This document shows positions 1-64,000 of a stretch of 64,000 nucleotides of DNA, piece by piece. Position numbers and translations under genes: made by a program. Every line of letters begins with the position of its first letter. Position 1 is the first letter of the stretch. This stretch comes from Syntrophobacterales bacterium (lineage in GTDB: Bacteria; Desulfobacterota; Syntrophobacteria; Syntrophobacterales; Thermodesulforhabdaceae). Below the pieces are notes generated by a model, which saw only the letters and a list, made by a program, of their open reading frames with translations, did no database searches and had not been told where the DNA came from. The stretch covers positions 1 to 64,000 of the forward strand of contig JAOACS010000022.1 of the NCBI GenBank assembly GCA_026417655.1. The letters are read 5' to 3'.

Positions 1-684
1 GAGTGGAAACAGGCAGTTACAGGATTTAAACTTGGCTTTATAAGGCATCCTGAATATGAATTTTTCTCCAACAACTCAATACACTGGAATGCTGGTGCAT
101 CCTGTGCAGACTGTCATATGCCTTTTAAAAAGGCTGGTGGATTTAAGGTGTCTGAACATAAAATTATGAGTCCTCTTAAGAATGATATGAGACCATGTCT
201 ACAATGTCATGGTCAGACTCCTGAGTGGTTAAAACAACAAGTGCTTACAATACAAGATAGAACTGTAAGCCTCCTTATCAGAGCAGGGAATCAAACAGCT
301 CGAACAGCGAAACTATTTGAATTTACCCATAAAGTTCAGGAAGAAGGAAAACAAATAGACCAGAAGTTTTATGATAAGGCAAAGGATATGTATCTTGAGG
401 CGATGTATAGGCTGGTTTTTATAATTGCAGAAAACTCTGTTGGATTTCACAATCCCACTGAAGCAGGAAGAATACTTGGTGATGCCTATGCCTATGCATC
501 CAACTCTGAGATGATTTTGAGAACAATACTTAGTAGTGCTGAAGTACAGGTCCCTGTAAGGGTTGAACTGGAGTTAGCAAAGTATCTAGACAATAGAGGG
601 GCCAAAAAACTTAACTTTAAACCTGAACAGGAGTTTAAAGACCCGTACGGAACCCAGGAGAATATAGAAGGGATGCTTAAGTAA
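1..684 (+). CDS. nrfA: Ammonia-forming cytochrome c nitrite reductase, catalytic subunit (3' part)
   Basis: This is the C-terminal part of a periplasmic pentahaem nitrite reductase, which reduces nitrite to ammonium with six electrons. The frame is open from base 1, so the start and the first haem sites lie upstream of the window. Two CxxCH haem sites are visible: CADCHMPF, the typical fourth-haem motif of NrfA, and CLQCH near base 200. A distal His (SEHKIMSPL) sits between them, as in NrfA. The rest is the helical C-terminal part that carries the NrfA dimer interface, including a conserved-looking NSVGFHNPTEAGRIL stretch. The partner NrfH is presumably upstream. The Crp/Fnr-type gene at 1191 could regulate it, but this is inference. 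Confidence 0.93.
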   Translation, partial: EWKQAVTGFKLGFIRHPEYEFFSNNSIHWNAGASCADCHMPFKKAGGFKVSEHKIMSPLKNDMRPCLQCHGQTPEWLKQQVLTIQDRTVSLLIRAGNQTARTAKLFEFTHKVQEEGKQIDQKFYDKAKDMYLEAMYRLVFIIAENSVGFHNPTEAGRILGDAYAYASNSEMILRTILSSAEVQVPVRVELELAKYLDNRGAKKLNFKPEQEFKDPYGTQENIEGMLK

Positions 685-707
685 TGAGAAGCTAATAAGA
701 TGTATCC

Positions 708-737
708 CCTCTACCCTTTAAATAAGGTGAGTAGAGG
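708..737 (+). terminator. Hairpin downstream of nrfA, possible transcript end
   Basis: CCTCTAC (708-714) pairs with GTAGAGG (731-737), and CCTT (715-718) pairs with AAGG (724-727), leaving a five-base loop and a three-base bulge. The hairpin lies 24 bp after the nrfA stop. It has no clear T-run after it, so it may be a 3'-end stabiliser or a factor-dependent terminator rather than a classic intrinsic one. Confidence 0.45.
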
Positions 738-940
738 ATAGATCTAATGAAGGAAATTATTGGCAGTGAGCTTAAAATTGGCATTCTTAAAGAATTAGAT
801 CCCCCTTAATATTAGGGTGAAAGGATGAACCTACCTTTGATACGTTGACCATATTGAAAACATTGTGATAAAGATTTTGTGAGAATCAGGTATTGTCAGG
901 CTTTAAGTTATTTTATTCAAGAAATCGGGAGGAAGAACAA

Positions 941-1117
941 ATGAGAGAAAAGAAGCTTGAAATTATCGAAAAGATCAAGGCGAAGGGAATCACAATAGAT
1001 GCGGTAGCGGAGAAGATAGGATTTGATCCTGTCATTCTAAAATTATACTTGGCAAGTGACGATTATCCGGTTCCATCAAGGATTATCAAAAAGATAGAAG
1101 ATGCTCTCGCAGCGTAG
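941..1117 (+). CDS. Small helical protein, HTH-like, unknown function
   Basis: The gene encodes 58 residues from an ATG preceded by a strong Shine-Dalgarno (GGGAGGA, 8 bases before the start). A TTG at 893 would add 16 residues but has no ribosome site. The protein is charged and helical. The middle part (ITIDAVAEKIGFDPVILKLY) has the spacing of a small helix-turn-helix of the Cro/XRE type, followed by a short C-terminal helix. I do not recognise the family. It sits alone between nrfA and the Crp/Fnr gene and is closed by its own terminator, so it is probably a separate transcript. DNA binding is inferred only from the shape of the sequence. Confidence 0.6.
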   Translation: MREKKLEIIEKIKAKGITIDAVAEKIGFDPVILKLYLASDDYPVPSRIIKKIEDALAA

Positions 1118-1129
1118 CTATTAAAAGAC

Positions 1130-1166
1130 AGAGGGGGACGAGTTTTTGGGAGTCTCCCTCTTTTTT
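1130..1166 (+). terminator. Intrinsic terminator
   Basis: AGAGGGGGAC (1130-1139) pairs with GTCTCCCTCT (1152-1161) with one G-T wobble and a 12-base loop, followed by a run of T (1161-1166). It closes the small gene at 941-1117 and separates it from the regulator that starts at 1191. Confidence 0.85.
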
Positions 1167-1190
1167 ATTCCTATACCGTAAGGGATTTTT

Positions 1191-1886
1191 ATGTCTTCGA
1201 GTGTAAGGGATCTAATAGAATCAATACCCATTTTTTCCGCTCTAGATCCTGAATCTAAAGATGAGCTAGCCCAGTTTTGCATCTTAAAACATTATGAAAA
1301 GGGAAGTCTCATATTTCGTGAGGGAACGGTGGCAAAGGGTTTTTTTGCTGTAATTTCTGGGCTTGTTAAAATTTTCAAGACCTCCTGGGAGGGCAAGGAA
1401 CAGGTGCTTCATATCTTCGGTCCCTCTGAGATTTTTGCCGAAGTGCCCGTCTTTCACGGCATAACCTATCCAGCTTCAGCTGAAGCTCTTATGGACACTA
1501 AGCTTCTTTTTTTTCCCAAGGACGAATTCCTTCAATTCGTGCGCACTCATGGCGATGCTGCAATAAAACTACTTGCAGTCCTTTCAGAGCGACTTAGAAT
1601 GTTTACTAGGCTTATTGAAGATCTTTCCTTGAAGGAAGTTCCTGCTCGCCTTGCCTCATACATCTTATATCGTCAGAGCCAGGAAAAGGGTAGTAACCTT
1701 ATTGCGTTAGATATCCCTAAAAATCTCCTCGCAGGACTTTTAGGGACAACGCCGGAGTCTATATCGAGGACCTTTACAAAGATGAAACAGAGCGGATGTA
1801 TAGATATACTGGGTCGCGATATAGCCATTAAAGACGTGGAGTTTCTTAGGAAGCTTGCTCTGGAAGGTAAATGGGGAGAGGAATAG
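1191..1886 (+). CDS. Crp/Fnr-family transcriptional regulator
   Basis: This 231-residue regulator has an N-terminal cyclic-nucleotide-binding-type beta-barrel (about 10-130), a dimerisation helix (about 125-150) and a C-terminal winged helix. Residues about 172-205 (LDIPKNLLAGLLGTTPESIS) form the HTH_Crp recognition region. The N-terminal cysteine cluster of oxygen-sensing FNR is absent (only Cys30 lies near the N terminus), so it probably senses another signal such as a small molecule, NO or haem. Many deltaproteobacterial members with this architecture control nitrosative or oxidative stress genes. It is followed after 12 bp by a flavoprotein gene, so it likely heads an operon of redox genes. 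The effector cannot be read from the sequence. Confidence 0.88.
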   Translation: MSSSVRDLIESIPIFSALDPESKDELAQFCILKHYEKGSLIFREGTVAKGFFAVISGLVKIFKTSWEGKEQVLHIFGPSEIFAEVPVFHGITYPASAEALMDTKLLFFPKDEFLQFVRTHGDAAIKLLAVLSERLRMFTRLIEDLSLKEVPARLASYILYRQSQEKGSNLIALDIPKNLLAGLLGTTPESISRTFTKMKQSGCIDILGRDIAIKDVEFLRKLALEGKWGEE

Positions 1887-1898
1887 AGGAGAATTGGA

Positions 1899-2513
1899 TT
1901 GAAACCTTATATAGTTGCCATCTATGGAAGTCCACGGAAGGAGGGTAATACGGCACGTCTTTTAAAGGAAGCTGTTCGAGGAATGCGAGAGGTTGGTGGG
2001 GTCGTTACGGAGTTCTTCCTTCGGGATATGAAGATAAGCCCCTGTATGGAAATCTATGGCTGCAAAAGGGATGGAAGGTGTGTAATAGAAGATGATTTTC
2101 AATTGATTTCCAAAGCCTTGGAAAAATCCGATGGCATTGCTCTTGCTTCTCCTGTTTTTTTCTATACTGTTAGTGCCCATACTAAGGCTTTCATGGATCG
2201 TTGTCAGTCCTTTTGGGTAAGAAAATATTGGATAGAGAAGGTGCCCTTTGGAACCAGGAACGATAGAAGGGCTGGACTTTTTATTTCCGTTGGGGCTACG
2301 AGGGGTAAGAAACTTTTTGACGGTGTGCTTCTAACCGTTCGGTATTTTTTAGATGCCCTGGATGCTACCCTATGGAATAGTCTACTTTATAGAGGTCTTG
2401 ACGGCCCAGAGGATATTCTAAAAAACCCATCCTATCTGGAGGAGGCCTACGAAGCAGGTAGAGCCTTTGTTGATTTTATTAGAACTGTAAAAAAGGTTGA
2501 TGGAAACCCTTGA
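1899..2513 (+). CDS. NADPH-dependent FMN reductase / iron-sulfur flavoprotein family
   Basis: This is a 204-residue flavodoxin-fold protein. GSPRKEGNT (residues 10-18) is the FMN phosphate-binding loop, and a central ASPVFFYTVSAHTKAFMDR segment is typical of the FMN_red family. Three cysteines (49, 55, 61) lie where archaeal and bacterial Isf proteins carry a compact Fe-S cysteine motif; the spacing here is looser, so a cluster is possible but not certain. It probably transfers electrons to O2, H2O2, quinones or metals in the cytoplasm. The start is TTG at 1899, chosen for its AGAGGAGAA ribosome site. It lies 12 bp after the Crp/Fnr gene and overlaps the next gene by 14 bp, which indicates one operon. 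Confidence 0.85.
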   Translation: MKPYIVAIYGSPRKEGNTARLLKEAVRGMREVGGVVTEFFLRDMKISPCMEIYGCKRDGRCVIEDDFQLISKALEKSDGIALASPVFFYTVSAHTKAFMDRCQSFWVRKYWIEKVPFGTRNDRRAGLFISVGATRGKKLFDGVLLTVRYFLDALDATLWNSLLYRGLDGPEDILKNPSYLEEAYEAGRAFVDFIRTVKKVDGNP

Positions 2514-3267
2514 TCGTACCTTCAGACTGTTAGATCTAGTGTATCATAGATATCACCACAGGCATTTTGTTGGGCACGATCCTGTGGGTTTTCTTTACTC
2601 TTATCCTCAAAAGAACGATAGGGAAGTTGTGGCCTTGATAGCGGCCTTACTGGCCTTTGGCCGGGTTGAACAAATACACGAGAAGGTAAGGCAGGTACTA
2701 TCTTGGATGGGATCGAGTCCTCGAAAGTGGCTAGAAGAATTTAACGGATCTAGGCTAGAGGGCGTCGGATTCCACCATAGATTTGTTAAAATGGAGGATA
2801 TGTTCACACTCTTTGAGGGTTTGAAAAACCTTTTGATAAAATGGGGCAGCCTGGAATCCTTTTTCAGAGAGGCTTGGGAAAGGAGTGGTCGGGATTTATT
2901 AAAAACCCTTTACGCTCTTAGATCTGCTATTGTCTGTAACGGCCGACTCAGATCCTCTATGTTTCTTCCCGATCCTAGTAAGGGAAGTAGCTGTAAGCGA
3001 TGGATGTTATTTCTCAGATGGATGGTAAGACAGGATGAGATAGACCCTGGCGGTTGGCATGTCATAGACCCTAAAGATCTTGTAGTTCCTGTAGATGTCC
3101 ATATGGGTAAGGTCGCCCATCGTCTAAGGTTTTCTCTAAGAAAAACCGTAGATTGGCGAATGGCTATTGAGATTACCGACTCCCTTAGACAATTCGATCC
3201 TTACGATCCGGTAAGATACGATTTTTCCCTTACAAGATGGAGCATGGAGAGATTTCCGGAGTTTTAG
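2500..3267 (+). CDS. TIGR02757 family protein (DUF2400), function unknown
   Basis: The protein has about 255 residues and belongs to the TIGR02757/DUF2400 family, found in Bacteroidetes and Deltaproteobacteria. Visible family marks are the N-terminal HDPVGFLYSYPQKNDREVVALIAALLAFGR block, the FLRWMVRQDEIDPGGW block and the late VPVDVHMGKVAHRLRF block. The fold resembles helix-hairpin-helix DNA glycosylases, so a nucleic acid role has been suggested, but no activity is established. The ATG at 2500 is preferred to the TTG just before it. It overlaps the upstream flavoprotein gene by 14 bp. Confidence 0.85.
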   Translation: METLDRTFRLLDLVYHRYHHRHFVGHDPVGFLYSYPQKNDREVVALIAALLAFGRVEQIHEKVRQVLSWMGSSPRKWLEEFNGSRLEGVGFHHRFVKMEDMFTLFEGLKNLLIKWGSLESFFREAWERSGRDLLKTLYALRSAIVCNGRLRSSMFLPDPSKGSSCKRWMLFLRWMVRQDEIDPGGWHVIDPKDLVVPVDVHMGKVAHRLRFSLRKTVDWRMAIEITDSLRQFDPYDPVRYDFSLTRWSMERFPEF

Positions 3268-3355
3268 CCTTTCTAATGGTAGGCCTCCATTGTCCTGGTG
3301 GCGGTTGGATCTTATCTTATGTAAGCATAATACTTAGAGATGGGAGGGTAGTGAA

Positions 3356-3607
3356 ATGGGAAAGAAGGTTATGCTTTATGCTCTGAGCACTTGTATTCAC
3401 TGTAAAAATGCCAAAGAATTTCTACAAAAATGTGGCGTTGAGTATGATTGTATCGATGTAGATACCCTTACGGGAGAAGAAAAGGAGCGTATTGTTCAAG
3501 AGGTTCGCAAGTTGAATCCCAATTTAACCTTTCCGACAATGCTTATTGGGGATGAAGTAATAGTAGGTTTTAGAAAGGAAAAGATAGAGGAGGCCTTAAA
3601 AAAATGA
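3356..3607 (+). CDS. Glutaredoxin-family protein
   Basis: This is an 83-residue thioredoxin-fold protein. The active-site dithiol is CIHC (residues 13-16), and the FPTMLIGDEVIVGF segment carries the cis-proline and the GSH-site-like glycine region of glutaredoxins and NrdH-like proteins. Its stop overlaps the start of the ferredoxin-thioredoxin reductase gene by 4 bp. That pairing suggests the reductase reduces this small glutaredoxin-like protein with electrons from ferredoxin, as proposed for anaerobes without NADPH-thioredoxin reductase. A ribosome site (GGGAGG) precedes the ATG. Confidence 0.9.
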   Translation: MGKKVMLYALSTCIHCKNAKEFLQKCGVEYDCIDVDTLTGEEKERIVQEVRKLNPNLTFPTMLIGDEVIVGFRKEKIEEALKK

Positions 3608-3927
3608 CACCAGAGGAACTTTATGAGAGACTAAAACCCCTTCAGGAAAGTAAAGGTTACTTTTTCAACAAAGATAGGGAAATGGTTTTACAACTCCTTC
3701 AGGGACTCCTTATAAATAAAGAGCGATATGGATATATGAGCTGTCCCTGTCGACTGGCGACCGGAGATAGGGAAAAAGATAAGGATATAATCTGTCCCTG
3801 CCTTTACCGTGAACCAGACGTAAAAGAATATGGAAGTTGCTATTGTGGGCTTTATGTCTCTAAAGAGTGGAATGAAGAACTCATTCCCCATGTTTATGTG
3901 CCCGAAAGGAGAGTGACGAGTTTTTAG
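3604..3927 (+). CDS. Ferredoxin-thioredoxin reductase, catalytic subunit-like
   Basis: This 107-residue protein carries the cysteine signature of the FTR catalytic subunit: CPC (47-49), CPC (64-66) and a third C-x-C (79-81). In the family these bind a [4Fe-4S] cluster next to a redox disulfide, so that ferredoxin can reduce a thioredoxin or glutaredoxin by two one-electron steps. The third motif reads Cys-Tyr-Cys instead of the usual Cys-His-Cys; the His normally sits by the cluster and disulfide. No variable subunit is encoded nearby, as in other non-photosynthetic anaerobes. It is translationally coupled to the glutaredoxin gene and followed after 17 bp by a ferritin-like gene. Confidence 0.9.
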   Translation: MTPEELYERLKPLQESKGYFFNKDREMVLQLLQGLLINKERYGYMSCPCRLATGDREKDKDIICPCLYREPDVKEYGSCYCGLYVSKEWNEELIPHVYVPERRVTSF

Positions 3928-3944
3928 AATTAGGATAGGGTCCT

Positions 3945-4421
3945 ATGTATAGTCCCGGAGAGATTCTTAACCTGGCTTTATTAATTGAGGAAAATGGCGA
4001 AAATTTCTATTACGAACTTACAAAGCTTACGGAGGATTCCAGAATTAAAGCCCTTTTGGAGCGTTTTGCCGAAGAAGAAAGAACCCATAGGAGGTATTTC
4101 CTCGAACTCAAGCGTTATGTCGATAGAGTTTTTAAACCCGATGTTACCGAAAAGATTTCCAGATTCCTTACTGCAGAGGCTATTGGAACGAGGCTTTTTT
4201 CCATAAATGTCCAGAAGTTACATCGAATTGAAACTATAGAGGAAGCTATTCAGTTGGCTATAACCCTTGAGGAAGACTCTATAGTTTTTTATGAGCTTTT
4301 AAGATCTATTTCAAATAGGGAGGATTCCTTACAGATTCTAGATATCATAATCAAAGAGGAGATATCCCATGTTGATCTTCTTAAGACCATCGCATTGGAT
4401 CTTGGAATAGCCTCTGGCTAG
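3945..4421 (+). CDS. Rubrerythrin/ferritin-like diiron protein
   Basis: This 158-residue four-helix-bundle protein has two Glu-x-x-His motifs, EERTH near residue 45 and EEISH near residue 139. It also has additional glutamates (EENGENFY at 15-22, EEDSIVFY near 110) in the positions that bind a dinuclear iron site in rubrerythrins. There is no C-terminal rubredoxin domain. Likely roles are peroxide reduction or iron handling in the cytoplasm. As the last gene of the redox run it could accept electrons through the upstream glutaredoxin or reductase, which is inference. The ATG is preceded by a weak AGGATAGGG ribosome site. Confidence 0.85.
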   Translation: MYSPGEILNLALLIEENGENFYYELTKLTEDSRIKALLERFAEEERTHRRYFLELKRYVDRVFKPDVTEKISRFLTAEAIGTRLFSINVQKLHRIETIEEAIQLAITLEEDSIVFYELLRSISNREDSLQILDIIIKEEISHVDLLKTIALDLGIASG

Positions 4422-4458
4422 AAAAAATTATATAGGGGTTGAGCCTTCTGCTCGCCCC
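4421..4458 (-). terminator. Intrinsic terminator of the minus-strand dedA operon
   Basis: Read on the minus strand, GGGGCGAG pairs with CTCAACCCC around a short loop (4435-4458), then TATATAATTTTTTC follows. It lies between the convergent ferritin-like and DedA genes. The T-rich tail is only on the minus-strand side, so it serves the genes that end at 4467. Confidence 0.65.
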
Positions 4459-4466
4459 GACATTAA

Positions 4467-5120
4467 CTACAATCGTTTAGACTCAGATATCAACAATTTC
4501 CTTCTTATTGCACCGAATAGTTTAATAAAGGTTGGCAAGAAAGAAACTATTATTATGCCAACAATGACCATAGAAAAGTGTTTCCTAACAAAGGGTAAAT
4601 TACCAAAGTGGTAGCCTACCCATATGAAAGAAAACGTCCACAGCAGGCTTCCAAAGGTATTGTAGAACGTAAACTTTCCGTAGCTCATCCTTCCTATGCC
4701 TGCTACGAAGGGGACAAAGGTTCGGAATATGGGTAGAAATCTTGCTATTACCACAGCCTTTGCTCCATGCCGTTCATAAAAAGCATGAGCTGTATCGAGA
4801 TGTTTTCTATTAAAGAAGAGGGAACCTTCCTTGGAAAAAACCTTTGGGCCTACGAATCTACCTATGTGATAATTTGCCACATTACCAAGAACTGCAGCTA
4901 TACTCATGACTATTGAGGCGATCCATGGGTCAATCATACCCCTAGCTGCAAGGGCACCTACTGCGAACAGAAGAGAGTCCCCTGGAAGAAAGGGTGTAAC
5001 AACAAGGCCTGTTTCCGAAAAAATAATCAGAAAAAGGACCACATAGGCCCAATCGCCTATAAGTTGGAGAAGGTTTTCGAGATAACGATCGACGTGAAAG
5101 ATTAACTCTATTAGATCCAC
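4467..5120 (-). CDS. DedA family membrane protein
   Basis: This is a 217-residue integral membrane protein of the DedA/VTT family. It has the N-terminal FSETGLVVTPFLPGDSLLF motif, the RFLPIFRTFVPFVAGIGRM motif with the conserved arginines, and several hydrophobic segments. DedA proteins are half-transporters now linked to undecaprenyl-phosphate or phospholipid flipping and to proton-motive-force homeostasis in the inner membrane. The exact substrate here is not evident. It is the last gene of a minus-strand run and starts 3 bp after the preceding small gene stops, so the two are probably co-transcribed. Confidence 0.92.
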   Translation of the reverse strand: MDLIELIFHVDRYLENLLQLIGDWAYVVLFLIIFSETGLVVTPFLPGDSLLFAVGALAARGMIDPWIASIVMSIAAVLGNVANYHIGRFVGPKVFSKEGSLFFNRKHLDTAHAFYERHGAKAVVIARFLPIFRTFVPFVAGIGRMSYGKFTFYNTFGSLLWTFSFIWVGYHFGNLPFVRKHFSMVIVGIIIVSFLPTFIKLFGAIRRKLLISESKRL

Positions 5121-5123
5121 ACC

Positions 5124-5471
5124 TTAGGCCATTTCCTTCGTTCGTCGTTCAATCCACGCACAGAGTGAGACTATTACTCGGGCCCTCCTATCTCCGTTTA
5201 AGAAACCTCGGACTATTTCAAAAAGTTCCCTGTGGTAGTCAACTGCGGCTTCTCCAAGACCACTTACTTCGTAGAATTCCTTAAGAATATTTATGGCTTG
5301 CTGAGCCGAACTACTAAAGATTATCTCCCGAGGATCCTTTGGTTCTTGAAAGGGATCCCAGTTTTCATACCCCATTTTTAAAATTCTTTCCTTACCTCTT
5401 TTCGACATCGACTCGAATATGGCCCGCTTTTTACGTTCGTATTCTTCTCGGTCTACATCTTTAGGCTTCAT
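5124..5471 (-). CDS. Conserved-looking small soluble protein, unknown function
   Basis: About 115 residues, mostly helical, with a charged N terminus (EYERKKRAIFESMSKRGKERI), a GYENWDPFQEPKDPREIIF segment and a C-terminal helical part. There is no signal peptide or membrane segment. I do not recognise it; the look is that of a conserved deltaproteobacterial hypothetical protein. An ATG at 5471 with a GAGAGG upstream is preferred; a TTG at 5495 would overlap the siroheme decarboxylase gene by 10 bp. It lies between that gene and dedA in one apparent operon. Confidence 0.7.
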   Translation of the reverse strand: MKPKDVDREEYERKKRAIFESMSKRGKERILKMGYENWDPFQEPKDPREIIFSSSAQQAINILKEFYEVSGLGEAAVDYHRELFEIVRGFLNGDRRARVIVSLCAWIERRTKEMA

Positions 5472-5485
5472 ATTCCCACACCTCT

Positions 5486-6502
5486 CTAGTCCCAAAAAAG
5501 CTTCAATCTAACCTTTTTAAATTCTCTCACGCTGAAAAGAACTTCATATTCAGGAATCTCGATAACCTTTGCGAGAAGTTGTGCAATCTCTCGACATCTT
5601 TCGATTGTTTTTCCATGGATCATGGCATAAAGGTTGTATGGCCACTGGGGATAGGCTGGACGATAATAGCAGTGACTTACTTCCGGAAACTTGGCAAGCT
5701 TTATGCCGGCATCGTCAATACGATCCTCTGGGCACATCCAGACAACCATACCGTTTGCTGTAAACCCTGCTTCTCTGTGGTTTAGGATGGCGGCAAAGCG
5801 TCTTATTATACCGTTCCTTATCCATTCTCTTAAAGTCTCTAGGAGGTTTTCTTCCTCAAGGTTGAGTTTATCGGCCCAGTATTTAAAGGGTTTATCCACA
5901 ACGGGAAGATCCTCTTGGATACAGCGAACAATTTCAATATGGGCTGGGGTAAGAGGAAAGGACTTTTCCTGAGAGACCGTAAAGGTTACATCGGAGCGAG
6001 AGTCGGAAAGCCCATCCCCCTCACTTTCTTCAACCATGTCGAGCACCATGGCCAGCTTGTATTTTTTCAGAGCTGGTAAAATGAGGAAGGGAAAATCTCC
6101 CGCTTCCCTTACAAGATTTTTCACTACAGTTTCCATATTCTCCCATGGGGGAACCGCTATAGTGAACCACATATTAAAGGGGGCTGGCCTTAGATAGTTA
6201 TGGCTTACACCAGGATAGGCATTGACCGCCTTTGCTGCCCTTTCTATAGCCTCTTCTGGTACCGCAACCGCTATCAAGGAACTTCTGTAGCCTAAAGCTC
6301 CCGTGTTAAAAATTGCGCTTATCTGACGAAGAATACGACGGGCTTTAAGGTGTTTTATCCTTTGGATCACATCTTGAGACTCCATTCTAAATTCTTCGGC
6401 GAGCTCCCGGAAAGGTTCAGAAACGAGCGGAAAAGACTGTTGGAGACGATTAAGAAGGATGCGATCCAGCCGTTCAATATCACCGCTTTGCACAATTTTC
6501 AT
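5486..6502 (-). CDS. ahbAB: Fused AhbA-AhbB siroheme decarboxylase (Lrp/AsnC type)
   Basis: The protein has 338 residues with two tandem winged-helix plus Lrp/AsnC-type ferredoxin-fold modules joined near residue 165-185. The first module carries VSHNYLRPAPFNMWFT, as in AhbA/NirD-type proteins. The second carries VSHCYYRPAYPQWPYNLYAM, as in AhbB/NirL-type proteins. These act together to decarboxylate siroheme to didecarboxysiroheme, an intermediate of the alternative haem b route in sulfate reducers and of haem d1 synthesis elsewhere. The two subunits are normally separate genes, so this is a fusion. An AGGGAG ribosome site abuts the ATG at 6502 directly; a GTG at 6493 is better spaced and may be the real start. 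A transcriptional regulator role is less likely. Confidence 0.88.
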   Translation of the reverse strand: MKIVQSGDIERLDRILLNRLQQSFPLVSEPFRELAEEFRMESQDVIQRIKHLKARRILRQISAIFNTGALGYRSSLIAVAVPEEAIERAAKAVNAYPGVSHNYLRPAPFNMWFTIAVPPWENMETVVKNLVREAGDFPFLILPALKKYKLAMVLDMVEESEGDGLSDSRSDVTFTVSQEKSFPLTPAHIEIVRCIQEDLPVVDKPFKYWADKLNLEEENLLETLREWIRNGIIRRFAAILNHREAGFTANGMVVWMCPEDRIDDAGIKLAKFPEVSHCYYRPAYPQWPYNLYAMIHGKTIERCREIAQLLAKVIEIPEYEVLFSVREFKKVRLKLFWD

Positions 6503-6527
6503 CTCCCTATAGTTTCATTGACTCAAG

Positions 6528-9185
6528 CTACAAGCCTTCCCTTCCAAGAAAACGGGATATTTCTTTAATATAGGCAGAGGCAAGATGTTTAGCTTCTCCA
6601 AGGGTGAAGTGTTCCTTTGGAGGTTTTCTAGAACTCTGTTCGACCTTCTTATTAAGAATCTCCTTTTCTTCTAAAAACCGAAGGGCATTTTCATACATCA
6701 CCTTTGATATTGCCTCTGGCCGTTCTATAACCCCAATAGATAACATTTTGTCAGCTTGGTTGAGAAATTTTTTTACTAGATCCTGTTCCAGGATGGCATT
6801 CTTCTTTTCAACTAACTTTATACCGCTAAAGCATATCTTGTAGCCCTCCAGGTAATTATACATGAGCGAAGCAAAGGCCCTAGCGCCGTGAAGTCCTTCG
6901 TGGGTAAGATGGTATTGATCCTCGTTATTGCCTGGAATAATCATGCGTTGTCTCAGAAAGAAGTTGATAACCTTCTCTATTTCTTTTTTGCCTTCCTGTT
7001 CGTCTTGAGAATAGGCGAATTCGTATTTAAAAAGCTCTCTTAGCCACTGGTAGTCCCTAATAATTTGGTTGACGGAGGGTTCGAAGGTTTTCTGCGCTAA
7101 AATAGATAAGGATACGAAAGAGACTGGAAGAAGGAAGTGGATCGTATTGTTTTTATAATACTCAAGCGTATGCCTCTTCTTTCCATCGATTACAATGACA
7201 TCATCCTCATCGGGGTCTTCAGCCTTCAAACGGGTTATAACTTTTTCCCTCTCGAAGGACTCTAATGCTTCCTCCAACACGGTCTCAGGATGGGTAAAGG
7301 TTCTTGCAAAGTGGACCCCCACATAGATTAAGTAGTCGTGGAATAGCTTCGCAATGGAACGAAAGGACTGAAGAGTGATACCATGTTTAGCCGTAGTAAG
7401 AAGCGCCGATGCAGCGAGGGCATGGGGGGTTACAACGGAGGCTTCATTGATGTTTTCAATAATGGCAAGAGCAAGATTCTTATAGAGAGCGTGCCGTTCC
7501 TTAGAGGAAGCGTGGGCGAGATCTATACCCTGTTTTGATACATATTGGGCTAGGGAGATAGGCTTTCCGAAGCGAACATAAACCTTACCGTAGCGTTTCC
7601 TTAAGACCCTTCTAGCGCCAACTAGTTGCTTTATATCTTCAGGTTTTTTGTTTTCCCCCTTGAGTTCTCTTACGTAAGATTCTGTTTCTGGTATCTGGTC
7701 GTAACAGATCGAGGTTGGGATAAATATTAAGTCTTCACAATATTTTTCCTCATAGGCCTGTATGATTATGGAAAGAAGGCCAAGCTTGGGGAGTACAAGT
7801 TTACCTGTTCGACTCCGTCCCCCCTCGATGAAAAACTCTATATTATGTCCCAGCCTAATAAGGGTCTTTACATAGACTGAAAAGACCTCGGCATAAAATC
7901 TTTGACCACTAAAGGAACGGCGAATAAAGAAGGCTCCGGCACGGCGAAATATGGGACCTGCGGGCCAGAAGGCCAAGTTGTGACCGGCAGCTATAAATGG
8001 TGGATAAAGGTTATGGCGAAAAAAGAGATAGGATAGGAGTAGATAGTCAAGATGGCTCTTATGGGAAGGCACATATACAAGGGTGTGGTGCTGAGCTAGT
8101 TTTTTTATCCTCCGAAACCCTTCTTCATCTACCTCTATCCCATCGAAGATATGATTCCATACCCAGCTAAAGAAGGTCTCCATCCATTTGATAAAGGTGT
8201 AGCTGTAATCGGCAGCGATCTCTTCAAGGTAACGATCGGCTTCTTTCTGAACTTCCCATAGTTCGCAACCCTTTGATTTTGCTCGCCTCTGCATTACCTT
8301 CTGAAGTCTTGGATTGTGAAGGATCATTTCCTTTAGTTCAAGTTTAGACTTAAGAGAGGGACCTACTACCGCTCTATTTATGCGATTTATGGATTCAATA
8401 AGAGAGTTTCTGAACTGGAATATCTGGGAACGCCTTTCTACGGTAATGGATGACAGTTCCGGAAAAACATCTTTGAGATTCACTGGTTCGCCGATTTCTA
8501 GAACCGCATATCGATAGCCTCTTATAAAAGAAATAAACCTTCTTATACTACCAATTCGATCCCTTCCTGACCACTTGAAAAGTCTAGAAGAATTCTCCTT
8601 TCCCGGATGTCTTATGTAAACAATGCTACATGGGACAATGAAAATAGGTTTTTCAACCTTTTTCTGGACCTCAAGCAGAAACTGAAGAGGATCTTGCCCA
8701 AACAGGAGTGCTCGCTTAAGATAGGCCTTCTTTCCGAGCAAAAACATCACACCTGTGTTTCCCTGTTCTATATGTCTTTCATAGGCTCCAGAATCGTAGG
8801 GGTCTGGAGCACCCCCTCCCCTAAGGAAGGAAAGGAAGTGTTTCATTCTAAGCTTCCATGCCTTTAAAAATGGGAGGAATCGATATGTCTTCATATCAAA
8901 GGCAAATACGGGATCGGGAAGCCCCAGTTGGTATAGGCGAGTCTTCAGATAGAAGAAGTCAAAGGCGGAACGGTATTTTATGGCGTAGATTATGACACCC
9001 TGTTTGGAGAGTTCCTCAAGAGTCTTTTGTTGATCTATTGGCATAGTACCCATGGCTATCATCCGATAAAAGATAAACTGAAGGGGAACAGAGGGTTTGC
9101 CGGGGCACTCATAGCCGGGAGCTATCTCCTGAAAAGAAGAGATTTCAGCCCTTTTTCTGAACCTCGAAAGTAGCCTTTCCAGCAT
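6528..9185 (-). CDS. plsB: Glycerol-3-phosphate O-acyltransferase
   Basis: An 885-residue PlsB-type acyltransferase that makes lysophosphatidate from glycerol-3-phosphate and acyl donors at the inner membrane, the first step of phospholipid synthesis. The acyltransferase core has HKSHLD (HxxxxD motif I, near residue 370), GAFFIRRSF (motif II), FIEGGRSRTGK (motif III) and a FIPTSICYDQIPE motif IV region. The first about 300 residues resemble a second, degenerate acyltransferase-like half (VFAFDMKTYRF...FLLGKKAYLKRALLFG), as in long PlsB proteins. The ATG is at 9185; the gene starts the minus-strand run ending with dedA and is divergent from the gene at 9383. Length agrees with the family (about 800-900 residues). 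Confidence 0.9.
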   Translation of the reverse strand: MLERLLSRFRKRAEISSFQEIAPGYECPGKPSVPLQFIFYRMIAMGTMPIDQQKTLEELSKQGVIIYAIKYRSAFDFFYLKTRLYQLGLPDPVFAFDMKTYRFLPFLKAWKLRMKHFLSFLRGGGAPDPYDSGAYERHIEQGNTGVMFLLGKKAYLKRALLFGQDPLQFLLEVQKKVEKPIFIVPCSIVYIRHPGKENSSRLFKWSGRDRIGSIRRFISFIRGYRYAVLEIGEPVNLKDVFPELSSITVERRSQIFQFRNSLIESINRINRAVVGPSLKSKLELKEMILHNPRLQKVMQRRAKSKGCELWEVQKEADRYLEEIAADYSYTFIKWMETFFSWVWNHIFDGIEVDEEGFRRIKKLAQHHTLVYVPSHKSHLDYLLLSYLFFRHNLYPPFIAAGHNLAFWPAGPIFRRAGAFFIRRSFSGQRFYAEVFSVYVKTLIRLGHNIEFFIEGGRSRTGKLVLPKLGLLSIIIQAYEEKYCEDLIFIPTSICYDQIPETESYVRELKGENKKPEDIKQLVGARRVLRKRYGKVYVRFGKPISLAQYVSKQGIDLAHASSKERHALYKNLALAIIENINEASVVTPHALAASALLTTAKHGITLQSFRSIAKLFHDYLIYVGVHFARTFTHPETVLEEALESFEREKVITRLKAEDPDEDDVIVIDGKKRHTLEYYKNNTIHFLLPVSFVSLSILAQKTFEPSVNQIIRDYQWLRELFKYEFAYSQDEQEGKKEIEKVINFFLRQRMIIPGNNEDQYHLTHEGLHGARAFASLMYNYLEGYKICFSGIKLVEKKNAILEQDLVKKFLNQADKMLSIGVIERPEAISKVMYENALRFLEEKEILNKKVEQSSRKPPKEHFTLGEAKHLASAYIKEISRFLGREGL

Positions 9186-9382
9186 GGAGAAAACAACTCA
9201 CCTCTCTAGGGTATATTAGTTTAAAGAACCTCGACTACACCATATTCCTTATTGAAAGATTCTGTCAAGTAAGAGGGAATCTATAGGGGAAGGAGCTTTT
9301 TGTGTTTACTTGGGGAGCAGAATTGTAGTAGGGTTATTCACCCCTTGGTGGGGAAGACACTTAAGTAGAAGGGTTATCCGTT

Positions 9383-10465
9383 ATGGAATGGAAACCATGT
9401 GGAGCCGCAACACTTATAGGCTCTATGCCTCATAGGAATCGTGACTATGTGATAGATCTTATTTTAGAAAGACTCCATGAAGTTCCTGTCTGGCCTCAGC
9501 TTACTACCTACATGCCCGAACAAATGATGAACCAATATCTTGAAGGGCTCCCAGGTTGGGATCCTAAAACCATGATGGGACAAAACGTGATCTTTACAGA
9601 CTCTGATTCCTTCGATGATGATATTTACAAGTTCTATTCTGAATATTTTGACGTGGTAGAAGGGCAAATTGATATTAAGGACAGTCGATTCCAGTTTGGT
9701 CCTGAAACAGGAAAAACCCTTTTGGCTTTCATCGAAAGACTCTCAGATCTACCCAATAGATCCTACAAGGCGATTAAAGGGCAAGTTGTTGGTCCCTTTA
9801 CACTCCTTAGCTCTTTAAAGGCTCCAAATGGTAGGCTCCTTCTCTACGATGATCGTATGTTTGACCTTGTTCCAAAGCACCTTGCTATGAAGGCCCTTTG
9901 GCAGGCCAAATGGTTTAAGACCTTTGCGGAAAGAGTAATTATATTTTTCGATGAGCCAGCTCTTTCCGGTTTTGGCTCTTCAGCATTTATTGGAGTTTCG
10001 AAGGAGCACATCCTGCGACTCTTTGACGAAATATATGAACTTCTAAATCCCCATGGGGTGCTTATTGGGGTCCATGTGTGTGCTAACACCGATTGGTCAC
10101 TTCTTCTCACATCTAAAATAGATATTGTAAACTGTGATGCCTATAATTATGGTGACAAATTCTGCATTTATAACGATGATATAAGGCTTTTTATATCAAG
10201 GGGTGGTGTTGTCGCCTGGGGTCTAATCCCCACGGACGATCCTACTAAGATAGGGGAGGAAAATGATACCTCCTTGGTTCAAAGGCTTTTAAAGTTGTGG
10301 GAGAAGCATTTTAATAGTTCTGAGATTGGGACGTTACTTACTCAATCAATGATTACACCGAGTTGCGGCTGTGGTACTTTATCAGATGAATTGGCGGAAA
10401 GGGTTGTGGAAATGACGGTTAGTTGTTCCGAAGGTATAAGGAAATTGTGCGAGGGGATGGTTTAA
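9383..10465 (+). CDS. MetE/UROD-superfamily protein (short cobalamin-independent methionine synthase-like)
   Basis: This 360-residue TIM-barrel protein of the UROD/MetE superfamily starts with TLIGSMPHRNRDYVIDLIL. Putative zinc ligands are visible as H231-x-C233 in GVHVCANTDW and C328 (or C330) in TPSCGCG, matching the His-x-Cys ... Cys arrangement of MetE-type methyltransferases. The N-terminal tetrahydrofolate half of classical MetE (about 750 residues) is absent, so it resembles core-MetE or corrinoid-dependent methyltransferases and may use a corrinoid protein or a thiol as partner. No riboswitch is seen upstream. It stands alone between divergent plsB and a regulator gene. The specific substrate is unknown. 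Confidence 0.75.
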   Translation: MEWKPCGAATLIGSMPHRNRDYVIDLILERLHEVPVWPQLTTYMPEQMMNQYLEGLPGWDPKTMMGQNVIFTDSDSFDDDIYKFYSEYFDVVEGQIDIKDSRFQFGPETGKTLLAFIERLSDLPNRSYKAIKGQVVGPFTLLSSLKAPNGRLLLYDDRMFDLVPKHLAMKALWQAKWFKTFAERVIIFFDEPALSGFGSSAFIGVSKEHILRLFDEIYELLNPHGVLIGVHVCANTDWSLLLTSKIDIVNCDAYNYGDKFCIYNDDIRLFISRGGVVAWGLIPTDDPTKIGEENDTSLVQRLLKLWEKHFNSSEIGTLLTQSMITPSCGCGTLSDELAERVVEMTVSCSEGIRKLCEGMV

Positions 10466-10510
10466 TAGTAAACTTGGGCGCCGAGTCTAGATATATGTAT
10501 ATTAATTCGA

Positions 10511-10539
10511 TTGACAAAACTCATCGTTATTTTTAAGAT
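10511..10539 (+). promoter_or_regulatory. Sigma-70-type promoter
   Basis: A perfect -35 TTGACA (10511-10516) and TAAGAT (10534-10539) are separated by 17 bp. It would give a leader of about 160 nt before the gene at 10707. A second TATAAT (10659-10664) lies closer to the gene but has no good -35 element. Confidence 0.55.
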
Positions 10540-10618
10540 ATATTTGGTTAAGAGAGTTATTATATTTTCTGCTGATTTTGCTCAAGATGAAGTATCAGAT
10601 AGAAGGGTCTTTACATAA

Positions 10619-10661
10619 TATCTAGTATCTTTGGTAAATCGTTATTCGAGGTATCTAGTAT
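10619..10661 (+). repeat. Direct repeat TATCTAGTAT, candidate operator
   Basis: TATCTAGTAT occurs at 10619-10628 and again at 10652-10661, 33 bp apart, about three helical turns. The second copy overlaps a TATAAT box. An inverted partial copy (CTAGATAT, 10487-10494) lies next to the TTGACA promoter. The arrangement suggests binding sites, possibly for the product of the gene at 10707. Confidence 0.45.
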
Positions 10662-10706
10662 AATTAGTTATTTTCTTTAAACTAAAGGAGGACTTAGGAG
10701 TAAGTT

Positions 10707-11255
10707 ATGGAAGTAGAATACAAAAACATCGACCCTAAACTTATAGTGAATGAAATCCGAAATGGTCGTTCGATTGAAGCTGTTCAAAAGCTATTTGGTC
10801 TTCGTTTCAAGAGTGAAGTGCAGGATCTTTACATGCGGGGTTTGATGGAACTAGGGGAAATCCCTCCCGTAGATTTTGGAACGAAACGGGGACCCTCTAC
10901 CCAGCAGCCTGTCTCTTATAATTCTTATTCAGCTCCAAAGCCGGTAACGGAGGCTCGTCAATCTACGGTAGTAGAAGAGCTTGAGGGGGAGTCTGTATTT
11001 CAGAGTAGATCCCCCCATAGGACTGAGTCACGGGATATAAGGTCGGAAAAACCTGTTATTATCCGAAAAAAGGAGAAGAAGCCGTCTGTTTTTGTCAAGA
11101 CGGATAATTTCAGAACCATAGGTCAGAGCGGTAGCATAACCCTTAATAAGGCTCTTCTTATAGACCAGCTCGGTTTTTCTGTGGGTGATACCTTCGAAAT
11201 ATATCGAGAGGATGACAAAATAGTCCTACAGAAAACAGAGGCCTTCGGTAAATAG
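10707..11255 (+). CDS. Putative AbrB-like DNA-binding regulator with disordered linker
   Basis: 182 residues. The N-terminal part (about 1-52) is a helical, HTH-like module (IVNEIRNGRSIEAVQKLFGL). The middle (about 55-130) is low-complexity, rich in Ser, Pro, Arg and Glu, and probably disordered. The C-terminal about 45 residues (TIGQSGSITLNKALLIDQLG then VGDTFEIYREDDKIVLQK) have the pattern of a swapped-hairpin AbrB/SpoVT DNA-binding domain. I know no named family for the whole protein. A strong double ribosome site (AAAGGAGG and TAGGAG) precedes the ATG. The long A+T-rich upstream region with a promoter and a direct repeat suggests regulated, possibly self-regulated, expression. Confidence 0.65.
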   Translation: MEVEYKNIDPKLIVNEIRNGRSIEAVQKLFGLRFKSEVQDLYMRGLMELGEIPPVDFGTKRGPSTQQPVSYNSYSAPKPVTEARQSTVVEELEGESVFQSRSPHRTESRDIRSEKPVIIRKKEKKPSVFVKTDNFRTIGQSGSITLNKALLIDQLGFSVGDTFEIYREDDKIVLQKTEAFGK

Positions 11256-11256
11256 G

Positions 11257-11883
11257 CTATTCACGCTGTTTAAGCTTTCTCAGAACATGGGCGAATCGCC
11301 AAAAGGCGGTTACATTGGTTCCAATTAAGAAAATCCAAAGGGTGGCGAATAAAACTATTGGGTGAGGCAGGAAGAAGTATACTATCCCTGCACACCCCAA
11401 AATAATGATCCGTTCCCCTCTTTGAAAAAGCCCTACAAGGCATTTTTCACCAAGGCCTTCTGCTCGTGCTCTAGTGTAACTTACCATGAGAGAGCCAAAG
11501 AGAATAAGAATAATCAAAACTGAGACAAGATGAACTGAGTAATTGATACGGTAGAAATATCCCCATATCCCAAGAAAGATAAAAAGTTCCGTATATCGGT
11601 CGAGAACTGAATCGAGAAAGGCTCCAGCTTTTCTTGATTTACCTATTGTCCTAGCTAGGGAACCATCTAGAGTATCCATAAGACCGGAAAGGAGTGTAAA
11701 ATTGCCGCCCCAGAAAGGCGAATGAACGTAACATATACCAGCAAGGATACTGAAAAGAAGCCCTAATAGGCTTAAATGATTGGGCTCGAGTCTCAGTTTC
11801 ACAAGTACAGGGACGAAAAACCTTTTCAAGATATCGTAATACCGTTCCTCAATGATCGTTCCCTTAAGCATCGCCTGTTTCAC
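11257..11883 (-). CDS. CDP-alcohol phosphatidyltransferase family protein
   Basis: A 208-residue integral membrane enzyme with the CDP-alcohol phosphotransferase signature DG-x2-AR-x8-G-x3-D-x3-D. It is seen as LDGSLAR followed by KAGAFLDSVLD near residues 69-92, with hydrophobic segments after it. Members transfer a phosphatidyl or related group from a CDP-activated lipid to an alcohol (glycerol phosphate, inositol phosphate, serine). The sequence resembles the phosphatidylglycerol/inositol-phosphate synthase group, but the acceptor cannot be decided. The start is either GTG at 11883 or ATG at 11871; neither ribosome site is strong. It is convergent with the regulator gene, with one base between stops, and lies 33 bp after mobA. 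Confidence 0.85.
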   Translation of the reverse strand: MKQAMLKGTIIEERYYDILKRFFVPVLVKLRLEPNHLSLLGLLFSILAGICYVHSPFWGGNFTLLSGLMDTLDGSLARTIGKSRKAGAFLDSVLDRYTELFIFLGIWGYFYRINYSVHLVSVLIILILFGSLMVSYTRARAEGLGEKCLVGLFQRGERIIILGCAGIVYFFLPHPIVLFATLWIFLIGTNVTAFWRFAHVLRKLKQRE

Positions 11884-11916
11884 TGCCTTCTTCTTAAGAA
11901 GTATTTATTGAATCCT

Positions 11917-12552
11917 TCACAGGTTACCATTCTTTAATAAGTTAGGCAAAGGGTTTCCCTTTTCTGCTCTGACTATCTCTTCAAACTCCTTCAAAGTATT
12001 TACGTTAACGAAGCTTTTACCTTCCGAATCGACCTTTCTCCAAGTTTCCTCAGGTATAGCATCGACCCGAACTTTTTGAAAAAATTGAATCATTCTCCCT
12101 CCACCGCTTTCAATTACCCGCTTTATATGGGGGATACATCTTACATTGTAACAGGCGCAAAGCGGTTCAAATTCTCCATTCTTCAAAGGAATTACAACAT
12201 CGGCTTTTCTTTCAAGAGTCCTCTTTATGAGAAAATCCGCAAAACTTCTCTCGAGAAATGGCATATCAACCGCTCTAAGAAAAACCCATTCCTTTGGACT
12301 GAAAAGGAGGGCCGTATAAAGTCCCCCCAGGGGTCCCCTGTTAGGTATAATGTCGGCGATAAGATTAGCGTCAACGCCAAAATATTCTTCTAGGTTCTGA
12401 CAGACTACAAACACCACCCTACACCAGTCTCTCATAAGCCTTATGGACCGATCTATAAATCGCTCTCCTCCTAGATGTTCCAAAGCCTTATTCCTTCCGA
12501 ACCGACTGCTTCGACCTCCAGCGAGAATAACACCTGTAATGGCTTCAATCAT
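11917..12552 (-). CDS. mobA: Molybdenum cofactor guanylyltransferase MobA
   Basis: A 211-residue nucleotidyltransferase that adds GMP from GTP to molybdopterin to form the guanine dinucleotide form of the cofactor used by enzymes such as formate dehydrogenase and nitrate reductase. Typical motifs are visible: GVILAGGRSSRFGRNKAL (GTP loop with the essential Lys), GPLGGLYTAL, VDMPFL (metal-binding Asp) and a C-terminal VNTLKEFEE. It overlaps mobB by 4 bp (ATGA), indicating translational coupling. Confidence 0.93.
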   Translation of the reverse strand: MIEAITGVILAGGRSSRFGRNKALEHLGGERFIDRSIRLMRDWCRVVFVVCQNLEEYFGVDANLIADIIPNRGPLGGLYTALLFSPKEWVFLRAVDMPFLERSFADFLIKRTLERKADVVIPLKNGEFEPLCACYNVRCIPHIKRVIESGGGRMIQFFQKVRVDAIPEETWRKVDSEGKSFVNVNTLKEFEEIVRAEKGNPLPNLLKNGNL

Positions 12553-13208
12553 TGATGTTCTCGACGCCTTATAGTTATGACTATCTCTGATGGTTCGTTC
12601 CAGCCTCGTAAGGTGCTACATAGACCAATAATGGTATTTTCTACGATTTTTGTAACAAAATCGTTCATGGGAAGCCTTTTCCCATTAAATAAAACCGTCG
12701 TATTAGACGATCTTCTGTTGGCTAGGTATCTCTGTTCTATTAAATCTGCAACTAGGTTTACCTCCCTTAGAGGAAAGAGGGGAACATCCACATTTACGGG
12801 ATCTTCGGATATTACAGCGAAAACATTATTAGAAAAGGTCGCAATTGGCGGTTCTCCTAGTTCCTTTCTAAAGATCTCTATCTTAGGATAATGTGACTGT
12901 TTAAAACCCTCGACTAGCACGATATCTACATCTCCAAAGAATCTAGTAACAACCTCCTCTATCGAAATCTCTTGATTAAGTTCTTTGATAAGGGCGAATC
13001 TAGCATGTGAGGAAAGAGCTACAACAGTACTTCCCGCCTTTCGGTGTCTCCATGTGTCCTTCCCTTCCTGGTCTATCTCAAAACCGTGCACATCATGCTT
13101 TATGGTTCCTACGCGGTATCCCCTACATTTCAATTCAGGAATAAGAGCTTCGATAAATGTTGTTTTACCGCTTTTGTGATATCCAACTATGCAGATAATG
13201 GGAACCAT
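12549..13208 (-). CDS. mobB: Molybdopterin-guanine dinucleotide biosynthesis adaptor MobB
   Basis: A 219-residue P-loop GTPase-type protein that assists MobA. Visible are the Walker A GYHKSGKTTFIEALI (residues 9-23), TIKHDVHGFEIDQEGKDTWRH (the MobB signature) and LVEGFKQSHYPKIEIFR. After the about 165-residue MobB core there is a C-terminal extension of about 50 residues (VLFNGKRLPMNDFVTKIVEN onward) of the kind also seen in other anaerobes' MobB proteins; its role is unknown. It overlaps mobA by 4 bp and follows the aldehyde dehydrogenase gene by 21 bp. Confidence 0.92.
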   Translation of the reverse strand: MVPIICIVGYHKSGKTTFIEALIPELKCRGYRVGTIKHDVHGFEIDQEGKDTWRHRKAGSTVVALSSHARFALIKELNQEISIEEVVTRFFGDVDIVLVEGFKQSHYPKIEIFRKELGEPPIATFSNNVFAVISEDPVNVDVPLFPLREVNLVADLIEQRYLANRRSSNTTVLFNGKRLPMNDFVTKIVENTIIGLCSTLRGWNEPSEIVITIRRREHQ

Positions 13209-13229
13209 CTCTTCTCCTCCTCGAATTCA

Positions 13230-14648
13230 CTATAGGATAGACCAGTAAACCGTTTTTAGCTCTGTGAAGGATTCAAAGCCGTAAGGGGACTTTTCCCTCC
13301 CTAGACCACTTTCTTTGTAACCTCCAAAAGGAGCGTCGAAGCGAGCCTGATGGATAGAGTTTACCCATACACTTCCAGCCTCTAGATTATTAACCCAAAA
13401 GTTGATTCGCTCCATGTCTTGGGTGAATAAGTAGGCAGCAAGTCCAAATTTTGAGGCATTTGCAAGTCTTAAAGCCTCTTCATCATTTTCATAAGAAAAG
13501 AAGAAGGCAACGGGACCAAAGAACTCTTCTTCCGAGATGTTAATGTCGCTTGGAATTTCGGAGAACACAAGAGGTTTACAGAAATACCCTTTAGAAGAGG
13601 CTTTGCCTATGGAGGGAAGCTCACCAATAATAAGTTTTGCTCCAGTCTCATAGATGTGATTTATCTGATGGCAAAATCTCTCGAAAACTCGCCTATTGTT
13701 TAATGGACCTAGATCAGTATATGGATCTCTAGGATGCCCCACTTTGAGGGATCCTGTTCCTTCAACAAATTTTTTTACAAACTCTTCGTAGATAGACCTG
13801 TGTATTATGAACCTGGTTATGCGGTAGCAATATTGACCACTATTTTTAAAGGTCTGCCTAACCATGGAGTCAATAAATGTTTCCCATCTCGCATCGGAAG
13901 CTACTAAAGCGGGGCAGTTTCCCCCTAGTTCCAGAACAAGACGTCTAACAAAGGGGGAGCTTTTAGCATAAATTCTTTTTCCAACCTCTGTGCTTCCCGT
14001 AAAGGATATGGCCCTTACCTCTGGATGATCTAAAAGGGCTTCTCCTGTTGGTGCTCCAGGACCTGTGACAACGTTTACTACACCAGGGGGAAAGCCAACC
14101 TCGGATGTAAGCTTTGCAACTACAAGGGTTGAGAGGGGGGTGTGCTCGTCTGGTTTTACTACAACGGAGCATCCTACGGAAAGAGCTGGTCCGATTTTAG
14201 TAACCAGAGTGCTCAGGGGATAATTAAAGGGCGTTATTATGCCGCAAACCCCCACTGGTTCATGCCTTATGATAAAACCATTACCCATATAGCTTCTAAA
14301 TCGTTTCGCCTCTTCGGCACAGTAAAGAAGAAACTCTACAGCACTTTCAACCTCCGATTGCGCTGCACCAATTGGTTTTCCAACTTCTTGAGAAATAAGA
14401 AGGGTGAGCTCCCTTTGCCGATCCTTTATAGCTATCGCAAGCTTTCGGATGGCTTCGGATCTTTTTTCAACTGGCCATGATCTCCAAACTGGAAAGGCCC
14501 TTAGTGCGGCCTCCACTGCAGAGGCTACTTCTTCAGATCCTGCAAGGGGAACCCTAGCTACTACAACTCTATCCGCTGGATCTTCTACTGCAAGATCGTT
14601 GTTGGGCTTTACTTCCTGACCATCAATCCAACAGAAGTCAACAATCAT
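13230..14648 (-). CDS. NAD(P)-dependent aldehyde dehydrogenase
   Basis: A 472-residue member of the aldehyde dehydrogenase superfamily. Catalytic marks are the general-base Glu in LELGGNCP (about residue 240), the nucleophile Cys in NSGQYCYR (about 275), the oxyanion Asn in TPFNYPL (about 140) and the C-terminal EEFFGPVAFF. Length and the PFGGYKESGLGRE motif fit soluble cytosolic enzymes related to succinate-semialdehyde, lactaldehyde or non-specific aldehyde dehydrogenases. The substrate cannot be assigned. It heads the minus-strand run that continues into mobB and mobA; the link to molybdenum metabolism may be only positional. Confidence 0.88.
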   Translation of the reverse strand: MIVDFCWIDGQEVKPNNDLAVEDPADRVVVARVPLAGSEEVASAVEAALRAFPVWRSWPVEKRSEAIRKLAIAIKDRQRELTLLISQEVGKPIGAAQSEVESAVEFLLYCAEEAKRFRSYMGNGFIIRHEPVGVCGIITPFNYPLSTLVTKIGPALSVGCSVVVKPDEHTPLSTLVVAKLTSEVGFPPGVVNVVTGPGAPTGEALLDHPEVRAISFTGSTEVGKRIYAKSSPFVRRLVLELGGNCPALVASDARWETFIDSMVRQTFKNSGQYCYRITRFIIHRSIYEEFVKKFVEGTGSLKVGHPRDPYTDLGPLNNRRVFERFCHQINHIYETGAKLIIGELPSIGKASSKGYFCKPLVFSEIPSDINISEEEFFGPVAFFFSYENDEEALRLANASKFGLAAYLFTQDMERINFWVNNLEAGSVWVNSIHQARFDAPFGGYKESGLGREKSPYGFESFTELKTVYWSIL

Positions 14649-14720
14649 TGCGAACTTAATACCTTTTTGCTTTTATTTCTTAGATCTTAAAAAACGGCAG
14701 GAAACACTATTGCATAGCGA

Positions 14721-16988
14721 TTAATAGCATGTCAACACAGGGAAGTTGGACGGATAATCTCCTGTCATAACTAGATTTCTTCCATTACCCTTCGCGGCAT
14801 AAAGTGCTTCATCGGCCCTCTCAATCACTTCATTGATAGTATCACCATGGCGGGGAAATACTGCAACACCTATGGAGACTGTAATCCTCCCCCCAATCAA
14901 AGGAAAGGTGGTGCTTTCTACCCTTTTTCTAAGTTTCTCTGCCCTTTCTCTGGCTACTTCAATATCCATATCGGGACACACAATTAGGAACTCTTCTCCT
15001 CCATATCGACAAATAAGATCGCTTAGTCTGAAGAAACCTCGCAAGATATTAGCAAGGTGCTTTAAGACCTCATCTCCTATTATATGACCAAATTGGTCAT
15101 TTACTTCTTTGAAATGATCTATGTCTACCATTAGAATGGCAACAGGAAAACCCCCTCGGATAGCCCTGGAGTATTCCCTTTTTAAAAAATCCTCCAAATA
15201 CCGTCTGTTGTATAGACCTGTAAGGGGATCGAGGATCGACTGCTCCTTAAGGGTTATCTTTATACGATAGCTCCAGAAGCTAAGTCCTATTAAACGTGAA
15301 ACCATCAAGAGCACGTCCTTCCAGAATTGCCATTCATCATCTGTAAGCTGCTGAGATAAACAGAGTGACATGACACCAAAAATATTGGACTGATGCAATA
15401 TAGGCGCACACAGGGAGAAACTTCTCCATTTTTTAGCTCCACAGGTCGTTGAGATTCCTCCCCGACATTCGTAGATACGGGAGATACGAAATGCCCAACA
15501 GCTTTCAGATTCTATCCATTCAGGTATCTCAGAAGAATGTTCGCCACCGGAGACCCACTTCAGTAGCACCGCTTTCTCCCCATCAAGTGTATATAATACC
15601 CATGACCATTGGGAGAAAATTTCACTAAGATACTTAGAGATAACCCTTTTTATGTCGTCTTCATCTTTACTTATCATTAGCTCTTCGTTAAGCTCGCTTA
15701 ATAGTCCAAGTATACGGTTTTTCCTTCTAACCACCTCAAGCTGTCTTATAAGTTCTTCTTTAGAATCCCTCAGCTCCTTCTCAATAGCTCGTTCCAAGGT
15801 TACATCAATTCCTGTTCCTATAATTATTTTTGGCCTTCCATCGGCATCCTTTACAATGCTATTTCTCCAGGCGATTAGGCGTTTTTCTCCACTCTTTGTA
15901 AGCCAGTGATTTTCATATCGGTTGGGTATCGCATCGAACCTAAGCTCATCGAAGATTTTAATAACCCCATCTATTTGCTCCTTAGGGATTAGAAATTCCC
16001 AAAAAAACTTTCCAACGACCTCCTGAGCCCGAAAACCCGTAAGTTCCTCACAGGCTCGATTGAAGATAACAATTCTACCTGAAGGGTCGAGCCCCACCAC
16101 AAGAACATCCACCGTATCTAGAACGGTCTTTATAAAATCTCTTTCCAACTTTAGTTGTTCTGCTAAATTAACTCTTTCCGTAGTTTCATGAAGAACGAGA
16201 ATCCATAGAGGCTGACTGGAGGGATCCCCTTCCTCCCTTTTTACAAAACTTACGAAGACATCAAAATAGCGAAGTGTTCCCTCCCTATCTTGAAGGGTAA
16301 TTTCGATGGGTGTTTTAGGAACTCTACCCGATTCCTGAATAGAGGAAAAAATATCGATAATTTTTTTAGAATCCTCCACAGAAAGCCAGCGTAGTAACGA
16401 TGTATAAAATAGATCATCGGGGGATCTGTTAAGCACTCTTTGAAACGATGGAGAAGCATATTGGATAAAGAAATCGCTATTCACTACTAATATTATATCC
16501 CCAATATGTTCAACGATGGTTCTATATTCCTGCTCACGATGCTGTAGGAGGGTATTGAGCTCCCGGAGTTTTTCCGCCTGATCCTGTAATGCCCTCTCCT
16601 TTAAAACCCTTTCGGTGACATCTTCAATTATAGTAACAACGCCATGACTCCTATCTCCTATCAATATTGGAGCTATACGGACCGACTGAAGCATAGTGGA
16701 CAACGAGGGATCGTCGATACCTGAAGGAAAAAGGAAGATAAATTGATGAAAACGCTGAGATATGATGACACTTTCTCCCCTTAGGGCTCTTTCGTAAAAT
16801 TGCAGGCGATTTCGCTCCTTAAGTTCTGGGAAGGCCTCTGCGATGTTCTTTCCAATAAGAGATGCCGTAGAACGCCCGCTTTTTTCTTCAATCCACTTAT
16901 TTACAAATTGGATAGTCAGATGGGAGTCGGTAATTATTACTCCCTTGTTTAGTAACTGTAGAGTCGATAAAAGAAACTCCTTGTCCAT
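14721..16988 (-). CDS. PAS-GAF-GGDEF diguanylate cyclase
   Basis: A 755-residue cytoplasmic signalling protein. Three PAS domains (about 5-125, 155-275 and 285-405) are followed by a GAF-like domain (about 425-580) and a GGDEF domain (about 595-745). The active loop is RYGGEEF, with DIDHFKEVND as the metal and substrate site. A product-inhibition I-site is seen as RLSD five residues before GGEEF, so it is an active, feedback-inhibited cyclic-di-GMP synthase by sequence. The GAF contains several cysteines in the pattern common to GAF-GGDEF proteins. No transmembrane segment is present. It is third in an operon behind CheY-like and CheC-like genes (10 bp after the latter). Confidence 0.9.
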   Translation of the reverse strand: MDKEFLLSTLQLLNKGVIITDSHLTIQFVNKWIEEKSGRSTASLIGKNIAEAFPELKERNRLQFYERALRGESVIISQRFHQFIFLFPSGIDDPSLSTMLQSVRIAPILIGDRSHGVVTIIEDVTERVLKERALQDQAEKLRELNTLLQHREQEYRTIVEHIGDIILVVNSDFFIQYASPSFQRVLNRSPDDLFYTSLLRWLSVEDSKKIIDIFSSIQESGRVPKTPIEITLQDREGTLRYFDVFVSFVKREEGDPSSQPLWILVLHETTERVNLAEQLKLERDFIKTVLDTVDVLVVGLDPSGRIVIFNRACEELTGFRAQEVVGKFFWEFLIPKEQIDGVIKIFDELRFDAIPNRYENHWLTKSGEKRLIAWRNSIVKDADGRPKIIIGTGIDVTLERAIEKELRDSKEELIRQLEVVRRKNRILGLLSELNEELMISKDEDDIKRVISKYLSEIFSQWSWVLYTLDGEKAVLLKWVSGGEHSSEIPEWIESESCWAFRISRIYECRGGISTTCGAKKWRSFSLCAPILHQSNIFGVMSLCLSQQLTDDEWQFWKDVLLMVSRLIGLSFWSYRIKITLKEQSILDPLTGLYNRRYLEDFLKREYSRAIRGGFPVAILMVDIDHFKEVNDQFGHIIGDEVLKHLANILRGFFRLSDLICRYGGEEFLIVCPDMDIEVARERAEKLRKRVESTTFPLIGGRITVSIGVAVFPRHGDTINEVIERADEALYAAKGNGRNLVMTGDYPSNFPVLTCY

Positions 16989-16998
16989 GGATAGCCCT

Positions 16999-17613
16999 TT
17001 ATTCTTTATCCTGTAGAAGTTTGTCGAGAACCTCTATTAGTTTTTCTAAGGATGTTATGCCAAGAATGATAACAACACAGCCTGTAATATTTGTGGCTTT
17101 AACAACAAATTCAGTTACAACCGCTACTGCATGCTGGAGTGGTTGCCCATCAAGGGAGATACTTTCCACCATAGCGTGGACACTGTCAACTCGAATGTTA
17201 GGGATGTAGAAGGCTATGTTGCCTTTCATCAAATTTCCGAGAGTTCCTACGTAGGCATTAAGAAGTATGTTTCCTATCTCAAGAAGCACTTCTCGGTCAC
17301 CTTCGTCTAACCTGGGAAGACCAGATCTGTCCTCGGATATAAGCTCAACAAGGGTCAAGGCACTTTGGGGATCCATTATAAGAAGGGCATTACCCGATAT
17401 GCTACCACTAAAGAACTGATTTACCATAACCAGTTCAGCCCCTAAAAGGTTTTTTAGAAAATCCCCTAATCCCTTCGTAGAAAAAAGATAAACCTCTGGA
17501 GCCTTCAGTTCAACTCGCTTTTGAGTAAGTTCAGAAAGAGAATAGGCTGCCCGATGAAAAGCGATATTGATTACTTCCTGGAGAGCGTCCTTTCTTTCTT
17601 CCGAGAATTCCAT
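16999..17613 (-). CDS. CheC-like CheY-phosphate phosphatase
   Basis: A 204-residue protein with the CheC/CheX phosphatase pattern. Two copies of the (D/E)-x3-E-x2-N active motif are visible: DALQEVIN near residues 9-16 and EVLLEIGN near 108-115. Members dephosphorylate phosphorylated CheY-type receivers. Here it lies directly between a stand-alone receiver gene and a diguanylate cyclase gene and not in a chemotaxis operon, so its likely partner is the receiver at 17637. Both active-site copies look intact, as in phosphatase-competent CheC rather than the inactive half-site forms. The ATG is preceded by an AGGGGAGG ribosome site. Confidence 0.85.
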   Translation of the reverse strand: MEFSEERKDALQEVINIAFHRAAYSLSELTQKRVELKAPEVYLFSTKGLGDFLKNLLGAELVMVNQFFSGSISGNALLIMDPQSALTLVELISEDRSGLPRLDEGDREVLLEIGNILLNAYVGTLGNLMKGNIAFYIPNIRVDSVHAMVESISLDGQPLQHAVAVVTEFVVKATNITGCVVIILGITSLEKLIEVLDKLLQDKE

Positions 17614-17636
17614 AGCTACCTCCCCTTATTGTCTTT

Positions 17637-17990
17637 TTAAAGATAGCGGTTTAGAAGTTCTATAATTTGGTCCCTGTTGAAAGGCTTGGAAATATAGTCT
17701 AAGGCTCCCTTCTTAAAGGCCATTTCCTTTGTGCTATGTTGTATATCTGCGGTAACAATTATGACACGGCATTGGGGATCAATTTCTCGAAGTTTTGTTA
17801 AAACATCCAGCCCGTGCATGTCCTTCATGACTAGATCAAGAAAGACCAGGTCCGGCTTTTCAGCTGTGTATAATTGAATAGCCTCAATGCCTCCGGATGC
17901 CTCAAGGATAGTATGCTCCGTTTCTGTAAGAATGGATTTAAACATCTTTCTTGGTAGGCTTGAATCATCAACTATCATAATCTTTGCCAT
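17637..17990 (-). CDS. CheY-like single-domain response regulator
   Basis: A 117-residue receiver domain with no output domain. Acidic pair D8/D9, phosphorylation site D52 (FLDLVMKD), switch T80 (IIVTAD) and K102 (ISKPF) are all present, so it should be phosphorylatable. It heads a three-gene operon with a CheC-like phosphatase and a diguanylate cyclase. This suggests a phospho-signal that is erased by CheC and read out, directly or not, as cyclic-di-GMP. No cognate kinase is in this operon; the hybrid kinase at 20080 is the nearest candidate. Promoter signals lie in the 269-bp divergent region upstream. Confidence 0.92.
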   Translation of the reverse strand: MAKIMIVDDSSLPRKMFKSILTETEHTILEASGGIEAIQLYTAEKPDLVFLDLVMKDMHGLDVLTKLREIDPQCRVIIVTADIQHSTKEMAFKKGALDYISKPFNRDQIIELLNRYL

Positions 17991-18119
17991 GGTTTCTCCT
18001 TTCTAGGGTTAACCTTAAAGGACACGTAGTATAAATTACAAGCAAATTGCCCCTTTTTCCATCAAAAATTACGTCTCTAGTCCTTTGGGGGATTCCTTCA
18101 CTGTGGAAGCTATGAAAAA

Positions 18120-18148
18120 TTGAAATTCTAATCAGTTTATGCTAGATT
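18120..18148 (+). promoter_or_regulatory. Candidate promoter of the KaiC-like operon
   Basis: TTGAAA (18120-18125), a 17-bp spacer and TAGATT (18143-18148) give a reasonable sigma-70-like promoter about 110 bp before the KaiC-like gene. It lies in the shared 269-bp region between this operon and the divergent CheY-like operon. Confidence 0.45.
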
Positions 18149-18159
18149 ATAAAACTAAA

Positions 18160-18227
18160 AGTTTTTTTACATATATCGGGCATAATTTTTGGGTTGAGAA
18201 ACAGAAAGGCGTTCTTGTAAAAAAACT
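18160..18227 (+). repeat. Perfect 12-bp inverted repeat in the KaiC operon leader
   Basis: AGTTTTTTTACA (18160-18171) and TGTAAAAAAACT (18216-18227) are exact inverse complements separated by 44 bp. They lie just after the candidate -10 box and end 32 bp before the KaiC-like start. They could form an RNA stem at the very 5' end of the transcript or a paired DNA site. The T/A runs raise the chance of coincidence. Confidence 0.5.
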
Positions 18228-18259
18228 GTTTATATAACAACCTGTGGAGAGTTCTTATT

Positions 18260-19714
18260 ATGTCAGTTAAGCAAATACCGAGGCGTATCTTTACAGGCAT
18301 TAGCGGACTTGATGAGGTGTTACAGGGTGGGCTTCTCTCTAACCGAACCTATCTTATCAGGGGGGGACCTGGGACTGGTAAGACCACGCTAGGATTACAT
18401 TTTCTCGCTCAAGGGGTGATGGAGGGAGAAAGGGTTCTCTGTATTACACTGGGTGAGCCCGAATCAAACATACGTCAGAACGCTCTTTGGATAGGCTTTA
18501 ATCTAGAGGGGATACATTTTCTTGATCTAAGCCCAACTCCTGAATTTTTCATTGAGGTAGAAAGCTATGACATCTTTTCTCCGGCAGAGATTGAAAGAGA
18601 GCCTATCACGAAAAAGATCGTTGAAACGGTAGCAAGCCTAAAACCTAATCGTGTCTTTATAGATTCAATGACCCAGTTTCGATACTTTGCTACGGATAGT
18701 TTTCAGTTTAGAAAACAGGTCTTATCTTTTCTCCGTTTTCTTGTAGATAATGGGGCTACCGTAATGTTTGCTTCGGAATACGGCCAGGAAACACCCGATG
18801 AGGATCTTCAATTCCTAGCAGATGGGGTTATCAATCTAAGCTATAGTCACAGTGAGGGATATATATTAAATGTGTCCAAGTTTCGTGGATCTGATTTTCG
18901 GGGAGGTTTTCATCCCTACAAGCTTACAGAGGAAGGGATGAAAGTGTTTCCAAGGCTTATACCAAAAGAACACAGGAGAGAATTTGAAAGGGAGTTAATA
19001 CCGTCTGGTGTGCCAGAATTAGATGCTCTTTTACATGGTGGCTTGGAGCGAGGCACAACAACGATAATTACTGGGGCTAGTGGGACCGGAAAGACTACCC
19101 TAGGGATTCAATTTATGAGTGAGGCTTCAAGAAGGGGTGAACGCTCGGTAGTTTACATCTTTGATGAGGGGGTTGAATCACTAATCAGTCGTTGCGAAGC
19201 TATAAACATTCCTGTCCGTTCAATGATTGAAGGTGGTAGTCTTTCTATAGTAAGGATAGAGCCTATGCAGTTTACTCCCGATGAATTAGCCAATATTGTA
19301 CGCTGCGAGGTGGAAGAAAAAAGTGCTCGAATTGTCATGCTTGATAGCCTTGCTGGTTATAGGCTTTCTTTGAGGGGAGGGGATTTAGTGAGTAGACTCC
19401 ATGCCCTGTGCAAGTATCTTGCTAATATGGGAGTTACCGTATTGATAATAAATGAAGTGGAGCAGATAACCGGAGATTTCAAAGCTACCGAAAGGGGTAT
19501 TAGCTACCTTGGAGATAACCTAATTTTTATTAGGTACCTGGAAATAAAGGGAGAATTAAGAAAAGCTATTGGCGTAATAAAAAAGCGGTTGAGTGATTTC
19601 GAAAAGACTTTGCGAGAGTATGAAATCACTAAAGATGGCATAAAAATAGGTGAACCTTTGACAAATCTTAGGGGCATCTTAACTGGGAAACCAGAGTGGG
19701 TTAAAGGGTCATGA
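18260..19714 (+). CDS. KaiC-like double RecA-domain ATPase
   Basis: A 484-residue protein with two KaiC-type RecA domains. Walker A loops are GGPGTGKTT (35-43) and GASGTGKTT (272-280), each preceded by the family pattern TGISGLDEVLQGGL or PSGVPELDALLHGGL. Walker B-like strands are RVFIDSMTQ and RIVMLDSLA. The Glu pair after the first strands, important for ATP hydrolysis in cyanobacterial KaiC, appears as GEPES and DEGVES, so the chemistry may differ. No KaiA or KaiB gene is nearby. Non-cyanobacterial KaiC proteins often act in signalling with histidine kinases and receivers, which is exactly the gene order here. The stop overlaps the receiver gene by 4 bp. Confidence 0.88.
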   Translation: MSVKQIPRRIFTGISGLDEVLQGGLLSNRTYLIRGGPGTGKTTLGLHFLAQGVMEGERVLCITLGEPESNIRQNALWIGFNLEGIHFLDLSPTPEFFIEVESYDIFSPAEIEREPITKKIVETVASLKPNRVFIDSMTQFRYFATDSFQFRKQVLSFLRFLVDNGATVMFASEYGQETPDEDLQFLADGVINLSYSHSEGYILNVSKFRGSDFRGGFHPYKLTEEGMKVFPRLIPKEHRREFERELIPSGVPELDALLHGGLERGTTTIITGASGTGKTTLGIQFMSEASRRGERSVVYIFDEGVESLISRCEAINIPVRSMIEGGSLSIVRIEPMQFTPDELANIVRCEVEEKSARIVMLDSLAGYRLSLRGGDLVSRLHALCKYLANMGVTVLIINEVEQITGDFKATERGISYLGDNLIFIRYLEIKGELRKAIGVIKKRLSDFEKTLREYEITKDGIKIGEPLTNLRGILTGKPEWVKGS

Positions 19715-20067
19715 TACTCGTCTTAGATAGCAATCGTAAGAATCTGGAATTAATAGACCAGCTGTTGAGTAGAGGTGGTTATCAGGTAATTAAGATATCA
19801 AACCTAGAGGAGGCAGATCGTATAATTGAAGAGAGCTCTTGTATTGAGCTTGCTTTGGTAGATATTTCCGGTTTTGGAGAAGCCATTTGGGAGCGTTGTA
19901 AAAGACTCCATTCTTTAAATATACCCTTTCTCATTATATCACCCCGCTATAATCCTGAGATTCAACGTTCAGGTATTAAATATGGTGCTCGGGGTATACT
20001 GCCCAAGCCGATAATAATAAAGCATTTTTTTAGGTCTATACGTGATATTATAGGAGCTAATAAGTAA
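19711..20067 (+). CDS. Stand-alone receiver domain protein, degenerate acidic pocket
   Basis: A 118-residue receiver-fold protein. The phosphoacceptor position is kept as D51 (LALVDIS), the switch is S77 (LIISPR) and Lys99 is kept (LPKPI). The usual acidic pair at the N terminus is reduced to a single Asp6 followed by Ser, which may weaken Mg2+ binding. It may therefore be phosphorylated inefficiently or act as a binding module. It is translationally coupled to the KaiC-like gene (4-bp overlap) and lies 12 bp before the hybrid kinase gene, so the three proteins are probably made together. Confidence 0.82.
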   Translation: MILVLDSNRKNLELIDQLLSRGGYQVIKISNLEEADRIIEESSCIELALVDISGFGEAIWERCKRLHSLNIPFLIISPRYNPEIQRSGIKYGARGILPKPIIIKHFFRSIRDIIGANK

Positions 20068-20079
20068 GGGATCGAATCG

Positions 20080-22737
20080 ATGCATAGGATTCTTATTTTG
20101 ATTGAGAATCGAGAAAACCGTCGTTTATTAATACAGATGTTAGATAGAAAGTATGAAATGATTGTTTCGGACAATTCTAGCGACTTCAGCTTAACCATTA
20201 GGAGATGTGATTACGACCTTGGTATTTTGGATGGGATTTCACTGGATCGTTACTGGGAAGCTGTCGAGGAGAGTAAAAAAGAAGTAGCCCCCTTGTTTTT
20301 GCCCTTTTTATTGATTACATCACGACAAGATGTTGAATACACTACTCGCCACCTATGGAGATCTATTGATGAGGTAATAACGACGCCGATCAAGAGAATA
20401 GAGTTAGAGGCGCGGATTGGTATTCTTCTGAGGGCCCGCAGGTATTCCTATGAACAAAAGGCACGACTAGAGGCTGAGAGGGAGAGAGATTTGATTGCTC
20501 GAGTGATAAACCGTTTACATGAGGGTATTGTTGCTTTAGACAAGGAGTGGAATTTCGTTTACCTAAATGAAAGGGCGGTAAAAATATTAAGTAAACATTA
20601 CCTAACAGATCTTCTCCATAGAAACTACTGGCACGAGTTCCCAGAGAGTAGGGATACTCCGTTAGGTAAAGCGTTACAGGATGCTCGGTATCAACAATCG
20701 CCAGTAACGGTTGAATATTACAATCAGATAACGGACAGCTTTTTTGAGACCCGAATTTTCCCGTCATCGGAGGGGTTAACTATTTTAATGACCGATATTA
20801 CTAGCCGAAAACGGGCAGAGGAGGCTCTTCGACGAAGCGAGGAAAATTATAGAAACATGTTCTATGGTGCTCCGGTAGGGCTCTTTAGAACGGCTTTATT
20901 GGACTTTAGAATCCTAGAGTGTAATAATCAGCTGGCCCGTATCCTTGGCTTTGAAAGTCGTGAAGAGTTTCTTGCTAAGGGCTTTTCCTTCTTGGATCTA
21001 TTTATGGAGCCTAATGATATAAAGCAAATCTTAAATCGGATTGTTAAAGATGGGATTATAGGAGGTTTCGAAACCAAAGTATATGGTAGAAATAAACCTA
21101 TCACTTGGGTAAGGGTTTCAGCGCGACTTTGCGAAAATGGTGAGTGTATTGAAGTAGTTGTTGAAGATATTACAGCTCAGAAACAGACTGAGGAAGCTCT
21201 CTTACAAAGTGAAGAAAGGTTTCGTCGCTTAGCTGAAAATGCTCCAGATATAATATATAGGTATGAGTTGTCACCCAAGAGGGGATTTACCTATATAAGC
21301 CCCGCTCTTAAGGATGTAACTGGTTACACACCGGAGGAATATTATGCCGATCCAGATATAATATTTAAAATTATTCATCCAGATGATCGCCAATCATTAG
21401 ATATGCTTATTGAAGGGACCGCTTCCTATGAGCGGCCGGTCCTTCTTCGATGGATACGAAAGGACGGCTCCATTGTTTGGACGGAACTTCGAAATGTTGC
21501 AGTCCACGATGAATCCGGCAATGTAATTGCGTTAGAAGGTATTGCCCGAGATATAACCGAAAGTAAAAAGGCGCAGGAAGAAAAGTATAAACTTCAGGAG
21601 CAACTACTTCAATTGCAAAAGATTGACTCCATCGGACGGTTAGCTGGTGGCATCGCTCATGACTTCAATAACATGTTAAATGTGATTCTAGGTTATGGAG
21701 AGATCATCCTTTCTAAGCTCCATCCTCAGGATCCCCTAAGAGAATATATGAATCGGATTATTGAGGCGGGCCAACGAGCAGCAAACTTGACTCATCAACT
21801 CTTAGCCTTTAGTAGAAGACAAACTTTAAAGCCTAGAATTACAAACATTAATGTTTTAATCCAGAACATGGAAGATATGCTACGCAGATTAATTGGAGAG
21901 GATATTCTTCTTGAGCTATCTCTAGATCCAGACCTAGAGATGGTTATGATCGATCCTGTCCAGATTGAACAGGTTATACTAAACCTTGCTGCTAATGCTA
22001 GAGATGCTATGCCTAACGGGGGTAGACTTTATATAAAAACCGCCAAGGTATATTTAGATGGAGAATATGTTGCAAAACATGGGGAGATGATTCCTGGAGA
22101 ATATGTATTAATGAGTGTAACGGACACAGGGATTGGGATGGATAAGGAAACCCTAGAGCATATCTTCGAACCCTTTTTCACTACAAAGGAGATAGGAAAG
22201 GGGACTGGTCTCGGGCTTGCTACGGTCTATGGTATTATTAGGCAGTCTAATGGTTATATCTGGGTATATTCTGAACCAGGTAAGGGAACAACCTTTAAAA
22301 TCTATTTACCTGTTGTGAAATCAAAGGCTGAAACGGTAGCCCATGTGAAACATGAAGAAGTATATACCGGAAGGGGCGAACATATACTGGTAGTGGAAGA
22401 TGAAAAAAGCATTCGTGAACTCATGGCAAGCTTTTTGACCATGTTAGGTTTTACAGTCACCCTTGCTGCCAATGGTGGGGAGGCTATTCTCCTTGTAGAA
22501 GAAAAGGGAGTAGTGCCAGATTTGGTAATTACTGATATTGTTATGCCCCATATGAGTGGAAGACAATTGGTTGATCGTTTAAGAAAAAAGCTTCCGAATT
22601 TAAAGGTAATCTATATGTCCGGCTATTCCCATGAGATAGTCCTTGATGAAATAAATTCCGAACTAAATACGGCTTTTATACAAAAGCCCTTTTTACCTAG
22701 GGAATTAATTGGGAAAATTAAAGCCTTTCTATCTTAA
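20080..22737 (+). CDS. Hybrid sensor histidine kinase (REC-like, three PAS, HisKA, HATPase, REC)
   Basis: 885 residues, no membrane segment. The order is an N-terminal receiver-like domain (about 1-120, phosphoacceptor-like Asp in LGILDGIS but no acidic pair), then PAS domains at about 140-245, 250-370 and 375-495. A HisKA domain follows with the phospho-His about 527 in GGIAHDFNNML, then HATPase_c with NLAANARDAM (N box), DTGIGMD (G1) and GKGTGLGLATV (G2). The C-terminal receiver runs from about 768 to 885 with D819 in LVITDIVMP. It is the last gene of the KaiC-like operon and its stop codon directly abuts that of the convergent MscS gene. Confidence 0.92.
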   Translation: MHRILILIENRENRRLLIQMLDRKYEMIVSDNSSDFSLTIRRCDYDLGILDGISLDRYWEAVEESKKEVAPLFLPFLLITSRQDVEYTTRHLWRSIDEVITTPIKRIELEARIGILLRARRYSYEQKARLEAERERDLIARVINRLHEGIVALDKEWNFVYLNERAVKILSKHYLTDLLHRNYWHEFPESRDTPLGKALQDARYQQSPVTVEYYNQITDSFFETRIFPSSEGLTILMTDITSRKRAEEALRRSEENYRNMFYGAPVGLFRTALLDFRILECNNQLARILGFESREEFLAKGFSFLDLFMEPNDIKQILNRIVKDGIIGGFETKVYGRNKPITWVRVSARLCENGECIEVVVEDITAQKQTEEALLQSEERFRRLAENAPDIIYRYELSPKRGFTYISPALKDVTGYTPEEYYADPDIIFKIIHPDDRQSLDMLIEGTASYERPVLLRWIRKDGSIVWTELRNVAVHDESGNVIALEGIARDITESKKAQEEKYKLQEQLLQLQKIDSIGRLAGGIAHDFNNMLNVILGYGEIILSKLHPQDPLREYMNRIIEAGQRAANLTHQLLAFSRRQTLKPRITNINVLIQNMEDMLRRLIGEDILLELSLDPDLEMVMIDPVQIEQVILNLAANARDAMPNGGRLYIKTAKVYLDGEYVAKHGEMIPGEYVLMSVTDTGIGMDKETLEHIFEPFFTTKEIGKGTGLGLATVYGIIRQSNGYIWVYSEPGKGTTFKIYLPVVKSKAETVAHVKHEEVYTGRGEHILVVEDEKSIRELMASFLTMLGFTVTLAANGGEAILLVEEKGVVPDLVITDIVMPHMSGRQLVDRLRKKLPNLKVIYMSGYSHEIVLDEINSELNTAFIQKPFLPRELIGKIKAFLS

Positions 22738-25278
22738 CTATTCTATACGGACACGAACATCTCTTTGGGGAAATGGTATTTCAATCTTTCTCTCCTTAAA
22801 CAGCCGATATATTTCAAATCTTATGTCCGTTTCTACCTGGAGCTTAAGGTTAACCATTGTCCAAACCCTTAGTCTAAATATGAGAGCGCTATCACCAAAG
22901 TTAAGAAATAGGACACTCGGCTGGGGGCTTTTGAGAACATTAGGGTGATTTTCAGCGATTTCTAAAAGCGTTTTCCTAACCAATTCAATATCGGAGCCGT
23001 ATGCTACTCCTATATCGATATTACTTCGAACTCGGAGATCCTTGAAACTCCAGTTCGTCACTCTACCACTTATGAACTCGGAATTGGGTATAATAAGCGA
23101 AGCGTTATCCCATGTTTGGATAATGGTCGACCTGAAATTAATCTTCTTCACCTCTCCCCAAACGCCATCAACCTCTATAGCATCCCCTACCTGAATGGGG
23201 CGTTCGAAGAGGAGTATCAAGCCGCTGATAAAGTTATTAAAAATGTTCTGAAGGCCAAACCCCAATCCAACCCCTAAGGCACCAAAGGCTACAGCGATGG
23301 ATGTGCCACTGAAGCCTAGAGCATTAAGAGCAGCCAATGCTCCAAAGAACCATAGGATGTAGCCACCTATTGTTGTAATAGATTCCTGTAGTCCCACTTC
23401 AAGACCACTGTTACGAAGGACCCTATTACGGAGAAAGTGCTTCAATAGTTTTACGCCCACGTGGGTTACGGCGAGTATAAGTGCGCAGTAGAAAAGACCG
23501 CTAAGTCGAAATGTAAATCCCCCAATGGGAAGTGGGGTGTTTAGTAATTTAAAGAAGGCAACGATTACGGCCTGTGTGGCTCCCCAGGCTATTAAAAGCC
23601 CCACAATACCTATAAGCCCCCAGGCAACCCATAGAAACCTAACCATAAGCCACTCGAAGGAGCCCTTCGTAACAGAAACCCCCTCTTCAATATGTTCAAA
23701 ATCCCTATCAGCAACCTCTTCCCATTCCCTTAGGATCATAAAGAGCACGAAGAGCCATAACCCCACAACCAGTGTTCGTCCCCAGCCTAGGTACCATAAG
23801 ACCACGAGGGAACTATATCCGGCAAGTTCTAGTAAGATGCCTACTACGGAAACTCCATAAAGCCAGACTATAATGAGTCTTACCAAACCTCTGAGCCAAA
23901 TGGATCGAGGAGCCTCTCTTCCATAAAACTCATATCTTTTAATGATTCTACTGAATCCAATAACCCAACCAAGAAGAATAATTTCTAGAAAGAAACGGTA
24001 AACTAAAAGCAAAGAACTATTGCGCCCAAGAAACTCTTGTAAGAAAAGGTATACGAAGAGTGTCCATCGAGCCCCAGAGGCAGAGACTCTAAGTCGATGA
24101 ATAATTAAGTTTCCAAAGTCTCCACTGATTCGTTCCCTAATAAGTTTTAAGAAGTTGATAATCCATGAGAAAAAAAGCCATAAGAGAAGCAAAAAGACCA
24201 AAAGCCGTATTGGCGAGAATGTATCGTAGAGATTACGGGCAAGACCATATCCGTACACAAAAACGGTAGCGCCCATAAGGGGTAGGGACCATACCAAGAG
24301 TTTAACGCCAATCCAGAACCATCCCTTTCTCGGTTTGGCTGAATCTGTAAGGTATGAGATACCCATTTTGCGGACCCATACTAGAATCCACTCCACAATT
24401 ACGAATACTAGGATGGATGTAATTAGGAGAACTCCGCCCCTATTCCATAAAGAACCTATATGTTCCGTCCAGAAGTCGACTGTAAATAAGTGCCTTACCA
24501 GAGAACCTAATTGTTCAACATCCCCTCGAATCCCCTTTATGCCAAGCAAAGTTAAGGGGTTTTTGCTTCTACGAAAAAGCTCTTCCTTCTTACGTTCTCC
24601 AATCCGTATCTCCATTTTTTGTGAAATAAGAGAGGCCTCTTCTTGAATTTGTGACCATTCGGAGATCATCTTTTCAATTTTTCCGTGAAGAACCTCAAGG
24701 TGTTTTTCTCTTTGTAGAATCAATTGGTTTATTTCCTTCAACTGGTTAAGGACTGTCCGAACAATGGGGTGTATTGAGGCCTGGTCTTTTATATTCTCGA
24801 TTTGACTTTCGTTAATAGATTTTTGCTCATAGAGGATCTTCCGCCGACTTTCCAGATCATCCTTGTGTCCTGAGAGTTCTTTTAGCTTTGCTGATGTGGA
24901 TTCGAGAATTTGTTTAAGGCTAGCTTGAGCCTTCTCTAGGTCCTCTAAGGATGATCCGGATAGGGAAAGTAGATTTCCGAAGGCTGAAAGTTGCAACCTA
25001 ACGGCGTTTATTTCCTGCAAATGACTAGCCTCTAGTCTTGATATTTCCTCTTTTTTCTTGGCTAATTCTTCAGAAAGGGCCTTTTCGTTAGTAATTGCTC
25101 TGTTAAGTGATGCTGAAAGTTCTTCATATTGAGCCAGTGCAGCTGGATCTAGGGTAGGCTGCTTTGGTTGAATTTTTCGGGTCTCTACTGAAAGGGCTAT
25201 ATCTAGGGTTATAAAAACTATAATAGTCATAAAAAGCCATATTCTAAAGCCTGATAGAAAGTCTTTTCCCTTCATCAT
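22738..25278 (-). CDS. Large MscS-family mechanosensitive channel
   Basis: An 846-residue inner membrane protein. An N-terminal hydrophobic signal or anchor (about 8-28) is followed by a long periplasmic coiled coil (about 45-260). About ten hydrophobic segments come next, then the MscS pore and beta domain near 630-760: ALGVGLGFGLQNIFNNFISG (pore helix), FERPIQVGDAIEVDG and WDNASLIIPNSEFISGRVTNW. This is the MscK/YbdG-like large architecture that protects against hypo-osmotic shock. Two Met codons stand at the start. It is transcribed alone, divergent from fusA and convergent with the hybrid kinase gene with no spacer. Confidence 0.92.
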   Translation of the reverse strand: MMKGKDFLSGFRIWLFMTIIVFITLDIALSVETRKIQPKQPTLDPAALAQYEELSASLNRAITNEKALSEELAKKKEEISRLEASHLQEINAVRLQLSAFGNLLSLSGSSLEDLEKAQASLKQILESTSAKLKELSGHKDDLESRRKILYEQKSINESQIENIKDQASIHPIVRTVLNQLKEINQLILQREKHLEVLHGKIEKMISEWSQIQEEASLISQKMEIRIGERKKEELFRRSKNPLTLLGIKGIRGDVEQLGSLVRHLFTVDFWTEHIGSLWNRGGVLLITSILVFVIVEWILVWVRKMGISYLTDSAKPRKGWFWIGVKLLVWSLPLMGATVFVYGYGLARNLYDTFSPIRLLVFLLLLWLFFSWIINFLKLIRERISGDFGNLIIHRLRVSASGARWTLFVYLFLQEFLGRNSSLLLVYRFFLEIILLGWVIGFSRIIKRYEFYGREAPRSIWLRGLVRLIIVWLYGVSVVGILLELAGYSSLVVLWYLGWGRTLVVGLWLFVLFMILREWEEVADRDFEHIEEGVSVTKGSFEWLMVRFLWVAWGLIGIVGLLIAWGATQAVIVAFFKLLNTPLPIGGFTFRLSGLFYCALILAVTHVGVKLLKHFLRNRVLRNSGLEVGLQESITTIGGYILWFFGALAALNALGFSGTSIAVAFGALGVGLGFGLQNIFNNFISGLILLFERPIQVGDAIEVDGVWGEVKKINFRSTIIQTWDNASLIIPNSEFISGRVTNWSFKDLRVRSNIDIGVAYGSDIELVRKTLLEIAENHPNVLKSPQPSVLFLNFGDSALIFRLRVWTMVNLKLQVETDIRFEIYRLFKERKIEIPFPQRDVRVRIE

Positions 25279-25318
25279 CTTATCTCTCCCGCGTAACGTA
25301 AGCGTTTGCGTAGTTTTC

Positions 25319-25347
25319 TTGACAGAGTATTAGCAAGTTTTTAGAGT
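25319..25347 (+). promoter_or_regulatory. Candidate promoter for the EF-G gene
   Basis: TTGACA (25319-25324), a 17-bp spacer and TAGAGT (25342-25347) lie about 80 bp before the EF-G start in the divergent region shared with the MscS gene. The -35 is perfect; the -10 matches four of six consensus bases. Confidence 0.5.
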
Positions 25348-25426
25348 AGCGGTCGTGTGTTTAGAAATTACATTCTAACAGACTCAATTAAAGCAGAAAG
25401 AAATAGGCCTAGCAAGAGAGGATTCC

Positions 25427-27466
25427 ATGTCTAATGGGAAGAGGCTAAAAAGCATTAGAAATATAGGGATCATCGCCCATATCGATGCTGGAAAGACGAC
25501 AGTTAGTGAGCGGATTCTATACTACACGGGGAAATCCTACAAAATGGGCGAAGTTCACGACGGAACCGCTGTTATGGACTGGATGGACCAAGAGCAGGAG
25601 CGTGGAATTACCATTACCTCTGCAGTGACCACCTGTTTTTGGCGGGATCATGAAATTCATTTAGTAGATACCCCCGGTCATGTCGACTTCACTATTGAGG
25701 TTGAGAGATCTCTTCGTGTTCTCGACGGGGCAATAGCTGTTTTTTGTGCTGTAGGAGGCGTAGAACCCCAGTCTGAGACGGTCTGGCACCAGGCTGATAA
25801 ATACAGAGTTCCCAAAATCGCCTTTGTTAACAAGATGGATCGTATAGGAGCCGACTTTAATCAAGTCATTGAACAGATGAGGGAAAAGCTAGGTGCAAAT
25901 CCTATCCCGATTCAAATTCCTGTGGGGAAGGAGTCGAATTTCAGAGGGGTGATTGATCTTATCACTATGAGGCAGATTGTATGGCGAGAGGAGACTCTAG
26001 GGGCTGAATATTACGACGTAGATATAGATCCCCAATTAGTTGAGCAGGCCCAGGAGGCAAGGGAGCTTCTCATATCAAAAATTGCCGAACATGACGAAGC
26101 CATAATGGAAAAATATCTTGAAGAAAAGCCCATCGAACCAAAGGAGATTATCAAAACACTTAGACAACTTACTCTGGAACTGAAAGCCGTTCCTGTTCTT
26201 TGCGGTTCAGCTCTCAGAAATAAGGGTATTCAACCACTTCTCGATGCTGTTGTAGACTTTCTCCCTTCTCCCCTCGATATTCCACCTGTTGTAGGGTTTC
26301 ATCCCGAAACAAATGCTAGGGAGGAGAGGTTTGCAAGTTCTAAGGAACCTCTTGCAGCCCTTGCTTTCAAAATCTTTATGGATGAGGGAAGAAAACTTAC
26401 ATACGTAAGAATCTACTCTGGTGTAATGGAAGTTGGATCTGAGATTTATAATGTTTCAAAGAAAACCAAAGAGAAACTTTCTCGCATATTTTCCATGCAT
26501 GCTAATAAAAGAGAGCGAAAGGATAGGGCTGAAGCAGGCGATATTGTAGCAATAATGGGAATGAAGAGTGCAACAACGGGTGATACTTTCTGTGATCCCG
26601 CTCGACCGATCCTTCTTGAACCAATAGAGATATATGATCCTGTCATCTCCATGGCTGTGGAACCCTATTCTCGAGGGGATCAGGATAGACTCATTGAAAG
26701 TCTCTCACGAGTTGCTGAAGAGGATCCCACCTTTAGATTTCATGAGGATCCCGATACAGGGCAAATTATTATAAGAGGGATGGGGGAACTTCATCTTGAT
26801 GTTTTGCTTACAAGGCTTGAACGGGAATATCATGTAAAAGTCCATGCTGGGAAGCCTCAGGTTGTCTATCGAGAAACGATACAAAAGGCAGCCGATGGTG
26901 AAGCAGTTTTTGATAGGGACATTGGTGGGGTTAAACACTTCGGAGCCGTTACCGTCCGCCTTGAACCAAGAAGTAGGGGACGGGGGAATATCGTTTCCCT
27001 TGATGTGCCTCCCGAGGTTATTCCAGAAATCATGTTCCCCCATATTGAACAGGGTGTTGAGGATGCTTTATCGAGCGGTACGATTTTAGGGTATCCTATG
27101 ACCGATACGGAAGTTCGAGTAATTGGGGCAAAATGTGATCCCCAGAGGCCAAGTGATCTTGCCATGAGAGTTGCTGCTAGTATGGCCGTAAAAGACGCCT
27201 GTTCTAGGGCATTACCGGTTCTACTTGAGCCGTATATGAAGGTAGAAATTACGACACCTGAAGAATTTTTAGGAGACATCATTGGCGACCTCAATGCGAG
27301 GAAGGGGCGAGTTGAAAGTATCATCTCAAGGCGGGCAGTTCAGGTGCTTCAAGCGATTGTGCCCCTTTCGAAGATGTTTGGGTATGCTACAACCATAAGA
27401 TCCCTCAGTCAGGGAAGAGCAACATTTACAATGCAGTTTTCTCATTATGATATCGTTACGTCCTAG
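25427..27466 (+). CDS. fusA: Elongation factor G (probably a stand-alone paralogue)
   Basis: 679 residues with a complete EF-G layout. G1 is AHIDAGKTT, switch I ends in [10 protein letters not shown]3 is DTPGHVDF, and G4 is NKMDR, followed by domain II, domain III, domain IV and domain V ending in [11 protein letters not shown]. It catalyses ribosome translocation or, for some paralogues, recycling. No ribosomal protein or EF-Tu genes flank it, unlike the str operon, and it is slightly shorter than usual (about 692 residues). I infer a second EF-G of the kind common in Deltaproteobacteria, where translocation and recycling can be split. A second fusA elsewhere in the genome would confirm this. 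Confidence 0.9.
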
Positions 27467-27512
27467 AACTGACTGTAATCATCTTTAACTTCTAAAAAAG
27501 GAAAAAGGAGCT

Positions 27513-29372
27513 ATGAAGGAACTCACATCTAATGAGACCTCTACACTTTTTATGTTAGGCAATGAGGCCATTGTGCGGGCGGCTCTTGAGAGTGGAGTCC
27601 GTTTTGTCTCAGCCTATCCTGGAACACCATCCTCAGAAATCATAGACAGGATGTATGAGATCAGAAGGGAGACAGGGGTTCGGGTGGAATATGCGGCGAA
27701 TGAGAAGGTCTCTATGGAAACCGCTGCCGCTGTTGCAATGTGCGGAGTAAGAAGTCTATGTTCCATGAAACATGTAGGCCTTAATGTGGCTGCAGACGCT
27801 TTCATGACCCTTGCCTACGTTGGTGTAAAGGGTGGGATGGTAATAGTCACAGCCGATGATCCTTCGCTTCATTCGAGTCAGAACGAGCAGGATAATCGAT
27901 TTTATGCGAAGATGGCTTTAGTTCCCATGCTCGAACCTGCAACGCCCCATGAAGCTTATGAAATGGTGAAAGAGGCCTTCGAGATTTCAGAAAAATATGG
28001 AACGCCCTCTATTGTTAGAACAACCACAAGGATTAACCATGCTCGGGGAGTTGTGAAGGTAGGGGAATATAGGAAAATAGAAGGGGAAATAAAAGGGGTC
28101 TTCGATAAGGACCCCTTTCGTTACGTTGTAGTTCCCATGGTGGGGCGAAGGCTTCGAGTGGAGCTTTTGGAAAGGCTCAGGAAACTCGAAGAAGTCTCCG
28201 AAAAAAGTTCTTTTCAGATTATCCGGGGAAAAGGGACCCTTGGCATTATAACGAGTGGAGTTTCCTATCTCTATGTTGAGGACGCCGTAAGAGACCTTGG
28301 GATTTTGGAAAAGGTAAAGATTCTTAAATTGGGTATGACCTTTCCCATCCCTAGGAAGCTACTACAGGATTTCTTATCAGAGGTTGAAAGTGTCCTTGTT
28401 GTTGAGGAACTGGAACCTTATCTTGAGGAGGCCATTAGAATAGTTGCCCAGGAGTCGAAATGGGCGGGTAAGATCGCTGGGAAGGAATATATTCCTAGAG
28501 CCTTTGAGCTCAACGTGCCTCTGGTAAGAGCTGCGATAAGCCGTTTCTGGGGTATAAGCTACAAACCAAGGTATGAAGCTATTTCTCCTAGTGTATTGCC
28601 AAGGGAACTCCCCCAGCGTCCACCTAATTTGTGTCCTGGATGCCCTCACCGGGCGACCTATCATGAGATAAAGAGGATATTTGGCTCTGAGGCCCTTTAT
28701 CCTACGGATATTGGTTGTTACACCCTTGGGCTTCTTCCTCCTCTCAGTATGGCAGATTTTCTCATATGTATGGGTTCAAGTGTGTCGACGGCCGGGGGCT
28801 TTAGTGTGGCACAGGACAGACCGGTGATCGCCTTTGTAGGGGATTCGACCTTTATTCATGCGGGTATCCCAGCTCTGATAAACTCGGTATTTCACGATCA
28901 CAGTTTTCTTCTTGTGATACTTGATAACTCTACAACCGCCATGACAGGTCATCAACCTCATCCCGGAGCCTCTATGACGAGAGAAGGTCTCTGTGAGCCT
29001 AAGGTAAGGATAGAAGAGATCGTAAGAGCCTGTGGAGCAAAAGCTGTGGAGATAATAAATCCTATTCAGGTAAAGAGATCCTGCGAGACTATTTCTTCTC
29101 TTAGGGATTCCATGGAGAAGAATCCTGGAGTCTATGTGCTCATTTCAAGAAGCCCATGTCCCCTGTTGGAGCGAAGGATAGTGAAGAAGGCAAGAAGAAT
29201 AGTCTTTAGAGTCAATGAAACCTGCGATGGCTGCGTTAGATGTCTTGGTGAGCTGGCCTGTCCTGCCTTTTACAAAGAAGGGGACAGAGTTCAGATAAAT
29301 CCTTTGATGTGTATTGGCTGCTCTGTTTGTGCTCAAATATGTAAATCCATTAAACCGGTAAAGCTTCATTAA
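27513..29372 (+). CDS. iorA: Indolepyruvate:ferredoxin oxidoreductase, alpha subunit
   Basis: 619 residues. The enzyme oxidatively decarboxylates aryl pyruvates (from Trp, Phe, Tyr) to aryl-acetyl-CoA, reducing ferredoxin in the anaerobic cytoplasm. The N-terminal pyrimidine-binding domain has SAYPGTPSSEI and EYAANEKVSMETAAA. The central CPGCPHRATYHEI block and the TPP site GDSTF...DNSTTAMTGHQPHPG follow. The C terminus carries two ferredoxin-type cluster motifs (CDGCVRCLGELACP and CIGCSVCAQICK). A strong AAAAAGGAG ribosome site precedes the ATG. iorB follows after 29 bp. Confidence 0.95.
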   Translation: MKELTSNETSTLFMLGNEAIVRAALESGVRFVSAYPGTPSSEIIDRMYEIRRETGVRVEYAANEKVSMETAAAVAMCGVRSLCSMKHVGLNVAADAFMTLAYVGVKGGMVIVTADDPSLHSSQNEQDNRFYAKMALVPMLEPATPHEAYEMVKEAFEISEKYGTPSIVRTTTRINHARGVVKVGEYRKIEGEIKGVFDKDPFRYVVVPMVGRRLRVELLERLRKLEEVSEKSSFQIIRGKGTLGIITSGVSYLYVEDAVRDLGILEKVKILKLGMTFPIPRKLLQDFLSEVESVLVVEELEPYLEEAIRIVAQESKWAGKIAGKEYIPRAFELNVPLVRAAISRFWGISYKPRYEAISPSVLPRELPQRPPNLCPGCPHRATYHEIKRIFGSEALYPTDIGCYTLGLLPPLSMADFLICMGSSVSTAGGFSVAQDRPVIAFVGDSTFIHAGIPALINSVFHDHSFLLVILDNSTTAMTGHQPHPGASMTREGLCEPKVRIEEIVRACGAKAVEIINPIQVKRSCETISSLRDSMEKNPGVYVLISRSPCPLLERRIVKKARRIVFRVNETCDGCVRCLGELACPAFYKEGDRVQINPLMCIGCSVCAQICKSIKPVKLH

Positions 29373-29401
29373 ACCTTTTCTTACGCTAAAAGGAGTTATT
29401 G

Positions 29402-30022
29402 ATGGAAAGAGAGGAGATGCTTCGGATTTTCTGTGTAGGGGTAGGTGGACAGGGGGTTCTTTTGGCTACGAGGCTTATTGGAGAGGCGGGTCTTCTTGCG
29501 GGTATATCGGTATCTATGAGCGAAGTTCATGGCATGGCTCAACGAGGAGGTGTTGTAGAATCGGCAGTTGTTCTTGGGGAACGGTCGAGTGCTGTTCTAG
29601 GTGAGGGAGAAGCTGATGTGATGCTGGCCTTTGAGCCCCTTGAGGCCCTTCGGGCTCTTCCCAAATGTCACAGTGGAAGTGTCGCTGTAACAAATACGGC
29701 ACCCATTCCTCCCTTTTCCGTTACACAGGGGGGAGCGGCCTATCCTTCGATCGATACAATTGTCAAAATAATATCTCGGGAGATAAACCGTTTTTACGCT
29801 ATTGATGCTCTAGAACTTGCGCTTAAGGCTGGGTCGGATCAGGCTGTTAACGTGGTGCTTGTTGGATTTTTGACATCCTTTATGGAGAATCTAGGAAAAA
29901 AGATCTTTCCAAGCAAAGATCTTTTGCTTGCAGCTTTAAGGCGAACTGTCCCCAGCAAAATATTTGATACTAACAGGTTAGCATTTGAATTTGGTTATAA
30001 CGAGTTTAGAAAATTGCTGTGA
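29402..30022 (+). CDS. iorB: Indolepyruvate:ferredoxin oxidoreductase, beta subunit
   Basis: About 206 residues, homologous to the gamma domain of pyruvate:ferredoxin oxidoreductase. The N-terminal CVGVGGQGVLLATRLIGEAG motif, the SEVHGMAQRGGVV motif and the ADVMLAFEPLEALRAL segment identify it. It pairs with IorA for CoA-dependent aryl-pyruvate oxidation. The ATG at 29402 has an AAAGGAG site seven bases away; the TTG one codon earlier is less likely. Confidence 0.94.
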   Translation: MEREEMLRIFCVGVGGQGVLLATRLIGEAGLLAGISVSMSEVHGMAQRGGVVESAVVLGERSSAVLGEGEADVMLAFEPLEALRALPKCHSGSVAVTNTAPIPPFSVTQGGAAYPSIDTIVKIISREINRFYAIDALELALKAGSDQAVNVVLVGFLTSFMENLGKKIFPSKDLLLAALRRTVPSKIFDTNRLAFEFGYNEFRKLL

Positions 30023-30032
30023 GTGGTTTGAT

Positions 30033-30160
30033 TTTTGCTTTAGCAATAAAATGCCTTGACCGATTGCGCAAGCGGGAGTAAAGCAAAATTCGAAGAGATA
30101 TCGGTCAGGGGCTGATTGTTTGGATCAGAAGAGGAATTCCCATTTTAGAAAAAATGGGAA
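30033..30160 (+). ncRNA. Structured leader upstream of the DHp protein gene
   Basis: Three exact inverted repeats lie in 128 bases. TTTTGCTTTA (30033-30042) pairs with TAAAGCAAAA (30079-30088). TGACCGAT (30057-30064) pairs with ATCGGTCA (30100-30107), interleaved with the first. TTCCCATTTT (30137-30146) pairs with AAAATGGGAA (30151-30160) around a four-base AGAA loop. Inside the first stem GCAAT/ATTGC can stack further, and GCGCAAGC offers a GNRA-type tetraloop. The crossing repeats allow a pseudoknot or two exclusive folds, as in attenuators and riboswitches. There is no U-run, so control would be at translation, or the first stem is the end signal of iorB. I recognise no known RNA family. 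Confidence 0.5.
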
Positions 30161-30182
30161 AATAGCTCGTGAGGGGCTGGAT

Positions 30183-31607
30183 ATGAGGATCAACCATGTA
30201 GAGATCCTCGAAAAGGTATGTAAGGATGTGATCGAGACAATTTTAATGTGTCTTGATCATGCAACTAAAGGGACTGTGTATTTGATTGGACCCATGCCAG
30301 AACTTCGGGCGGTAAGGATTACCTCGGGTATTAGAAAAGAGGGAAATGGGGAGCTTCAGTGGGGACTTCCAGAAATTTCTGATTATAATCCACCGGGGAA
30401 AACGTGGCTTCAGTATCGGGATGAGCCTGGGCGTCCCCTTGAAGCTATGGCCTGGTGTGTGGAACATCAGAAGAGTTGGACAGCTGACAATCCTATGGAA
30501 GATGCCCGTAGTGTAAGAAAACAACTCATGGGAGAGCCGGAAGATTTCCATCACATGGAGCCTGTTCTCCTGAGAAAAAGTGAGATATATGAATATCCTC
30601 CAAACATTGATGATTATCCCAAAACCTGGGATGGTAGCCCAATATGGCAAGATACTGACTACGCCGTCGTGGCTGTTATAAAGATTCACTTCCTTCCCAA
30701 TTCTATAAGGCGAGGAGATAGGTCCACTAAGCTTATAAAACAGCTAGCTAGACGATTTGGTTCTGAGCTTCTTTCCCTCCATCTGAAGGAGTTTTTCTAT
30801 GAGGCAAGAAGGCAGCTTGATCAGATGCGGATAGAAAGCTGTAATGTCTTAGCCCACGAATTAAGAAATCCCATAATGAAGCTAGGTTTTATCGCTTCAG
30901 CCATTAATACCGAGATTGCCTTATTTAGAGAGGTTTGGGAAGATTATCTTAAAAATCACATTCCGAACCTTAATTTCAGAAAGGATCTTATTAGAGAGTT
31001 AAATAAGATGGCGATGGATATTAGGAATCGAATCCCCCTAGATCACGTTCTTTATAAAAAGATTCAGCAGGTTATTGATACGCAACAGGAATTAATTGTA
31101 AGTAATCCAATACCGGACAAGGCTCGAGAGAAGATAGATCAAGGTATTGCGCTCCTATGGGAGGCTATTTTCAAAGTGCCCGGTTCTGAGGTGGTAATAC
31201 TCGAAGAGGAGAAGGAGCGTGTTAGGGAGCTAATCTATAAATTGCGAGAAGCTATATACTACGGAATAAGAAAGGATGTTGTGAGGTTAGTAAATCACAT
31301 TCCTGAAGAGCTTAAGGATAAATGGGTTGATCTTGCATATCGAGAATTTTCCTTTGATGATTTGAAACTCCTTGATGAGTTACTAGATTTATTAGAAAAG
31401 ACGCCAGATGATATTCCCCACGGCTATCATATTCAAAAGAACCTTTTTTATCTTAAAACCTTAGCAGAAGTGGTGCAGGAGTTAAATGCTCGGGTGGCTA
31501 AGATAATAGAGACCCTTAGAAACACAAAACCTGTTATTTCGTGGATGATGGAATCGGATAGTCGAAAAGCGGATATAGAAAATGGGGTCTGTGGAGGGGT
31601 TGTTTGA
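30183..31607 (+). CDS. Histidine-kinase-like DHp protein without ATPase domain
   Basis: 474 residues from the ATG at 30183 (GAGGGG ribosome site); a TTG at 30120 would add 21 residues that overlap a perfect hairpin. The N-terminal part (about 5-200) may be a GAF-like sensor. A clear H-box follows, NVLAHELRNPIMKLG with His225, as in HisKA dimerisation domains. After it comes only a long helical region (to about 465); no N, G1, F or G2 box of a kinase ATPase domain is present. It may act as a phosphotransfer or scaffold protein or as a phosphatase-like partner of a separate kinase. It has no membrane segment. Neighbours are iorAB and serA, with no evident functional link. Confidence 0.75.
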   Translation: MRINHVEILEKVCKDVIETILMCLDHATKGTVYLIGPMPELRAVRITSGIRKEGNGELQWGLPEISDYNPPGKTWLQYRDEPGRPLEAMAWCVEHQKSWTADNPMEDARSVRKQLMGEPEDFHHMEPVLLRKSEIYEYPPNIDDYPKTWDGSPIWQDTDYAVVAVIKIHFLPNSIRRGDRSTKLIKQLARRFGSELLSLHLKEFFYEARRQLDQMRIESCNVLAHELRNPIMKLGFIASAINTEIALFREVWEDYLKNHIPNLNFRKDLIRELNKMAMDIRNRIPLDHVLYKKIQQVIDTQQELIVSNPIPDKAREKIDQGIALLWEAIFKVPGSEVVILEEEKERVRELIYKLREAIYYGIRKDVVRLVNHIPEELKDKWVDLAYREFSFDDLKLLDELLDLLEKTPDDIPHGYHIQKNLFYLKTLAEVVQELNARVAKIIETLRNTKPVISWMMESDSRKADIENGVCGGVV

Positions 31608-31785
31608 TTTACTAGATTAGGCAAAGCCATTGGAACCTTAATTCACTCCCCCATTTGAGAAGAGGCATTTTTCGGTTCCTTCCAATGTTATTCCTTGAGT
31701 TTTTCCTAAACACCAATTAAAAATGTAGTCCTACCCAAAGGGAGGAGAAATTTTTATTCTAGAAGATAAGGGAGGTTGGGGGAAC

Positions 31786-33372
31786 ATGTATAAAATTCTT
31801 ATAAGCGATCCATTGTCGGATTCAGGGATTCAGAGGCTATCTCAGATACCCGAGTTTGAAGTGGAGGTTAATACGAGTCTGACGCAGGAAGAATTGAGGG
31901 AGGTAATAAAAGAGTTTGATGCTCTGATCATAAGAAGTAGCACCAAAGTGACAAGGGATATTATCGAGGCCGGAGATAGATTAAGGGTCGTAGCCAGAGC
32001 GGGTATAGGGCTTGACAATGTTGACATAGAGGCGGCTACAAAAAAGGGTATAGTGGTGATGAACACACCTGAAGGAAATGTTATCACCACGGCGGAACAT
32101 GCTATCGCCATGCTCCTTGCAGTAAGTCGAAATATCCCCCAGGCTAATGCTTCTATAAAGTCTGGTAAATGGGAAAAGAAGAAATTTCGTGGAAAGGAAG
32201 TATTCAATAAGGTGCTTGGCATCATCGGAATAGGTCGAATAGGTCGAGTAGTTGCCGATAGAGCTAAGGGACTTAAGATGCAGGTTATCGCATACGATCC
32301 CTACATAAGTTCCGATGTTATTGAGAAGTTAGGGGTTGAAGCCGTTAGCTTTGATGAGCTTCTGGCGCGAGCTGATTACATAACGATCCATACTCCTCTG
32401 ACACAGGAGACGAGAAATCTTATAAATAGGGATACCTTTAAAAAAATGAAGCGAGGCGTATTCATTATAAATTGTGCTCGCGGTGGGATTGTTAACGAAC
32501 GTGATCTGTACGAGGCCATAAATGAGGGTATTGTAGCAGGCGCCGCTTTGGATGTTTTTGAGAAGGAACCTCCACCACCAGACCATCCCCTATTTGGAAT
32601 CGATCAAGTCATAATGACTCCCCATCTAGGAGCTTCTACCGACGAGGCTCAGGAGAATGTGGCCATAGCCGTCGCTGAACAGGTGATTGACTATTTAATC
32701 AAAGGGACCATCCGAAATGCTATTAATGCTCCAAACATTGACGGTGAAGTGTTGGCTAATCTCAGACCTTACCTGATTCTTAGTGAAAAACTCGGATGTC
32801 TTATCTCCCAAATAACCCGTGGAGCTCCAAAGGAGTTTAGTATAGAATACGTTGGTGATACGGCTGAACTCGATTTTAAGCCTCTTACCATTTCCGCCAC
32901 AAAGGGGTTTCTAAGCACTTATATGGGAACGGATGTCAATTTCGTCAACGCCTTGGCTATAGCTAAGGAGAGAAACATCCGAGTAAGAGAAACCACTAGG
33001 CGAGAGACGGAGGATTTCACTAATCTAATTATCATAAGGTTAATAACATCGGAGGAAGAGAATCTTGTAGCCGGAACTATATTCGGAAAAAGAGATCCTA
33101 GGCTTGTGAGGATCAATGATTTTAGACTGGAAGCTGCCATGGAGGGTAATCTCCTTCTTATCTACAATATAGATACTCCTGGCACGATAGGAGCTATAGG
33201 GACATGCCTTGGGCGACACAATATCAACATATCCATGATGGATGTTGGACAGGTGTTGGAAAAGGGTCAAAATATTATTCTTTTAAGAACAGATACGCCC
33301 GTTCCGGATAATGTAATTAAGGAGTTATTGGAGATCCGAAACGTTAATGTCGTGCAACGCCTTTATTTATAA
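31786..33372 (+). CDS. serA: D-3-phosphoglycerate dehydrogenase
   Basis: 528 residues, the long type of SerA that makes 3-phosphohydroxypyruvate for serine synthesis. The substrate and nucleotide domains carry VARAGIGLDNVDIEAA, the NAD-binding GIIGIGRIGRVVADRA (about 146-161), NCARGGIVNERDL with catalytic Arg and a PHLGASTDEAQ block with the catalytic His. The C terminus (about 315-528) has an allosteric substrate-binding region and an ACT domain (LLIYNIDTPGTIGAIGTCLG), which usually mediates serine feedback. A GGGAGG ribosome site precedes the ATG. DUF1844 and ispE genes follow closely. Confidence 0.95.
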   Translation: MYKILISDPLSDSGIQRLSQIPEFEVEVNTSLTQEELREVIKEFDALIIRSSTKVTRDIIEAGDRLRVVARAGIGLDNVDIEAATKKGIVVMNTPEGNVITTAEHAIAMLLAVSRNIPQANASIKSGKWEKKKFRGKEVFNKVLGIIGIGRIGRVVADRAKGLKMQVIAYDPYISSDVIEKLGVEAVSFDELLARADYITIHTPLTQETRNLINRDTFKKMKRGVFIINCARGGIVNERDLYEAINEGIVAGAALDVFEKEPPPPDHPLFGIDQVIMTPHLGASTDEAQENVAIAVAEQVIDYLIKGTIRNAINAPNIDGEVLANLRPYLILSEKLGCLISQITRGAPKEFSIEYVGDTAELDFKPLTISATKGFLSTYMGTDVNFVNALAIAKERNIRVRETTRRETEDFTNLIIIRLITSEEENLVAGTIFGKRDPRLVRINDFRLEAAMEGNLLLIYNIDTPGTIGAIGTCLGRHNINISMMDVGQVLEKGQNIILLRTDTPVPDNVIKELLEIRNVNVVQRLYL

Positions 33373-33395
33373 ATACACGCGGGGAGTAAGTTATT

Positions 33396-33818
33396 ATGGA
33401 GAAAAATAGCGGTAAGGGGTTTATCTTCCGGGATAGGCGAAGGGTTAAGCCAGAAGATTTAGAAGAGAATAGAAAAACTGAAGAATCGATCCCTACTGAA
33501 GCTCAGCATCAAGAAGCGGCTCAGGCATACGAGGAGGCCGCCAGTCAGAAGGTCTCAGAGGAGGGGAGGCCTCTCCCAAAGGTTGATTTTTCTACCTTTG
33601 TATTCTCTCTTGCTTCATCAGCTCTTGTTCATCTAGGTGAGGTTAAGGATCCCTTGACGGGTCAAATTTCTACAAATCTACAGTTAGCTAGGCAAATTAT
33701 CGATACCCTCGGTATGCTGGAAGAGAAAACCAAAGGTAACCTGGATGAAGCAGAAGAGCAGCTTTTAAAATCCCTTATTTACGATTTGAGGATAAAATTT
33801 GTTAAGAAGGTCTCGTAA
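33396..33818 (+). CDS. DUF1844 domain protein
   Basis: 140 residues. The first about 60 residues are charged and probably disordered. The remainder (VDFSTFVFSLASSALVHLG, then DPLTGQISTNLQLARQIIDTL and LLKSLIYDLRIKFV) is a typical DUF1844 domain, whose function is unknown. It is often found next to housekeeping genes in Deltaproteobacteria. It lies 23 bp after serA and 12 bp before ispE, consistent with one transcript. Confidence 0.85.
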   Translation: MEKNSGKGFIFRDRRRVKPEDLEENRKTEESIPTEAQHQEAAQAYEEAASQKVSEEGRPLPKVDFSTFVFSLASSALVHLGEVKDPLTGQISTNLQLARQIIDTLGMLEEKTKGNLDEAEEQLLKSLIYDLRIKFVKKVS

Positions 33819-33830
33819 AGATAGAGTATT

Positions 33831-34721
33831 TTGACCGTGAAAGCGAGGGATCCTATTCTTTGTCCAGCAAAGATTAACCTGTGGCTCCAGGTTGTAGGGA
33901 AAAGGTCTGATGGGTATCATAACCTTTGGAGTCTAATGTTACCTATTGATGTATATGACGAAATGGAAATTTATTGGAAGGGTGGTAAAGGATTAGAAAT
34001 TTCCGCAAGGGGCTTTGAGGTTCCCTGCGATCAAAGAAATGTTCTCTGGAAAGCCTATGAATTATATCGTAGCTACACTGGGTGGCCTGAGTCGGGCCTG
34101 ATCATTAGACTTGTAAAAAATATACCTGTCGGCGCAGGACTTGGAGGTGGAAGTAGTAATGCGGCGGCCATGCTTAAATTTCTAAATGCCCTTAATCCAT
34201 CACCCTGTTCCTACAATGAGCTTGTTGAAATAGCGAAAATGGTAGGAGCTGACGTACCCTTCTTCATACGAGCTGTCCCTGCTGTCGCAAGTGGGATTGG
34301 TGATGAGCTTACGGTAGTCGAAGGGGTTCCTGCTTATACTCTACTTTTAATAAAACCACCCTTTGGGGTTTCTACCGCAAAGATTTATAGAAGTTTAAGG
34401 TTGACAGAAGAAAAGCCTTTAATTAGCATTAAGGCGTTTTTGGAAGCACCCTGGGAGCTCAACGGTTTTCTCCAAAATGATCTAGAGGTTGTAACTCGGA
34501 GTTTTTATCCAGAGATAGACGAGATAAAGGGGTGGCTTCTAGAAGAGGGAGCACTTGGTGCGGCGATGAGTGGAAGTGGATCTACGGTATTTGGAGTTTT
34601 CCCATCGGATGTTGAGGCCTTGAGGGTCTTGCAGAGAGCCAGGGAGATGGGGAAAGATTACTGCTGGATAAGACTTTGCCATGTGCTTTCTTCAGTTAGA
34701 GACGATATTATAAAGTATTAG
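33831..34721 (+). CDS. ispE: 4-diphosphocytidyl-2-C-methyl-D-erythritol kinase
   Basis: 296 residues, GHMP kinase family. It phosphorylates CDP-methylerythritol in the MEP isoprenoid pathway, the same pathway whose last enzyme IspH is encoded at 49518. Visible are CPAKINLWLQVVGKRSDGYHNL (substrate site), PVGAGLGGGSSNAA (ATP-binding GHMP motif, about 100-113) and GAAMSGSGSTVFGVF (C-terminal motif). The start is TTG at 33831 or GTG at 33837; the ribosome site is weak for both. A tRNA gene begins 11 bp after its stop. Confidence 0.94.
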   Translation: MTVKARDPILCPAKINLWLQVVGKRSDGYHNLWSLMLPIDVYDEMEIYWKGGKGLEISARGFEVPCDQRNVLWKAYELYRSYTGWPESGLIIRLVKNIPVGAGLGGGSSNAAAMLKFLNALNPSPCSYNELVEIAKMVGADVPFFIRAVPAVASGIGDELTVVEGVPAYTLLLIKPPFGVSTAKIYRSLRLTEEKPLISIKAFLEAPWELNGFLQNDLEVVTRSFYPEIDEIKGWLLEEGALGAAMSGSGSTVFGVFPSDVEALRVLQRAREMGKDYCWIRLCHVLSSVRDDIIKY

Positions 34722-34732
34722 CACTTTTTGGT

Positions 34733-34807
34733 TGGGGTGTCGCCAAGTGGAAAGGCACGGGTCTTTGGAACCCGCATTCGGAGGTTCGAATCCTCCCACC
34801 CCAGCCA
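34733..34807 (+). tRNA. tRNA-Gln (anticodon TTG)
   Basis: A complete cloverleaf is visible. The acceptor stem TGGGGTG (34733-34739) pairs with CACCCCA (34797-34803), the discriminator is G, and CCA is encoded (34805-34807). The anticodon stem CGGGT/ACCCG holds loop CTTTGGA with anticodon TTG, and the T arm is GGAGG TTCGAAT CCTCC. It sits inside the ispE-prs gene string, so it is likely processed from a longer transcript. Confidence 0.96.
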
Positions 34808-34827
34808 TTTTTTTGGGAGGTTCCATA

Positions 34828-35766
34828 GTGGAGAAAAGGGCAGGTTACCGTGTATTTAGCGGTAATGCCAACATAAGGTTAGCCAATGCGGTGTGCTCTC
34901 TACTTGATATTCCTAGAGGGGATGCTTTAGTAACCACCTTCCAAGACGGGGAGATTAGGATAGAGATAAGAGATAACGTGAGAGGACTCAATACCTATGT
35001 AATCCAGTCCCTTTGCTGCCCTGTGAATGACCATATTATGGAGCTTCTCATAATGATTGATGCCCTTAAAAGAGCATCTGCAAAAAGTGTTTGTGCTGTG
35101 ATCCCCTACTATGCCTATGGAAGGCGAGATAAAAAGGAAAAGCCTCGAGTGCCTATTACCGGACGTATGCTTGCAAGTCTTATTGAAGAGGCTGGGGTAG
35201 ATCACGTGGTGGCTCTAGATTTCCACTCAGGCCAGACAATGGGTTTTTTTAAAGTCCCCGTTGACCATCTAAGTGCTATGAGTGTCATGGTAGAGCATGC
35301 GAGGAAACACCTACCACCAGACAGCATTGTTGTTGCTCCAGATGCGGCTGGAGTAAGGCGAGCAAGGGTTTTTGCTTCTGAACTAGACCTTGACATGGCT
35401 ATAATGGATGAGAGGGAGGTTACACCAAGGATAGTAGGGAATGTTAAAGGACGGCATGTAGTGCTCTACGACGACATTGTCGATACCGGAAGAACTATTG
35501 AGCGTGTGGTACAAGCAGCCCTTAGGGCAGGGGCGGCCTCGGTTATAGCCTACTGTGTTCATGGAATTTTCTCTAAAGGCTGCGCCGAAAGGATAGCAGC
35601 ATCTAAATTGGAACGTCTTGTCGTAACTGATAGCGTCGCCCCTTATACTAATCTCTTGGAATTTGGTGTAAATGTTGAGTATATCACGGTGGCCCCGCTT
35701 CTTGCTGAAGCCATCTCGGCTCTCAACAGGGGTGAGACCATCTCTTCCGTGTTTTACTCAATCTGA
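34828..35766 (+). CDS. prs: Ribose-phosphate pyrophosphokinase
   Basis: 312 residues. It makes PRPP from ribose-5-phosphate and ATP for nucleotide, histidine and tryptophan synthesis. Visible are FQDGEIRIEIRDNVRG (ATP site), PYYAYGRRDKKEKPRVPITGR (flexible loop region), ALDFHSGQTMGFF with the metal-binding His, and the PRPP loop VVLYDDIVDTGRTI. The frame is open further upstream through the tRNA gene, but the start is GTG at 34828, with GGGAGG seven bases before it and the family's normal length. It is 20 bp behind the tRNA. Confidence 0.95.
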   Translation: MEKRAGYRVFSGNANIRLANAVCSLLDIPRGDALVTTFQDGEIRIEIRDNVRGLNTYVIQSLCCPVNDHIMELLIMIDALKRASAKSVCAVIPYYAYGRRDKKEKPRVPITGRMLASLIEEAGVDHVVALDFHSGQTMGFFKVPVDHLSAMSVMVEHARKHLPPDSIVVAPDAAGVRRARVFASELDLDMAIMDEREVTPRIVGNVKGRHVVLYDDIVDTGRTIERVVQAALRAGAASVIAYCVHGIFSKGCAERIAASKLERLVVTDSVAPYTNLLEFGVNVEYITVAPLLAEAISALNRGETISSVFYSI

Positions 35767-35815
35767 TTACGAAAGAAAGATCTACAAAAATGATCCATGG
35801 GAGGCATAAGAAAAG

Positions 35816-36424
35816 ATGGAATGGCAGTTGACGGCTGAGTATCGAGCAAAAACGGGCAAAAATATTGCCAGAAAGTTGAGAAACTCTGACAAGATTCCCG
35901 GCATCCTTTACGGCCACCGAATTGATGGGGCTGTTCCAGTAAGTGTAGATTATCGGGATATACTAAAACTACTCTCCAGTATGGGAGAAGAAACTAAGGT
36001 CATTCAACTCACTCTCAGGAAAGAGTCGAAAGAGGAAAAGCATCAGGTTCTTATCAGAGAGGTTCAGGTTCATCCCTTTAAAAGACGCCTTTTACATGTA
36101 GATTTCTATGCCCTAGCGGCGGATCAGCTCCTAGATGTTGAAGTGCCCATAGAGCTTGTTGGAGAGAGTCCAGGAGTTAAAAAGGGGGCTGTGGTAGAAC
36201 ATATCCTCCATACACTTTCCGTAAGATGTCTTCCTCATGAGATCCCAGAAAAGATTGAAATTGATATAAGTGACCTCGATATAGGTGATGTCATCCATAT
36301 AAGTGACATCAGAGGTCGCTATCCCTTTAGAATCATGGACGATGACGAAGCTCCTATTGTATCGATAAAGATTGTCGAAGACTACGAAGAAAAGGCGAGT
36401 GAATCTGAGGAGTCATCCGAGTAG
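35816..36424 (+). CDS. rplY: 50S ribosomal protein L25 (CTC form)
   Basis: 202 residues, the long two-domain L25/CTC form. The N-terminal 5S rRNA-binding domain (about 1-95) has the family pattern KTGKNIARKLRNSDKIPGILYG and ends with HPFKRRLLHVDFYAL. The C-terminal TL5-like domain (about 96-190) is followed by an acidic tail rich in Glu and Ser. The gene order prs-rplY-pth is widely conserved. A GGGAGG ribosome site precedes the ATG and a strong terminator follows. Confidence 0.94.
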   Translation: MEWQLTAEYRAKTGKNIARKLRNSDKIPGILYGHRIDGAVPVSVDYRDILKLLSSMGEETKVIQLTLRKESKEEKHQVLIREVQVHPFKRRLLHVDFYALAADQLLDVEVPIELVGESPGVKKGAVVEHILHTLSVRCLPHEIPEKIEIDISDLDIGDVIHISDIRGRYPFRIMDDDEAPIVSIKIVEDYEEKASESEESSE

Positions 36425-36451
36425 AGTCCCCTGTAGGGTTTTACCAGTAAG

Positions 36452-36483
36452 GACACGGGAATTTAGGGTTCCCGTGTCTTTTT
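36452..36483 (+). terminator. Intrinsic terminator after rplY
   Basis: GACACGGGAA (36452-36461) and TTCCCGTGTC (36469-36478) form a perfect 10-bp stem with a seven-base loop, followed by five T residues. It lies between rplY and pth and should end most transcripts from the serA-rplY string. Only 29 bp remain before pth, so pth is probably read through or has a promoter overlapping the terminator. Confidence 0.9.
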
Positions 36484-36512
36484 AGTTAGTTATAAAAGAG
36501 GTTAGGCTCAAT

Positions 36513-37097
36513 ATGATAAATCTTCTCGTTGGTTTAGGAAATCCCGGAAGTCGGTATGTCTTTACTAGGCACAATGTCGGTTTTATGGTCATCGATTTGA
36601 TCTGGGAGAAGGCAAATCCCATACTTGAAGAGAAAAAAACCCCCTGGGGAGTTTTAAAAAGAGTCCACTGGAATGATCTTCTGTTGATTACTCTTAAGCC
36701 TCTTACCTACATGAATAATAGCGGCGAAGCGGTTTCAAAGGCTCTTATGAAGGAGGGTTTAAAACCCTCTGAGATGGTGATTATTCACGATGATCTGGAT
36801 TTACCACTTGGACGGATAAAGATCGCTAGAGGAGGAAGTTCGGGGGGACATCGAGGGGTTCAGTCCATTATTGACACTTTAGGAACAAAAGACTTTCCCA
36901 GAATAAAAATAGGTATTGGGAGACCCCTTCGGGGAGAAGAGATTATGGAATACGTTCTAGCCCCTCCTTACCCTGAGGAGAGAGATCTTCTGAGATTGGT
37001 ATTAGATCATGCCGTTAAAGCGGTAGAGGTAGTTTGTCGAGATGGCATAGAAAAGGGGATGAATATGTTCAATGGTGTCCTTATTCGGGGACATTAG
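36513..37097 (+). CDS. pth: Peptidyl-tRNA hydrolase
   Basis: 194 residues. It releases tRNA from prematurely dropped peptidyl-tRNAs. Visible are GLGNPGSRYVFTRHNVGF with the catalytic His and Asn, KPLTYMNNSGEAV, the IHDDLDLPLG motif with the conserved Asp and the GSSGGHRGVQSI motif. Its stop overlaps by 4 bp the stop of the convergent secretin gene, leaving no room for a terminator between the two. Confidence 0.95.
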   Translation: MINLLVGLGNPGSRYVFTRHNVGFMVIDLIWEKANPILEEKKTPWGVLKRVHWNDLLLITLKPLTYMNNSGEAVSKALMKEGLKPSEMVIIHDDLDLPLGRIKIARGGSSGGHRGVQSIIDTLGTKDFPRIKIGIGRPLRGEEIMEYVLAPPYPEERDLLRLVLDHAVKAVEVVCRDGIEKGMNMFNGVLIRGH

Positions 37098-39394
37098 GGG
37101 TTCTTTTGGGATTCCTGGGGTTGAAGTTGAGGTGGAGGGGGTGGAGGGGTAGGCGCCGTAGATTCTGACATGACAGCCTTGAGAAGCCTAAGTTTTTGGA
37201 GAAATTCTGCTGAAGCATCATTTCCCACGTGGTCGATAACTCGTGGTGTAATAGCTATCAATAATTCTGTCCGTTCCTTGGATTTGTCGGTCGAAGAAAA
37301 GGCGGAACCTATATAGGGGATTCTACTAAGAAATGGAATACCTGAGCGAGATATATTACTTTTCTCTTGAATGATCCCACCTATAACAACGGTAGTTCCA
37401 TCCTTTGCTAATAGATTGGTCGTTATTTTCCTTTCGGTAAAAGCAGGAGAGTCAATACCGGAGACGGTATTCTTTATGGCGTCTCGAATAGTTTGCTCTA
37501 CCTCCATCCTAACAATGCCTCCAGCATTTATGTGGGGTGTTACATTTAGGATGATACCAGTGTCCACATATTGCACAGTGTTTGTTAGGTTTGTGCTGGT
37601 CGTGTCGATGACCTGTTGGCTTATAACGGGAGTTTTACCACCTACGGTGATGCTTGCCTTTTGGTTATCTGTAGCAAGAATTGTGGGGGCAGAGAGAACA
37701 TTGAAGTGGGTAAGGGAAGAGAGAAGATTTACCAAAGAAGCTATATCCCCCCTCAAGGTGCCCCAGAAAAAGCTTATGCCTTGGGATGTTGCCTTGCCCA
37801 GGTCGAAATTTCTATTAAATTGTACTCCATAGTCTTGAACTAAACTGTAGATCCCCTCTTTACCTCCAATTTTCATGGCCTTGTTTTTTAGAAACCATTC
37901 CACACCATATTGAGTCTCGTCATTTAGGGTTATCTCCGCAATTAACATTTCAATAAGAACGGCCCTAGGTAGAATATCGATCTCCTCAATAACTCGCTTT
38001 ATCCTGGCATAGTCCGTGGGATTGGCTTTAATGATAATGGCATTATTTGTCTCATCCGATATTATGGAAACCTCACCTGTAAGCTTTACACCAATTGATG
38101 AAAGGGTGCTTGCGGCGGTAGTGGTAGTAGTTGTTGCAGTGGCCTGGGCTTGTTTTTCAGCTTCTTGTTTTTCTTCGGGTCTCCTTTGTTCTGCAGATAC
38201 TACGTGTTGGGGTAAATGTTGAGGAGCCTCTTTCTTACCAGTGAAGAGTTCTTTTAAAATACCTACAATATTTTTCGCTAAACCGTTTTTTACAAAGTAT
38301 ACATAGAATTGTTCTCCCGAGTCTCTACCCTCGACATCGAGCGATTTGATCCATTCTTTAGCGGTCTTCATAACATGGGGATCGGAAGAAACAATCATAA
38401 TGGAGCTCACGCGCTCTAGAGGGAGGACTACAAGATTTCGGGAGATCATCTCCCTGTAGGTCGGGTTGATCTTTTGAACCACCTTGTCAAAGGCTTCAGT
38501 AATTTCCTTTGGACTTAGGTGTTGTAGCTGTATAACCTCTACACCCATGTCCTTTAAGATATTCGTATCCATTGAGCGAAGAATCTCCACAATGGTTTTA
38601 ACATTGTCCATGGCATCAACGAATATAATGGTATTAGTGACTGGCTCAGCTATTAACGGCCGATTTGGAGTAAGGAAGGAACGAATAACATTTTGAACCT
38701 TATCGGCGCTTATATACTGCAGTCGGTATATGCATAGCCCAGGTTGAGGTCCACTCCCAAAACTTATATCCTCCGGCTTTAGAAGTCTTGCCCTCGCGCC
38801 CGTGGTTCGGTTAAAGGGTTGAATATGATAAATACCGTTTCTGTCCACTACATCTATCCCATGGGCCCAATAAATTTCGGCCATAAAACGCAAAAGCTCT
38901 TCCTTAGAATAGGTGCCCTCTAGATAAAAACTCATGGGCATCTTTAAAGTAGGATCAAGGACATAGTTTAGTCCAAGATATTGAGCAAAGAGCTGTTGGG
39001 TTATTTCCGCTACATCCGCCTTGTCGAAGTTCAACACTATATGTTGTTTTTCTTTGGAGAGAGTTGGAGAGGGACGACTAGAGACCTCTTTTGGTGTCAC
39101 CACACCATAGCGAGCCTTAGGTTTTTGTTCTGGAAAGTTCAAAGCTTCTTTCTTTTTCGATTCCCCAGAAGTAGCACCCTGTTGATTCCTATCCGGAATA
39201 GCTTCTTGATCCTTCGGGGGTAGAGAAGGGGCCTGAGGGAGAGAGGGTCTCTCCTGACTTATAGCATCCCTTAAACTCTGGGGGATTAGAGGTGAGATCT
39301 CTTGTTTTTTACCCATTGAGGAGCATCCCCCTCCTAGAAGAAGAGTAAGAGATAGAAACATTACCGCCCACTTTTTGGTTCCTGCTTTGCTCAT
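37094..39394 (-). CDS. gspD: Type II secretion system secretin GspD
   Basis: 766 residues, outer membrane channel of the type II secretion system. A lipoprotein-type signal with lipobox LGGGC is at the N terminus, followed by a Pro/Gln/Lys-rich linker (about 30-115). Three N-type ring domains follow (N0 begins near 118 with IVLNFDKADVAEI). The secretin domain (about 480-740) contains SLTHFNVLSAPTILATDNQKA and the VVIGGIIQEKSNISRSGIPFLSRIPYIG signature. A Thr/Ala-rich linker splits two N domains. A Pro-rich tail ends the protein. It is the last gene of the gsp string. Confidence 0.93.
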   Translation of the reverse strand: MSKAGTKKWAVMFLSLTLLLGGGCSSMGKKQEISPLIPQSLRDAISQERPSLPQAPSLPPKDQEAIPDRNQQGATSGESKKKEALNFPEQKPKARYGVVTPKEVSSRPSPTLSKEKQHIVLNFDKADVAEITQQLFAQYLGLNYVLDPTLKMPMSFYLEGTYSKEELLRFMAEIYWAHGIDVVDRNGIYHIQPFNRTTGARARLLKPEDISFGSGPQPGLCIYRLQYISADKVQNVIRSFLTPNRPLIAEPVTNTIIFVDAMDNVKTIVEILRSMDTNILKDMGVEVIQLQHLSPKEITEAFDKVVQKINPTYREMISRNLVVLPLERVSSIMIVSSDPHVMKTAKEWIKSLDVEGRDSGEQFYVYFVKNGLAKNIVGILKELFTGKKEAPQHLPQHVVSAEQRRPEEKQEAEKQAQATATTTTTTAASTLSSIGVKLTGEVSIISDETNNAIIIKANPTDYARIKRVIEEIDILPRAVLIEMLIAEITLNDETQYGVEWFLKNKAMKIGGKEGIYSLVQDYGVQFNRNFDLGKATSQGISFFWGTLRGDIASLVNLLSSLTHFNVLSAPTILATDNQKASITVGGKTPVISQQVIDTTSTNLTNTVQYVDTGIILNVTPHINAGGIVRMEVEQTIRDAIKNTVSGIDSPAFTERKITTNLLAKDGTTVVIGGIIQEKSNISRSGIPFLSRIPYIGSAFSSTDKSKERTELLIAITPRVIDHVGNDASAEFLQKLRLLKAVMSESTAPTPPPPPPQLQPQESQKNP

Positions 39395-39400
39395 ATCCTG

Positions 39401-40024
39401 TCATCCCTTTTTCTGCATGAAAACGGTTAATGTCATGTTGACTATCAAATCCACCGAGCTTTCCTTACCACTTCTAGGCGCATAGCGAATGTTAAATTCT
39501 CCCACTCTTACTGAACTAGAATAATTGTTGATCCAACTAAGGAATTGAGACAACCCATAGATGTTGGTGTCAATTGATATGGAATACTGAACTTCCTGAT
39601 AGAGCCCCAGTTCTCTGGAAGAAACGACCTGATAGCTCTTAATAACAATATCCTTCTTATCTCCCGTGGATAGAGCTTCCTCAAGCTTTGATGCTAACTG
39701 ATAGGGATCACTGCTAGGAAAGAGTTTTTCCCTAATCGCTGTAAGCTCCTGTTGACTCTTGGAAAGACGTTCCTTTATTTGGTCAGCTTCGGACAATTTT
39801 TTACGTAACTTCTCAACCACCTGTCGCTCCTGGGCGATTCGGTCTCGTAACCCTCTCACTTGTTCTACCACCGGAGAAAATATAGTAATATGGAAGAGGG
39901 AGAGTGCTAGGATAAAACCGAAAACTACGATCACTTCCCTCCTATGGCGCCTCCAAAAACGGGGTTCTCCTAGGAGTTTCAATTGAAGGGTTAGTCTATT
40001 CCTCCAATCTGTTAGTTGCTTCAT
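39401..40024 (-). CDS. gspM: GspM/PilO-like inner membrane assembly protein
   Basis: 207 residues with one membrane segment (about 30-50, VIVVFGFILALSLFHITIF), a coiled coil (about 55-105) and a C-terminal periplasmic ferredoxin-like domain of the PilO/GspM kind. Together with GspL it forms the inner membrane platform that couples GspE to the pseudopilus. It overlaps gspL by 4 bp. The identity rests on layout and position more than on motifs. Confidence 0.75.
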   Translation of the reverse strand: MKQLTDWRNRLTLQLKLLGEPRFWRRHRREVIVVFGFILALSLFHITIFSPVVEQVRGLRDRIAQERQVVEKLRKKLSEADQIKERLSKSQQELTAIREKLFPSSDPYQLASKLEEALSTGDKKDIVIKSYQVVSSRELGLYQEVQYSISIDTNIYGLSQFLSWINNYSSSVRVGEFNIRYAPRSGKESSVDLIVNMTLTVFMQKKG

Positions 40025-41385
40025 TTTGATCTCGATTTTTTGAATTCACTCCAATCAACAGTAATTTCTATGTTGAAAAATTCTTTGTCTGAACCGGCGT
40101 CCTTACGAACCGGCGATATAAACTTAACATCCTTAAATCCTGGTATCTTTGAGAGTTCTCCCATGTATTGAACTGCCGACTTACTATCGCCTCTGAGGAT
40201 AATCTTATTGCCTTGAGTCAATATAAGGTTATTGAGCCACGTATCTTTGGGGGTTGTAATAGATAACAACTCCATAAATTCCCTCAAAGGAATTGTCTGA
40301 GCTGTTATCGCCTCTAGATTTTCCTTATCCTGTTCTATTTGCTTGACAAGATTTAGCTGTTGTTCGATGGGCTTCCACTGTTCTTCCAAGATAACCCTTT
40401 CTTTTTTAATCCTTGCTAGCTTCCCTTCTAAGTGTTTACCTTCAAACAGTATGTAACCAGCAAAAAGAGCGTAAGACATGAAGATTGCCAAAAAAATATA
40501 TCCCCAAACGGGAACCTTTGGAAGGTTAGTTCTAATCGAATCGTTAAAGCCATGGATTGTAGGAACGTCCAAAAGGCCAAGAATCCCATGACGAACTATT
40601 TCTTCTAGGGGAGTAAAAAGTAGCCTCTGACCATTAAGAATTATTCCAGAATCCTTTATGAAACCTTCGCTGACCGAATCTGAATAAAGAATGGTCGAGC
40701 TGTTTTGAAGTTTTTTTGAAACGAGGCTTCCTAAAAAACCCCTTCTCGGATCTATTAAAACCGACTCTGTAATCGATCCCTCTTGAGTGATGTGGAACGA
40801 ATGGATAAAATTTTTTCCTATAGGGAAAACCACCCATGTCCCTTTGACTTCATATGAATCCTCCGCTATAAAGGAGCTATAAATTCCTTTAGAAAGGACC
40901 ATAAGATCTGGAATCACAAGAAAACTTCCAAAGGACTTGACTATTCCTCCTTGCCAAAGGGTTTCCCATACCGAGTTCTTAACCCAATAGATTGTGGCTA
41001 TAAGAGATGACTGGGTTTCAATTATATCGCCCGTTATAACCGAGTAGTCTTCTTTGAGAAAGACATGATCGCTTTTCTCATAGTTAAGGATATTGGCTAT
41101 ATTTTCTACTAGATGTTTTGGGTAAATGCCCCGCGTAAAGAAGTAGTCAGACCGTGGAAGGATGAGCGTAAGAGAGACCTTTTTAGGATCTGAAATGCCC
41201 GGTAATATTCTTGTTATTACATCAGTTACATCAGTCCAGGTATCACCACTTCCACCTGATGAGACGGTATCGAAGGAGGAGAGATTCCACCTCCTACCTC
41301 GCCTATTTACCTTGATAATAAAGATTCTTGTCCCCGCAGGGTAAAGGGCAACTATATTCCTCGTAACCTTCCATCGGTTAAGCAT
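40021..41385 (-). CDS. gspL: GspL-like/PilN-like inner membrane platform protein
   Basis: 454 residues. The cytoplasmic N-terminal part (about 1-290) matches the actin-like fold expected of GspL/PilM. A single membrane segment (about 300-320) is followed by a coiled coil and a PilN-type periplasmic domain (about 365-450). Members recruit the ATPase GspE to the membrane. The stop overlaps the gspM start by 4 bp and the gene directly follows gspK without a gap. The assignment is by architecture and position. Confidence 0.72.
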   Translation of the reverse strand: MLNRWKVTRNIVALYPAGTRIFIIKVNRRGRRWNLSSFDTVSSGGSGDTWTDVTDVITRILPGISDPKKVSLTLILPRSDYFFTRGIYPKHLVENIANILNYEKSDHVFLKEDYSVITGDIIETQSSLIATIYWVKNSVWETLWQGGIVKSFGSFLVIPDLMVLSKGIYSSFIAEDSYEVKGTWVVFPIGKNFIHSFHITQEGSITESVLIDPRRGFLGSLVSKKLQNSSTILYSDSVSEGFIKDSGIILNGQRLLFTPLEEIVRHGILGLLDVPTIHGFNDSIRTNLPKVPVWGYIFLAIFMSYALFAGYILFEGKHLEGKLARIKKERVILEEQWKPIEQQLNLVKQIEQDKENLEAITAQTIPLREFMELLSITTPKDTWLNNLILTQGNKIILRGDSKSAVQYMGELSKIPGFKDVKFISPVRKDAGSDKEFFNIEITVDWSEFKKSRSK

Positions 41386-42198
41386 CTACAATAGTTCCTT
41401 AAGATACTCGATTTTAAAGTGAGGATTTTGGCCTGGGTTATAGCTTACCACCGCGTACACGACAACTTTACGATCGCCTCCACAATCTGCCCCAGCCACT
41501 ATTCTGTAGAGCCCACCAGGTTTCCAGCCCTCAGTTTTTTCTGGCTGAACTTCAAGGCTTTTCTTGTTACCATAGACGGTAAACAAATAAAAGAAGGAAT
41601 TTTCAGAGGGAAGTAAGGATGTCCCAGTTCCCCAGAAGAGCTCCCAGGTTACGCCTGGAACAAGTAATACCATTTCTATTGCCGGGATAGGTTTATTATA
41701 GGGAAAATATCCTAATTTCGCTTTTTCATAGAAATCTTTTTCCGCTCCATAGTCTCGGGCAAAATCATCCTGGTCTATAAAATCTAGGATTCTATCGGCA
41801 AGCTGTGACGAGGTAATGGGTAGGAAATGTTCTACCTTCAAGATTTCCCGAAGTATCCTAGAAAGCTCCCCAGAGGATGTTATATTTATATTAACCTTGG
41901 ACATTTCGTCTTCAGTTCTCACAGATACAGTACATCGGCCATAGTTTATTACCTGGGGTTTTCCATCGGGTTTCCCCTCTAGGAATAACTCTGGATCAGC
42001 GGGAGGCATCCGAGCAATAATTTCATAGATCCCACCTAGAGCAGCATAAAATCCTAGAGTCCTCAAGGGTGAAATGGTGCTATCTGAGAATCTATAACGA
42101 TAAAGAAGTGACGTATTGAGAGCAAGCCACAGGACAAGGGCACATATCCACAGACAGGCGATAACAATAACACCTCTACTGCTTCTTGGAGGAAACAT
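41386..42198 (-). CDS. gspK: Type II secretion minor pseudopilin GspK
   Basis: About 270 residues. A short leader precedes RGVIVIACLWICALVLWLAL, the characteristic GspK prepilin-like segment, which lacks the usual Glu at +5 as GspK normally does. Later blocks DEMSKVNINITSSG and LADRILDFIDQDD are family hallmarks. GspK caps the pseudopilus tip with GspI and GspJ. The ATG at 42198 has an AAGGA ribosome site; an ATG ten codons earlier (42228) has none. It overlaps gspJ by 23 bp. Confidence 0.85.
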   Translation of the reverse strand: MFPPRSSRGVIVIACLWICALVLWLALNTSLLYRYRFSDSTISPLRTLGFYAALGGIYEIIARMPPADPELFLEGKPDGKPQVINYGRCTVSVRTEDEMSKVNINITSSGELSRILREILKVEHFLPITSSQLADRILDFIDQDDFARDYGAEKDFYEKAKLGYFPYNKPIPAIEMVLLVPGVTWELFWGTGTSLLPSENSFFYLFTVYGNKKSLEVQPEKTEGWKPGGLYRIVAGADCGGDRKVVVYAVVSYNPGQNPHFKIEYLKELL

Positions 42199-42883
42199 CC
42201 GTTTTTCCTTGAGGAAGGGAGATTTCATAGGGGATATTAAATAAATTCACATAGGAACTCCTAACTATAATATCCTTTTTATCTAATGACTGAATCTCTA
42301 CTATGATCTTTATTGGGAGAGCCATAGGGTTTTCCCAAGTGGAAACAGGTGAGGAATTCTCCTGCTCTACATAACCGAAGGAGACCCTTGATACAGAAGA
42401 GATCGTTATAAGAGCTTCTTCCCGTCGATTCAAGAAATCTTCTACAATAGTTGACCCCTCAGGGAGGGTTCCCGGAATGATCATCTGAGTATAACTAAGA
42501 GTTCTGTTCGCCTCGTCAAAGTGGTAATGAACAAGGACAGGACAGTTCATGGAACGTCCGATGGGTGAAAAGTTTGTGGCAAAATATAGATCCGTTTTTC
42601 CCCCTATAAAGAAGGGTCTAGTTTCACCGCGGTAGGCTATCGGAGACCGGTTTAGAAAAACCACCTGGGTAGAGAGAAGCTCCAAAAGGTCATAAAGAGT
42701 TGTATCCGGTGGTTTCTTAGCCCTTTCCCAGGCTCTTAATGATAGGGATAGAGCGGTAGCAAGTATACCCATAACCATGGTCCCTATAGTTATGGCTATA
42801 AGGACCTCCATTAGGGTAAAGGCTCTACTGGATTTGAGTTTGATCGCTAACGATAACACTCGTGACAAGAGTTTCTCCCCCAT
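42176..42883 (-). CDS. gspJ: Type II secretion minor pseudopilin GspJ
   Basis: 235 residues. The prepilin signature is SSRAFTLMEVLIA followed by a hydrophobic helix. The residue before the processed Phe is Ala where most prepilins have Gly. The C-terminal globular domain fits GspJ. A TTG at 42868 (GGGGGAG six bases away) is an alternative start that shortens the leader. The gene overlaps gspI by 59 bp and gspK by 23 bp, indicating tight translational coupling. Confidence 0.8.
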   Translation of the reverse strand: MGEKLLSRVLSLAIKLKSSRAFTLMEVLIAITIGTMVMGILATALSLSLRAWERAKKPPDTTLYDLLELLSTQVVFLNRSPIAYRGETRPFFIGGKTDLYFATNFSPIGRSMNCPVLVHYHFDEANRTLSYTQMIIPGTLPEGSTIVEDFLNRREEALITISSVSRVSFGYVEQENSSPVSTWENPMALPIKIIVEIQSLDKKDIIVRSSYVNLFNIPYEISLPQGKTDVSSKKQ

Positions 42884-43205
42884 ATCGCAGGATGACTCTA
42901 TAGAGCTTTACCTTGATCTTAGGATCCTCCACCAATCTGGATTCCACGAGGACTGATGGTGAGTCCGGAAGATCCTTTAACACCAGAGGAGACGTCAAGG
43001 CCTTCGACGGGTTACGGATAATTTCTTGGGCTGCCGCATCAAGGGTAGGTAAAGCATTTCTAAGTTTTTCAACGTGGCTATAGTTTTTTGCGGATACTCC
43101 TATTAGGGCCATGGAGCTCCCGACCAAGATGGTTGCTATAAAAAGCGCTACCAGTACTTCAACTAGGGTAAAACCAGTAAATCCTTTAGCTGGAAATTTC
43201 TTCAT
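42825..43205 (-). CDS. gspI: Type II secretion minor pseudopilin GspI
   Basis: 126 residues. The prepilin signature is KGFTGFTLVEVLVALFIATI with cleavage expected between Gly and Phe before TLVE. The size and the C-terminal globular part (DPKIKVKLYRVILRYG) fit GspI, which starts assembly of the tip complex. It overlaps gspH by 20 bp and gspJ by 59 bp. Confidence 0.82.
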   Translation of the reverse strand: MKKFPAKGFTGFTLVEVLVALFIATILVGSSMALIGVSAKNYSHVEKLRNALPTLDAAAQEIIRNPSKALTSPLVLKDLPDSPSVLVESRLVEDPKIKVKLYRVILRYGGETLVTSVIVSDQTQIQ

Positions 43206-43632
43206 ACCAGTGAATAGATCCCGTCACAGGGTTAAATGTAAAAAAAATCCTTCTTGTACCATCGAAAACTATTTCAAGTCTTTTAGAAGAAGAGGAGCCA
43301 TCTGGGAAAAATTTTAAGAAATATCTTCCTTCACTCTCTGTTAGCTCTTGCCCGTAGATATCCACATTCTTTGGAATATCTACCTTTGAAGAACCGAAGG
43401 CGATTTGCCGCCGCTCACCGTCAATCCACACAACTGCTGGTTGTCCCGATACCATAGCCCTAGTTCTGGCCCTTTCCATAAGGGACTGAACCGTTACCAC
43501 AAAACCCCTTTCCTTCATCTGACGGCTACCCACAATAACCTTTGGAATGACTAGAGAAATAGCAAAGGAGACTATGAGAAGGATCACAACCGTTTCAGCG
43601 AGTGTAAAAGCCCTACTACTAACGGCTTTCAT
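43186..43632 (-). CDS. gspH: Type II secretion minor pseudopilin GspH
   Basis: 148 residues. The N terminus SSRAFTLAETVVILLIVSFA is a class III prepilin signature, with Ala at position -1 as in the GspJ of this cluster. The GspH/FimT pattern RARTRAMVSGQPAVVWID near residue 55 and the C-terminal beta-rich region (FTFNPVTGSIHWYEE) support GspH rather than the major pseudopilin GspG. It follows gspF by 3 bp, exactly where gspG normally stands. Confidence 0.8.
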   Translation of the reverse strand: MKAVSSRAFTLAETVVILLIVSFAISLVIPKVIVGSRQMKERGFVVTVQSLMERARTRAMVSGQPAVVWIDGERRQIAFGSSKVDIPKNVDIYGQELTESEGRYFLKFFPDGSSSSKRLEIVFDGTRRIFFTFNPVTGSIHWYEEISS

Positions 43633-43635
43633 CTG

Positions 43636-44826
43636 CTAAAACCTAATATCACTTATACTTATAATGGCCGAAAACATGCTAAGAACCATTGTACCTATGA
43701 TAATGCCGGTTCCAATAATTACTATAGGCTCGATAAGGGTCATTAGACGACGGAGTACCTTTTCCGTTTCTCCTTCAAAGTAGGATCCTAAGGCTAGCAA
43801 AGTATCTCCCAGCTCTCCCTTCTCCTCTCCCACCCGGAGCATGGGTGCTATTCGGGGTGGAAATATTTCTTTTCCTGCAAAGATGCTGCTTACGGGTCTT
43901 CCTACCTTTACACTGTCATAAAGGGGAGCTAACTCAGCCTTGAGAACCGTGTTATTTACCACATTCTTGGCTATAATTATTGCTCTGAGAAGGGGCACAC
44001 CGGCTCTAACCATAGTTCCCATGGCTAGAAAAAATCTAGAAAGATCTGTGTAGATGATGAGTCGCCTAACTAGAGGAAGCCTTATTAACCACTTATCGAG
44101 GTGTCTTTTCCCCTCGGGACTCAGAGTTATCCGTCGAATTGAATAGAAGATCCCTATAAGTATCAAGGGGATGACCCATCCATAGTTTTCTAAGCCGGCA
44201 CCTATCGCAAGAAAAAGTCGGGTCACGAAAGGTATCGACTGTTGGAGATCCTCAAAGATCTTAGCAAACTTTGGAATGACATATATAAGAAGAACTATCA
44301 TAGAAAGGAGGCTCATACCGAGAAGTAGCAAAGGGTATATCGATGCGGAAACAAGGCTTTGTTTAAATGCTCGTCGTCGATCCAGATACTCGGCGAGACG
44401 TCTTAGAACCGGCTCAAGAGCTCCACTCACTTCACCAGCTCGAACCATATGACCTACCAATGCTCCGAAGACATCCTGATTGTGTTCTATCGCATCGGAT
44501 AGAGCCTTCCCTTCTTGAACACTCCTGGCCATGTCGTTTAGAACACTTTTAAAGGATGGATGAGTTTCCTGATTCGTGAGAAGATTTAATGCTCGATCTA
44601 CCGCAAGCCCTGCCAGAATAAGATCAGCAAGGTCTTTACAGAAAGATATTATCACCTCATCAGGTATCCTACGGCGAGCTTGGGCTTTCCCCACCGGTTC
44701 TATCTTTACGGGATAGAGCCTACTGTCCCGTAATTTTCTAACCGCTTCCTCGAGCGTAGCAGCCTCAATTACGCCTTTTGTGGATTCACCTGACCGATCG
44801 AAAGCTTTATAAGCAAAAAATCCCAT
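43636..44826 (-). CDS. gspF: Type II secretion inner membrane protein GspF
   Basis: 396 residues from the ATG at 44826, which follows the gspE stop by 5 bp; a longer open frame to 44898 overlaps gspE. Two GspF domains with membrane helices are visible: FCKDLADLILAGLAVDRALN near 65-85 and its repeat FLAMGTMVRAGVPLLRAI near 270-287. The protein ends in a C-terminal hydrophobic segment. GspF is the polytopic core of the assembly platform. Length fits the family (about 400). Confidence 0.92.
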   Translation of the reverse strand: MGFFAYKAFDRSGESTKGVIEAATLEEAVRKLRDSRLYPVKIEPVGKAQARRRIPDEVIISFCKDLADLILAGLAVDRALNLLTNQETHPSFKSVLNDMARSVQEGKALSDAIEHNQDVFGALVGHMVRAGEVSGALEPVLRRLAEYLDRRRAFKQSLVSASIYPLLLLGMSLLSMIVLLIYVIPKFAKIFEDLQQSIPFVTRLFLAIGAGLENYGWVIPLILIGIFYSIRRITLSPEGKRHLDKWLIRLPLVRRLIIYTDLSRFFLAMGTMVRAGVPLLRAIIIAKNVVNNTVLKAELAPLYDSVKVGRPVSSIFAGKEIFPPRIAPMLRVGEEKGELGDTLLALGSYFEGETEKVLRRLMTLIEPIVIIGTGIIIGTMVLSMFSAIISISDIRF

Positions 44827-44831
44827 CTTTT

Positions 44832-46514
44832 TCAGAACAAACTTGTTACTCGGAGAACTTCCGAAATTGTCGTTATTCCATCTATGACCTTTTGGCATCC
44901 GTGGAATATGAGCGGATGGTAGCCGTGTTTTCGAGCAAGTTTGGCAAGATGTGTTGCTTCTTGCCCTGCCACAATAGCAGATCTAATATCATCCTTTATG
45001 GTAAAGAGCTCGAAAATACCTTCCCGGCCTTTGAAACCTGTAAATCCGCATTCTCTACACCCAACTTGGCGCCACAACGTGAGGCTATCTGGAACTTCCT
45101 CAATCCATTGCTTAAGAGCCTGTAAATCTTCCTTCCCTGCCTTGTAGGGCTGTTTGCAGGAAGAACATAGAACACGGACAAGCCTTTGGGCTATTACGGC
45201 TAGAAGTGAATCGGCTATTAGAAAGGACTCAATCCCCAAGTCTCTTAGCCTAGTTATTGCCCCGGGAGCATCGTTAGTATGAAGGGTTGAGAAGACAAGG
45301 TGGCCTGTAAGGGCCGACTCTATAGCAATATCGGCCGTTTCATGATCTCGTATCTCCCCAATAAGTAGTATGTCCGGATCCTGCCGAACAAGGGATCGTA
45401 AGGCGTTGGCGAAGGTAAGATTAATCTGGGGTTTTACCTGGATTTGATTTATACCGTCAATCTGATATTCGACGGGATCTTCTACGGTTATAATTTTTTT
45501 TGTTGTCTTGTTAAGACGCCTGAGTATGGCATATAGAGTTGTGGTTTTACCAGATCCTGTTGGACCAGTCACAAGAATCATGCCGAAGGGACGTTCAATT
45601 AAATCGGAGACAACTTCCAGATGTTGTCTATCCATGCCGAGCTTGTTCAGATCATATTCTATCGATTCCTGGGAAAGAAGCCTAAGGACTACGCTCTCAC
45701 CATATATTGTAGGGGCAGTGGAGACTCGAATGTCCACATCCCTATGACCAAATCTCAATTTAATTCTTCCATCTTGAGGTAGCCTTCTTTCTGCAATATC
45801 CATGTTGGCCATAAGTTTTAGACGGCTTATAATAGCAGGCTGCATATTTTTTGGAGGAGAATCTAGTTCGTAAAGGACCCCATCAATACGACACCTTACC
45901 TTGAAGGCCTTCTCTGTTGGCTCGAAGTGAATGTCAGAAGCTCGCATATCCAGAGCTCTCGTTATAAGCACATTAACAAGGCGCACAACGGGAGCTTCCT
46001 GTGCCATGCCCCTTAATCGTTCCAGGTCATCCTCGTAAAACTCGAGAGACTGATTTTCGGGGCTACTATGGGATCCTTCTGTGGTGTTAGAACCGTAGAA
46101 CCGATCAATTGCTGTTCTTATTTCATCCCTATGCCCAAGATAGTATCTAACTGGAAGATCGGAAAAGTATTTTTCTAATACTTCAAGGGGAGCAAGATCC
46201 CATGGATCGTTCATTATGATAGCAACACTTAATTCATCACTAGAAAGAGGTATCAAAACATGCCTTCTTAAAAAATCTATAGAGATGCCATCAAAAAGGA
46301 CAGGGCGTTCGGGATATTCGCTACTCTTTAGTACCTTTAATCCGTAAAACTGTGAGAGGATGGATAACACAGCATCTTCGTCACTAAGACCAATCTCCTC
46401 GAGAGCTTCCATAAGGGGCATATTCGATCCATAGAGCCTATCACGGAGTAGGGTGGAGGTTTCCGCTGAGAGTTGAAGTCTTTCAGTAAGCATTTGCACT
46501 ATATCGTGGGTCAT
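44832..46514 (-). CDS. gspE: Type II secretion ATPase GspE
   Basis: 560 residues. An N-terminal MshEN-like domain (about 5-150, which binds cyclic-di-GMP in some relatives) is followed by the N2 domain and the ATPase core. The core has Walker A GPTGSGKTTTLYA, Asp box with TVEDPVEYQIDGINQ, Walker B LIGEIRDHETADIA, and a zinc tetracysteine (CSSCKQPY ... CRECGF). It drives pseudopilus assembly. Since diguanylate cyclases are encoded in this window, cyclic-di-GMP control via MshEN is possible but is inference. Confidence 0.94.
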   Translation of the reverse strand: MTHDIVQMLTERLQLSAETSTLLRDRLYGSNMPLMEALEEIGLSDEDAVLSILSQFYGLKVLKSSEYPERPVLFDGISIDFLRRHVLIPLSSDELSVAIIMNDPWDLAPLEVLEKYFSDLPVRYYLGHRDEIRTAIDRFYGSNTTEGSHSSPENQSLEFYEDDLERLRGMAQEAPVVRLVNVLITRALDMRASDIHFEPTEKAFKVRCRIDGVLYELDSPPKNMQPAIISRLKLMANMDIAERRLPQDGRIKLRFGHRDVDIRVSTAPTIYGESVVLRLLSQESIEYDLNKLGMDRQHLEVVSDLIERPFGMILVTGPTGSGKTTTLYAILRRLNKTTKKIITVEDPVEYQIDGINQIQVKPQINLTFANALRSLVRQDPDILLIGEIRDHETADIAIESALTGHLVFSTLHTNDAPGAITRLRDLGIESFLIADSLLAVIAQRLVRVLCSSCKQPYKAGKEDLQALKQWIEEVPDSLTLWRQVGCRECGFTGFKGREGIFELFTIKDDIRSAIVAGQEATHLAKLARKHGYHPLIFHGCQKVIDGITTISEVLRVTSLF

Positions 46515-46540
46515 CTTTTCTTTTGATGCTCCCTAAGTAT

Positions 46541-47707
46541 CTAATTTATCGGCAATTCCTCAAAAACTAAGATTGGTAGGGATCCTTCTTTGAGAAGCTT
46601 TGATTTTTCCATCAGAGGGTAACCAGAGCTGTCAATCAGCCGCCATACCTTCAGGATATCGAGGGAAGGATGGAATATAGCAGACAGCCTGAATCTAGAC
46701 GGAACCCTAACTCTATCCCTAGCTATGAGTTGATTGAGTGACTCATTTAATTTTGATGCCTCCTCTAGAAGTGGCGATCTATTCTGAGAATTCTCCACAT
46801 AACCTTGAAGCGATGTCCAGAAATTGACAGTATTGGGGCTCAGAGAGGTATTTAGATCGTAGAAGCGATCATCCTTCATTGTTTCGAAAACATTAGGTAC
46901 CTCGAGCAGGGTTAAAACGTCAGGGGACCAGTTGAAACCACTTCGCTCTTCTCTTGTTCTTACAGGATCTATTAGTTCCTCCGCCGAGTCTTTTGAAACA
47001 CATAAAAATATTGGTAAATCCTCCCCAAGGGTAATCACCTGCTCTTTTTTAATGTTACATCTGCTTACCCTAAAGGGAAACCCTGAAAAATAGATTCGTA
47101 GCCAATGGACTGCCCTCATTTTGGTTAGGTACCCAAAATAGCTCCTTCGAGGAAGTTCCTCAAGGGTAAGGCGCACAGATTCCTCCACCTCATTAAGATC
47201 TTCTTCTGCTTCAAGGCCTAGTGAGGATCTAAATAGACCTTCCAGCTCTTGGACTTTAAAAAGGTCATTATCCATCTCAATATCTCTTTCGTCCAGCTCA
47301 CGAGCTAGTTCAAGGAAAACAATGGACTCCACCACCATGTTCCATACAGGATCGGAGGGGATCATCTCGGGATTTTTCAGCATCGAGCGAAGATAAAGCC
47401 GGCTTTCTGACCATTCCTCCTCGGTCCTTGCAAAGGAGATTGTCTCCAGTAGGTGCCTTTCTCCGTGGATCTTGGCGAAGTTCTGGTAGCCTTTGTAAAT
47501 ATTTTGTAGAAGCTTTGTCTTTTCTTCATCGAGATAGAGAAGGCAGGTTGCTATAGTTCCCCTATCCCAGGGAGGACAATAGGGAGAGCGAATAAAGCCA
47601 AGGATATGGAGAGATGGGAGAACCAGTTGGATAAATCGGTAGTAGGAATCTGGAAGGTGAGAATAGGGAAATAGAAAAATTTTCTCTAGAAGTGTTTTAC
47701 TTGCCAT
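46541..47707 (-). CDS. Protein of unknown function between mqnD and gspE
   Basis: 388 residues, acidic and largely helical, without signal peptide, membrane segment or recognisable catalytic motif. It has WDRGTIATCLLYLDEEKTKLL near 47-67 and a Glu-rich middle (about 150-190). I do not recognise a family. It lies 33 bp after mqnD and 26 bp before gspE on the same strand, so it is probably co-transcribed with both. Position hints at a role with either quinone synthesis or secretion, but nothing in the sequence decides this. Confidence 0.75.
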   Translation of the reverse strand: MASKTLLEKIFLFPYSHLPDSYYRFIQLVLPSLHILGFIRSPYCPPWDRGTIATCLLYLDEEKTKLLQNIYKGYQNFAKIHGERHLLETISFARTEEEWSESRLYLRSMLKNPEMIPSDPVWNMVVESIVFLELARELDERDIEMDNDLFKVQELEGLFRSSLGLEAEEDLNEVEESVRLTLEELPRRSYFGYLTKMRAVHWLRIYFSGFPFRVSRCNIKKEQVITLGEDLPIFLCVSKDSAEELIDPVRTREERSGFNWSPDVLTLLEVPNVFETMKDDRFYDLNTSLSPNTVNFWTSLQGYVENSQNRSPLLEEASKLNESLNQLIARDRVRVPSRFRLSAIFHPSLDILKVWRLIDSSGYPLMEKSKLLKEGSLPILVFEELPIN

Positions 47708-47740
47708 TTTAGCCCCACTAAAGCCTTTGAAAGTTTCATT

Positions 47741-48574
47741 TTATTCGTTCCAAAAGATCTTTTCAGCTAAATTAAAGCCCTTTTTGGTCATTTGTTCAAG
47801 AAAATGTATTATAGCCATCCTTCCACGATCCCCTAAATCTTCCGAAAACTCATTAACAAAGGCCTCTATGTGCTTATATATAATCTCTTTATCCATTTCA
47901 CTTGCAAACTCCAGGATGAAAGAGTAAATTTCCCCGTTTCTTTCCCTGGCATATTTAATACTCTTTTTGATCAGTTCATTGAAGATCTTTGCGATCCCCC
48001 GTTCAGCAAGATCTCTTTTAATCACTATAACCCCAAGGGGTAGAGGAAGAGAGAAGGTCTGAACCCATAATCTACCAAGGTCTAAAACTTCCAACAGCCC
48101 ATATGACTTGTAAGTCCATCTGCCCTCGTGGATGATAACACCGGCTTCAACGGTTTCATCTCTTACCATAGGCATGATGTCACTAAATGTCGTCTCAACC
48201 CGAGGACCCGTGTGCAAATCGAATATGTCTAAAAGCATATTAGCGGTTGTGCCCTTTCCTGGAATAGCTATTGACGCAGTTCTCAGTTCCTCAAGGGAAA
48301 GGGGTCTTTTCGAGACAATCATTGGACCCTCTGACTCCGTTAATGCTGCTGCTGTTGTAAGCATGACGTAATCCTTTGCTATAGCCGGATAGGAGCCCAC
48401 GGAAATCTTAGTTACGTCGAGGGCTTTTTCCTGAGCCATTCGATTTAGATTTTCGACGTCGGAGACAAGGCACTCGATAGCAAAATCAACGCCTGGGATC
48501 TTCCCCTTAGCAAGGGCACCGAATATAAAGGTATCATTTGGGCAAGGGGAGAACCCAACCTTTAATATTTCCAT
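47741..48574 (-). CDS. mqnD: 1,4-dihydroxy-6-naphthoate synthase
   Basis: 277 residues, periplasmic-binding-protein fold but without signal peptide, as in the cytoplasmic MqnD enzyme of the futalosine menaquinone route (cyclic dehypoxanthine futalosine to dihydroxynaphthoate). The N-terminal VGFSPCPNDTFIFGAL motif is diagnostic. IAIPGKGTTANMLL and AGVIIHEGRWTY are further family blocks, the latter with a His of the expected active site. It follows mqnB by 43 bp. Confidence 0.93.
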   Translation of the reverse strand: MEILKVGFSPCPNDTFIFGALAKGKIPGVDFAIECLVSDVENLNRMAQEKALDVTKISVGSYPAIAKDYVMLTTAAALTESEGPMIVSKRPLSLEELRTASIAIPGKGTTANMLLDIFDLHTGPRVETTFSDIMPMVRDETVEAGVIIHEGRWTYKSYGLLEVLDLGRLWVQTFSLPLPLGVIVIKRDLAERGIAKIFNELIKKSIKYARERNGEIYSFILEFASEMDKEIIYKHIEAFVNEFSEDLGDRGRMAIIHFLEQMTKKGFNLAEKIFWNE

Positions 48575-48617
48575 TGGTTGCCTCCCTTAGAAACTCTCTA
48601 TCAGCAAATTCTAACTC

Positions 48618-49433
48618 CTACCTAATCACTTTCTTGTCAAGAATCCTCATCGTAACAGCACATACATTGTAGATCGATCTCTCCATATCCCACCGTAGGC
48701 GATCCCGGTCTCCCGCTTGATTGCTTATACCTCTTAGGGCGAGAACTGGCACCCCAAGCCTTAATGAAGCCAACAAAAAGGCTGAAACCTCCATCTCTTC
48801 GATCCATGTTCCATAGATCCTTTGTCTCATGGATGCGATCTGTGGTGACCCGCTCGCAAGCCCTACAGAGCAGCTTGAACCATACCAGAGGTTGAAAGGT
48901 CTGATAAGCCCTTTATTTGCAGCATCCTGAAAAAATAATAGATCTTCCAGACTGTAACATCCTTCAGGAAAAAACCTTCTTACCTGCTCTAGAAAGGGCG
49001 AGTTTTCTAAGGAGATATAACCGTAGAGAGCCTCTTCGGTAGATTCGATGGGAGAAATTCCAATAGCTTCGTAGGATAAAAACCTATCCCCCCCTTCCCA
49101 GACTCCCTCATCACCCATAACGCACCTTGTAATTATCACAACGTCACCAATCATGGGGGGAACATGGCTATAAACTCCTGCAATCCCGAGATTAACTATA
49201 ATGGAGGGTCTTTCACTAATTTCTCCTAGCGCTCCCACAGTGAAAGCGGCATTGGCCTTTCCAATGCCCGTTGTCACTAACAAGAAGGTCCTACCCTCAG
49301 AGTCCACCATCTCCCATACATACTGTCCGTAAAATGGAAAGGAGTTTATCACGTTTCCGAATTCTGTAAGTGGCTCTAACTCCTTACCAACACTTGCTAA
49401 AAGCCATGCCAGAGGTTTTACCTTGCCTTTCAT
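48618..49433 (-). CDS. mqnB: Futalosine hydrolase
   Basis: 271 residues, nucleoside phosphorylase-hydrolase fold. Family blocks are LLVTTGIGKANAAF, VNLGIAGVYSHVPPMIGDVVI and EEMEVSAFLLASLRLGVPVLALRGISNQAGDRD, with the acidic pair that binds ribose and base. Together with the adjacent mqnD this identifies MqnB, which cleaves hypoxanthine from futalosine. A relative, MTA/SAH nucleosidase, is the alternative; the neighbour makes MqnB far more likely. MqnA, MqnC and MqnE are not in the window. Confidence 0.9.
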   Translation of the reverse strand: MKGKVKPLAWLLASVGKELEPLTEFGNVINSFPFYGQYVWEMVDSEGRTFLLVTTGIGKANAAFTVGALGEISERPSIIVNLGIAGVYSHVPPMIGDVVIITRCVMGDEGVWEGGDRFLSYEAIGISPIESTEEALYGYISLENSPFLEQVRRFFPEGCYSLEDLLFFQDAANKGLIRPFNLWYGSSCSVGLASGSPQIASMRQRIYGTWIEEMEVSAFLLASLRLGVPVLALRGISNQAGDRDRLRWDMERSIYNVCAVTMRILDKKVIR

Positions 49434-49517
49434 ACCGTTATTTATTTAAAAGGTTTTCGTTCTTAAGGTCTTATGTCGGCTAAATGTATAGTCCTTTTAA
49501 ATAGCGAGGTAAAGTAA

Positions 49518-51215
49518 GTGAAGGTCATTGTTGCTAAAACGGCAGGATTTTGTAATGGGGTCCGTTATGCCCTAGATGTGACCCTTGAGGCTGTAAAGAG
49601 GAGGAGGCCTGAGGAAGTTATATGCACCTATGGTCCACTTATACATAATCGTCAGGTGCTTGCTATGCTTAGGGAAAAGGGAGTACAGGAGGTTAATACC
49701 CCTGAGGAATGTGCCGGAAAGACTGTTGTTATAAGGGCGCATGGTATTCCTCCTAACCTTCGACAGAACATCTATGGGGTTGCTTCCAATGTAATCAATG
49801 CTACCTGTAAAAGGGTTGCTCAGGTTCAAGCCGTCATTCGCCAACATGCTAGGAAAGGTTATCACACCGTCATCGTTGGGGATGCCGATCATGCGGAGGT
49901 AATAGGCCTTCTTGGCTATGCAGAAGGGAAGGGGGTTGCCATCCAACATCCCGACGACATTGATAAACTACCTGATGACTGGGATAGGGTTTTACTTGTA
50001 GCCCAGACTACCCAAAACGAGGAGATCTTCGAAGAAGTGGTGAAACGCTTCAAACGAAAATATCCTAACGGGATTGTAAAGAAAACCATCTGTGGTGCTA
50101 CCCATGAAAGGCAAGAAGAGGTTCGACAACTTGCTAGGAAAGTTGATGCCATGGTTATAGTAGGGGGATACCACAGTGGAAACACTGTTCGTCTTGCCCA
50201 AGTCGCCGCAATGGAGGGAGTCCCTACTTATCACGTGGAAACTGAAAGGGATCTCAACCCTCAAGAAATGGCTCGCTACAGAACCGTTGGTGTGTCGGCA
50301 GGCGCTTCAACACCCCAATGGATGATCGAGAATGTGGTTCGTTTTCTAGAGACTATTTCCCATCAGAGGGGATCCTCCAAAAGGTTGCTTCGAGAGATTT
50401 CGAGAATTCTTGTTTACTCTCAGACAATCTCCTTTCTCACCGGTTTTTTATCTACATTTGCCGTAGGGCTTCTTCTTTGGAAAAGACCTAACATTTTAAT
50501 CGCTTGCCTTGCCGGACTTCTATGTTTTGCTATCCAGGTCTTTCAGCGCTACCTTTCTTATCATGGAGTGCTCTTTAACGACCCGGAATGGACTAGCTTT
50601 CTCGTAAGACATAGGAAATGTCTCATTGGTATGGCTATTGTTCTTTCCATGATATTTTCTGGGTGCGTGTGGCTTAAGCCCTGGGCTTTACCTGGCTTTA
50701 TTCTTGCCCTAGCCTTTGGTAGTGCTTTGTTGATATGGGAAGAGAATCTCAATTCTGTTCCAGGCCTAGAATATGTAGCTAAATCCACCACCTGGACCTC
50801 TCTTACCGTTCTTATGCCCTTTGGAAGAGAGCTCTTCAGAAATTTTCTAGAGCTTGTTGTGGTATCATGCTTAGCATTTATTATCTTTTTTATAAAACAC
50901 CTCATCCAGGATCTCCTTGAGACACGTCAGGACCGTCTTATTGGTCGTAAGACGCTTTTTAGTACATGGGGACTTGAGAGGACAAAAAGATACCTTTTTG
51001 CTGGTATGTTATGTGTGATTCTATTGTTATTTCTAGGCCCCTCCCTAGGGGTGTTAACTAACGCTGCTTACCTGTTCATAATACCCATCGGAGGGTTAGC
51101 CTTTTGTCTTAGACGTTTTGTCGGTGAGCGGACAATGGTTGATACCATAATGACCGATCTTATAATAGACGGAAGCTTAGTTATTCCGGGGCTAATCGGT
51201 TTCTTGCTTCTTTAG
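49518..51215 (+). CDS. ispH: IspH (HMBPP reductase) fused to a UbiA-like membrane domain
   Basis: 565 residues. Residues about 1-285 form a complete IspH: cluster ligands C12 (TAGFCNGVRYAL), C97 (NATCKRVAQ) and C192 (KTICGATHERQ), the catalytic Glu in HAEVIGLLG, and the SAGASTP substrate motif. It makes IPP and DMAPP at the end of the MEP pathway. Residues about 295-565 are membrane helices in a UbiA prenyltransferase-like layout. The second Asp motif is kept (QDLLETRQDRLIGRKTL, about 464-480). The first (FNDPEWTSFLVRHRK, about 353) is degenerate. No stop or frameshift separates the halves. The gene is divergent from mqnB and the ATG has only a weak ribosome site. Confidence 0.85.
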   Translation: MKVIVAKTAGFCNGVRYALDVTLEAVKRRRPEEVICTYGPLIHNRQVLAMLREKGVQEVNTPEECAGKTVVIRAHGIPPNLRQNIYGVASNVINATCKRVAQVQAVIRQHARKGYHTVIVGDADHAEVIGLLGYAEGKGVAIQHPDDIDKLPDDWDRVLLVAQTTQNEEIFEEVVKRFKRKYPNGIVKKTICGATHERQEEVRQLARKVDAMVIVGGYHSGNTVRLAQVAAMEGVPTYHVETERDLNPQEMARYRTVGVSAGASTPQWMIENVVRFLETISHQRGSSKRLLREISRILVYSQTISFLTGFLSTFAVGLLLWKRPNILIACLAGLLCFAIQVFQRYLSYHGVLFNDPEWTSFLVRHRKCLIGMAIVLSMIFSGCVWLKPWALPGFILALAFGSALLIWEENLNSVPGLEYVAKSTTWTSLTVLMPFGRELFRNFLELVVVSCLAFIIFFIKHLIQDLLETRQDRLIGRKTLFSTWGLERTKRYLFAGMLCVILLLFLGPSLGVLTNAAYLFIIPIGGLAFCLRRFVGERTMVDTIMTDLIIDGSLVIPGLIGFLLL

Positions 51216-51364
51216 CCTTGGAGGGCATAGAGCAGAGCCTGTCCTCGATTTGGATTGAAACATAAGGGAAAGCCTAAAGGGACTTCACCTTACTTGACCA
51301 GAGCATTCTTTCAATGATAAAGAATCTCGCCCGTAATACAGCTTAATAAAGAGGGGAGTCTTAG

Positions 51365-53872
51365 ATGGAGCTTAGATACCATCCACATAGAATTGAAGAG
51401 AAGTGGCAAAGAATCTGGGAAGAGCAAAATGTCTTCGCCATAAGAGAGGAGGAGGGTAAGAGGAAGTTTTACCTCCTTGAGATGTTTCCTTACCCTTCTG
51501 GTCGAATCCACATGGGACATGTTAGAAACTATACTATCGGTGATGTTGTGGCCCGTTTTCTTAGGATGCAGGGTTACAACGTGCTCCACCCTATGGGATG
51601 GGATGCCTTTGGTATGCCGGCAGAAAATGCTGCCATCAAGGCTCAAACCCATCCCGCTAAATGGACCTACGAGAACATTTCCTACATGAAGAAGCAGCTT
51701 AAACGTTTGGGTTTTTCCTATGATTGGTCCCGTGAATTTGCAACCTGCGATCCTTCCTACTACCGATGGGAACAGTTGTTTTTCATCAAAATGTTTGAAA
51801 AGGGGCTCGCCTATAGAAAGAAGGCCTATGTTAACTGGTGTGAGACCTGTCATACGGTGCTTGCTAACGAGCAGGTTGAAGGTGGTGCTTGCTGGCGATG
51901 TAATACTCCCGTTATTCAGAAGGAGATGGAACAATGGTTTTTGAAGATCACCGATTATGCTGACGAACTACTTGACTACACCTATAGGCTTGATGGATGG
52001 CCAGAACGGGTTCTTGTAATGCAAAGAAACTGGATTGGGAAAAGCTACGGTAGCGAAATTGATTTTCCCGTGGAAGGCTTTGATGGGGTAAAGATTACAG
52101 TCTTTACTACTCGCGCCGATACGCTTTTTGGCGCTACCTTCATGAGCCTTGCTCCAGAACATCCTCTAGTAGCAGAGCTTTGTCGTGGAACTGAACAGGA
52201 AACATTGGTTATGAATTTTGTAGAAGAAGCTAAAAAGGCCAAACGCACAGCCCGAACTGAGGAACTTTTGGAGAAGGAGGGGATATTTACTGGTCGTTAC
52301 TGCCTAAACCCTATGACAGGTCATCTCATGCCCATCTACGTTGCTAATTTTGTTGTTATGGAGTACGGCACGGGGGCGGTTATGGCTGTGCCAGCTCATG
52401 ATCAGCGGGACTTTGAATTTGCTGCCAAATATGGACTTCCCTTGAGGGTTGTAATACGACCCTCCGATTCAGATGAGATCCCCAATCCGAAGGACCTTAC
52501 GGCTGCTTATGAGGAGGATGGGATCCTTGTCAACTCCGGAAGGTTCGACGGACTTACCTCGGAGGAGGCAAGAAGGGCTATAACGGAAGAACTTTCACAG
52601 CGTGGATTAGGGCGGTTCAGTGTCCAATACAGATTGAGGGATTGGGGAATATCAAGACAACGTTACTGGGGAGCTCCTATTCCAGTCGTTTACTGTGACC
52701 GTTGTGGCATAGTACCCGTTCCAGAAAAGGATCTTCCTGTGGTGCTTCCTCTAGATCTTGAACTCCTTCCCAACGGTGGATCACCCCTTCCAGTTACCCA
52801 AAGCTTCTATCGGACAAACTGCCCCAAATGTGGGGACCCTGCCCGAAGAGAAACTGACACAATGGATACCTTTGTAGAATCCAGTTGGTACTTTATAAGA
52901 TTCGCCTGCGCTAATGAAGATAAGAGACCCTTTGACGAAGCGGCAGTATCCTATTGGCTTCCTGTGGATCAATACATCGGTGGAATAGAACACGCGGTGC
53001 TACATTTACTCTATTCACGCTTTTTCACAAAGGTTCTTCGCGATCTAGGATATATAAACTTCGATGAACCCTTTAAACGGCTCCTTACCCAGGGAATGGT
53101 TATAAAAGACGGTGCAAAGATGAGCAAATCCAAGGGAAATGTTGTAGATCCCGACGACATGGTTAATGCCTACGGAGCAGATACAGTTAGGCTCTTCTGT
53201 CTTTTTGCAGCTCCTCCAGAGAAGGATCTCGAATGGAGCGATCAGGGGGTAGAGGGAGCGTTTAGATTTCTTTCTAGAGTCTGGCGTTTCGTAGCAGAAA
53301 ACCTGGAGGTTCTAAAGAAGGTTACTCCTTTTAAGGGATCCGTAGAGCAGCTTGGAGGGACATCCCTTGTTCTTTATCGTAAAACCAACCAGACTATCAA
53401 AAAGGTTACGGAGGATATTAGAGATCGCTACCATTTTAATACCGCTATCGCCGCCATTATGGAGCTAGTAAATACCCTTTACCAATCTAAGGAGAACAAC
53501 GCTGAACTGAGGGAAGATACCCTCTTTTGGCAGGTTGTCAGACATGCGGTAGAGTCTGTAGTGATTATGCTTTCACCCATGGCCCCCCATATCGCGGAGG
53601 AATTATGGCAAGAGCTTGGGTATACCTCTTCCCTAATTGATACTCCCTGGCCCTCTTGGGATGAAAAGGCTCTTGTTTCGGAGGAAGTCCTTATTGTTGT
53701 TCAGGTAAACGGAAAACTTAGAGATAAAATGGTGGCCTCCATGGATGCTACTGATGAAGAACTTAAGGCCTTGGCGCTTTCTAGGGAAAAGGTTCAGCAG
53801 TTTATAGCTGGCGGTGAAATTAAAAATATTGTTGTTGTTCCCAATAAGCTTATAAATATTGTGGTAAAATAG
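51365..53872 (+). CDS. leuS: Leucyl-tRNA synthetase
   Basis: 835 residues, a class I synthetase. The HIGH motif reads HMGH ([16 protein letters not shown], about 40-55), the KMSKS motif is KMSKSKGN (about 578-585) and the editing (CP1) domain lies about 220-410 with the usual [13 protein letters not shown]. An anticodon-binding domain and C-terminal domain complete it. A GAGGGGAG ribosome site precedes the ATG. No T-box leader is seen in the 149 bp upstream. Confidence 0.96.
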
Positions 53873-53885
53873 AATGATCCCTAAA

Positions 53886-53915
53886 GGGCGAGCCAATTTT
53901 TATGGAGGCTCGCCC
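53886..53915 (+). terminator. Strong hairpin after leuS
   Basis: GGGCGAGCC (53886-53894) and GGCTCGCCC (53907-53915) form a perfect 9-bp stem with a 12-base loop, 14 bp after the leuS stop. No T-run follows on the plus strand, so it may act as a 3'-end stabiliser or a weak terminator between leuS and lptE. Confidence 0.5.
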
Positions 53916-53958
53916 ACCGTCTAGCCTCGGAGAAAGGGGAGGAAGGTAGTCCCAATTT

Positions 53959-54477
53959 ATGAGGCCACGAGAATTCTTTCCTATACTTTTGATCTCTATG
54001 TTCTTTACCGGATGTGGTTACCAGGTTGTTGGAATTGAAAAGCCAGCCTCTTACAATATATCTTCCGTAGCAATACCGATTTTTGATAATCGAACGACGG
54101 AGCCCCAGATAGAGTTCATCTTCACTGAAGCGCTAAGGCGAGAATTTCTAAAGCGGGGAGGGTTAAAACTTACCTCTATTCAAGAAGCCGATGTGGTTTT
54201 TCGGGGGAAAATCATTAGAATCTTTGCCACGGATGTAGCTCACAATCGTTTTAACCAAACCGTTGAATCCCGATTTTTCGTAACCGTCGATATCCGTTGT
54301 GAAGATCGTCGAACAGGCACTATCCTATGGCAGGATAATCAGCTTACCTTTTCCAGATCCTATCCCTACGGTAAAACAACCTTCGACGATTACCAGGCGA
54401 GACGAACAACCATCGAATACATTGCTAAACGGGTTGCTGAGCGAGTATATGACCGCTTTATGACAAAAAGAAGATGA
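53959..54477 (+). CDS. lptE: LPS-assembly lipoprotein LptE-like
   Basis: 172 residues with a lipoprotein signal peptide (lipobox FTGC, Cys about 19) followed by GYQVVG, the hallmark N terminus of mature LptE. It continues with a VAIPIFDNRTTEPQIE block and a C-terminal helix. LptE plugs the LptD barrel in the outer membrane and helps insert lipopolysaccharide. The leuS-lptE-holA order is widely conserved in Gram-negative bacteria and supports the call. Its stop overlaps the holA start by 4 bp. Confidence 0.88.
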   Translation: MRPREFFPILLISMFFTGCGYQVVGIEKPASYNISSVAIPIFDNRTTEPQIEFIFTEALRREFLKRGGLKLTSIQEADVVFRGKIIRIFATDVAHNRFNQTVESRFFVTVDIRCEDRRTGTILWQDNQLTFSRSYPYGKTTFDDYQARRTTIEYIAKRVAERVYDRFMTKRR

Positions 54478-55469
54478 AGACGACAGGAGAGACCTTTTTT
54501 CAAGAAATCCGAAAAGGGGTTGTCTATCCGGTCTATCTCTTTGAGGGAGAGCTCTTTTTTCTGGAGGAAGCCTGGAAAGAGCTAATTGAGATAGTTGAGA
54601 AGTATCTTGGTAGAGGTAAAGTTTTAAAAAAACGGCTTTCCCCTAAAGAGGTGTCCGAGTCAGAATTGTCGGAGCTTCTTTTGACCACATCCTTTGGAAT
54701 ATCGAAGAAAGTCCTTTGGATTCATGAACTCAAAGGATTTAGCCGCAACTTGGTTAAAACCCTAATTAGAGCGATTGAAAGGCCTAATCCATCCATACAT
54801 CTAGTCATTTCACTGGCGGGAGATCAGAAAACTATAAACGAAGTGCTTGAGATCTCCAGAAAATCTAATGTGCCTCACATAGTATTTCCTTCTCCTAAGA
54901 TTCATCAACTACCCTATTGGATTAGAAATCGCTTGAAGAAATTGGGAAAATCCATCTCCTTAGATGGAGCAAGATATATTGCCGAACTCGTTGGAAAGGA
55001 TTTCTACACCTTGGATAAAGAGTTAGAAAAGCTCTCCCTCGCGGTTACTGAAAAAACGATAACAGTAGAAGACATCTCTACCTTTATTGCAGGGACCAGA
55101 GCCTCTTCACCCTTTGAGATTATGGACGCTGCCTTATCGGGGAAACCTTCCTTGGCCCTTTTAAAGCTAACGGAACTTATAGAAAGCGGTGAGCAGCCAA
55201 TAGCCCTTCTAGGACTTCTTGCTCGACATGTGAGACTCCTATGGCAAGTAAAATCCGCGGAGGAGGATCTTAAAGATCCTAACGAGGTTAAGTCATATCT
55301 AAACCTTTCCGATTTCATGTTATCTCACTTAAAGAGGCAATGTCACACTATCTCGGAAGAGCAACTTCGAATTCTCCATAGGAAACTTTATGAGGCTGAC
55401 TTGAAACTTAAAACCTCCTCTATGCCACCCCTTTATATACTATCGTCTATTATCTTATCCCTTTCTTAA
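54474..55469 (+). CDS. holA: DNA polymerase III delta subunit
   Basis: 331 residues. The delta subunit opens the sliding clamp in the clamp loader. The N-terminal YPVYLFEGELFFLEEAW and the TSSMPPLYILSSIILSL end match the HolA pattern, and the C-terminal collar domain includes TELIESGEQPIALLGLLARHVRLLWQ. It is translationally coupled to lptE. The region after it holds no further gene up to 55752. Confidence 0.92.
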   Translation: MKTTGETFFQEIRKGVVYPVYLFEGELFFLEEAWKELIEIVEKYLGRGKVLKKRLSPKEVSESELSELLLTTSFGISKKVLWIHELKGFSRNLVKTLIRAIERPNPSIHLVISLAGDQKTINEVLEISRKSNVPHIVFPSPKIHQLPYWIRNRLKKLGKSISLDGARYIAELVGKDFYTLDKELEKLSLAVTEKTITVEDISTFIAGTRASSPFEIMDAALSGKPSLALLKLTELIESGEQPIALLGLLARHVRLLWQVKSAEEDLKDPNEVKSYLNLSDFMLSHLKRQCHTISEEQLRILHRKLYEADLKLKTSSMPPLYILSSIILSLS

Positions 55470-55470
55470 A

Positions 55471-55504
55471 TAAAAAAACTAACCGGCGGGGCTAACCGGT
55501 TAGT
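55471..55504 (-). terminator. Intrinsic terminator, minus strand
   Basis: ACTAACCGG (55478-55486) and CCGGTTAGT (55496-55504) form a perfect 9-bp stem. Read on the minus strand it is followed by seven T residues (plus-strand A-run 55472-55478). It lies 248 bp beyond the stop of the minus-strand regulator at 55752, just after the convergent holA stop. Confidence 0.8.
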
Positions 55505-55633
55505 GAAAGGAGGAGGAAAGAATTTTTGTTCCTTCTTATTTCTGAATGATCATGCCATAAAAGACAGAAGACTCAGAAAGGTTGGAAACTGAAGGATCCC
55601 TTATAGGTAAAAGGGCCTTTAGGGTTTTTATAT

Positions 55634-55664
55634 AGACGTAATGAGTCCTTGATCACGTCTTTTT
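55634..55664 (+). terminator. Possible plus-strand terminator after holA
   Basis: AGACGT (55634-55639) and ACGTCT (55655-55660) form a short 6-bp stem followed by TTTTT. It lies 165 bp after holA. The rest of the 282-bp gap (55470-55751) holds no reading frame that I can support. Confidence 0.35.
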
Positions 55665-55751
55665 GTGTCATGATTGGTGCCAGAGGAAAACATAGTGAAG
55701 CCTTGCTACTTGACGGTTTGAAGAGATCTTTTCTCCTGCCTTCGCTTTCTA

Positions 55752-56357
55752 TTAGGGCTTACTCCATATTACTGCAACAGCCTTTGCAGGTTGATCTCCT
55801 ATGCATCGGAAGGCATGACTTATGGAAGAATCCAAATAGATACTATCACCTTCTTCTAATACTTCGATCCTATCAATACTCCTAAACTCGACTTTCCCTT
55901 CCAGAATATAGAGAAATTCTTCGCCTTCATGGGCTGTGAAGTTCATCTCTTCTACGCTTATTGGAGGAAACTCTACGTAAAAGGGTTCCATGTGTTTATC
56001 ACGTTTTTTGGTCTCTAACGATTCGTAGATGTAGGAGACAGCCCCTTCGCGTTCGTGGTGGGGCCTTCTTTCAATCCTTATACGTTCATTACGTCGGGTA
56101 ATAGAAATCTTTTGAGTGGTGGTTTCGTCCTGAAAGAAATAACTGAGACTTACATTCAGAGCTCGAGCCAACTTGAGAAGGGTTGCAATAGGAGGAACAA
56201 CATGATCGTTTTCTATTTGCGAGAGGAAGGGCTTTGATAGGCCTGTTTTCACTGCAAGATCCTGAAGAGTATAACGATTCTTAATTCTAAGCTCTCTCAC
56301 TTTGGCTCCAAGTTTTAACGCCTTTACGGCCATTGTAAGCTCTTCGTCTCCACCCAT
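55752..56357 (-). CDS. XRE-family regulator with cupin domain
   Basis: 201 residues. The N-terminal HTH_XRE domain (about 15-75) reads VRELRIKNRYTLQDLAVKTG and LSKPFLSQIENDHVVPPIAT. After a linker, a C-terminal cupin domain (about 125-198) has HEGEEFLYILEGKVEF and DSIYLDSSISHAFRC, with the His/Glu residues of a metal or small-molecule site. Such regulators often control amino acid, polyamine or acetate metabolism. The start is 56357 (AAGGAG abuts the ATG) or 56333; neither is ideal. It is monocistronic and ends at a remote terminator. Confidence 0.9.
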   Translation of the reverse strand: MGGDEELTMAVKALKLGAKVRELRIKNRYTLQDLAVKTGLSKPFLSQIENDHVVPPIATLLKLARALNVSLSYFFQDETTTQKISITRRNERIRIERRPHHEREGAVSYIYESLETKKRDKHMEPFYVEFPPISVEEMNFTAHEGEEFLYILEGKVEFRSIDRIEVLEEGDSIYLDSSISHAFRCIGDQPAKAVAVIWSKP

Positions 56358-56493
56358 CTCCTTCTATCTCCCCATCTCAAGTTAAACGTTTGATCTGTTC
56401 ACTATGTAAAGACTTTTCGATATTAGCAAACTTAGGTATAGTATGCAAGAGATAACCATTTTCCTTACTCGATTTTCTAAAGAGGTAGGTCCC

Positions 56494-57237
56494 CTAAAGT
56501 AGATCTTGGGACTCTTCCTGTGGGGGATCATTGTCGGCAGTCCCCCTTACGAGCTTCATATAGGCAACTCTAGCGGCCTTCTGCTGGGCCTCCTTCTTGG
56601 AACGACCCTTTCCTCTAGCTAAAACCTTTCCGTCCATAAGAACACTTACATAAAAGATTTTGGCATGATCCGGACCTTCTTCTCGGTCAATCCTGTAGGT
56701 AGGCGTCTTTTTAAAATTTCCCTGCATCCATTCCTGGAGCTTGGTTTTATAGTCACGGTCGAGTTCTCGCAGAGGATCCTTATTTGAAAGAGCCTCGAGA
56801 AAGGGGAGAAAGTTTGCTTCTACAAAACGCATAACGCTTTCCCAACCGCCGTCAAGGTATATTGCCCCCATAACAGCCTCAATCGCCCCTGAAAGTATAG
56901 ATGGTTTTTTTCTTCCGCCCGTATGTTCCTCCCCTTTGCCCAAAATGAGATAGTCCCCAAGGTGAAGTCTTTCAGCAAGCCTTGCCAATTCTTCTTCTCG
57001 AACGATGGCCGATCTGAGTCTTGAAAGTTCTCCTTCAGTGTAGTGTGGATAGAGATGCCAGAGATAATGGCTTATAGCTAGTTCAAGGACGGCATCACCT
57101 AAAAATTCAAGGCGTTCGTTATCCTTAACTGTGCTATTTCCCTGTTCGTAGGCAAAGGATCGATGGGTAAGGGCTTCAATGAGAAGATTCTTATTTTTAA
57201 ATGTATAGCCTATGGTCTCTTCGAGTTTTTCCGTCAT
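56494..57237 (-). CDS. rnc: Ribonuclease III
   Basis: 247 residues. The catalytic domain shows NERLEFLGDAVLELAIS, the RNase III signature with metal-binding Glu and Asp, and the later IEAVMGAIYLDGG with the second Glu. The C-terminal double-stranded-RNA-binding domain begins near 160 (DYKTKLQEWMQGNFKKTPTY) and ends with GRSKKEAQQKAARVAY. It processes rRNA and other structured RNAs. It is divergent from gmhB. Confidence 0.95.
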   Translation of the reverse strand: MTEKLEETIGYTFKNKNLLIEALTHRSFAYEQGNSTVKDNERLEFLGDAVLELAISHYLWHLYPHYTEGELSRLRSAIVREEELARLAERLHLGDYLILGKGEEHTGGRKKPSILSGAIEAVMGAIYLDGGWESVMRFVEANFLPFLEALSNKDPLRELDRDYKTKLQEWMQGNFKKTPTYRIDREEGPDHAKIFYVSVLMDGKVLARGKGRSKKEAQQKAARVAYMKLVRGTADNDPPQEESQDLL

Positions 57238-57338
57238 ACTTGCTTGCCTTTTCTCAAGAAACGGTTTTTAAAAATATCCCTTGGCGGAACTTATTATAGT
57301 TTGGAGACGATCAAGATAAAAGAAATAGGTAACACTCC

Positions 57339-57935
57339 ATGATCGTATGGCTTTCCAAAGAATCCCTACCTCCCCTTGAAAGGCCCTTTATCTTCCTTGA
57401 TAGAGACGGTGTTATTAACGAAGAAAGAGCTGGCTTTATTAGAAGGTGGGAGGATGTTGTAATATATCCAGATTCATTCCCTAGTCTTCTGAAGGCCCTA
57501 TCTCTTGGTTTCAGGCTTGTTATAATAAGTAACCAATCGGGGATTGGCCGAGGTTACATAAAGTGTGAAGATTTTTGGACGATACACAAAAATATGATCG
57601 ATACCTTCGAAAAAAGAGGTATCTTCTTTTCTGCCGCTCTCTACTGTCCTCACCACCCCCAGAGGGGATGTAAGTGCAGAAAGCCTTCCCCTGAAATGAT
57701 TTTCTTTGCCTCCGAAGTATTAGGAGGCTCCCTTAGTCATAGCTTCTTCATAGGCGATCGCTACTCGGATGTGGAAGCCGCAAACTTAGCCGGCTGCTCC
57801 AGTATACTCCTACGCCGAAGCCACCTAGAGTATGTTATTCCCCCAAGAAAATCCCCTACCGCCGTATGTAAGAATCTTATTGAGGCCGTAGATCTTATTG
57901 AAAAACTAGGAAGCGAGAGGGAATGTGGAGGCTAA
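57339..57935 (+). CDS. gmhB: D-glycero-D-manno-heptose-1,7-bisphosphate 7-phosphatase
   Basis: 198 residues, HAD-superfamily phosphatase. Motif I is FLDRDGVINEE, motif II ISNQSGIGRGY, motif III includes CRKPSPEM and motif IV FIGDRYSDVEAA. The zinc-binding Cys/His stretch CPHHPQRGCKC separates GmhB from other HAD phosphatases. It acts in ADP-heptose synthesis for the LPS inner core. The related histidinol phosphatase is the alternative, but there are no his genes nearby. Confidence 0.88.
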   Translation: MIVWLSKESLPPLERPFIFLDRDGVINEERAGFIRRWEDVVIYPDSFPSLLKALSLGFRLVIISNQSGIGRGYIKCEDFWTIHKNMIDTFEKRGIFFSAALYCPHHPQRGCKCRKPSPEMIFFASEVLGGSLSHSFFIGDRYSDVEAANLAGCSSILLRRSHLEYVIPPRKSPTAVCKNLIEAVDLIEKLGSERECGG

Positions 57936-57938
57936 AGT

Positions 57939-58544
57939 TTAGGCGACCTTAATCGCTCTGAATAAAAAACACCCAGATCTTTCTATGATCTTTTCTACTT
58001 GAAGACCCGCCTTTTTTGCTAACTCAGTAAATACTTCATCGCTCGGAAGTAGGTCACCCCTGACTTCATTTCTTGAGGCATGATGGCGAGCAAGCTCCTC
58101 ACGGCTGAGTAGATGAGCGATGATAAGCCTTCCCCCTTTCTTTAGAACCCGCGCCATTTCTTGAATCGCCAGTTCTTGATTGTCAAAATGAGGAAATGCC
58201 GCAAAGCAGATTACCAGGTCGAACACATTAGATCGAAGGGGAATATGATGAACATCGGCACATAGAAGGCCATCTTGATCCCTTGAAATCTTGGGTTTTG
58301 CTTTTCTGATCATGGGGAATGAAAGGTCAAAGGAGCAAAGGAATCCTGAGGGACCCAGCAAATTGGAGACCAGGGGAATAATAATACCGGTTCCCGATCC
58401 CACATCAAGGACGTTAGTCCCTGGGACAACACAAAATTCCGAAAGAACAAGCTCCTCTAACCTTTTCCTTACCTCCATTGGATAGTGTTTTTCTTCCCAC
58501 CTATGGGCTTCTCTATCAAAAAATTCAAGGCGACTCCGTCCCAT
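57939..58544 (-). CDS. Class I SAM-dependent methyltransferase
   Basis: 201 residues. The SAM-binding motif I is VLDVGSGTGIIIPL (about residues 45-58), with an Asp-containing motif II (CSFDLSFPMIRKA) and the ADVHHIPLRSNVFDLVICF motif typical of UbiE/COG2226 methyltransferases. The substrate is unknown. Its ATG directly follows the stop of the TonB-dependent receptor gene, with no spacer, so the two are translationally coupled and may handle the same compound, for example a metal chelate. It is convergent with gmhB, with 3 bp between stops. Confidence 0.87.
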   Translation of the reverse strand: MGRSRLEFFDREAHRWEEKHYPMEVRKRLEELVLSEFCVVPGTNVLDVGSGTGIIIPLVSNLLGPSGFLCSFDLSFPMIRKAKPKISRDQDGLLCADVHHIPLRSNVFDLVICFAAFPHFDNQELAIQEMARVLKKGGRLIIAHLLSREELARHHASRNEVRGDLLPSDEVFTELAKKAGLQVEKIIERSGCFLFRAIKVA

Positions 58545-60488
58545 CTAAAAGACAACCTTTCCCCCTACCATCCATGTGATTCCCGGCATTGGATAACCGG
58601 GGTAGTATTCATAGTGATTATCTGTCATATTTTCAACGGCCATAAAGACCTCTCCCTGAATCTGTTTGCTGGGAAGAGGTAGCTGGTAACTTAATTTACC
58701 ATTTAGGAGAAAGTAGCTATCTACAGCCCTAGAGTTTACCGCTGTGCTCCGTCTAGCTCTGGCATCAATATACATTTTATCAACATATTGACAATCAAGG
58801 CTTAGTTTAAAATTCCTCAAGAATCGCCAGTTTATTCCAGCACTGAAGGTTACGTCTGGAGCATAGGGGAGATCCTCAGGATCCCTATCGATGATGTTTA
58901 TTCCCAAAAAGGTGGAAATTGCTTCGTTAGGATGAGCTGCTATGGACAACTCAACCCCCTTTGTTTTATAGGTTCCGATATTAGCATAGTAAGGAGGTGG
59001 TGGAGGTGGAACCACAACAATGTAGCGATTTTCTCCTTCATTGTAAAACCAGGTGACCCCAATATCTAGCTTCTTATTAAAAAGATACTGCCTTATTCCG
59101 GCTTCTAAATGATCCATTTTTTCAGCTTCAAGATTTTTCCAGCTAGTCTTTAAGGCAGGGGTAACCTTTTCAGATACAACCACCACTTCAAGGCCTGGGT
59201 AAAGAATACCCTTAGCATACCCCAAATGAATGATGGTGTTATTATACCCTACAACTAAACCACCGTGGGGAGCTACTTCCGAACCAAAGTCACTATGGTT
59301 ATAATAGCGAAAACCCACAGATGGTATAATATGCAAGGCCTCTTTTCGCCCAAACTGATGACTTATTGCGACATAAGGTGAGACTATATCGAAGCTGTGA
59401 CCCTTCCAGTTGTCGCTTGAACCATCACTAAAAATCTTATTATAGTCACCTTCCGTGTGGTCCCAATCAAGACCAGTAATTATTTCACCGCCCTCCCAAA
59501 GTCGAAGGACCTCCCGAGCCTTCATGCCGTAGAAGAGAAAGTTGTTGTAAAGATCCTCCTTAAGTCCCTGTCTGGAGCTCGATGGTTGACCTAACCAGTC
59601 CCCATCACCATCGTTTCGATAAAACTTTAGATACCCTTCAGCAAGGTTGTATTTATTTTCAATCGTTGCAATACCAAGGTAGGCCTTAGTCCTATAACGC
59701 CCAACCATGGTGTTAGGTTTTCCTTCTATACCAGGATCATCGGCATAATTGTCGGTTTTTAAACCGAAAAGGGAAAGGCGCCATTCATCGTTTAATTGGT
59801 ATCCCATTCTCACGTAAAGATCTTTGAGTTCTCCATCGGCATTTTCTCGATGACCGTCGGATATACGGTATCCACCTCCGGCATAATAATCGAACCGCCC
59901 TATTTTACCCCCATGCTCTCCCTTTGCTATATAGGTTTCATGGGATCCGCCCGATATGGTAAGCTTCGATTGGAAGCCTTCGGTAGTTTTAACTTTTGGC
60001 ACAATATTTACAACAGCAAAGGCGTTGCCAAACGTATAGGGCTGAGGACTTTTGTAAATCTCAATAGATTCCGCAGGATCGATAGACATAAGATCCAATA
60101 GGGGATGGTTCCATACACTCATAAACATGGGAACCCCGTCAATGAAGGTTTTTATCTCTGCCCCTGGCCTGCTAGAGCCCATGCCCCTTATGAATACACC
60201 ACCCCCGGAGGCTCCCCCAAAGGAACCAACTATGTTATACTTTGATATATTTACCCCGGGAGTTCTACGAAGGGCGCTGGTTAAATCTTGAGCGTTGAGG
60301 TCTTCTATCTGCTCTTCGCTTACAATAGTTTTTTCGCTACCATAGCGATTTTTGTCATTCCCTTCAACAATAGGGGTAGCGGTTACAACAATGCCCCTTA
60401 ACTCTGAAGCCCCCTCCTCATAGGCAAAGGATAGACTGAAAGTGGCTATATAAAGAAATAATATTACAAGATAGAAGGATCCCTTCAT
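58545..60488 (-). CDS. TonB-dependent outer membrane receptor
   Basis: 647 residues with a signal peptide (about 1-22, ending FAYEEG). The plug domain (about 30-155) shows LRGIVVTATPI, VSEEQIEDLNAQDLTSALRR and GVFIRGMGSSRPGAEIKTFI. The barrel ends with an aromatic residue (GGKVVF), the BAM insertion signal. It transports a scarce substrate such as a metal chelate or cobalamin using TonB energy. A six-Pro loop (VVPPPPPPYY, about 520) is unusual. No Fur box or cobalamin riboswitch is evident in the 180 bp upstream, so the ligand cannot be guessed. Confidence 0.92.
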   Translation of the reverse strand: MKGSFYLVILFLYIATFSLSFAYEEGASELRGIVVTATPIVEGNDKNRYGSEKTIVSEEQIEDLNAQDLTSALRRTPGVNISKYNIVGSFGGASGGGVFIRGMGSSRPGAEIKTFIDGVPMFMSVWNHPLLDLMSIDPAESIEIYKSPQPYTFGNAFAVVNIVPKVKTTEGFQSKLTISGGSHETYIAKGEHGGKIGRFDYYAGGGYRISDGHRENADGELKDLYVRMGYQLNDEWRLSLFGLKTDNYADDPGIEGKPNTMVGRYRTKAYLGIATIENKYNLAEGYLKFYRNDGDGDWLGQPSSSRQGLKEDLYNNFLFYGMKAREVLRLWEGGEIITGLDWDHTEGDYNKIFSDGSSDNWKGHSFDIVSPYVAISHQFGRKEALHIIPSVGFRYYNHSDFGSEVAPHGGLVVGYNNTIIHLGYAKGILYPGLEVVVVSEKVTPALKTSWKNLEAEKMDHLEAGIRQYLFNKKLDIGVTWFYNEGENRYIVVVPPPPPPYYANIGTYKTKGVELSIAAHPNEAISTFLGINIIDRDPEDLPYAPDVTFSAGINWRFLRNFKLSLDCQYVDKMYIDARARRSTAVNSRAVDSYFLLNGKLSYQLPLPSKQIQGEVFMAVENMTDNHYEYYPGYPMPGITWMVGGKVVF

Positions 60489-60565
60489 AATACCCTCCTA
60501 AAAGAAAGTATGAGATGGTTATCTTCTGAGCCTTCTTGACCCAACCTAAGGGTTATAGAAAATAG

Positions 60566-60591
60566 GAAAAAGAACTCTACCTTCTGGTAGA
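60566..60591 (-). terminator. Intrinsic terminator after the sensor kinase gene
   Basis: Read on the minus strand, TCTACC-AGAA-GGTAGA forms a 6-bp stem with a four-base loop (60576-60591), followed by GTTCTTTTTCC. It lies about 80 bp beyond the kinase stop at 60669 and about 75 bp before the receptor gene, so the receptor likely has its own promoter. Confidence 0.6.
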
Positions 60592-60668
60592 CATTAAGGA
60601 CATGCCAAGTGATTTATAAAACCTAATCAAAAAATTTTTACAACCTTTTTTTACTCTAAAAAAAGTCC

Positions 60669-63272
60669 TCAGAGTTTTCTAGTAGATAATACTTCCATTA
60701 CCGTCTCTTTGAGTTTTGCTACGCTAAAGGGTTTTGTTAACAATGCGGTTACACCGTAATGTTTATAATTTTCTATAACCGAACCGTGGATATATCCACT
60801 GGCTAGTATAATTGGAGTATTTATTTGCCTCATAGCTAGTTCCTTAAGTAGCCCTTCACCGCCTATGCCAGGAAGTCCAAGGTCGGTTATGATAAGATCA
60901 TAGGATGAATGATCTAATAAGGATAGGGCCCTATCTGGATCTTCGGCAACATCTACAACGCATCCCTCACTCCTTAGATATACTGCCATCAGGTCCCTAA
61001 TTGTGGTTTCGTCTTCTATGACCAGGATCCTTACCTTCTTGGAAACTACCTCTTTTCTCTCATTCTTTTTCCCCACCTCGAAATATTCGGAGGGAACTCT
61101 TTCTTTTTCACAGTGGATCTTTAAAACCGGGAAAATCATTGTAAAGGTAGTTCCTTCACCCCATCTACTTTCGCAGATAATACTTCCTTCGAGTTGCTTG
61201 ACTATACCATAAACCATGGAGAGGCCAAGCCCACTTCCCTTCCCAACAGGTTTTGTGGTAAAGAAGGGATCAAAGATTTTGTCTATGATATCCGGAGGGA
61301 TACCTGTGCCGTTGTCACTTACGATTATCTTGACGTATGAACCAACCTCGTTCGGTATAGAGTTTTCATCCGTTGTAAGCTCCGTCGTAATTTCTATGAC
61401 TCCCGACCTGTCCACGTTCTCTATGGCATCTTTGGCATTATTTAAAAGGTTTAGAAATACTTGCTCTAGCTGTCCCTCTCCAGCAAAAATAAAAGGTTTT
61501 GATTCACAGAACCTGGTTCTAATCTCTATGGATCGAGGAAACACCTGCCTACAAAGCCTTACCACTCGTTCTATCTCATCGTGGAGTGAAAAGCTCTGTT
61601 TCTTAAGTCCTTCGGCTCTACTAAAGTCAAGAAGACCTCTTACTACTGAAGCTGCCCGCTGCTGAAGGGTGTTTATGTCTCTTATTCGCTTTATCAAAGA
61701 ACCATCGCCCGTTTTTTCGATCTCCCTTCCCAAATGTTCTATAGCTAAAGAGATACCATGCAGTATGTTATTAAATTCATGGGATACACCAGCAACTAGA
61801 GTTCCAAGGGACTCCAACCTTTGAGATTTCTGAAGTTGGGCTTCTAGCCTTCTTTTTTCTTCCTCCGATCTCCTTATCTCTGTCATGTCTATCATAATAA
61901 ATATTCCACAGGGTCTACCTTTAAAGGTTGTTGAGTTTTCTATAGTCTTTGTGATTTTTTCCCTTCCGGTCTTAGTTATAATTGGAATCTCATAGGAGAG
62001 CTGTTCCTTTAGGAGCCCCTTTTGTCGTCTCGTAGCGTTGTAGGCTATTAGATCCTGATATTCTTTCTTCGCAATCTGCCAAAAGGGAACAATGTCTAAA
62101 AGCTCTTCCTCGGAATATTCAGTTATAAGCGTTCCTTCCTTATTTACGTAAAGGATCCGATCGTCCTGGAATAAAAATATACCAACCGGCGCCGTTTCAG
62201 AGATGATTCGAAACTTTTCTTCGCTCTCAATTAGCGCTCTATTTCTCTCTCTTAGTTTCAGCATCGCCTTTTCGAAGCTCTGCTCCAATATCTCTCCCTC
62301 TTCAAAGGGGAAAAAGCCTTTAACACCAAAAGGAGGGTGTTTTTCTATCCTTTCTGACTCAACATAGGAGGAAAAGAGCTCAAGGGGCATAACGAGAGTC
62401 CTCTCTAACCATCTTCTCACCAACATTTGGAGGCTAATTAAAAAGATTATTCCCCCAAAGGAGATCGCCATACACGTATATAACGTTGGAGAAAAGGCTA
62501 CTCCTAGGGGGATTAAAACAAAACTCCAGAAACCCAAGATATTATATTTACCTCCAATTATAAACCATGAGTCTTCATAGAGTCCTATCGTGAATATCTC
62601 ACCACGGTTGTTTCGAGGAAACCAGATATAATGGGCTATGTTTTCCTGTCTATTAACCTTTTCTATGTCAGAGTGGGTTATGTAGTTTCCGTAACTATCT
62701 AGTATAAAAAGATCTTCTGGGTGTTTTATTACACGCCTTACAAAATCTGAAAGCCTCTTTAAGTCCAACTCGCCTAGTAATATGTAGTCCGGATTACTGT
62801 GGTTAATAATTCCAATAACCACAGTTCCAATGTGGCTGGAATAATAAGGAGGAACAAGACCTTGATAAACTGTAGAAATCTGGCCTAAGGGTAGGGATAG
62901 GGTTTTTATTGACTCGTTGTGGGGAATTATACGCATTAGAGCGTTAGAGTCCTTCTCAAGCACTATAATGTCGTGGAAATATTGGTTTAACATGAAGTTT
63001 TCCTCTGCCGTTGTGGTCGAGACGCTAGATAAAAAGGGGTTAGTCTTAGAGGCATACAGGTTAAGTATTTTCAACCCTTCGTAAAGGAATTCACTTATCG
63101 CTGTAGATACTATTTGGACCTTGTGAAGGACTTGATTTCTCAGAATCCAAAGGTGGGAAAAAACTATAAAAATCACCGTAATAACTAAAAGTCCAGAGAT
63201 AGGGATAATAACATAGTCGAAGACCTTTTCTCTAGCGACGGAGGAGATTTTAGGTTTTTTATACTCTAGCAT
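60669..63272 (-). CDS. Membrane hybrid sensor histidine kinase (Cache-like, PAS, HisKA, HATPase, REC)
   Basis: 867 residues. TM1 (about 20-45) and TM2 (about 255-285) bracket a periplasmic sensor region of the Cache-like kind. A HAMP-like linker and a PAS domain (about 350-470) follow. HisKA has His about 498 in [12 protein letters not shown], and HATPase_c shows [18 protein letters not shown] and [15 protein letters not shown]-terminal receiver (about 745-865) has acceptor D797 in IITDLGLPG. The ATG overlaps the stop of the binding-protein gene by one base (TAATG), so both are made together. The partner response regulator is not obvious. Confidence 0.92.
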
Positions 63273-64000
63273 TAAAAGCGTTCCTCCCTTATGAGCTTAA
63301 GTTCGCCTCTTTCGAGTTTGTAAATCCACCATGGGTGAATTGAATCTCCGAAGCTATCCATACTTATATTTCCGATAAGGCAGTCACAGGTGATACCTGA
63401 TGAGAGAGTGGAGACTAGATCTTTCGAGTCTCCACCAGTCTTTTCAATCGCCTTGGCTAAGATCATTGTAGCATCGTAAGCGTATATAGCTGGGAATGAA
63501 ATCTTCTTTCCGAATCTCTTCTCAAAACGCTTTTGAATCTCACTAGTCCTTTCGGAATATTCCGGTGGTTCTATATGCTCTATAAATACTGTCGCATGTT
63601 CATCATGATGTAAACGTCTAAATAATTCTTCAGATACCATCCAGGCAGAGCTGAAAGCAGGAACTTCAGGAAGATTTACCTTAAGCCAGTTGAGAATCCT
63701 CGCTCCGTCTATTGCCGATACTGCTAGCACCAAAGCATCCGGTTTAACAACTTTGATCTGATCTAAGACGGTATCTAAGTCGATCCCCATTTTATAGCTG
63801 TAGGCCCCATGGCACGCCGTAAGATCCTGAACACCAACAAGAACTTCCGAAAAGTTATAGACAAAATCCAGGGAATAGATGAAATTGTCGTTATCGTAGA
63901 TAAAACACCACAACCTAGGGGGATTCGAAGGGGGAGGGAGTATTTCTAAAGCGAATCGAGCAAGTCCCTTAGCCCTGATACTATTGTCGCTTATAATTCG
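63272..64000 (-). CDS. Periplasmic binding protein, Leu/Ile/Val-type (5' part outside the window)
   Basis: The frame is open to the window end, giving at least 242 residues of the C-terminal part of a type I periplasmic binding protein. Visible blocks are VVKPDALVLAVSAIDGARIL, the hinge-region FSSAWMVSEELF and AIYAYDATMILAKAIEKTGG, typical of branched-chain amino acid or amide-binding proteins. No transporter genes adjoin on this side. The gene is translationally coupled to a membrane hybrid kinase, so the protein may serve as its periplasmic ligand sensor rather than as part of an ABC importer. Confidence 0.85.
   Translation of the reverse strand, partial: RIISDNSIRAKGLARFALEILPPPSNPPRLWCFIYDNDNFIYSLDFVYNFSEVLVGVQDLTACHGAYSYKMGIDLDTVLDQIKVVKPDALVLAVSAIDGARILNWLKVNLPEVPAFSSAWMVSEELFRRLHHDEHATVFIEHIEPPEYSERTSEIQKRFEKRFGKKISFPAIYAYDATMILAKAIEKTGGDSKDLVSTLSSGITCDCLIGNISMDSFGDSIHPWWIYKLERGELKLIREERF

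Follow-up and report, generated by a model that had tools for sequence, protein, structure and literature searches.

A gene on the forward strand at positions 30183-31607 of the window (the whole 64,000-nucleotide stretch analysed here, from contig JAOACS010000022.1 of a Syntrophobacterales bacterium) encodes a 474-residue protein, in which a predicted GAF-fold sensor is followed by a long, transmitter-like helical module lacking a kinase ATPase domain. Among its relatives, the histidine of the H-box is variable and the asparagine four residues further on (His+4) is invariant. This conservation pattern suggests that signalling proteins are switched off, rather than phosphate being passed on. 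We tentatively propose a cytosolic signalling role in which the GAF domain provides the input and the protein, through its output module, acts as a kinase-less docking protein for two-component systems, most likely as a response-regulator phosphatase. Its features are as follows:

30171..30176, + strand: likely ribosome binding site GAGGGG, 6 bases 5' of the ATG, read from the sequence
30183..31607, + strand: whole gene, 474 aa, GAF sensor and kinase-less transmitter-like helical module
30183..30722, + strand: N-terminal GAF-fold sensor, residues 1-180 (AlphaFold2 model, VIA-align Z up to ~14, conservation)
30720..30959, + strand: single long helix bearing the H-box, residues 180-259 (structure models)
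30855..30872, + strand: H-box HELRNP, residues 225-230, with His, Asp or Leu at 225 and Arg228 and Asn229 invariant (alignments, HisKA profile match)
30867..30869, + strand: Asn229 codon, His+4, described as the phosphatase-specific position in HisKA kinases (91/91 rows; PMC3510030)
30978..31412, + strand: less conserved all-helical region, residues 266-410, with no kinase-domain or solved-fold likeness found
31422..31523, + strand: last long helix, residues 414-447 (structure models)
31533..31604, + strand: low-confidence, unconserved C-terminal tail, residues 451-474 (AlphaFold2 model)

The reading frame extends from an ATG at 30183 to a stop ending at 31607. A TTG start at 30120 was rejected because homologues start near 30183, and a reverse-strand gene because numerous stops interrupt the minus strand of this interval in the frame that was read. 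Homologues spanning the whole protein and close to it in length occur in 43 of 59 related genomes; the rest of the order has them too, in 38 of 38 genomes. Purifying selection on the gene is strong, with a dN of 0.06 for the GAF part and a dS close to or past saturation. Chance and truncation are therefore ruled out, including a truncated or frameshifted kinase, and the preliminary description was right in stating that the gene is not truncated. The gene lies 160 bases 3' of iorB in the order iorA-iorB-gene, which is kept in 5 of the 80 named relatives, a sixth having iorB alone; these and the other housekeeping gene names are presumed from our own reading of the translations. Further along the window, a tRNA-Gln (ttg) occupies positions 34733-34807 (+), and the mechanical ORF start of the next gene (34732) overlaps it.

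The protein belongs to a family overlooked in the preliminary description and unrecognised by Pfam, NCBIfam and PHROGs; PADLOC and PHROGs searches with the window gene returned nothing of note. A scan of genome contigs with the single protein found no relative; the relatives come from an alignment-based scan, of which 80 of 111 finds were kept. Counting the window's own genome, all 39 genomes examined in the order have the family, and within family f3 several carry two to four copies. Two other families of the phylum have it in 33 of 46 and 16 of 17 genomes. Phylum-wide, the count is 30 of 395 genomes, a figure that includes an ordinary kinase and a short fragment; for the GAF family specifically it is 28 of 395, with frame lengths mostly fitting the fused protein. 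The weak matches G122 (E 7e-4) and G041 were rejected as members, being ordinary complete kinases by sequence, and G209 is a match of 41 positions only. A literature search on the family and on HATPase-less or phosphatase-only DHp proteins, with subscription papers largely outside its scope, yielded no description of it among the papers listed. The family is a core sensor across this order of sulfate reducers and syntrophs, without a name in the family libraries searched.

The GAF fold of residues 1-180, also missed in the preliminary description, is seen in the AlphaFold2 model of the whole protein (64 sequences, pLDDT 85.7, pTM 0.55), for which the alignment combined whole loci from 63 of the 80 named relatives with the window. 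Many GAF structures align to this model in VIA-align at Z 12 to 14.1, with an rmsd of 2.5-4.5 over 129-160 residues; the top row of the fold search, 7jrj_I, is a radial-spoke chain. The fold is recognised by structure and not by sequence model: in Pfam, no GAF model matches the window protein at E up to 10, nor is any found in 26 family members among the best 25 of 27 families. Conservation is highest in this part of the protein: identity reaches 90% or more at 70 of 164 core positions over 64 rows, compared with 11 of 150 in residues 261-410. Over 32 rows of the GAF part, Cys13, Cys92, Trp91, Trp99 and His124 do not vary, which suggests that it may sense a fixed ligand, a metal or a redox state.

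From residue 180 onwards, the predicted structure is all helix with zero strands, shorter helices filling the space to residue 406 between the long ones; the module modelled alone (pLDDT 88.5, pTM 0.73) likewise has no strand. The HATPase domain has an alpha/beta fold, and so a degenerate version of it was rejected on the entirely helical model past residue 180. No profile match to kinases is obtained with residues 100-275 of the module; the H-box is followed by 249 residues in all. Pfam detects no HATPase in the window protein, nor in 26 family members among the best 25 of 27 families. The HATPase_c domain that follows the DHp in a histidine kinase is thus lacking. The preliminary description, which had proposed a helical C-terminus without kinase ATPase domain and had named a degenerate HATPase fold as the finding that would contradict it, holds on both counts. 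The monomer model displays one 80-residue helix and no obvious two-helix DHp hairpin. Searches of solved structures with the module alone gave nothing convincing in Foldseek (best E 0.028) or VIA-align (best Z 10.6 at rmsd 17), and the same is true of sequence searches with the whole protein, its GAF part and the module (best E 0.009). No kinase DHp appears among the best 50 matches listed in the module fold search, which excludes nothing.

The window protein retains the full H-E-x-x-N motif, with His225 encoded at 30855-30857. In the first 30 relatives (window included), position 225 is His in 29 and Asp in one; the 64-row alignment has 46 His and 18 Asp, and the 91-row tree set, which leaves out L107, has 69 His, 21 Asp and one Leu. 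The loss of the His in close homologues, which had been put forward as an argument against the phosphotransfer idea, is thereby observed at the family level. The residue pairs at 225-226 in these 91 rows are HE (56), DS (20), HS (6), HD (4), HQ (2), DQ (1), LE (1) and HA (1), so that a majority, 56, has both His and Glu and an acid occupies position 226 in only 61. The tree requires five changes at position 225, of which at least three are forced by well-supported branches, the direction of change being unsure because of midpoint rooting and long branches; in the taxonomic family of the window itself, L032, with Asp, has as its sister L005, with His. Asn229, in contrast, is invariant in 91 of 91 rows. 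Its invariance may be structural, since R228, R249, W252, E253, L273 and W326 are equally invariant. At His+5, just 5 of 91 rows retain the Pro.

In the HisKA motif H-E/D-x-x-T/N, as described in PMC3510030, the E/D is needed for kinase activity only and the T/N for phosphatase activity only, the His being dispensable for the latter though enhancing it; the P376A change of CrdS, at His+5, is reported there to lower phosphatase activity strongly. As background served 159 HisKA matches, out of 189 counted in four family-bearing genomes including the window's own; this set favours kinases recognised by the HisKA model, which itself rewards His. In it, the His is present in 159, E/D in 147 and T/N in 141, with Gly at His+4 in one. 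The family pattern is inverted relative to these kinases, with His225 and the acid at 226 variable and Asn229 fixed. According to the explanation that we tentatively prefer, the GAF domain would sense a putative ligand or redox state, and the signal would pass down the long helix of residues 180-259 and alter the docking of a receiver domain on the H-box face, with an output independent of phosphohistidine. The module would then bind a phosphorylated response regulator and speed its dephosphorylation via Asn229, thereby opposing a separate kinase. Speaking against this explanation are the other invariant residues, the scarcity of Pro at His+5, the single helix in place of a clear DHp hairpin, the His and Glu retained by most members, and the lack of a kinase beside the window gene.

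A kinase is indeed found next to some members. In a paralogous clade of 20 copies (support 100/99), 19 have downstream sequence (L076, with only 118 bases, is outside this count), and 16 of the 19 are followed by an orthologous PAS-HisKA-HATPase kinase, the match starting 31-310 bp after the family gene. The kinase is absent beside the L046, L053 and L082 copies, which have directly downstream what we take from its translation to be a threonine-dehydratase-like gene. A search of the order's 39 genomes at E 1e-50 recovers the kinase orthologue in 20, every one of them a member of family f3; the window's genome yields none at this threshold. The idea of a two-component partner, raised in the preliminary description, is plausible. 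The window gene itself has no kinase neighbour; that the window copy acts like its kinase-linked paralogues is what we infer.

This operon-like arrangement also feeds the main rival explanation, a doubtful one in our estimate, in which the module would dock on, or heterodimerise with, the DHp of a kinase that the GAF domain tunes, without any enzyme activity of its own. The likeness of the H-box helix to a DHp agrees with it, as do two precedents: the GAF accessory protein CvnF8 is described as stimulating its kinase (PMC13343842), and DivL, closer in spirit, is described as binding DivK~P though devoid of kinase and phosphatase activity (PMC4211667). However, three of the 19 paralogues and the window gene lack such an adjacent kinase, and kinase modulation by itself provides no reason for Asn229 to be invariant and His225 variable. 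Even as an adaptor, the protein would provide an output module that resembles a transmitter, moves between GAF, PAS and REC-PAS inputs and, in the searches made here, clearly matches no solved structure.

The His+4 position of the linked kinases bears on a response-regulator phosphatase as well. All 16 kinases of the paralogous clade read SHD-x-RG, in which the Asp is kept and T/N is replaced by Gly. The clade with Asp at position 225 has a different kinase 2-4 kb upstream, often together with a receiver gene, and His+4 in these 12 kinases is Val in 10, Gly in one and Asn in one. A further kinase, next to the L132 member described below, has Ala, and those upstream of L090/L102 and of L092 retain Asn. 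T/N is absent in three of five linked-kinase lineages versus 18 of 159 background kinases, the lineages having been grouped after the data were seen; the argument is phylogenetically thin, as the 16 orthologous kinases represent one event and the grouping is post hoc. These residues would fit a split design, which we regard as speculative and on balance unlikely, in which the tasks of a bifunctional transmitter would be shared out in this Desulfobacterota lineage: a kinase with Gly, Val or Ala at His+4 would have lost the phosphatase residue, a transmitter that lost its kinase would have become a phosphatase of its own with a GAF sensor, and two different signals would control how fast a single response regulator is switched on and off. 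Were the family a true dedicated phosphatase carved from a kinase, it would show that the opposing kinase and phosphatase activities can be passed on in two genes, each with its own sensing, and nature would have put to the test the HisKA rule that assigns E/D to the kinase and T/N to the phosphatase.

Pfam HisKA (PF00512) scores 9.4 bits with the window protein, well below its cut-off of 26.9 (E 1.4), and matches one of 26 family members at E up to 1. In a profile-profile comparison of the module (64 rows; shallow alignment, Neff 3.9) with 26 histidine kinases from the examined loci, the H-box helix scores 40.6 (E 1.6e-4), with His aligned to His, and the maximum of 20 column shuffles and two reversed controls is 17.2, so that a chance H-box was rejected. 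The score falls to 13.7 once module residues 39-62, which hold the H-box, are removed, and residues 100-275 alone reach 12.6. The likeness to HisKA is therefore above chance and confined to this one helix. The canonical HisKA H-box HELRNP of the preliminary description is thus borne out at residues 225-230, as the first helix expected of a HisKA domain.

The module also occupies the place of a transmitter, as it follows PAS and REC-PAS domains in three loci that form one supported group in the tree. L112:588-2597 carries three PAS domains and the module, with Leu in place of His225; L113:1404-2648 carries one PAS and the module; and L132:232-1884 (-) carries REC-PAS and the module, adjoining a V4R-HisKA-HATPase kinase gene in the same orientation. 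It is rather unlikely, then, that the H-box is a mere resemblance and the module some other output, such as a scaffold or partner-switching domain, unrelated to two-component phosphate chemistry. The HisKA score far under the cut-off, a similarity carried by ~24 residues, the lack of a clearly matching solved fold and the absence of kinase similarity in module residues 100-275 all speak for such a resemblance; the in-register match far above 20 shuffles, the placement behind PAS or REC-PAS domains and the adjacent kinase gene of one clade speak against it. A phosphotransfer hub, raised in the preliminary description, in which His225 would carry a phosphoryl group between receivers as in ChpT or Spo0B, agrees with the intact H-E-L-R-N-P of the window copy and with the His of 69 of 91 rows, but is improbable for the family given Asp or Leu in 22 rows on several branches next to an invariant Asn229, and given the lack of a Bergerat-like C-terminal domain as in ChpT; the window protein itself, with its intact motif, may still engage in phosphotransfer.

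Several known systems resemble the family in mode of action. Similar in architecture are archaeal HATPase-less REC/PAS/GAF-HisKA proteins such as A. fulgidus AF_1472, whose input domains precede a HisKA-type region that lacks an ATPase; these are described as unstudied and as likely dimers engaged in protein-protein interactions (PMC5847659, PMC1183210). On that description they stand apart: their HisKA domain is called, whereas here it is below the cut-off, the His is variable and ~190 further helical residues follow. DivL, a transmitter core without phospho-accepting His, is described as binding a response regulator (PMC4211667); unlike the present family, it keeps a CA domain and has a Tyr, whereas here the CA domain is missing and the C-terminus differs. 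ChpT and Spo0B share a DHp-like helix with an H-box and no autokinase activity (PMC3433190), but in ChpT the C-terminal domain is Bergerat-like and the His shuttles phosphate, neither of which applies at the family level here. CvnF8 is likewise a stand-alone GAF protein linked to a kinase, yet, as described in PMC13343842, it comprises a GAF domain with flexible termini and no H-box module, and comes from a different phylum. In the HisKA kinases CrdS and HK853 and in the CheX and CheZ phosphatases, T/N at His+4, or the ExxN and DxxxQ motifs, respectively, are described as serving receiver dephosphorylation (PMC3510030); these, however, are complete bifunctional kinases or unrelated folds. The likeness in mode of action stands, and the tested defining features of a histidine kinase, of the HisKA family (conserved phospho-accepting His) and of a ChpT/Spo0B-type phosphotransferase (invariant phospho-accepting His) fail at the family level, the T/N expected at His+4 of a HisKA-type phosphatase being Asn throughout.

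Other genes around the family members deserve mention. At L101:2757-3296 (-) and similar Asp-clade loci, a receiver protein of ~179 aa with a C-terminal extension lies beside a small HDLKVPL kinase; this receiver protein is a candidate substrate. A conserved ~195 aa gene with several N-terminal cysteines is found near the paralogous clade's gene at L046, L053, L057, L082 and L098, 59-820 bp upstream in four of these five loci; for its L057 copy, Pfam gives no hit at E 0.01. In the window, the receivers encoded at 17637 and 19711, proposed earlier as partners in phosphotransfer, are real receiver domains, although nothing was found linking them to the gene. A CheX-like protein (below the cut-off) and a receiver protein are encoded at 16999-17990 (-), and a KaiC-type double ATPase, a stand-alone receiver and a PAS-HisKA-HATPase-receiver hybrid kinase at 18260-22737 (+); together these genes possibly form a KaiC-linked signalling cluster.

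Follow-up and report, generated by a model that had tools for sequence, protein, structure and literature searches.

IspH catalyses the final step of isoprenoid-precursor synthesis in bacteria. In the 64,000-nucleotide stretch of a Syntrophobacterales genome analysed here and referred to as the window (contig JAOACS010000022.1), the ispH gene runs on in the same frame into a membrane domain resembling UbiA prenyltransferases, and the question raised by this locus is what such a domain does. A sequence-only reading of the window had named three candidate roles for it, namely anchoring of IspH to the membrane, channelling of isoprenoid units, and a decayed or altered MqnP-type prenyltransferase of the menaquinone pathway. 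It had also proposed comparison of the predicted structure with UbiA structures, a survey of IspH-UbiA fusions across Desulfobacterota, and a search for a separate mqnP or ubiA gene.

The fusion gene and its IspH domain

Features of the locus are listed in Table 1. The gene starts with GTG at position 49518 and its stop codon ends at 51215 with zero internal stops; the open 565-codon frame thus lies where it had been placed before. A frame error joining two separate genes, one of the earlier reading's reservations, is ruled out, as the second species of the genus (loci L005/L153) has the same 565-aa frame with 76% identity, and the arrangement recurs among the other open reading frames examined (125 fused and one cut by a contig end, some genomes being counted twice). 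The fusion therefore stands.

Table 1. Coordinates of features in and around the IspH-UbiA gene of the window.
Feature	Coordinates	Strand	Remarks
388-aa protein	46541-47707	-	no Pfam or NCBIfam match
mqnD-type gene, futalosine menaquinone route	47741..48574	-	PF02621 VitK2_biosynth, 208 bits
mqnB-like futalosine hydrolase gene, divergent neighbour	48618..49433	-	fut_nucase 118.5 bits (cut-off 124.7); PF01048
IspH-UbiA fusion gene	49518..51215	+	565 aa, GTG start, one open frame
IspH (LytB) domain, residues 1-280	49518..50357	+	LYTB, TIGR00216, Foldseek 3dnf
Cys12 codon, 4Fe-4S ligand	49551..49553	+	invariant in 27 aligned fusions
Cys97 codon, 4Fe-4S ligand	49806..49808	+	invariant in 27 aligned fusions
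Cys192 codon, 4Fe-4S ligand	50091..50093	+	invariant in 27 aligned fusions
UbiA-fold membrane half	50370..51212	+	helix 287-300, then nine membrane helices 303-564 (AlphaFold, Foldseek, fused-domain profile)
Eroded motif I, residues 340-361	50535..50600	+	QVFQRYLSYHGVLFNDPEWTSF; Asn343 to Gln, Asp347 to Ser, NDP kept
KDIPxSKT site, residues 412-419	50751..50774	+	here NSVPGLEY; alignments of ~100 distinct fusions
Motif II, residues 460-479	50895..50954	+	KHLIQDLLETRQDRLIGRKT; Asp465, Glu468, Asp472, Gly476, Thr479

Residues 3-277 match Pfam LYTB (E 4.8e-85), the score against TIGR00216 is 269 bits (cut-off 187.85), and the AlphaFold model matches the IspH structure 3dnf with a Foldseek TM score of 0.85 by target. 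All three cluster cysteines are in place in a full-length LytB fold, in agreement with the intact IspH described in the sequence-only reading. This half is the single IspH match in the window genome (G000), where the MEP enzyme IspG is also present. As predicted from these data, it is the cell's IspH and is catalytically complete. The IspG gene of the same genome is split between two contigs (C20:129924-130610 and C21:51492-51848), probably owing to a contig break.

The best NCBIfam match of the window IspH is the IspH part of PRK00087 (296 bits), which represents IspH-RPS1 fusions. These resemble the window protein in having an extra C-terminal module behind IspH, but their module is ribosomal protein S1, which is unrelated to UbiA. 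In one family of the class, several genomes (G040, G042, G044, G047, G050, G052, G054 and G055) encode another, standalone IspH of ~308 aa alongside the fusion; it is only ~31% identical to the window IspH.

Distribution of IspH-UbiA fusions

Rao et al. (2015; PMC4746011) reported 47 IspH-UbiA fusions with two DXXXD motifs, most of them in Desulfobacterales and none outside sulfate reducers. Membrane localisation and a local supply of IPP/DMAPP were proposed, a separate UbiA/MenA was noted in the fusion-bearing genomes, and the full-length fusion could not be expressed. Beyond that paper, the literature searched for the term IspH-UbiA gave one passing mention. The architecture itself has been known since 2015, and the new part is the putatively silenced half in the window genus.

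The window protein shares domain order, size and phylum with the fusions of Rao et al., its UbiA-fold domain being C-terminal to IspH in one frame. The UbiA halves are homologous, as judged by a score of 88-92 bits (E 5.9e-25) against a profile of the other fused homologs only. It differs from them in having motif II alone of the two Asp-rich motifs, in the loss of motif I, the TM4 Tyr and the KDIPxSKT loop, and in having close relatives that appear to have deleted the half.

The survey across Desulfobacterota revealed that the fusion is widespread. Within the same order, the family of the window included, an IspH match was obtained in 38 of 38 other genomes, and in 35 of them it covers most of the fusion length in frames of >500 aa. 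The exceptions, G002, G003 and G004, all belong to the window's own family. The fused-half profile matches 62 of 148 genomes spread over the phylum. Nearly all of the strong matches lie in frames of ~570-630 aa, and a few genomes have weak matches alone, located in frames of ordinary UbiA length, broken frames or contig-edge pieces.

With an alignment as query, 366 matching stretches were obtained from named genomes. Nearly all of the best 80 of the 366 belong to Desulfobacterota (Syntrophobacteria, Desulfobacterales, Desulfarculales and others), and in these 80 the membrane half is always fused or cut by a contig edge. Named loci that coincide with relatives from the same order place the window in class Syntrophobacteria, order Syntrophobacterales, and the family is probably Thermodesulforhabdaceae. 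The fused UbiA domain is a subfamily of its own that is fused in essentially every genome having it.

The best 80 include a fused half in one MAG labelled candidate division Zixibacteria (L130), which may reflect horizontal transfer or mis-binning. In a second family of the phylum, two loci (L154 and L155, in G114 and G077) have strongly diverged UbiA halves that score 123-134 bits, and one of these halves contains two stop codons; this erosion is apparently independent of that in the window genus. Fused halves with one internal TGA occur in two genomes that share a family (L159 and L160; G127 C18 and G159 C31) and may reflect sequencing error, a frameshift or recoding.

Fold and active site of the UbiA domain

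The AlphaFold model of the whole window protein has a mean pLDDT of 87.5, and its UbiA half matches AfUbiA (4tq3) in Foldseek with E 5e-4 and a TM score of 0.66 by target. A typical fused half from a relative is predicted to adopt the same fold (mean pLDDT 87.6; TM score of 0.68 by target to ApUbiA, 4od4). Thus, the UbiA-like helix layout proposed earlier is borne out by the predicted fold, the match to 4tq3 and the fused-domain profile, and the structural similarity to UbiA on which that proposal depended is present. The window half stays under the cut-offs of generic UbiA models: against Pfam UbiA, it reaches 18.5-21.2 bits, under the cut-off of 34.2, which the typical fused half L012 clears with 37.1 bits. 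In comparison with AfUbiA and ApUbiA, the nine-helix fold and motif II are retained, but identity is ~13%, and the motif-I residues for Mg and diphosphate, as well as the catalytic Tyr, are missing.

In the fused subfamily, the motif-I region reads approximately HxLNrYlDrxAxxlNDPxRAaFY, the loop before TM5 is KDIPxSKT, motif II follows the pattern RTxxxDxxDxQGDRxVGxET, and a Tyr residue is present in TM4. The register of motif I was taken from a gapless alignment to the chlorophyll-synthase stretch LNDFYDRDIDAINEPYRP, a marginal match (E 0.039) that was used for the register alone and beyond which the PDB sequence search with the fused-domain profile gave nothing.

At the motif-I Asn and Asp positions, the window protein has Q343 and S347 and the second species of the genus Tyr and Ser. 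Both species lack the KDIPxSKT loop and the TM4 Tyr, the residue aligned with the latter being Leu or Phe depending on the alignment. Of the 104 rows covering ~100 distinct fused homologs, 96 have the motif-I Asn and 80 the Asp; the TM4 Tyr is found in all 101 readable rows, and KDIPxSKT is near-invariant. Motif I varies in the subfamily: about one fifth of the other fusions have another residue at the Asp position, for the most part Gly, which occurs there in a Desulfobacterales group. The Asp-to-Gly loci of that group (L104, L105, L110, L111, L117, L119, L120, L121, L122, L129, L131 and L133) retain motif II, the KDIPxSKT loop and the motif-I Asn. Of all sequences examined, those of the window genus are the only ones to miss the motif-I Asn and Asp, the TM4 Tyr and the KDIPxSKT loop all together.

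In AfUbiA, N68, D72, D198 and D202 bind Mg, and replacement of N68, D72 or K146 by alanine abolishes GPP binding (PMC4106721). The equivalents of N68, D72 and Y139 are needed for function of E. coli MenA (PMC4106721). In the window half, the counterparts of N68 and D72 and the near-universal TM4 Tyr (Y139) are absent. The acidic residues of motif II (D198 and D202) have counterparts in D465, E468 and D472, with Glu at the D198 position as judged by spacing. Hence, the sequence-only reading was correct in describing the second Asp motif as kept and the first as degenerate. Since the equivalents of N68, D72, K146 and Y139 are needed for GPP binding or function in AfUbiA or E. coli MenA, we infer with good confidence that prenyl transfer has been lost in the window half.

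Evolution of the UbiA domain in the family

Trees of LeuS, IspH and both joined placed the window genus (G000 and G001) as sister to G002-G004, with support of 92-100 for the G002-G004 clade and 99-100 for the window genus. The gene order in G001-G004 is mqnD, mqnB (divergent), dus (absent in G001), ispH, GT2, der and rho. In the window genome, leuS follows the fusion gene, and the closest relative of the GT2 gene is on another contig. In G002-G004, ispH is a standalone gene for 280-283 aa at the same syntenic place, with GT2 starting close behind. No match to the UbiA half was obtained in the G002-G004 genomes at E up to 10, which rules out relocation elsewhere in them, and no remnant was found around their ispH genes. 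As the fusion is present in the remainder of the order, deletion of the half in the G002-G004 lineage is the simplest account. Acquisition of a different UbiA domain by the window genus is likewise ruled out: the nearest relatives of its half outside the genus are fused domains, and therefore the half was not swapped in.

The ratio of branch lengths of the UbiA half to those of IspH is 10.4 on the stem of the window genus and 2.5 on other branches. After the split of the two species it is ~4.4 for the two taken together, still above the family mean of 2.5. Between their UbiA halves, pN is 0.211 and pS 0.727, giving a dN/dS of ~0.09 that is a rough bound, as dS is near saturation. The halves are 64.9% identical, as compared with 65.9% predicted from the IspH identity by the trend in 903 other pairs. 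A burst on the stem was followed by renewed purifying constraint, as estimated from two species with saturated synonymous sites.

These data bear on the possibility that the UbiA half is simply decaying, its function having been lost in the ancestor of the family, with the sister genera having deleted it already and the window genus not yet. The complete absence in G002-G004, the large stem burst together with the loss of motif residues, and the somewhat elevated branch ratio after the split would all be expected of decay. However, 276 codons have stayed open and in frame in two species that are near synonymous saturation, at the low dN/dS given above, pairwise conservation is on the family trend, and both species retain motif II along with several structural residues. 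A burst followed by constraint points to retention in a role other than catalysis more than to passive decay, which we consider rather unlikely.

Role of the UbiA domain

The window UbiA half is probably a silent pseudo-prenyltransferase that is kept as a membrane anchor of IspH. Sequence-level results (the fusion, the intact IspH, the predicted fold, the motif loss, the burst and later constraint, the absence in the sister genera and the separate MqnP) provide the basis, from which we infer silence, anchoring and retention. The fusion would have been inherited from the IspH-UbiA architecture widespread in Desulfobacterota. In the window genus, prenyl transfer would then have disappeared along with the catalytic Tyr and those motif-I residues that bind the prenyl diphosphate and Mg. 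Loss of catalysis would be tolerated because menaquinone is prenylated by a separate MqnP (see below) and IspH does not need the half. The membrane fold alone would remain under selection, most simply for holding IspH at the cytoplasmic side of the membrane, and the sister genera would have gone further by deleting the half. Of the roles suggested earlier, membrane anchoring is the one that survives, as a putative role. Channelling of isoprenoid units is unlikely for the window member, in which most of the diphosphate/Mg site is gone, and is possible for the family of fusions.

Some observations speak against an anchor. Motif II is kept, which is needless for a pure anchor, and some binding of metal or diphosphate may persist. 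The family can also do without anchoring, given that the half is missing from the sister genera, and the branch ratio after the species split exceeds the family mean.

The conservation of motif II as D-x2-E-x3-D would also suit a half that is still an enzyme, with altered chemistry or substrate, acting through motif II and new residues, and a burst followed by constraint fits a change of function as well. Such an enzyme is improbable, given that the half has lost the basic loop, the Tyr and both motif-I residues (Asn and Asp), equivalents of which are needed in AfUbiA or E. coli MenA (PMC4106721).

Alternatively, a non-catalytic UbiA fold could sense prenyl diphosphate or quinone and regulate the attached IspH. 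UBIAD1 and HMG-CoA reductase likewise pair a UbiA fold with an enzyme of isoprenoid-precursor synthesis, and offer an analogy only. Motif II would be available for sensing, but the motif-I diphosphate site is lost and the sister genera manage without the half, which makes this role distinctly improbable. Its most specific form, in which the silenced fold would read prenyl diphosphate or quinone via motif II and tune IspH as a bacterial counterpart of UBIAD1 without catalysis of its own, is a speculation that we regard as very doubtful.

The family offers a natural series. Elsewhere in the order, the fusions have a conserved active site; in one genus, the half is putatively silenced and yet under constraint; and in three sister genera it is cleanly absent while the genes around it are still there. 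This suggests that catalysis by the half is separable from the service of the membrane domain to IspH, and the natural variants named here could be used to set anchoring against catalysis.

Gene neighbourhood and the separate MqnP

As noted in the sequence-only reading, the fusion gene is divergent from genes of the futalosine route to menaquinone, and the MqnB-like and MqnD-type neighbours were both matched, the former slightly under its model's cut-off (Table 1). The search for a separate prenyltransferase gene identified an MqnP-type gene in the window genome (C2:130905-131747; TIGR01475, 286 bits), located beside a gene for a UbiE/MenG-like methyltransferase. A TIGR01475 gene over the cut-off and apart from the fusion is present in 29 of 31 genomes searched, G000 included. 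G000 has one other UbiA gene, which is similar to decaprenyl-phosphate phosphoribosyltransferase.

The window half shares the UbiA fold and the futalosine context with MqnP, but that it is a displaced or altered MqnP serving the adjacent pathway, as had been suggested, is hardly credible, since this genome encodes MqnP separately, the fused domain belongs to a different subfamily and is not among the TIGR01475 matches, and an mqnB neighbour is found in just 13 of the best 80 of the 366 named loci.

Among the same best 80 of 366 loci, 22 have a GT2 glycosyltransferase gene immediately downstream, and 31 have a Dus gene immediately upstream. The GT2 neighbour is uninformative on the UbiA half, because GT2 adjoins ispH also in the sister genera without the half. 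The 388-aa protein is encoded next to mqnD in the sister genera, as well as in 10 of the best 80 of the 366 loci; in Syntrophobacterales, it is an as yet unnamed partner of the mqnB-mqnD cluster.
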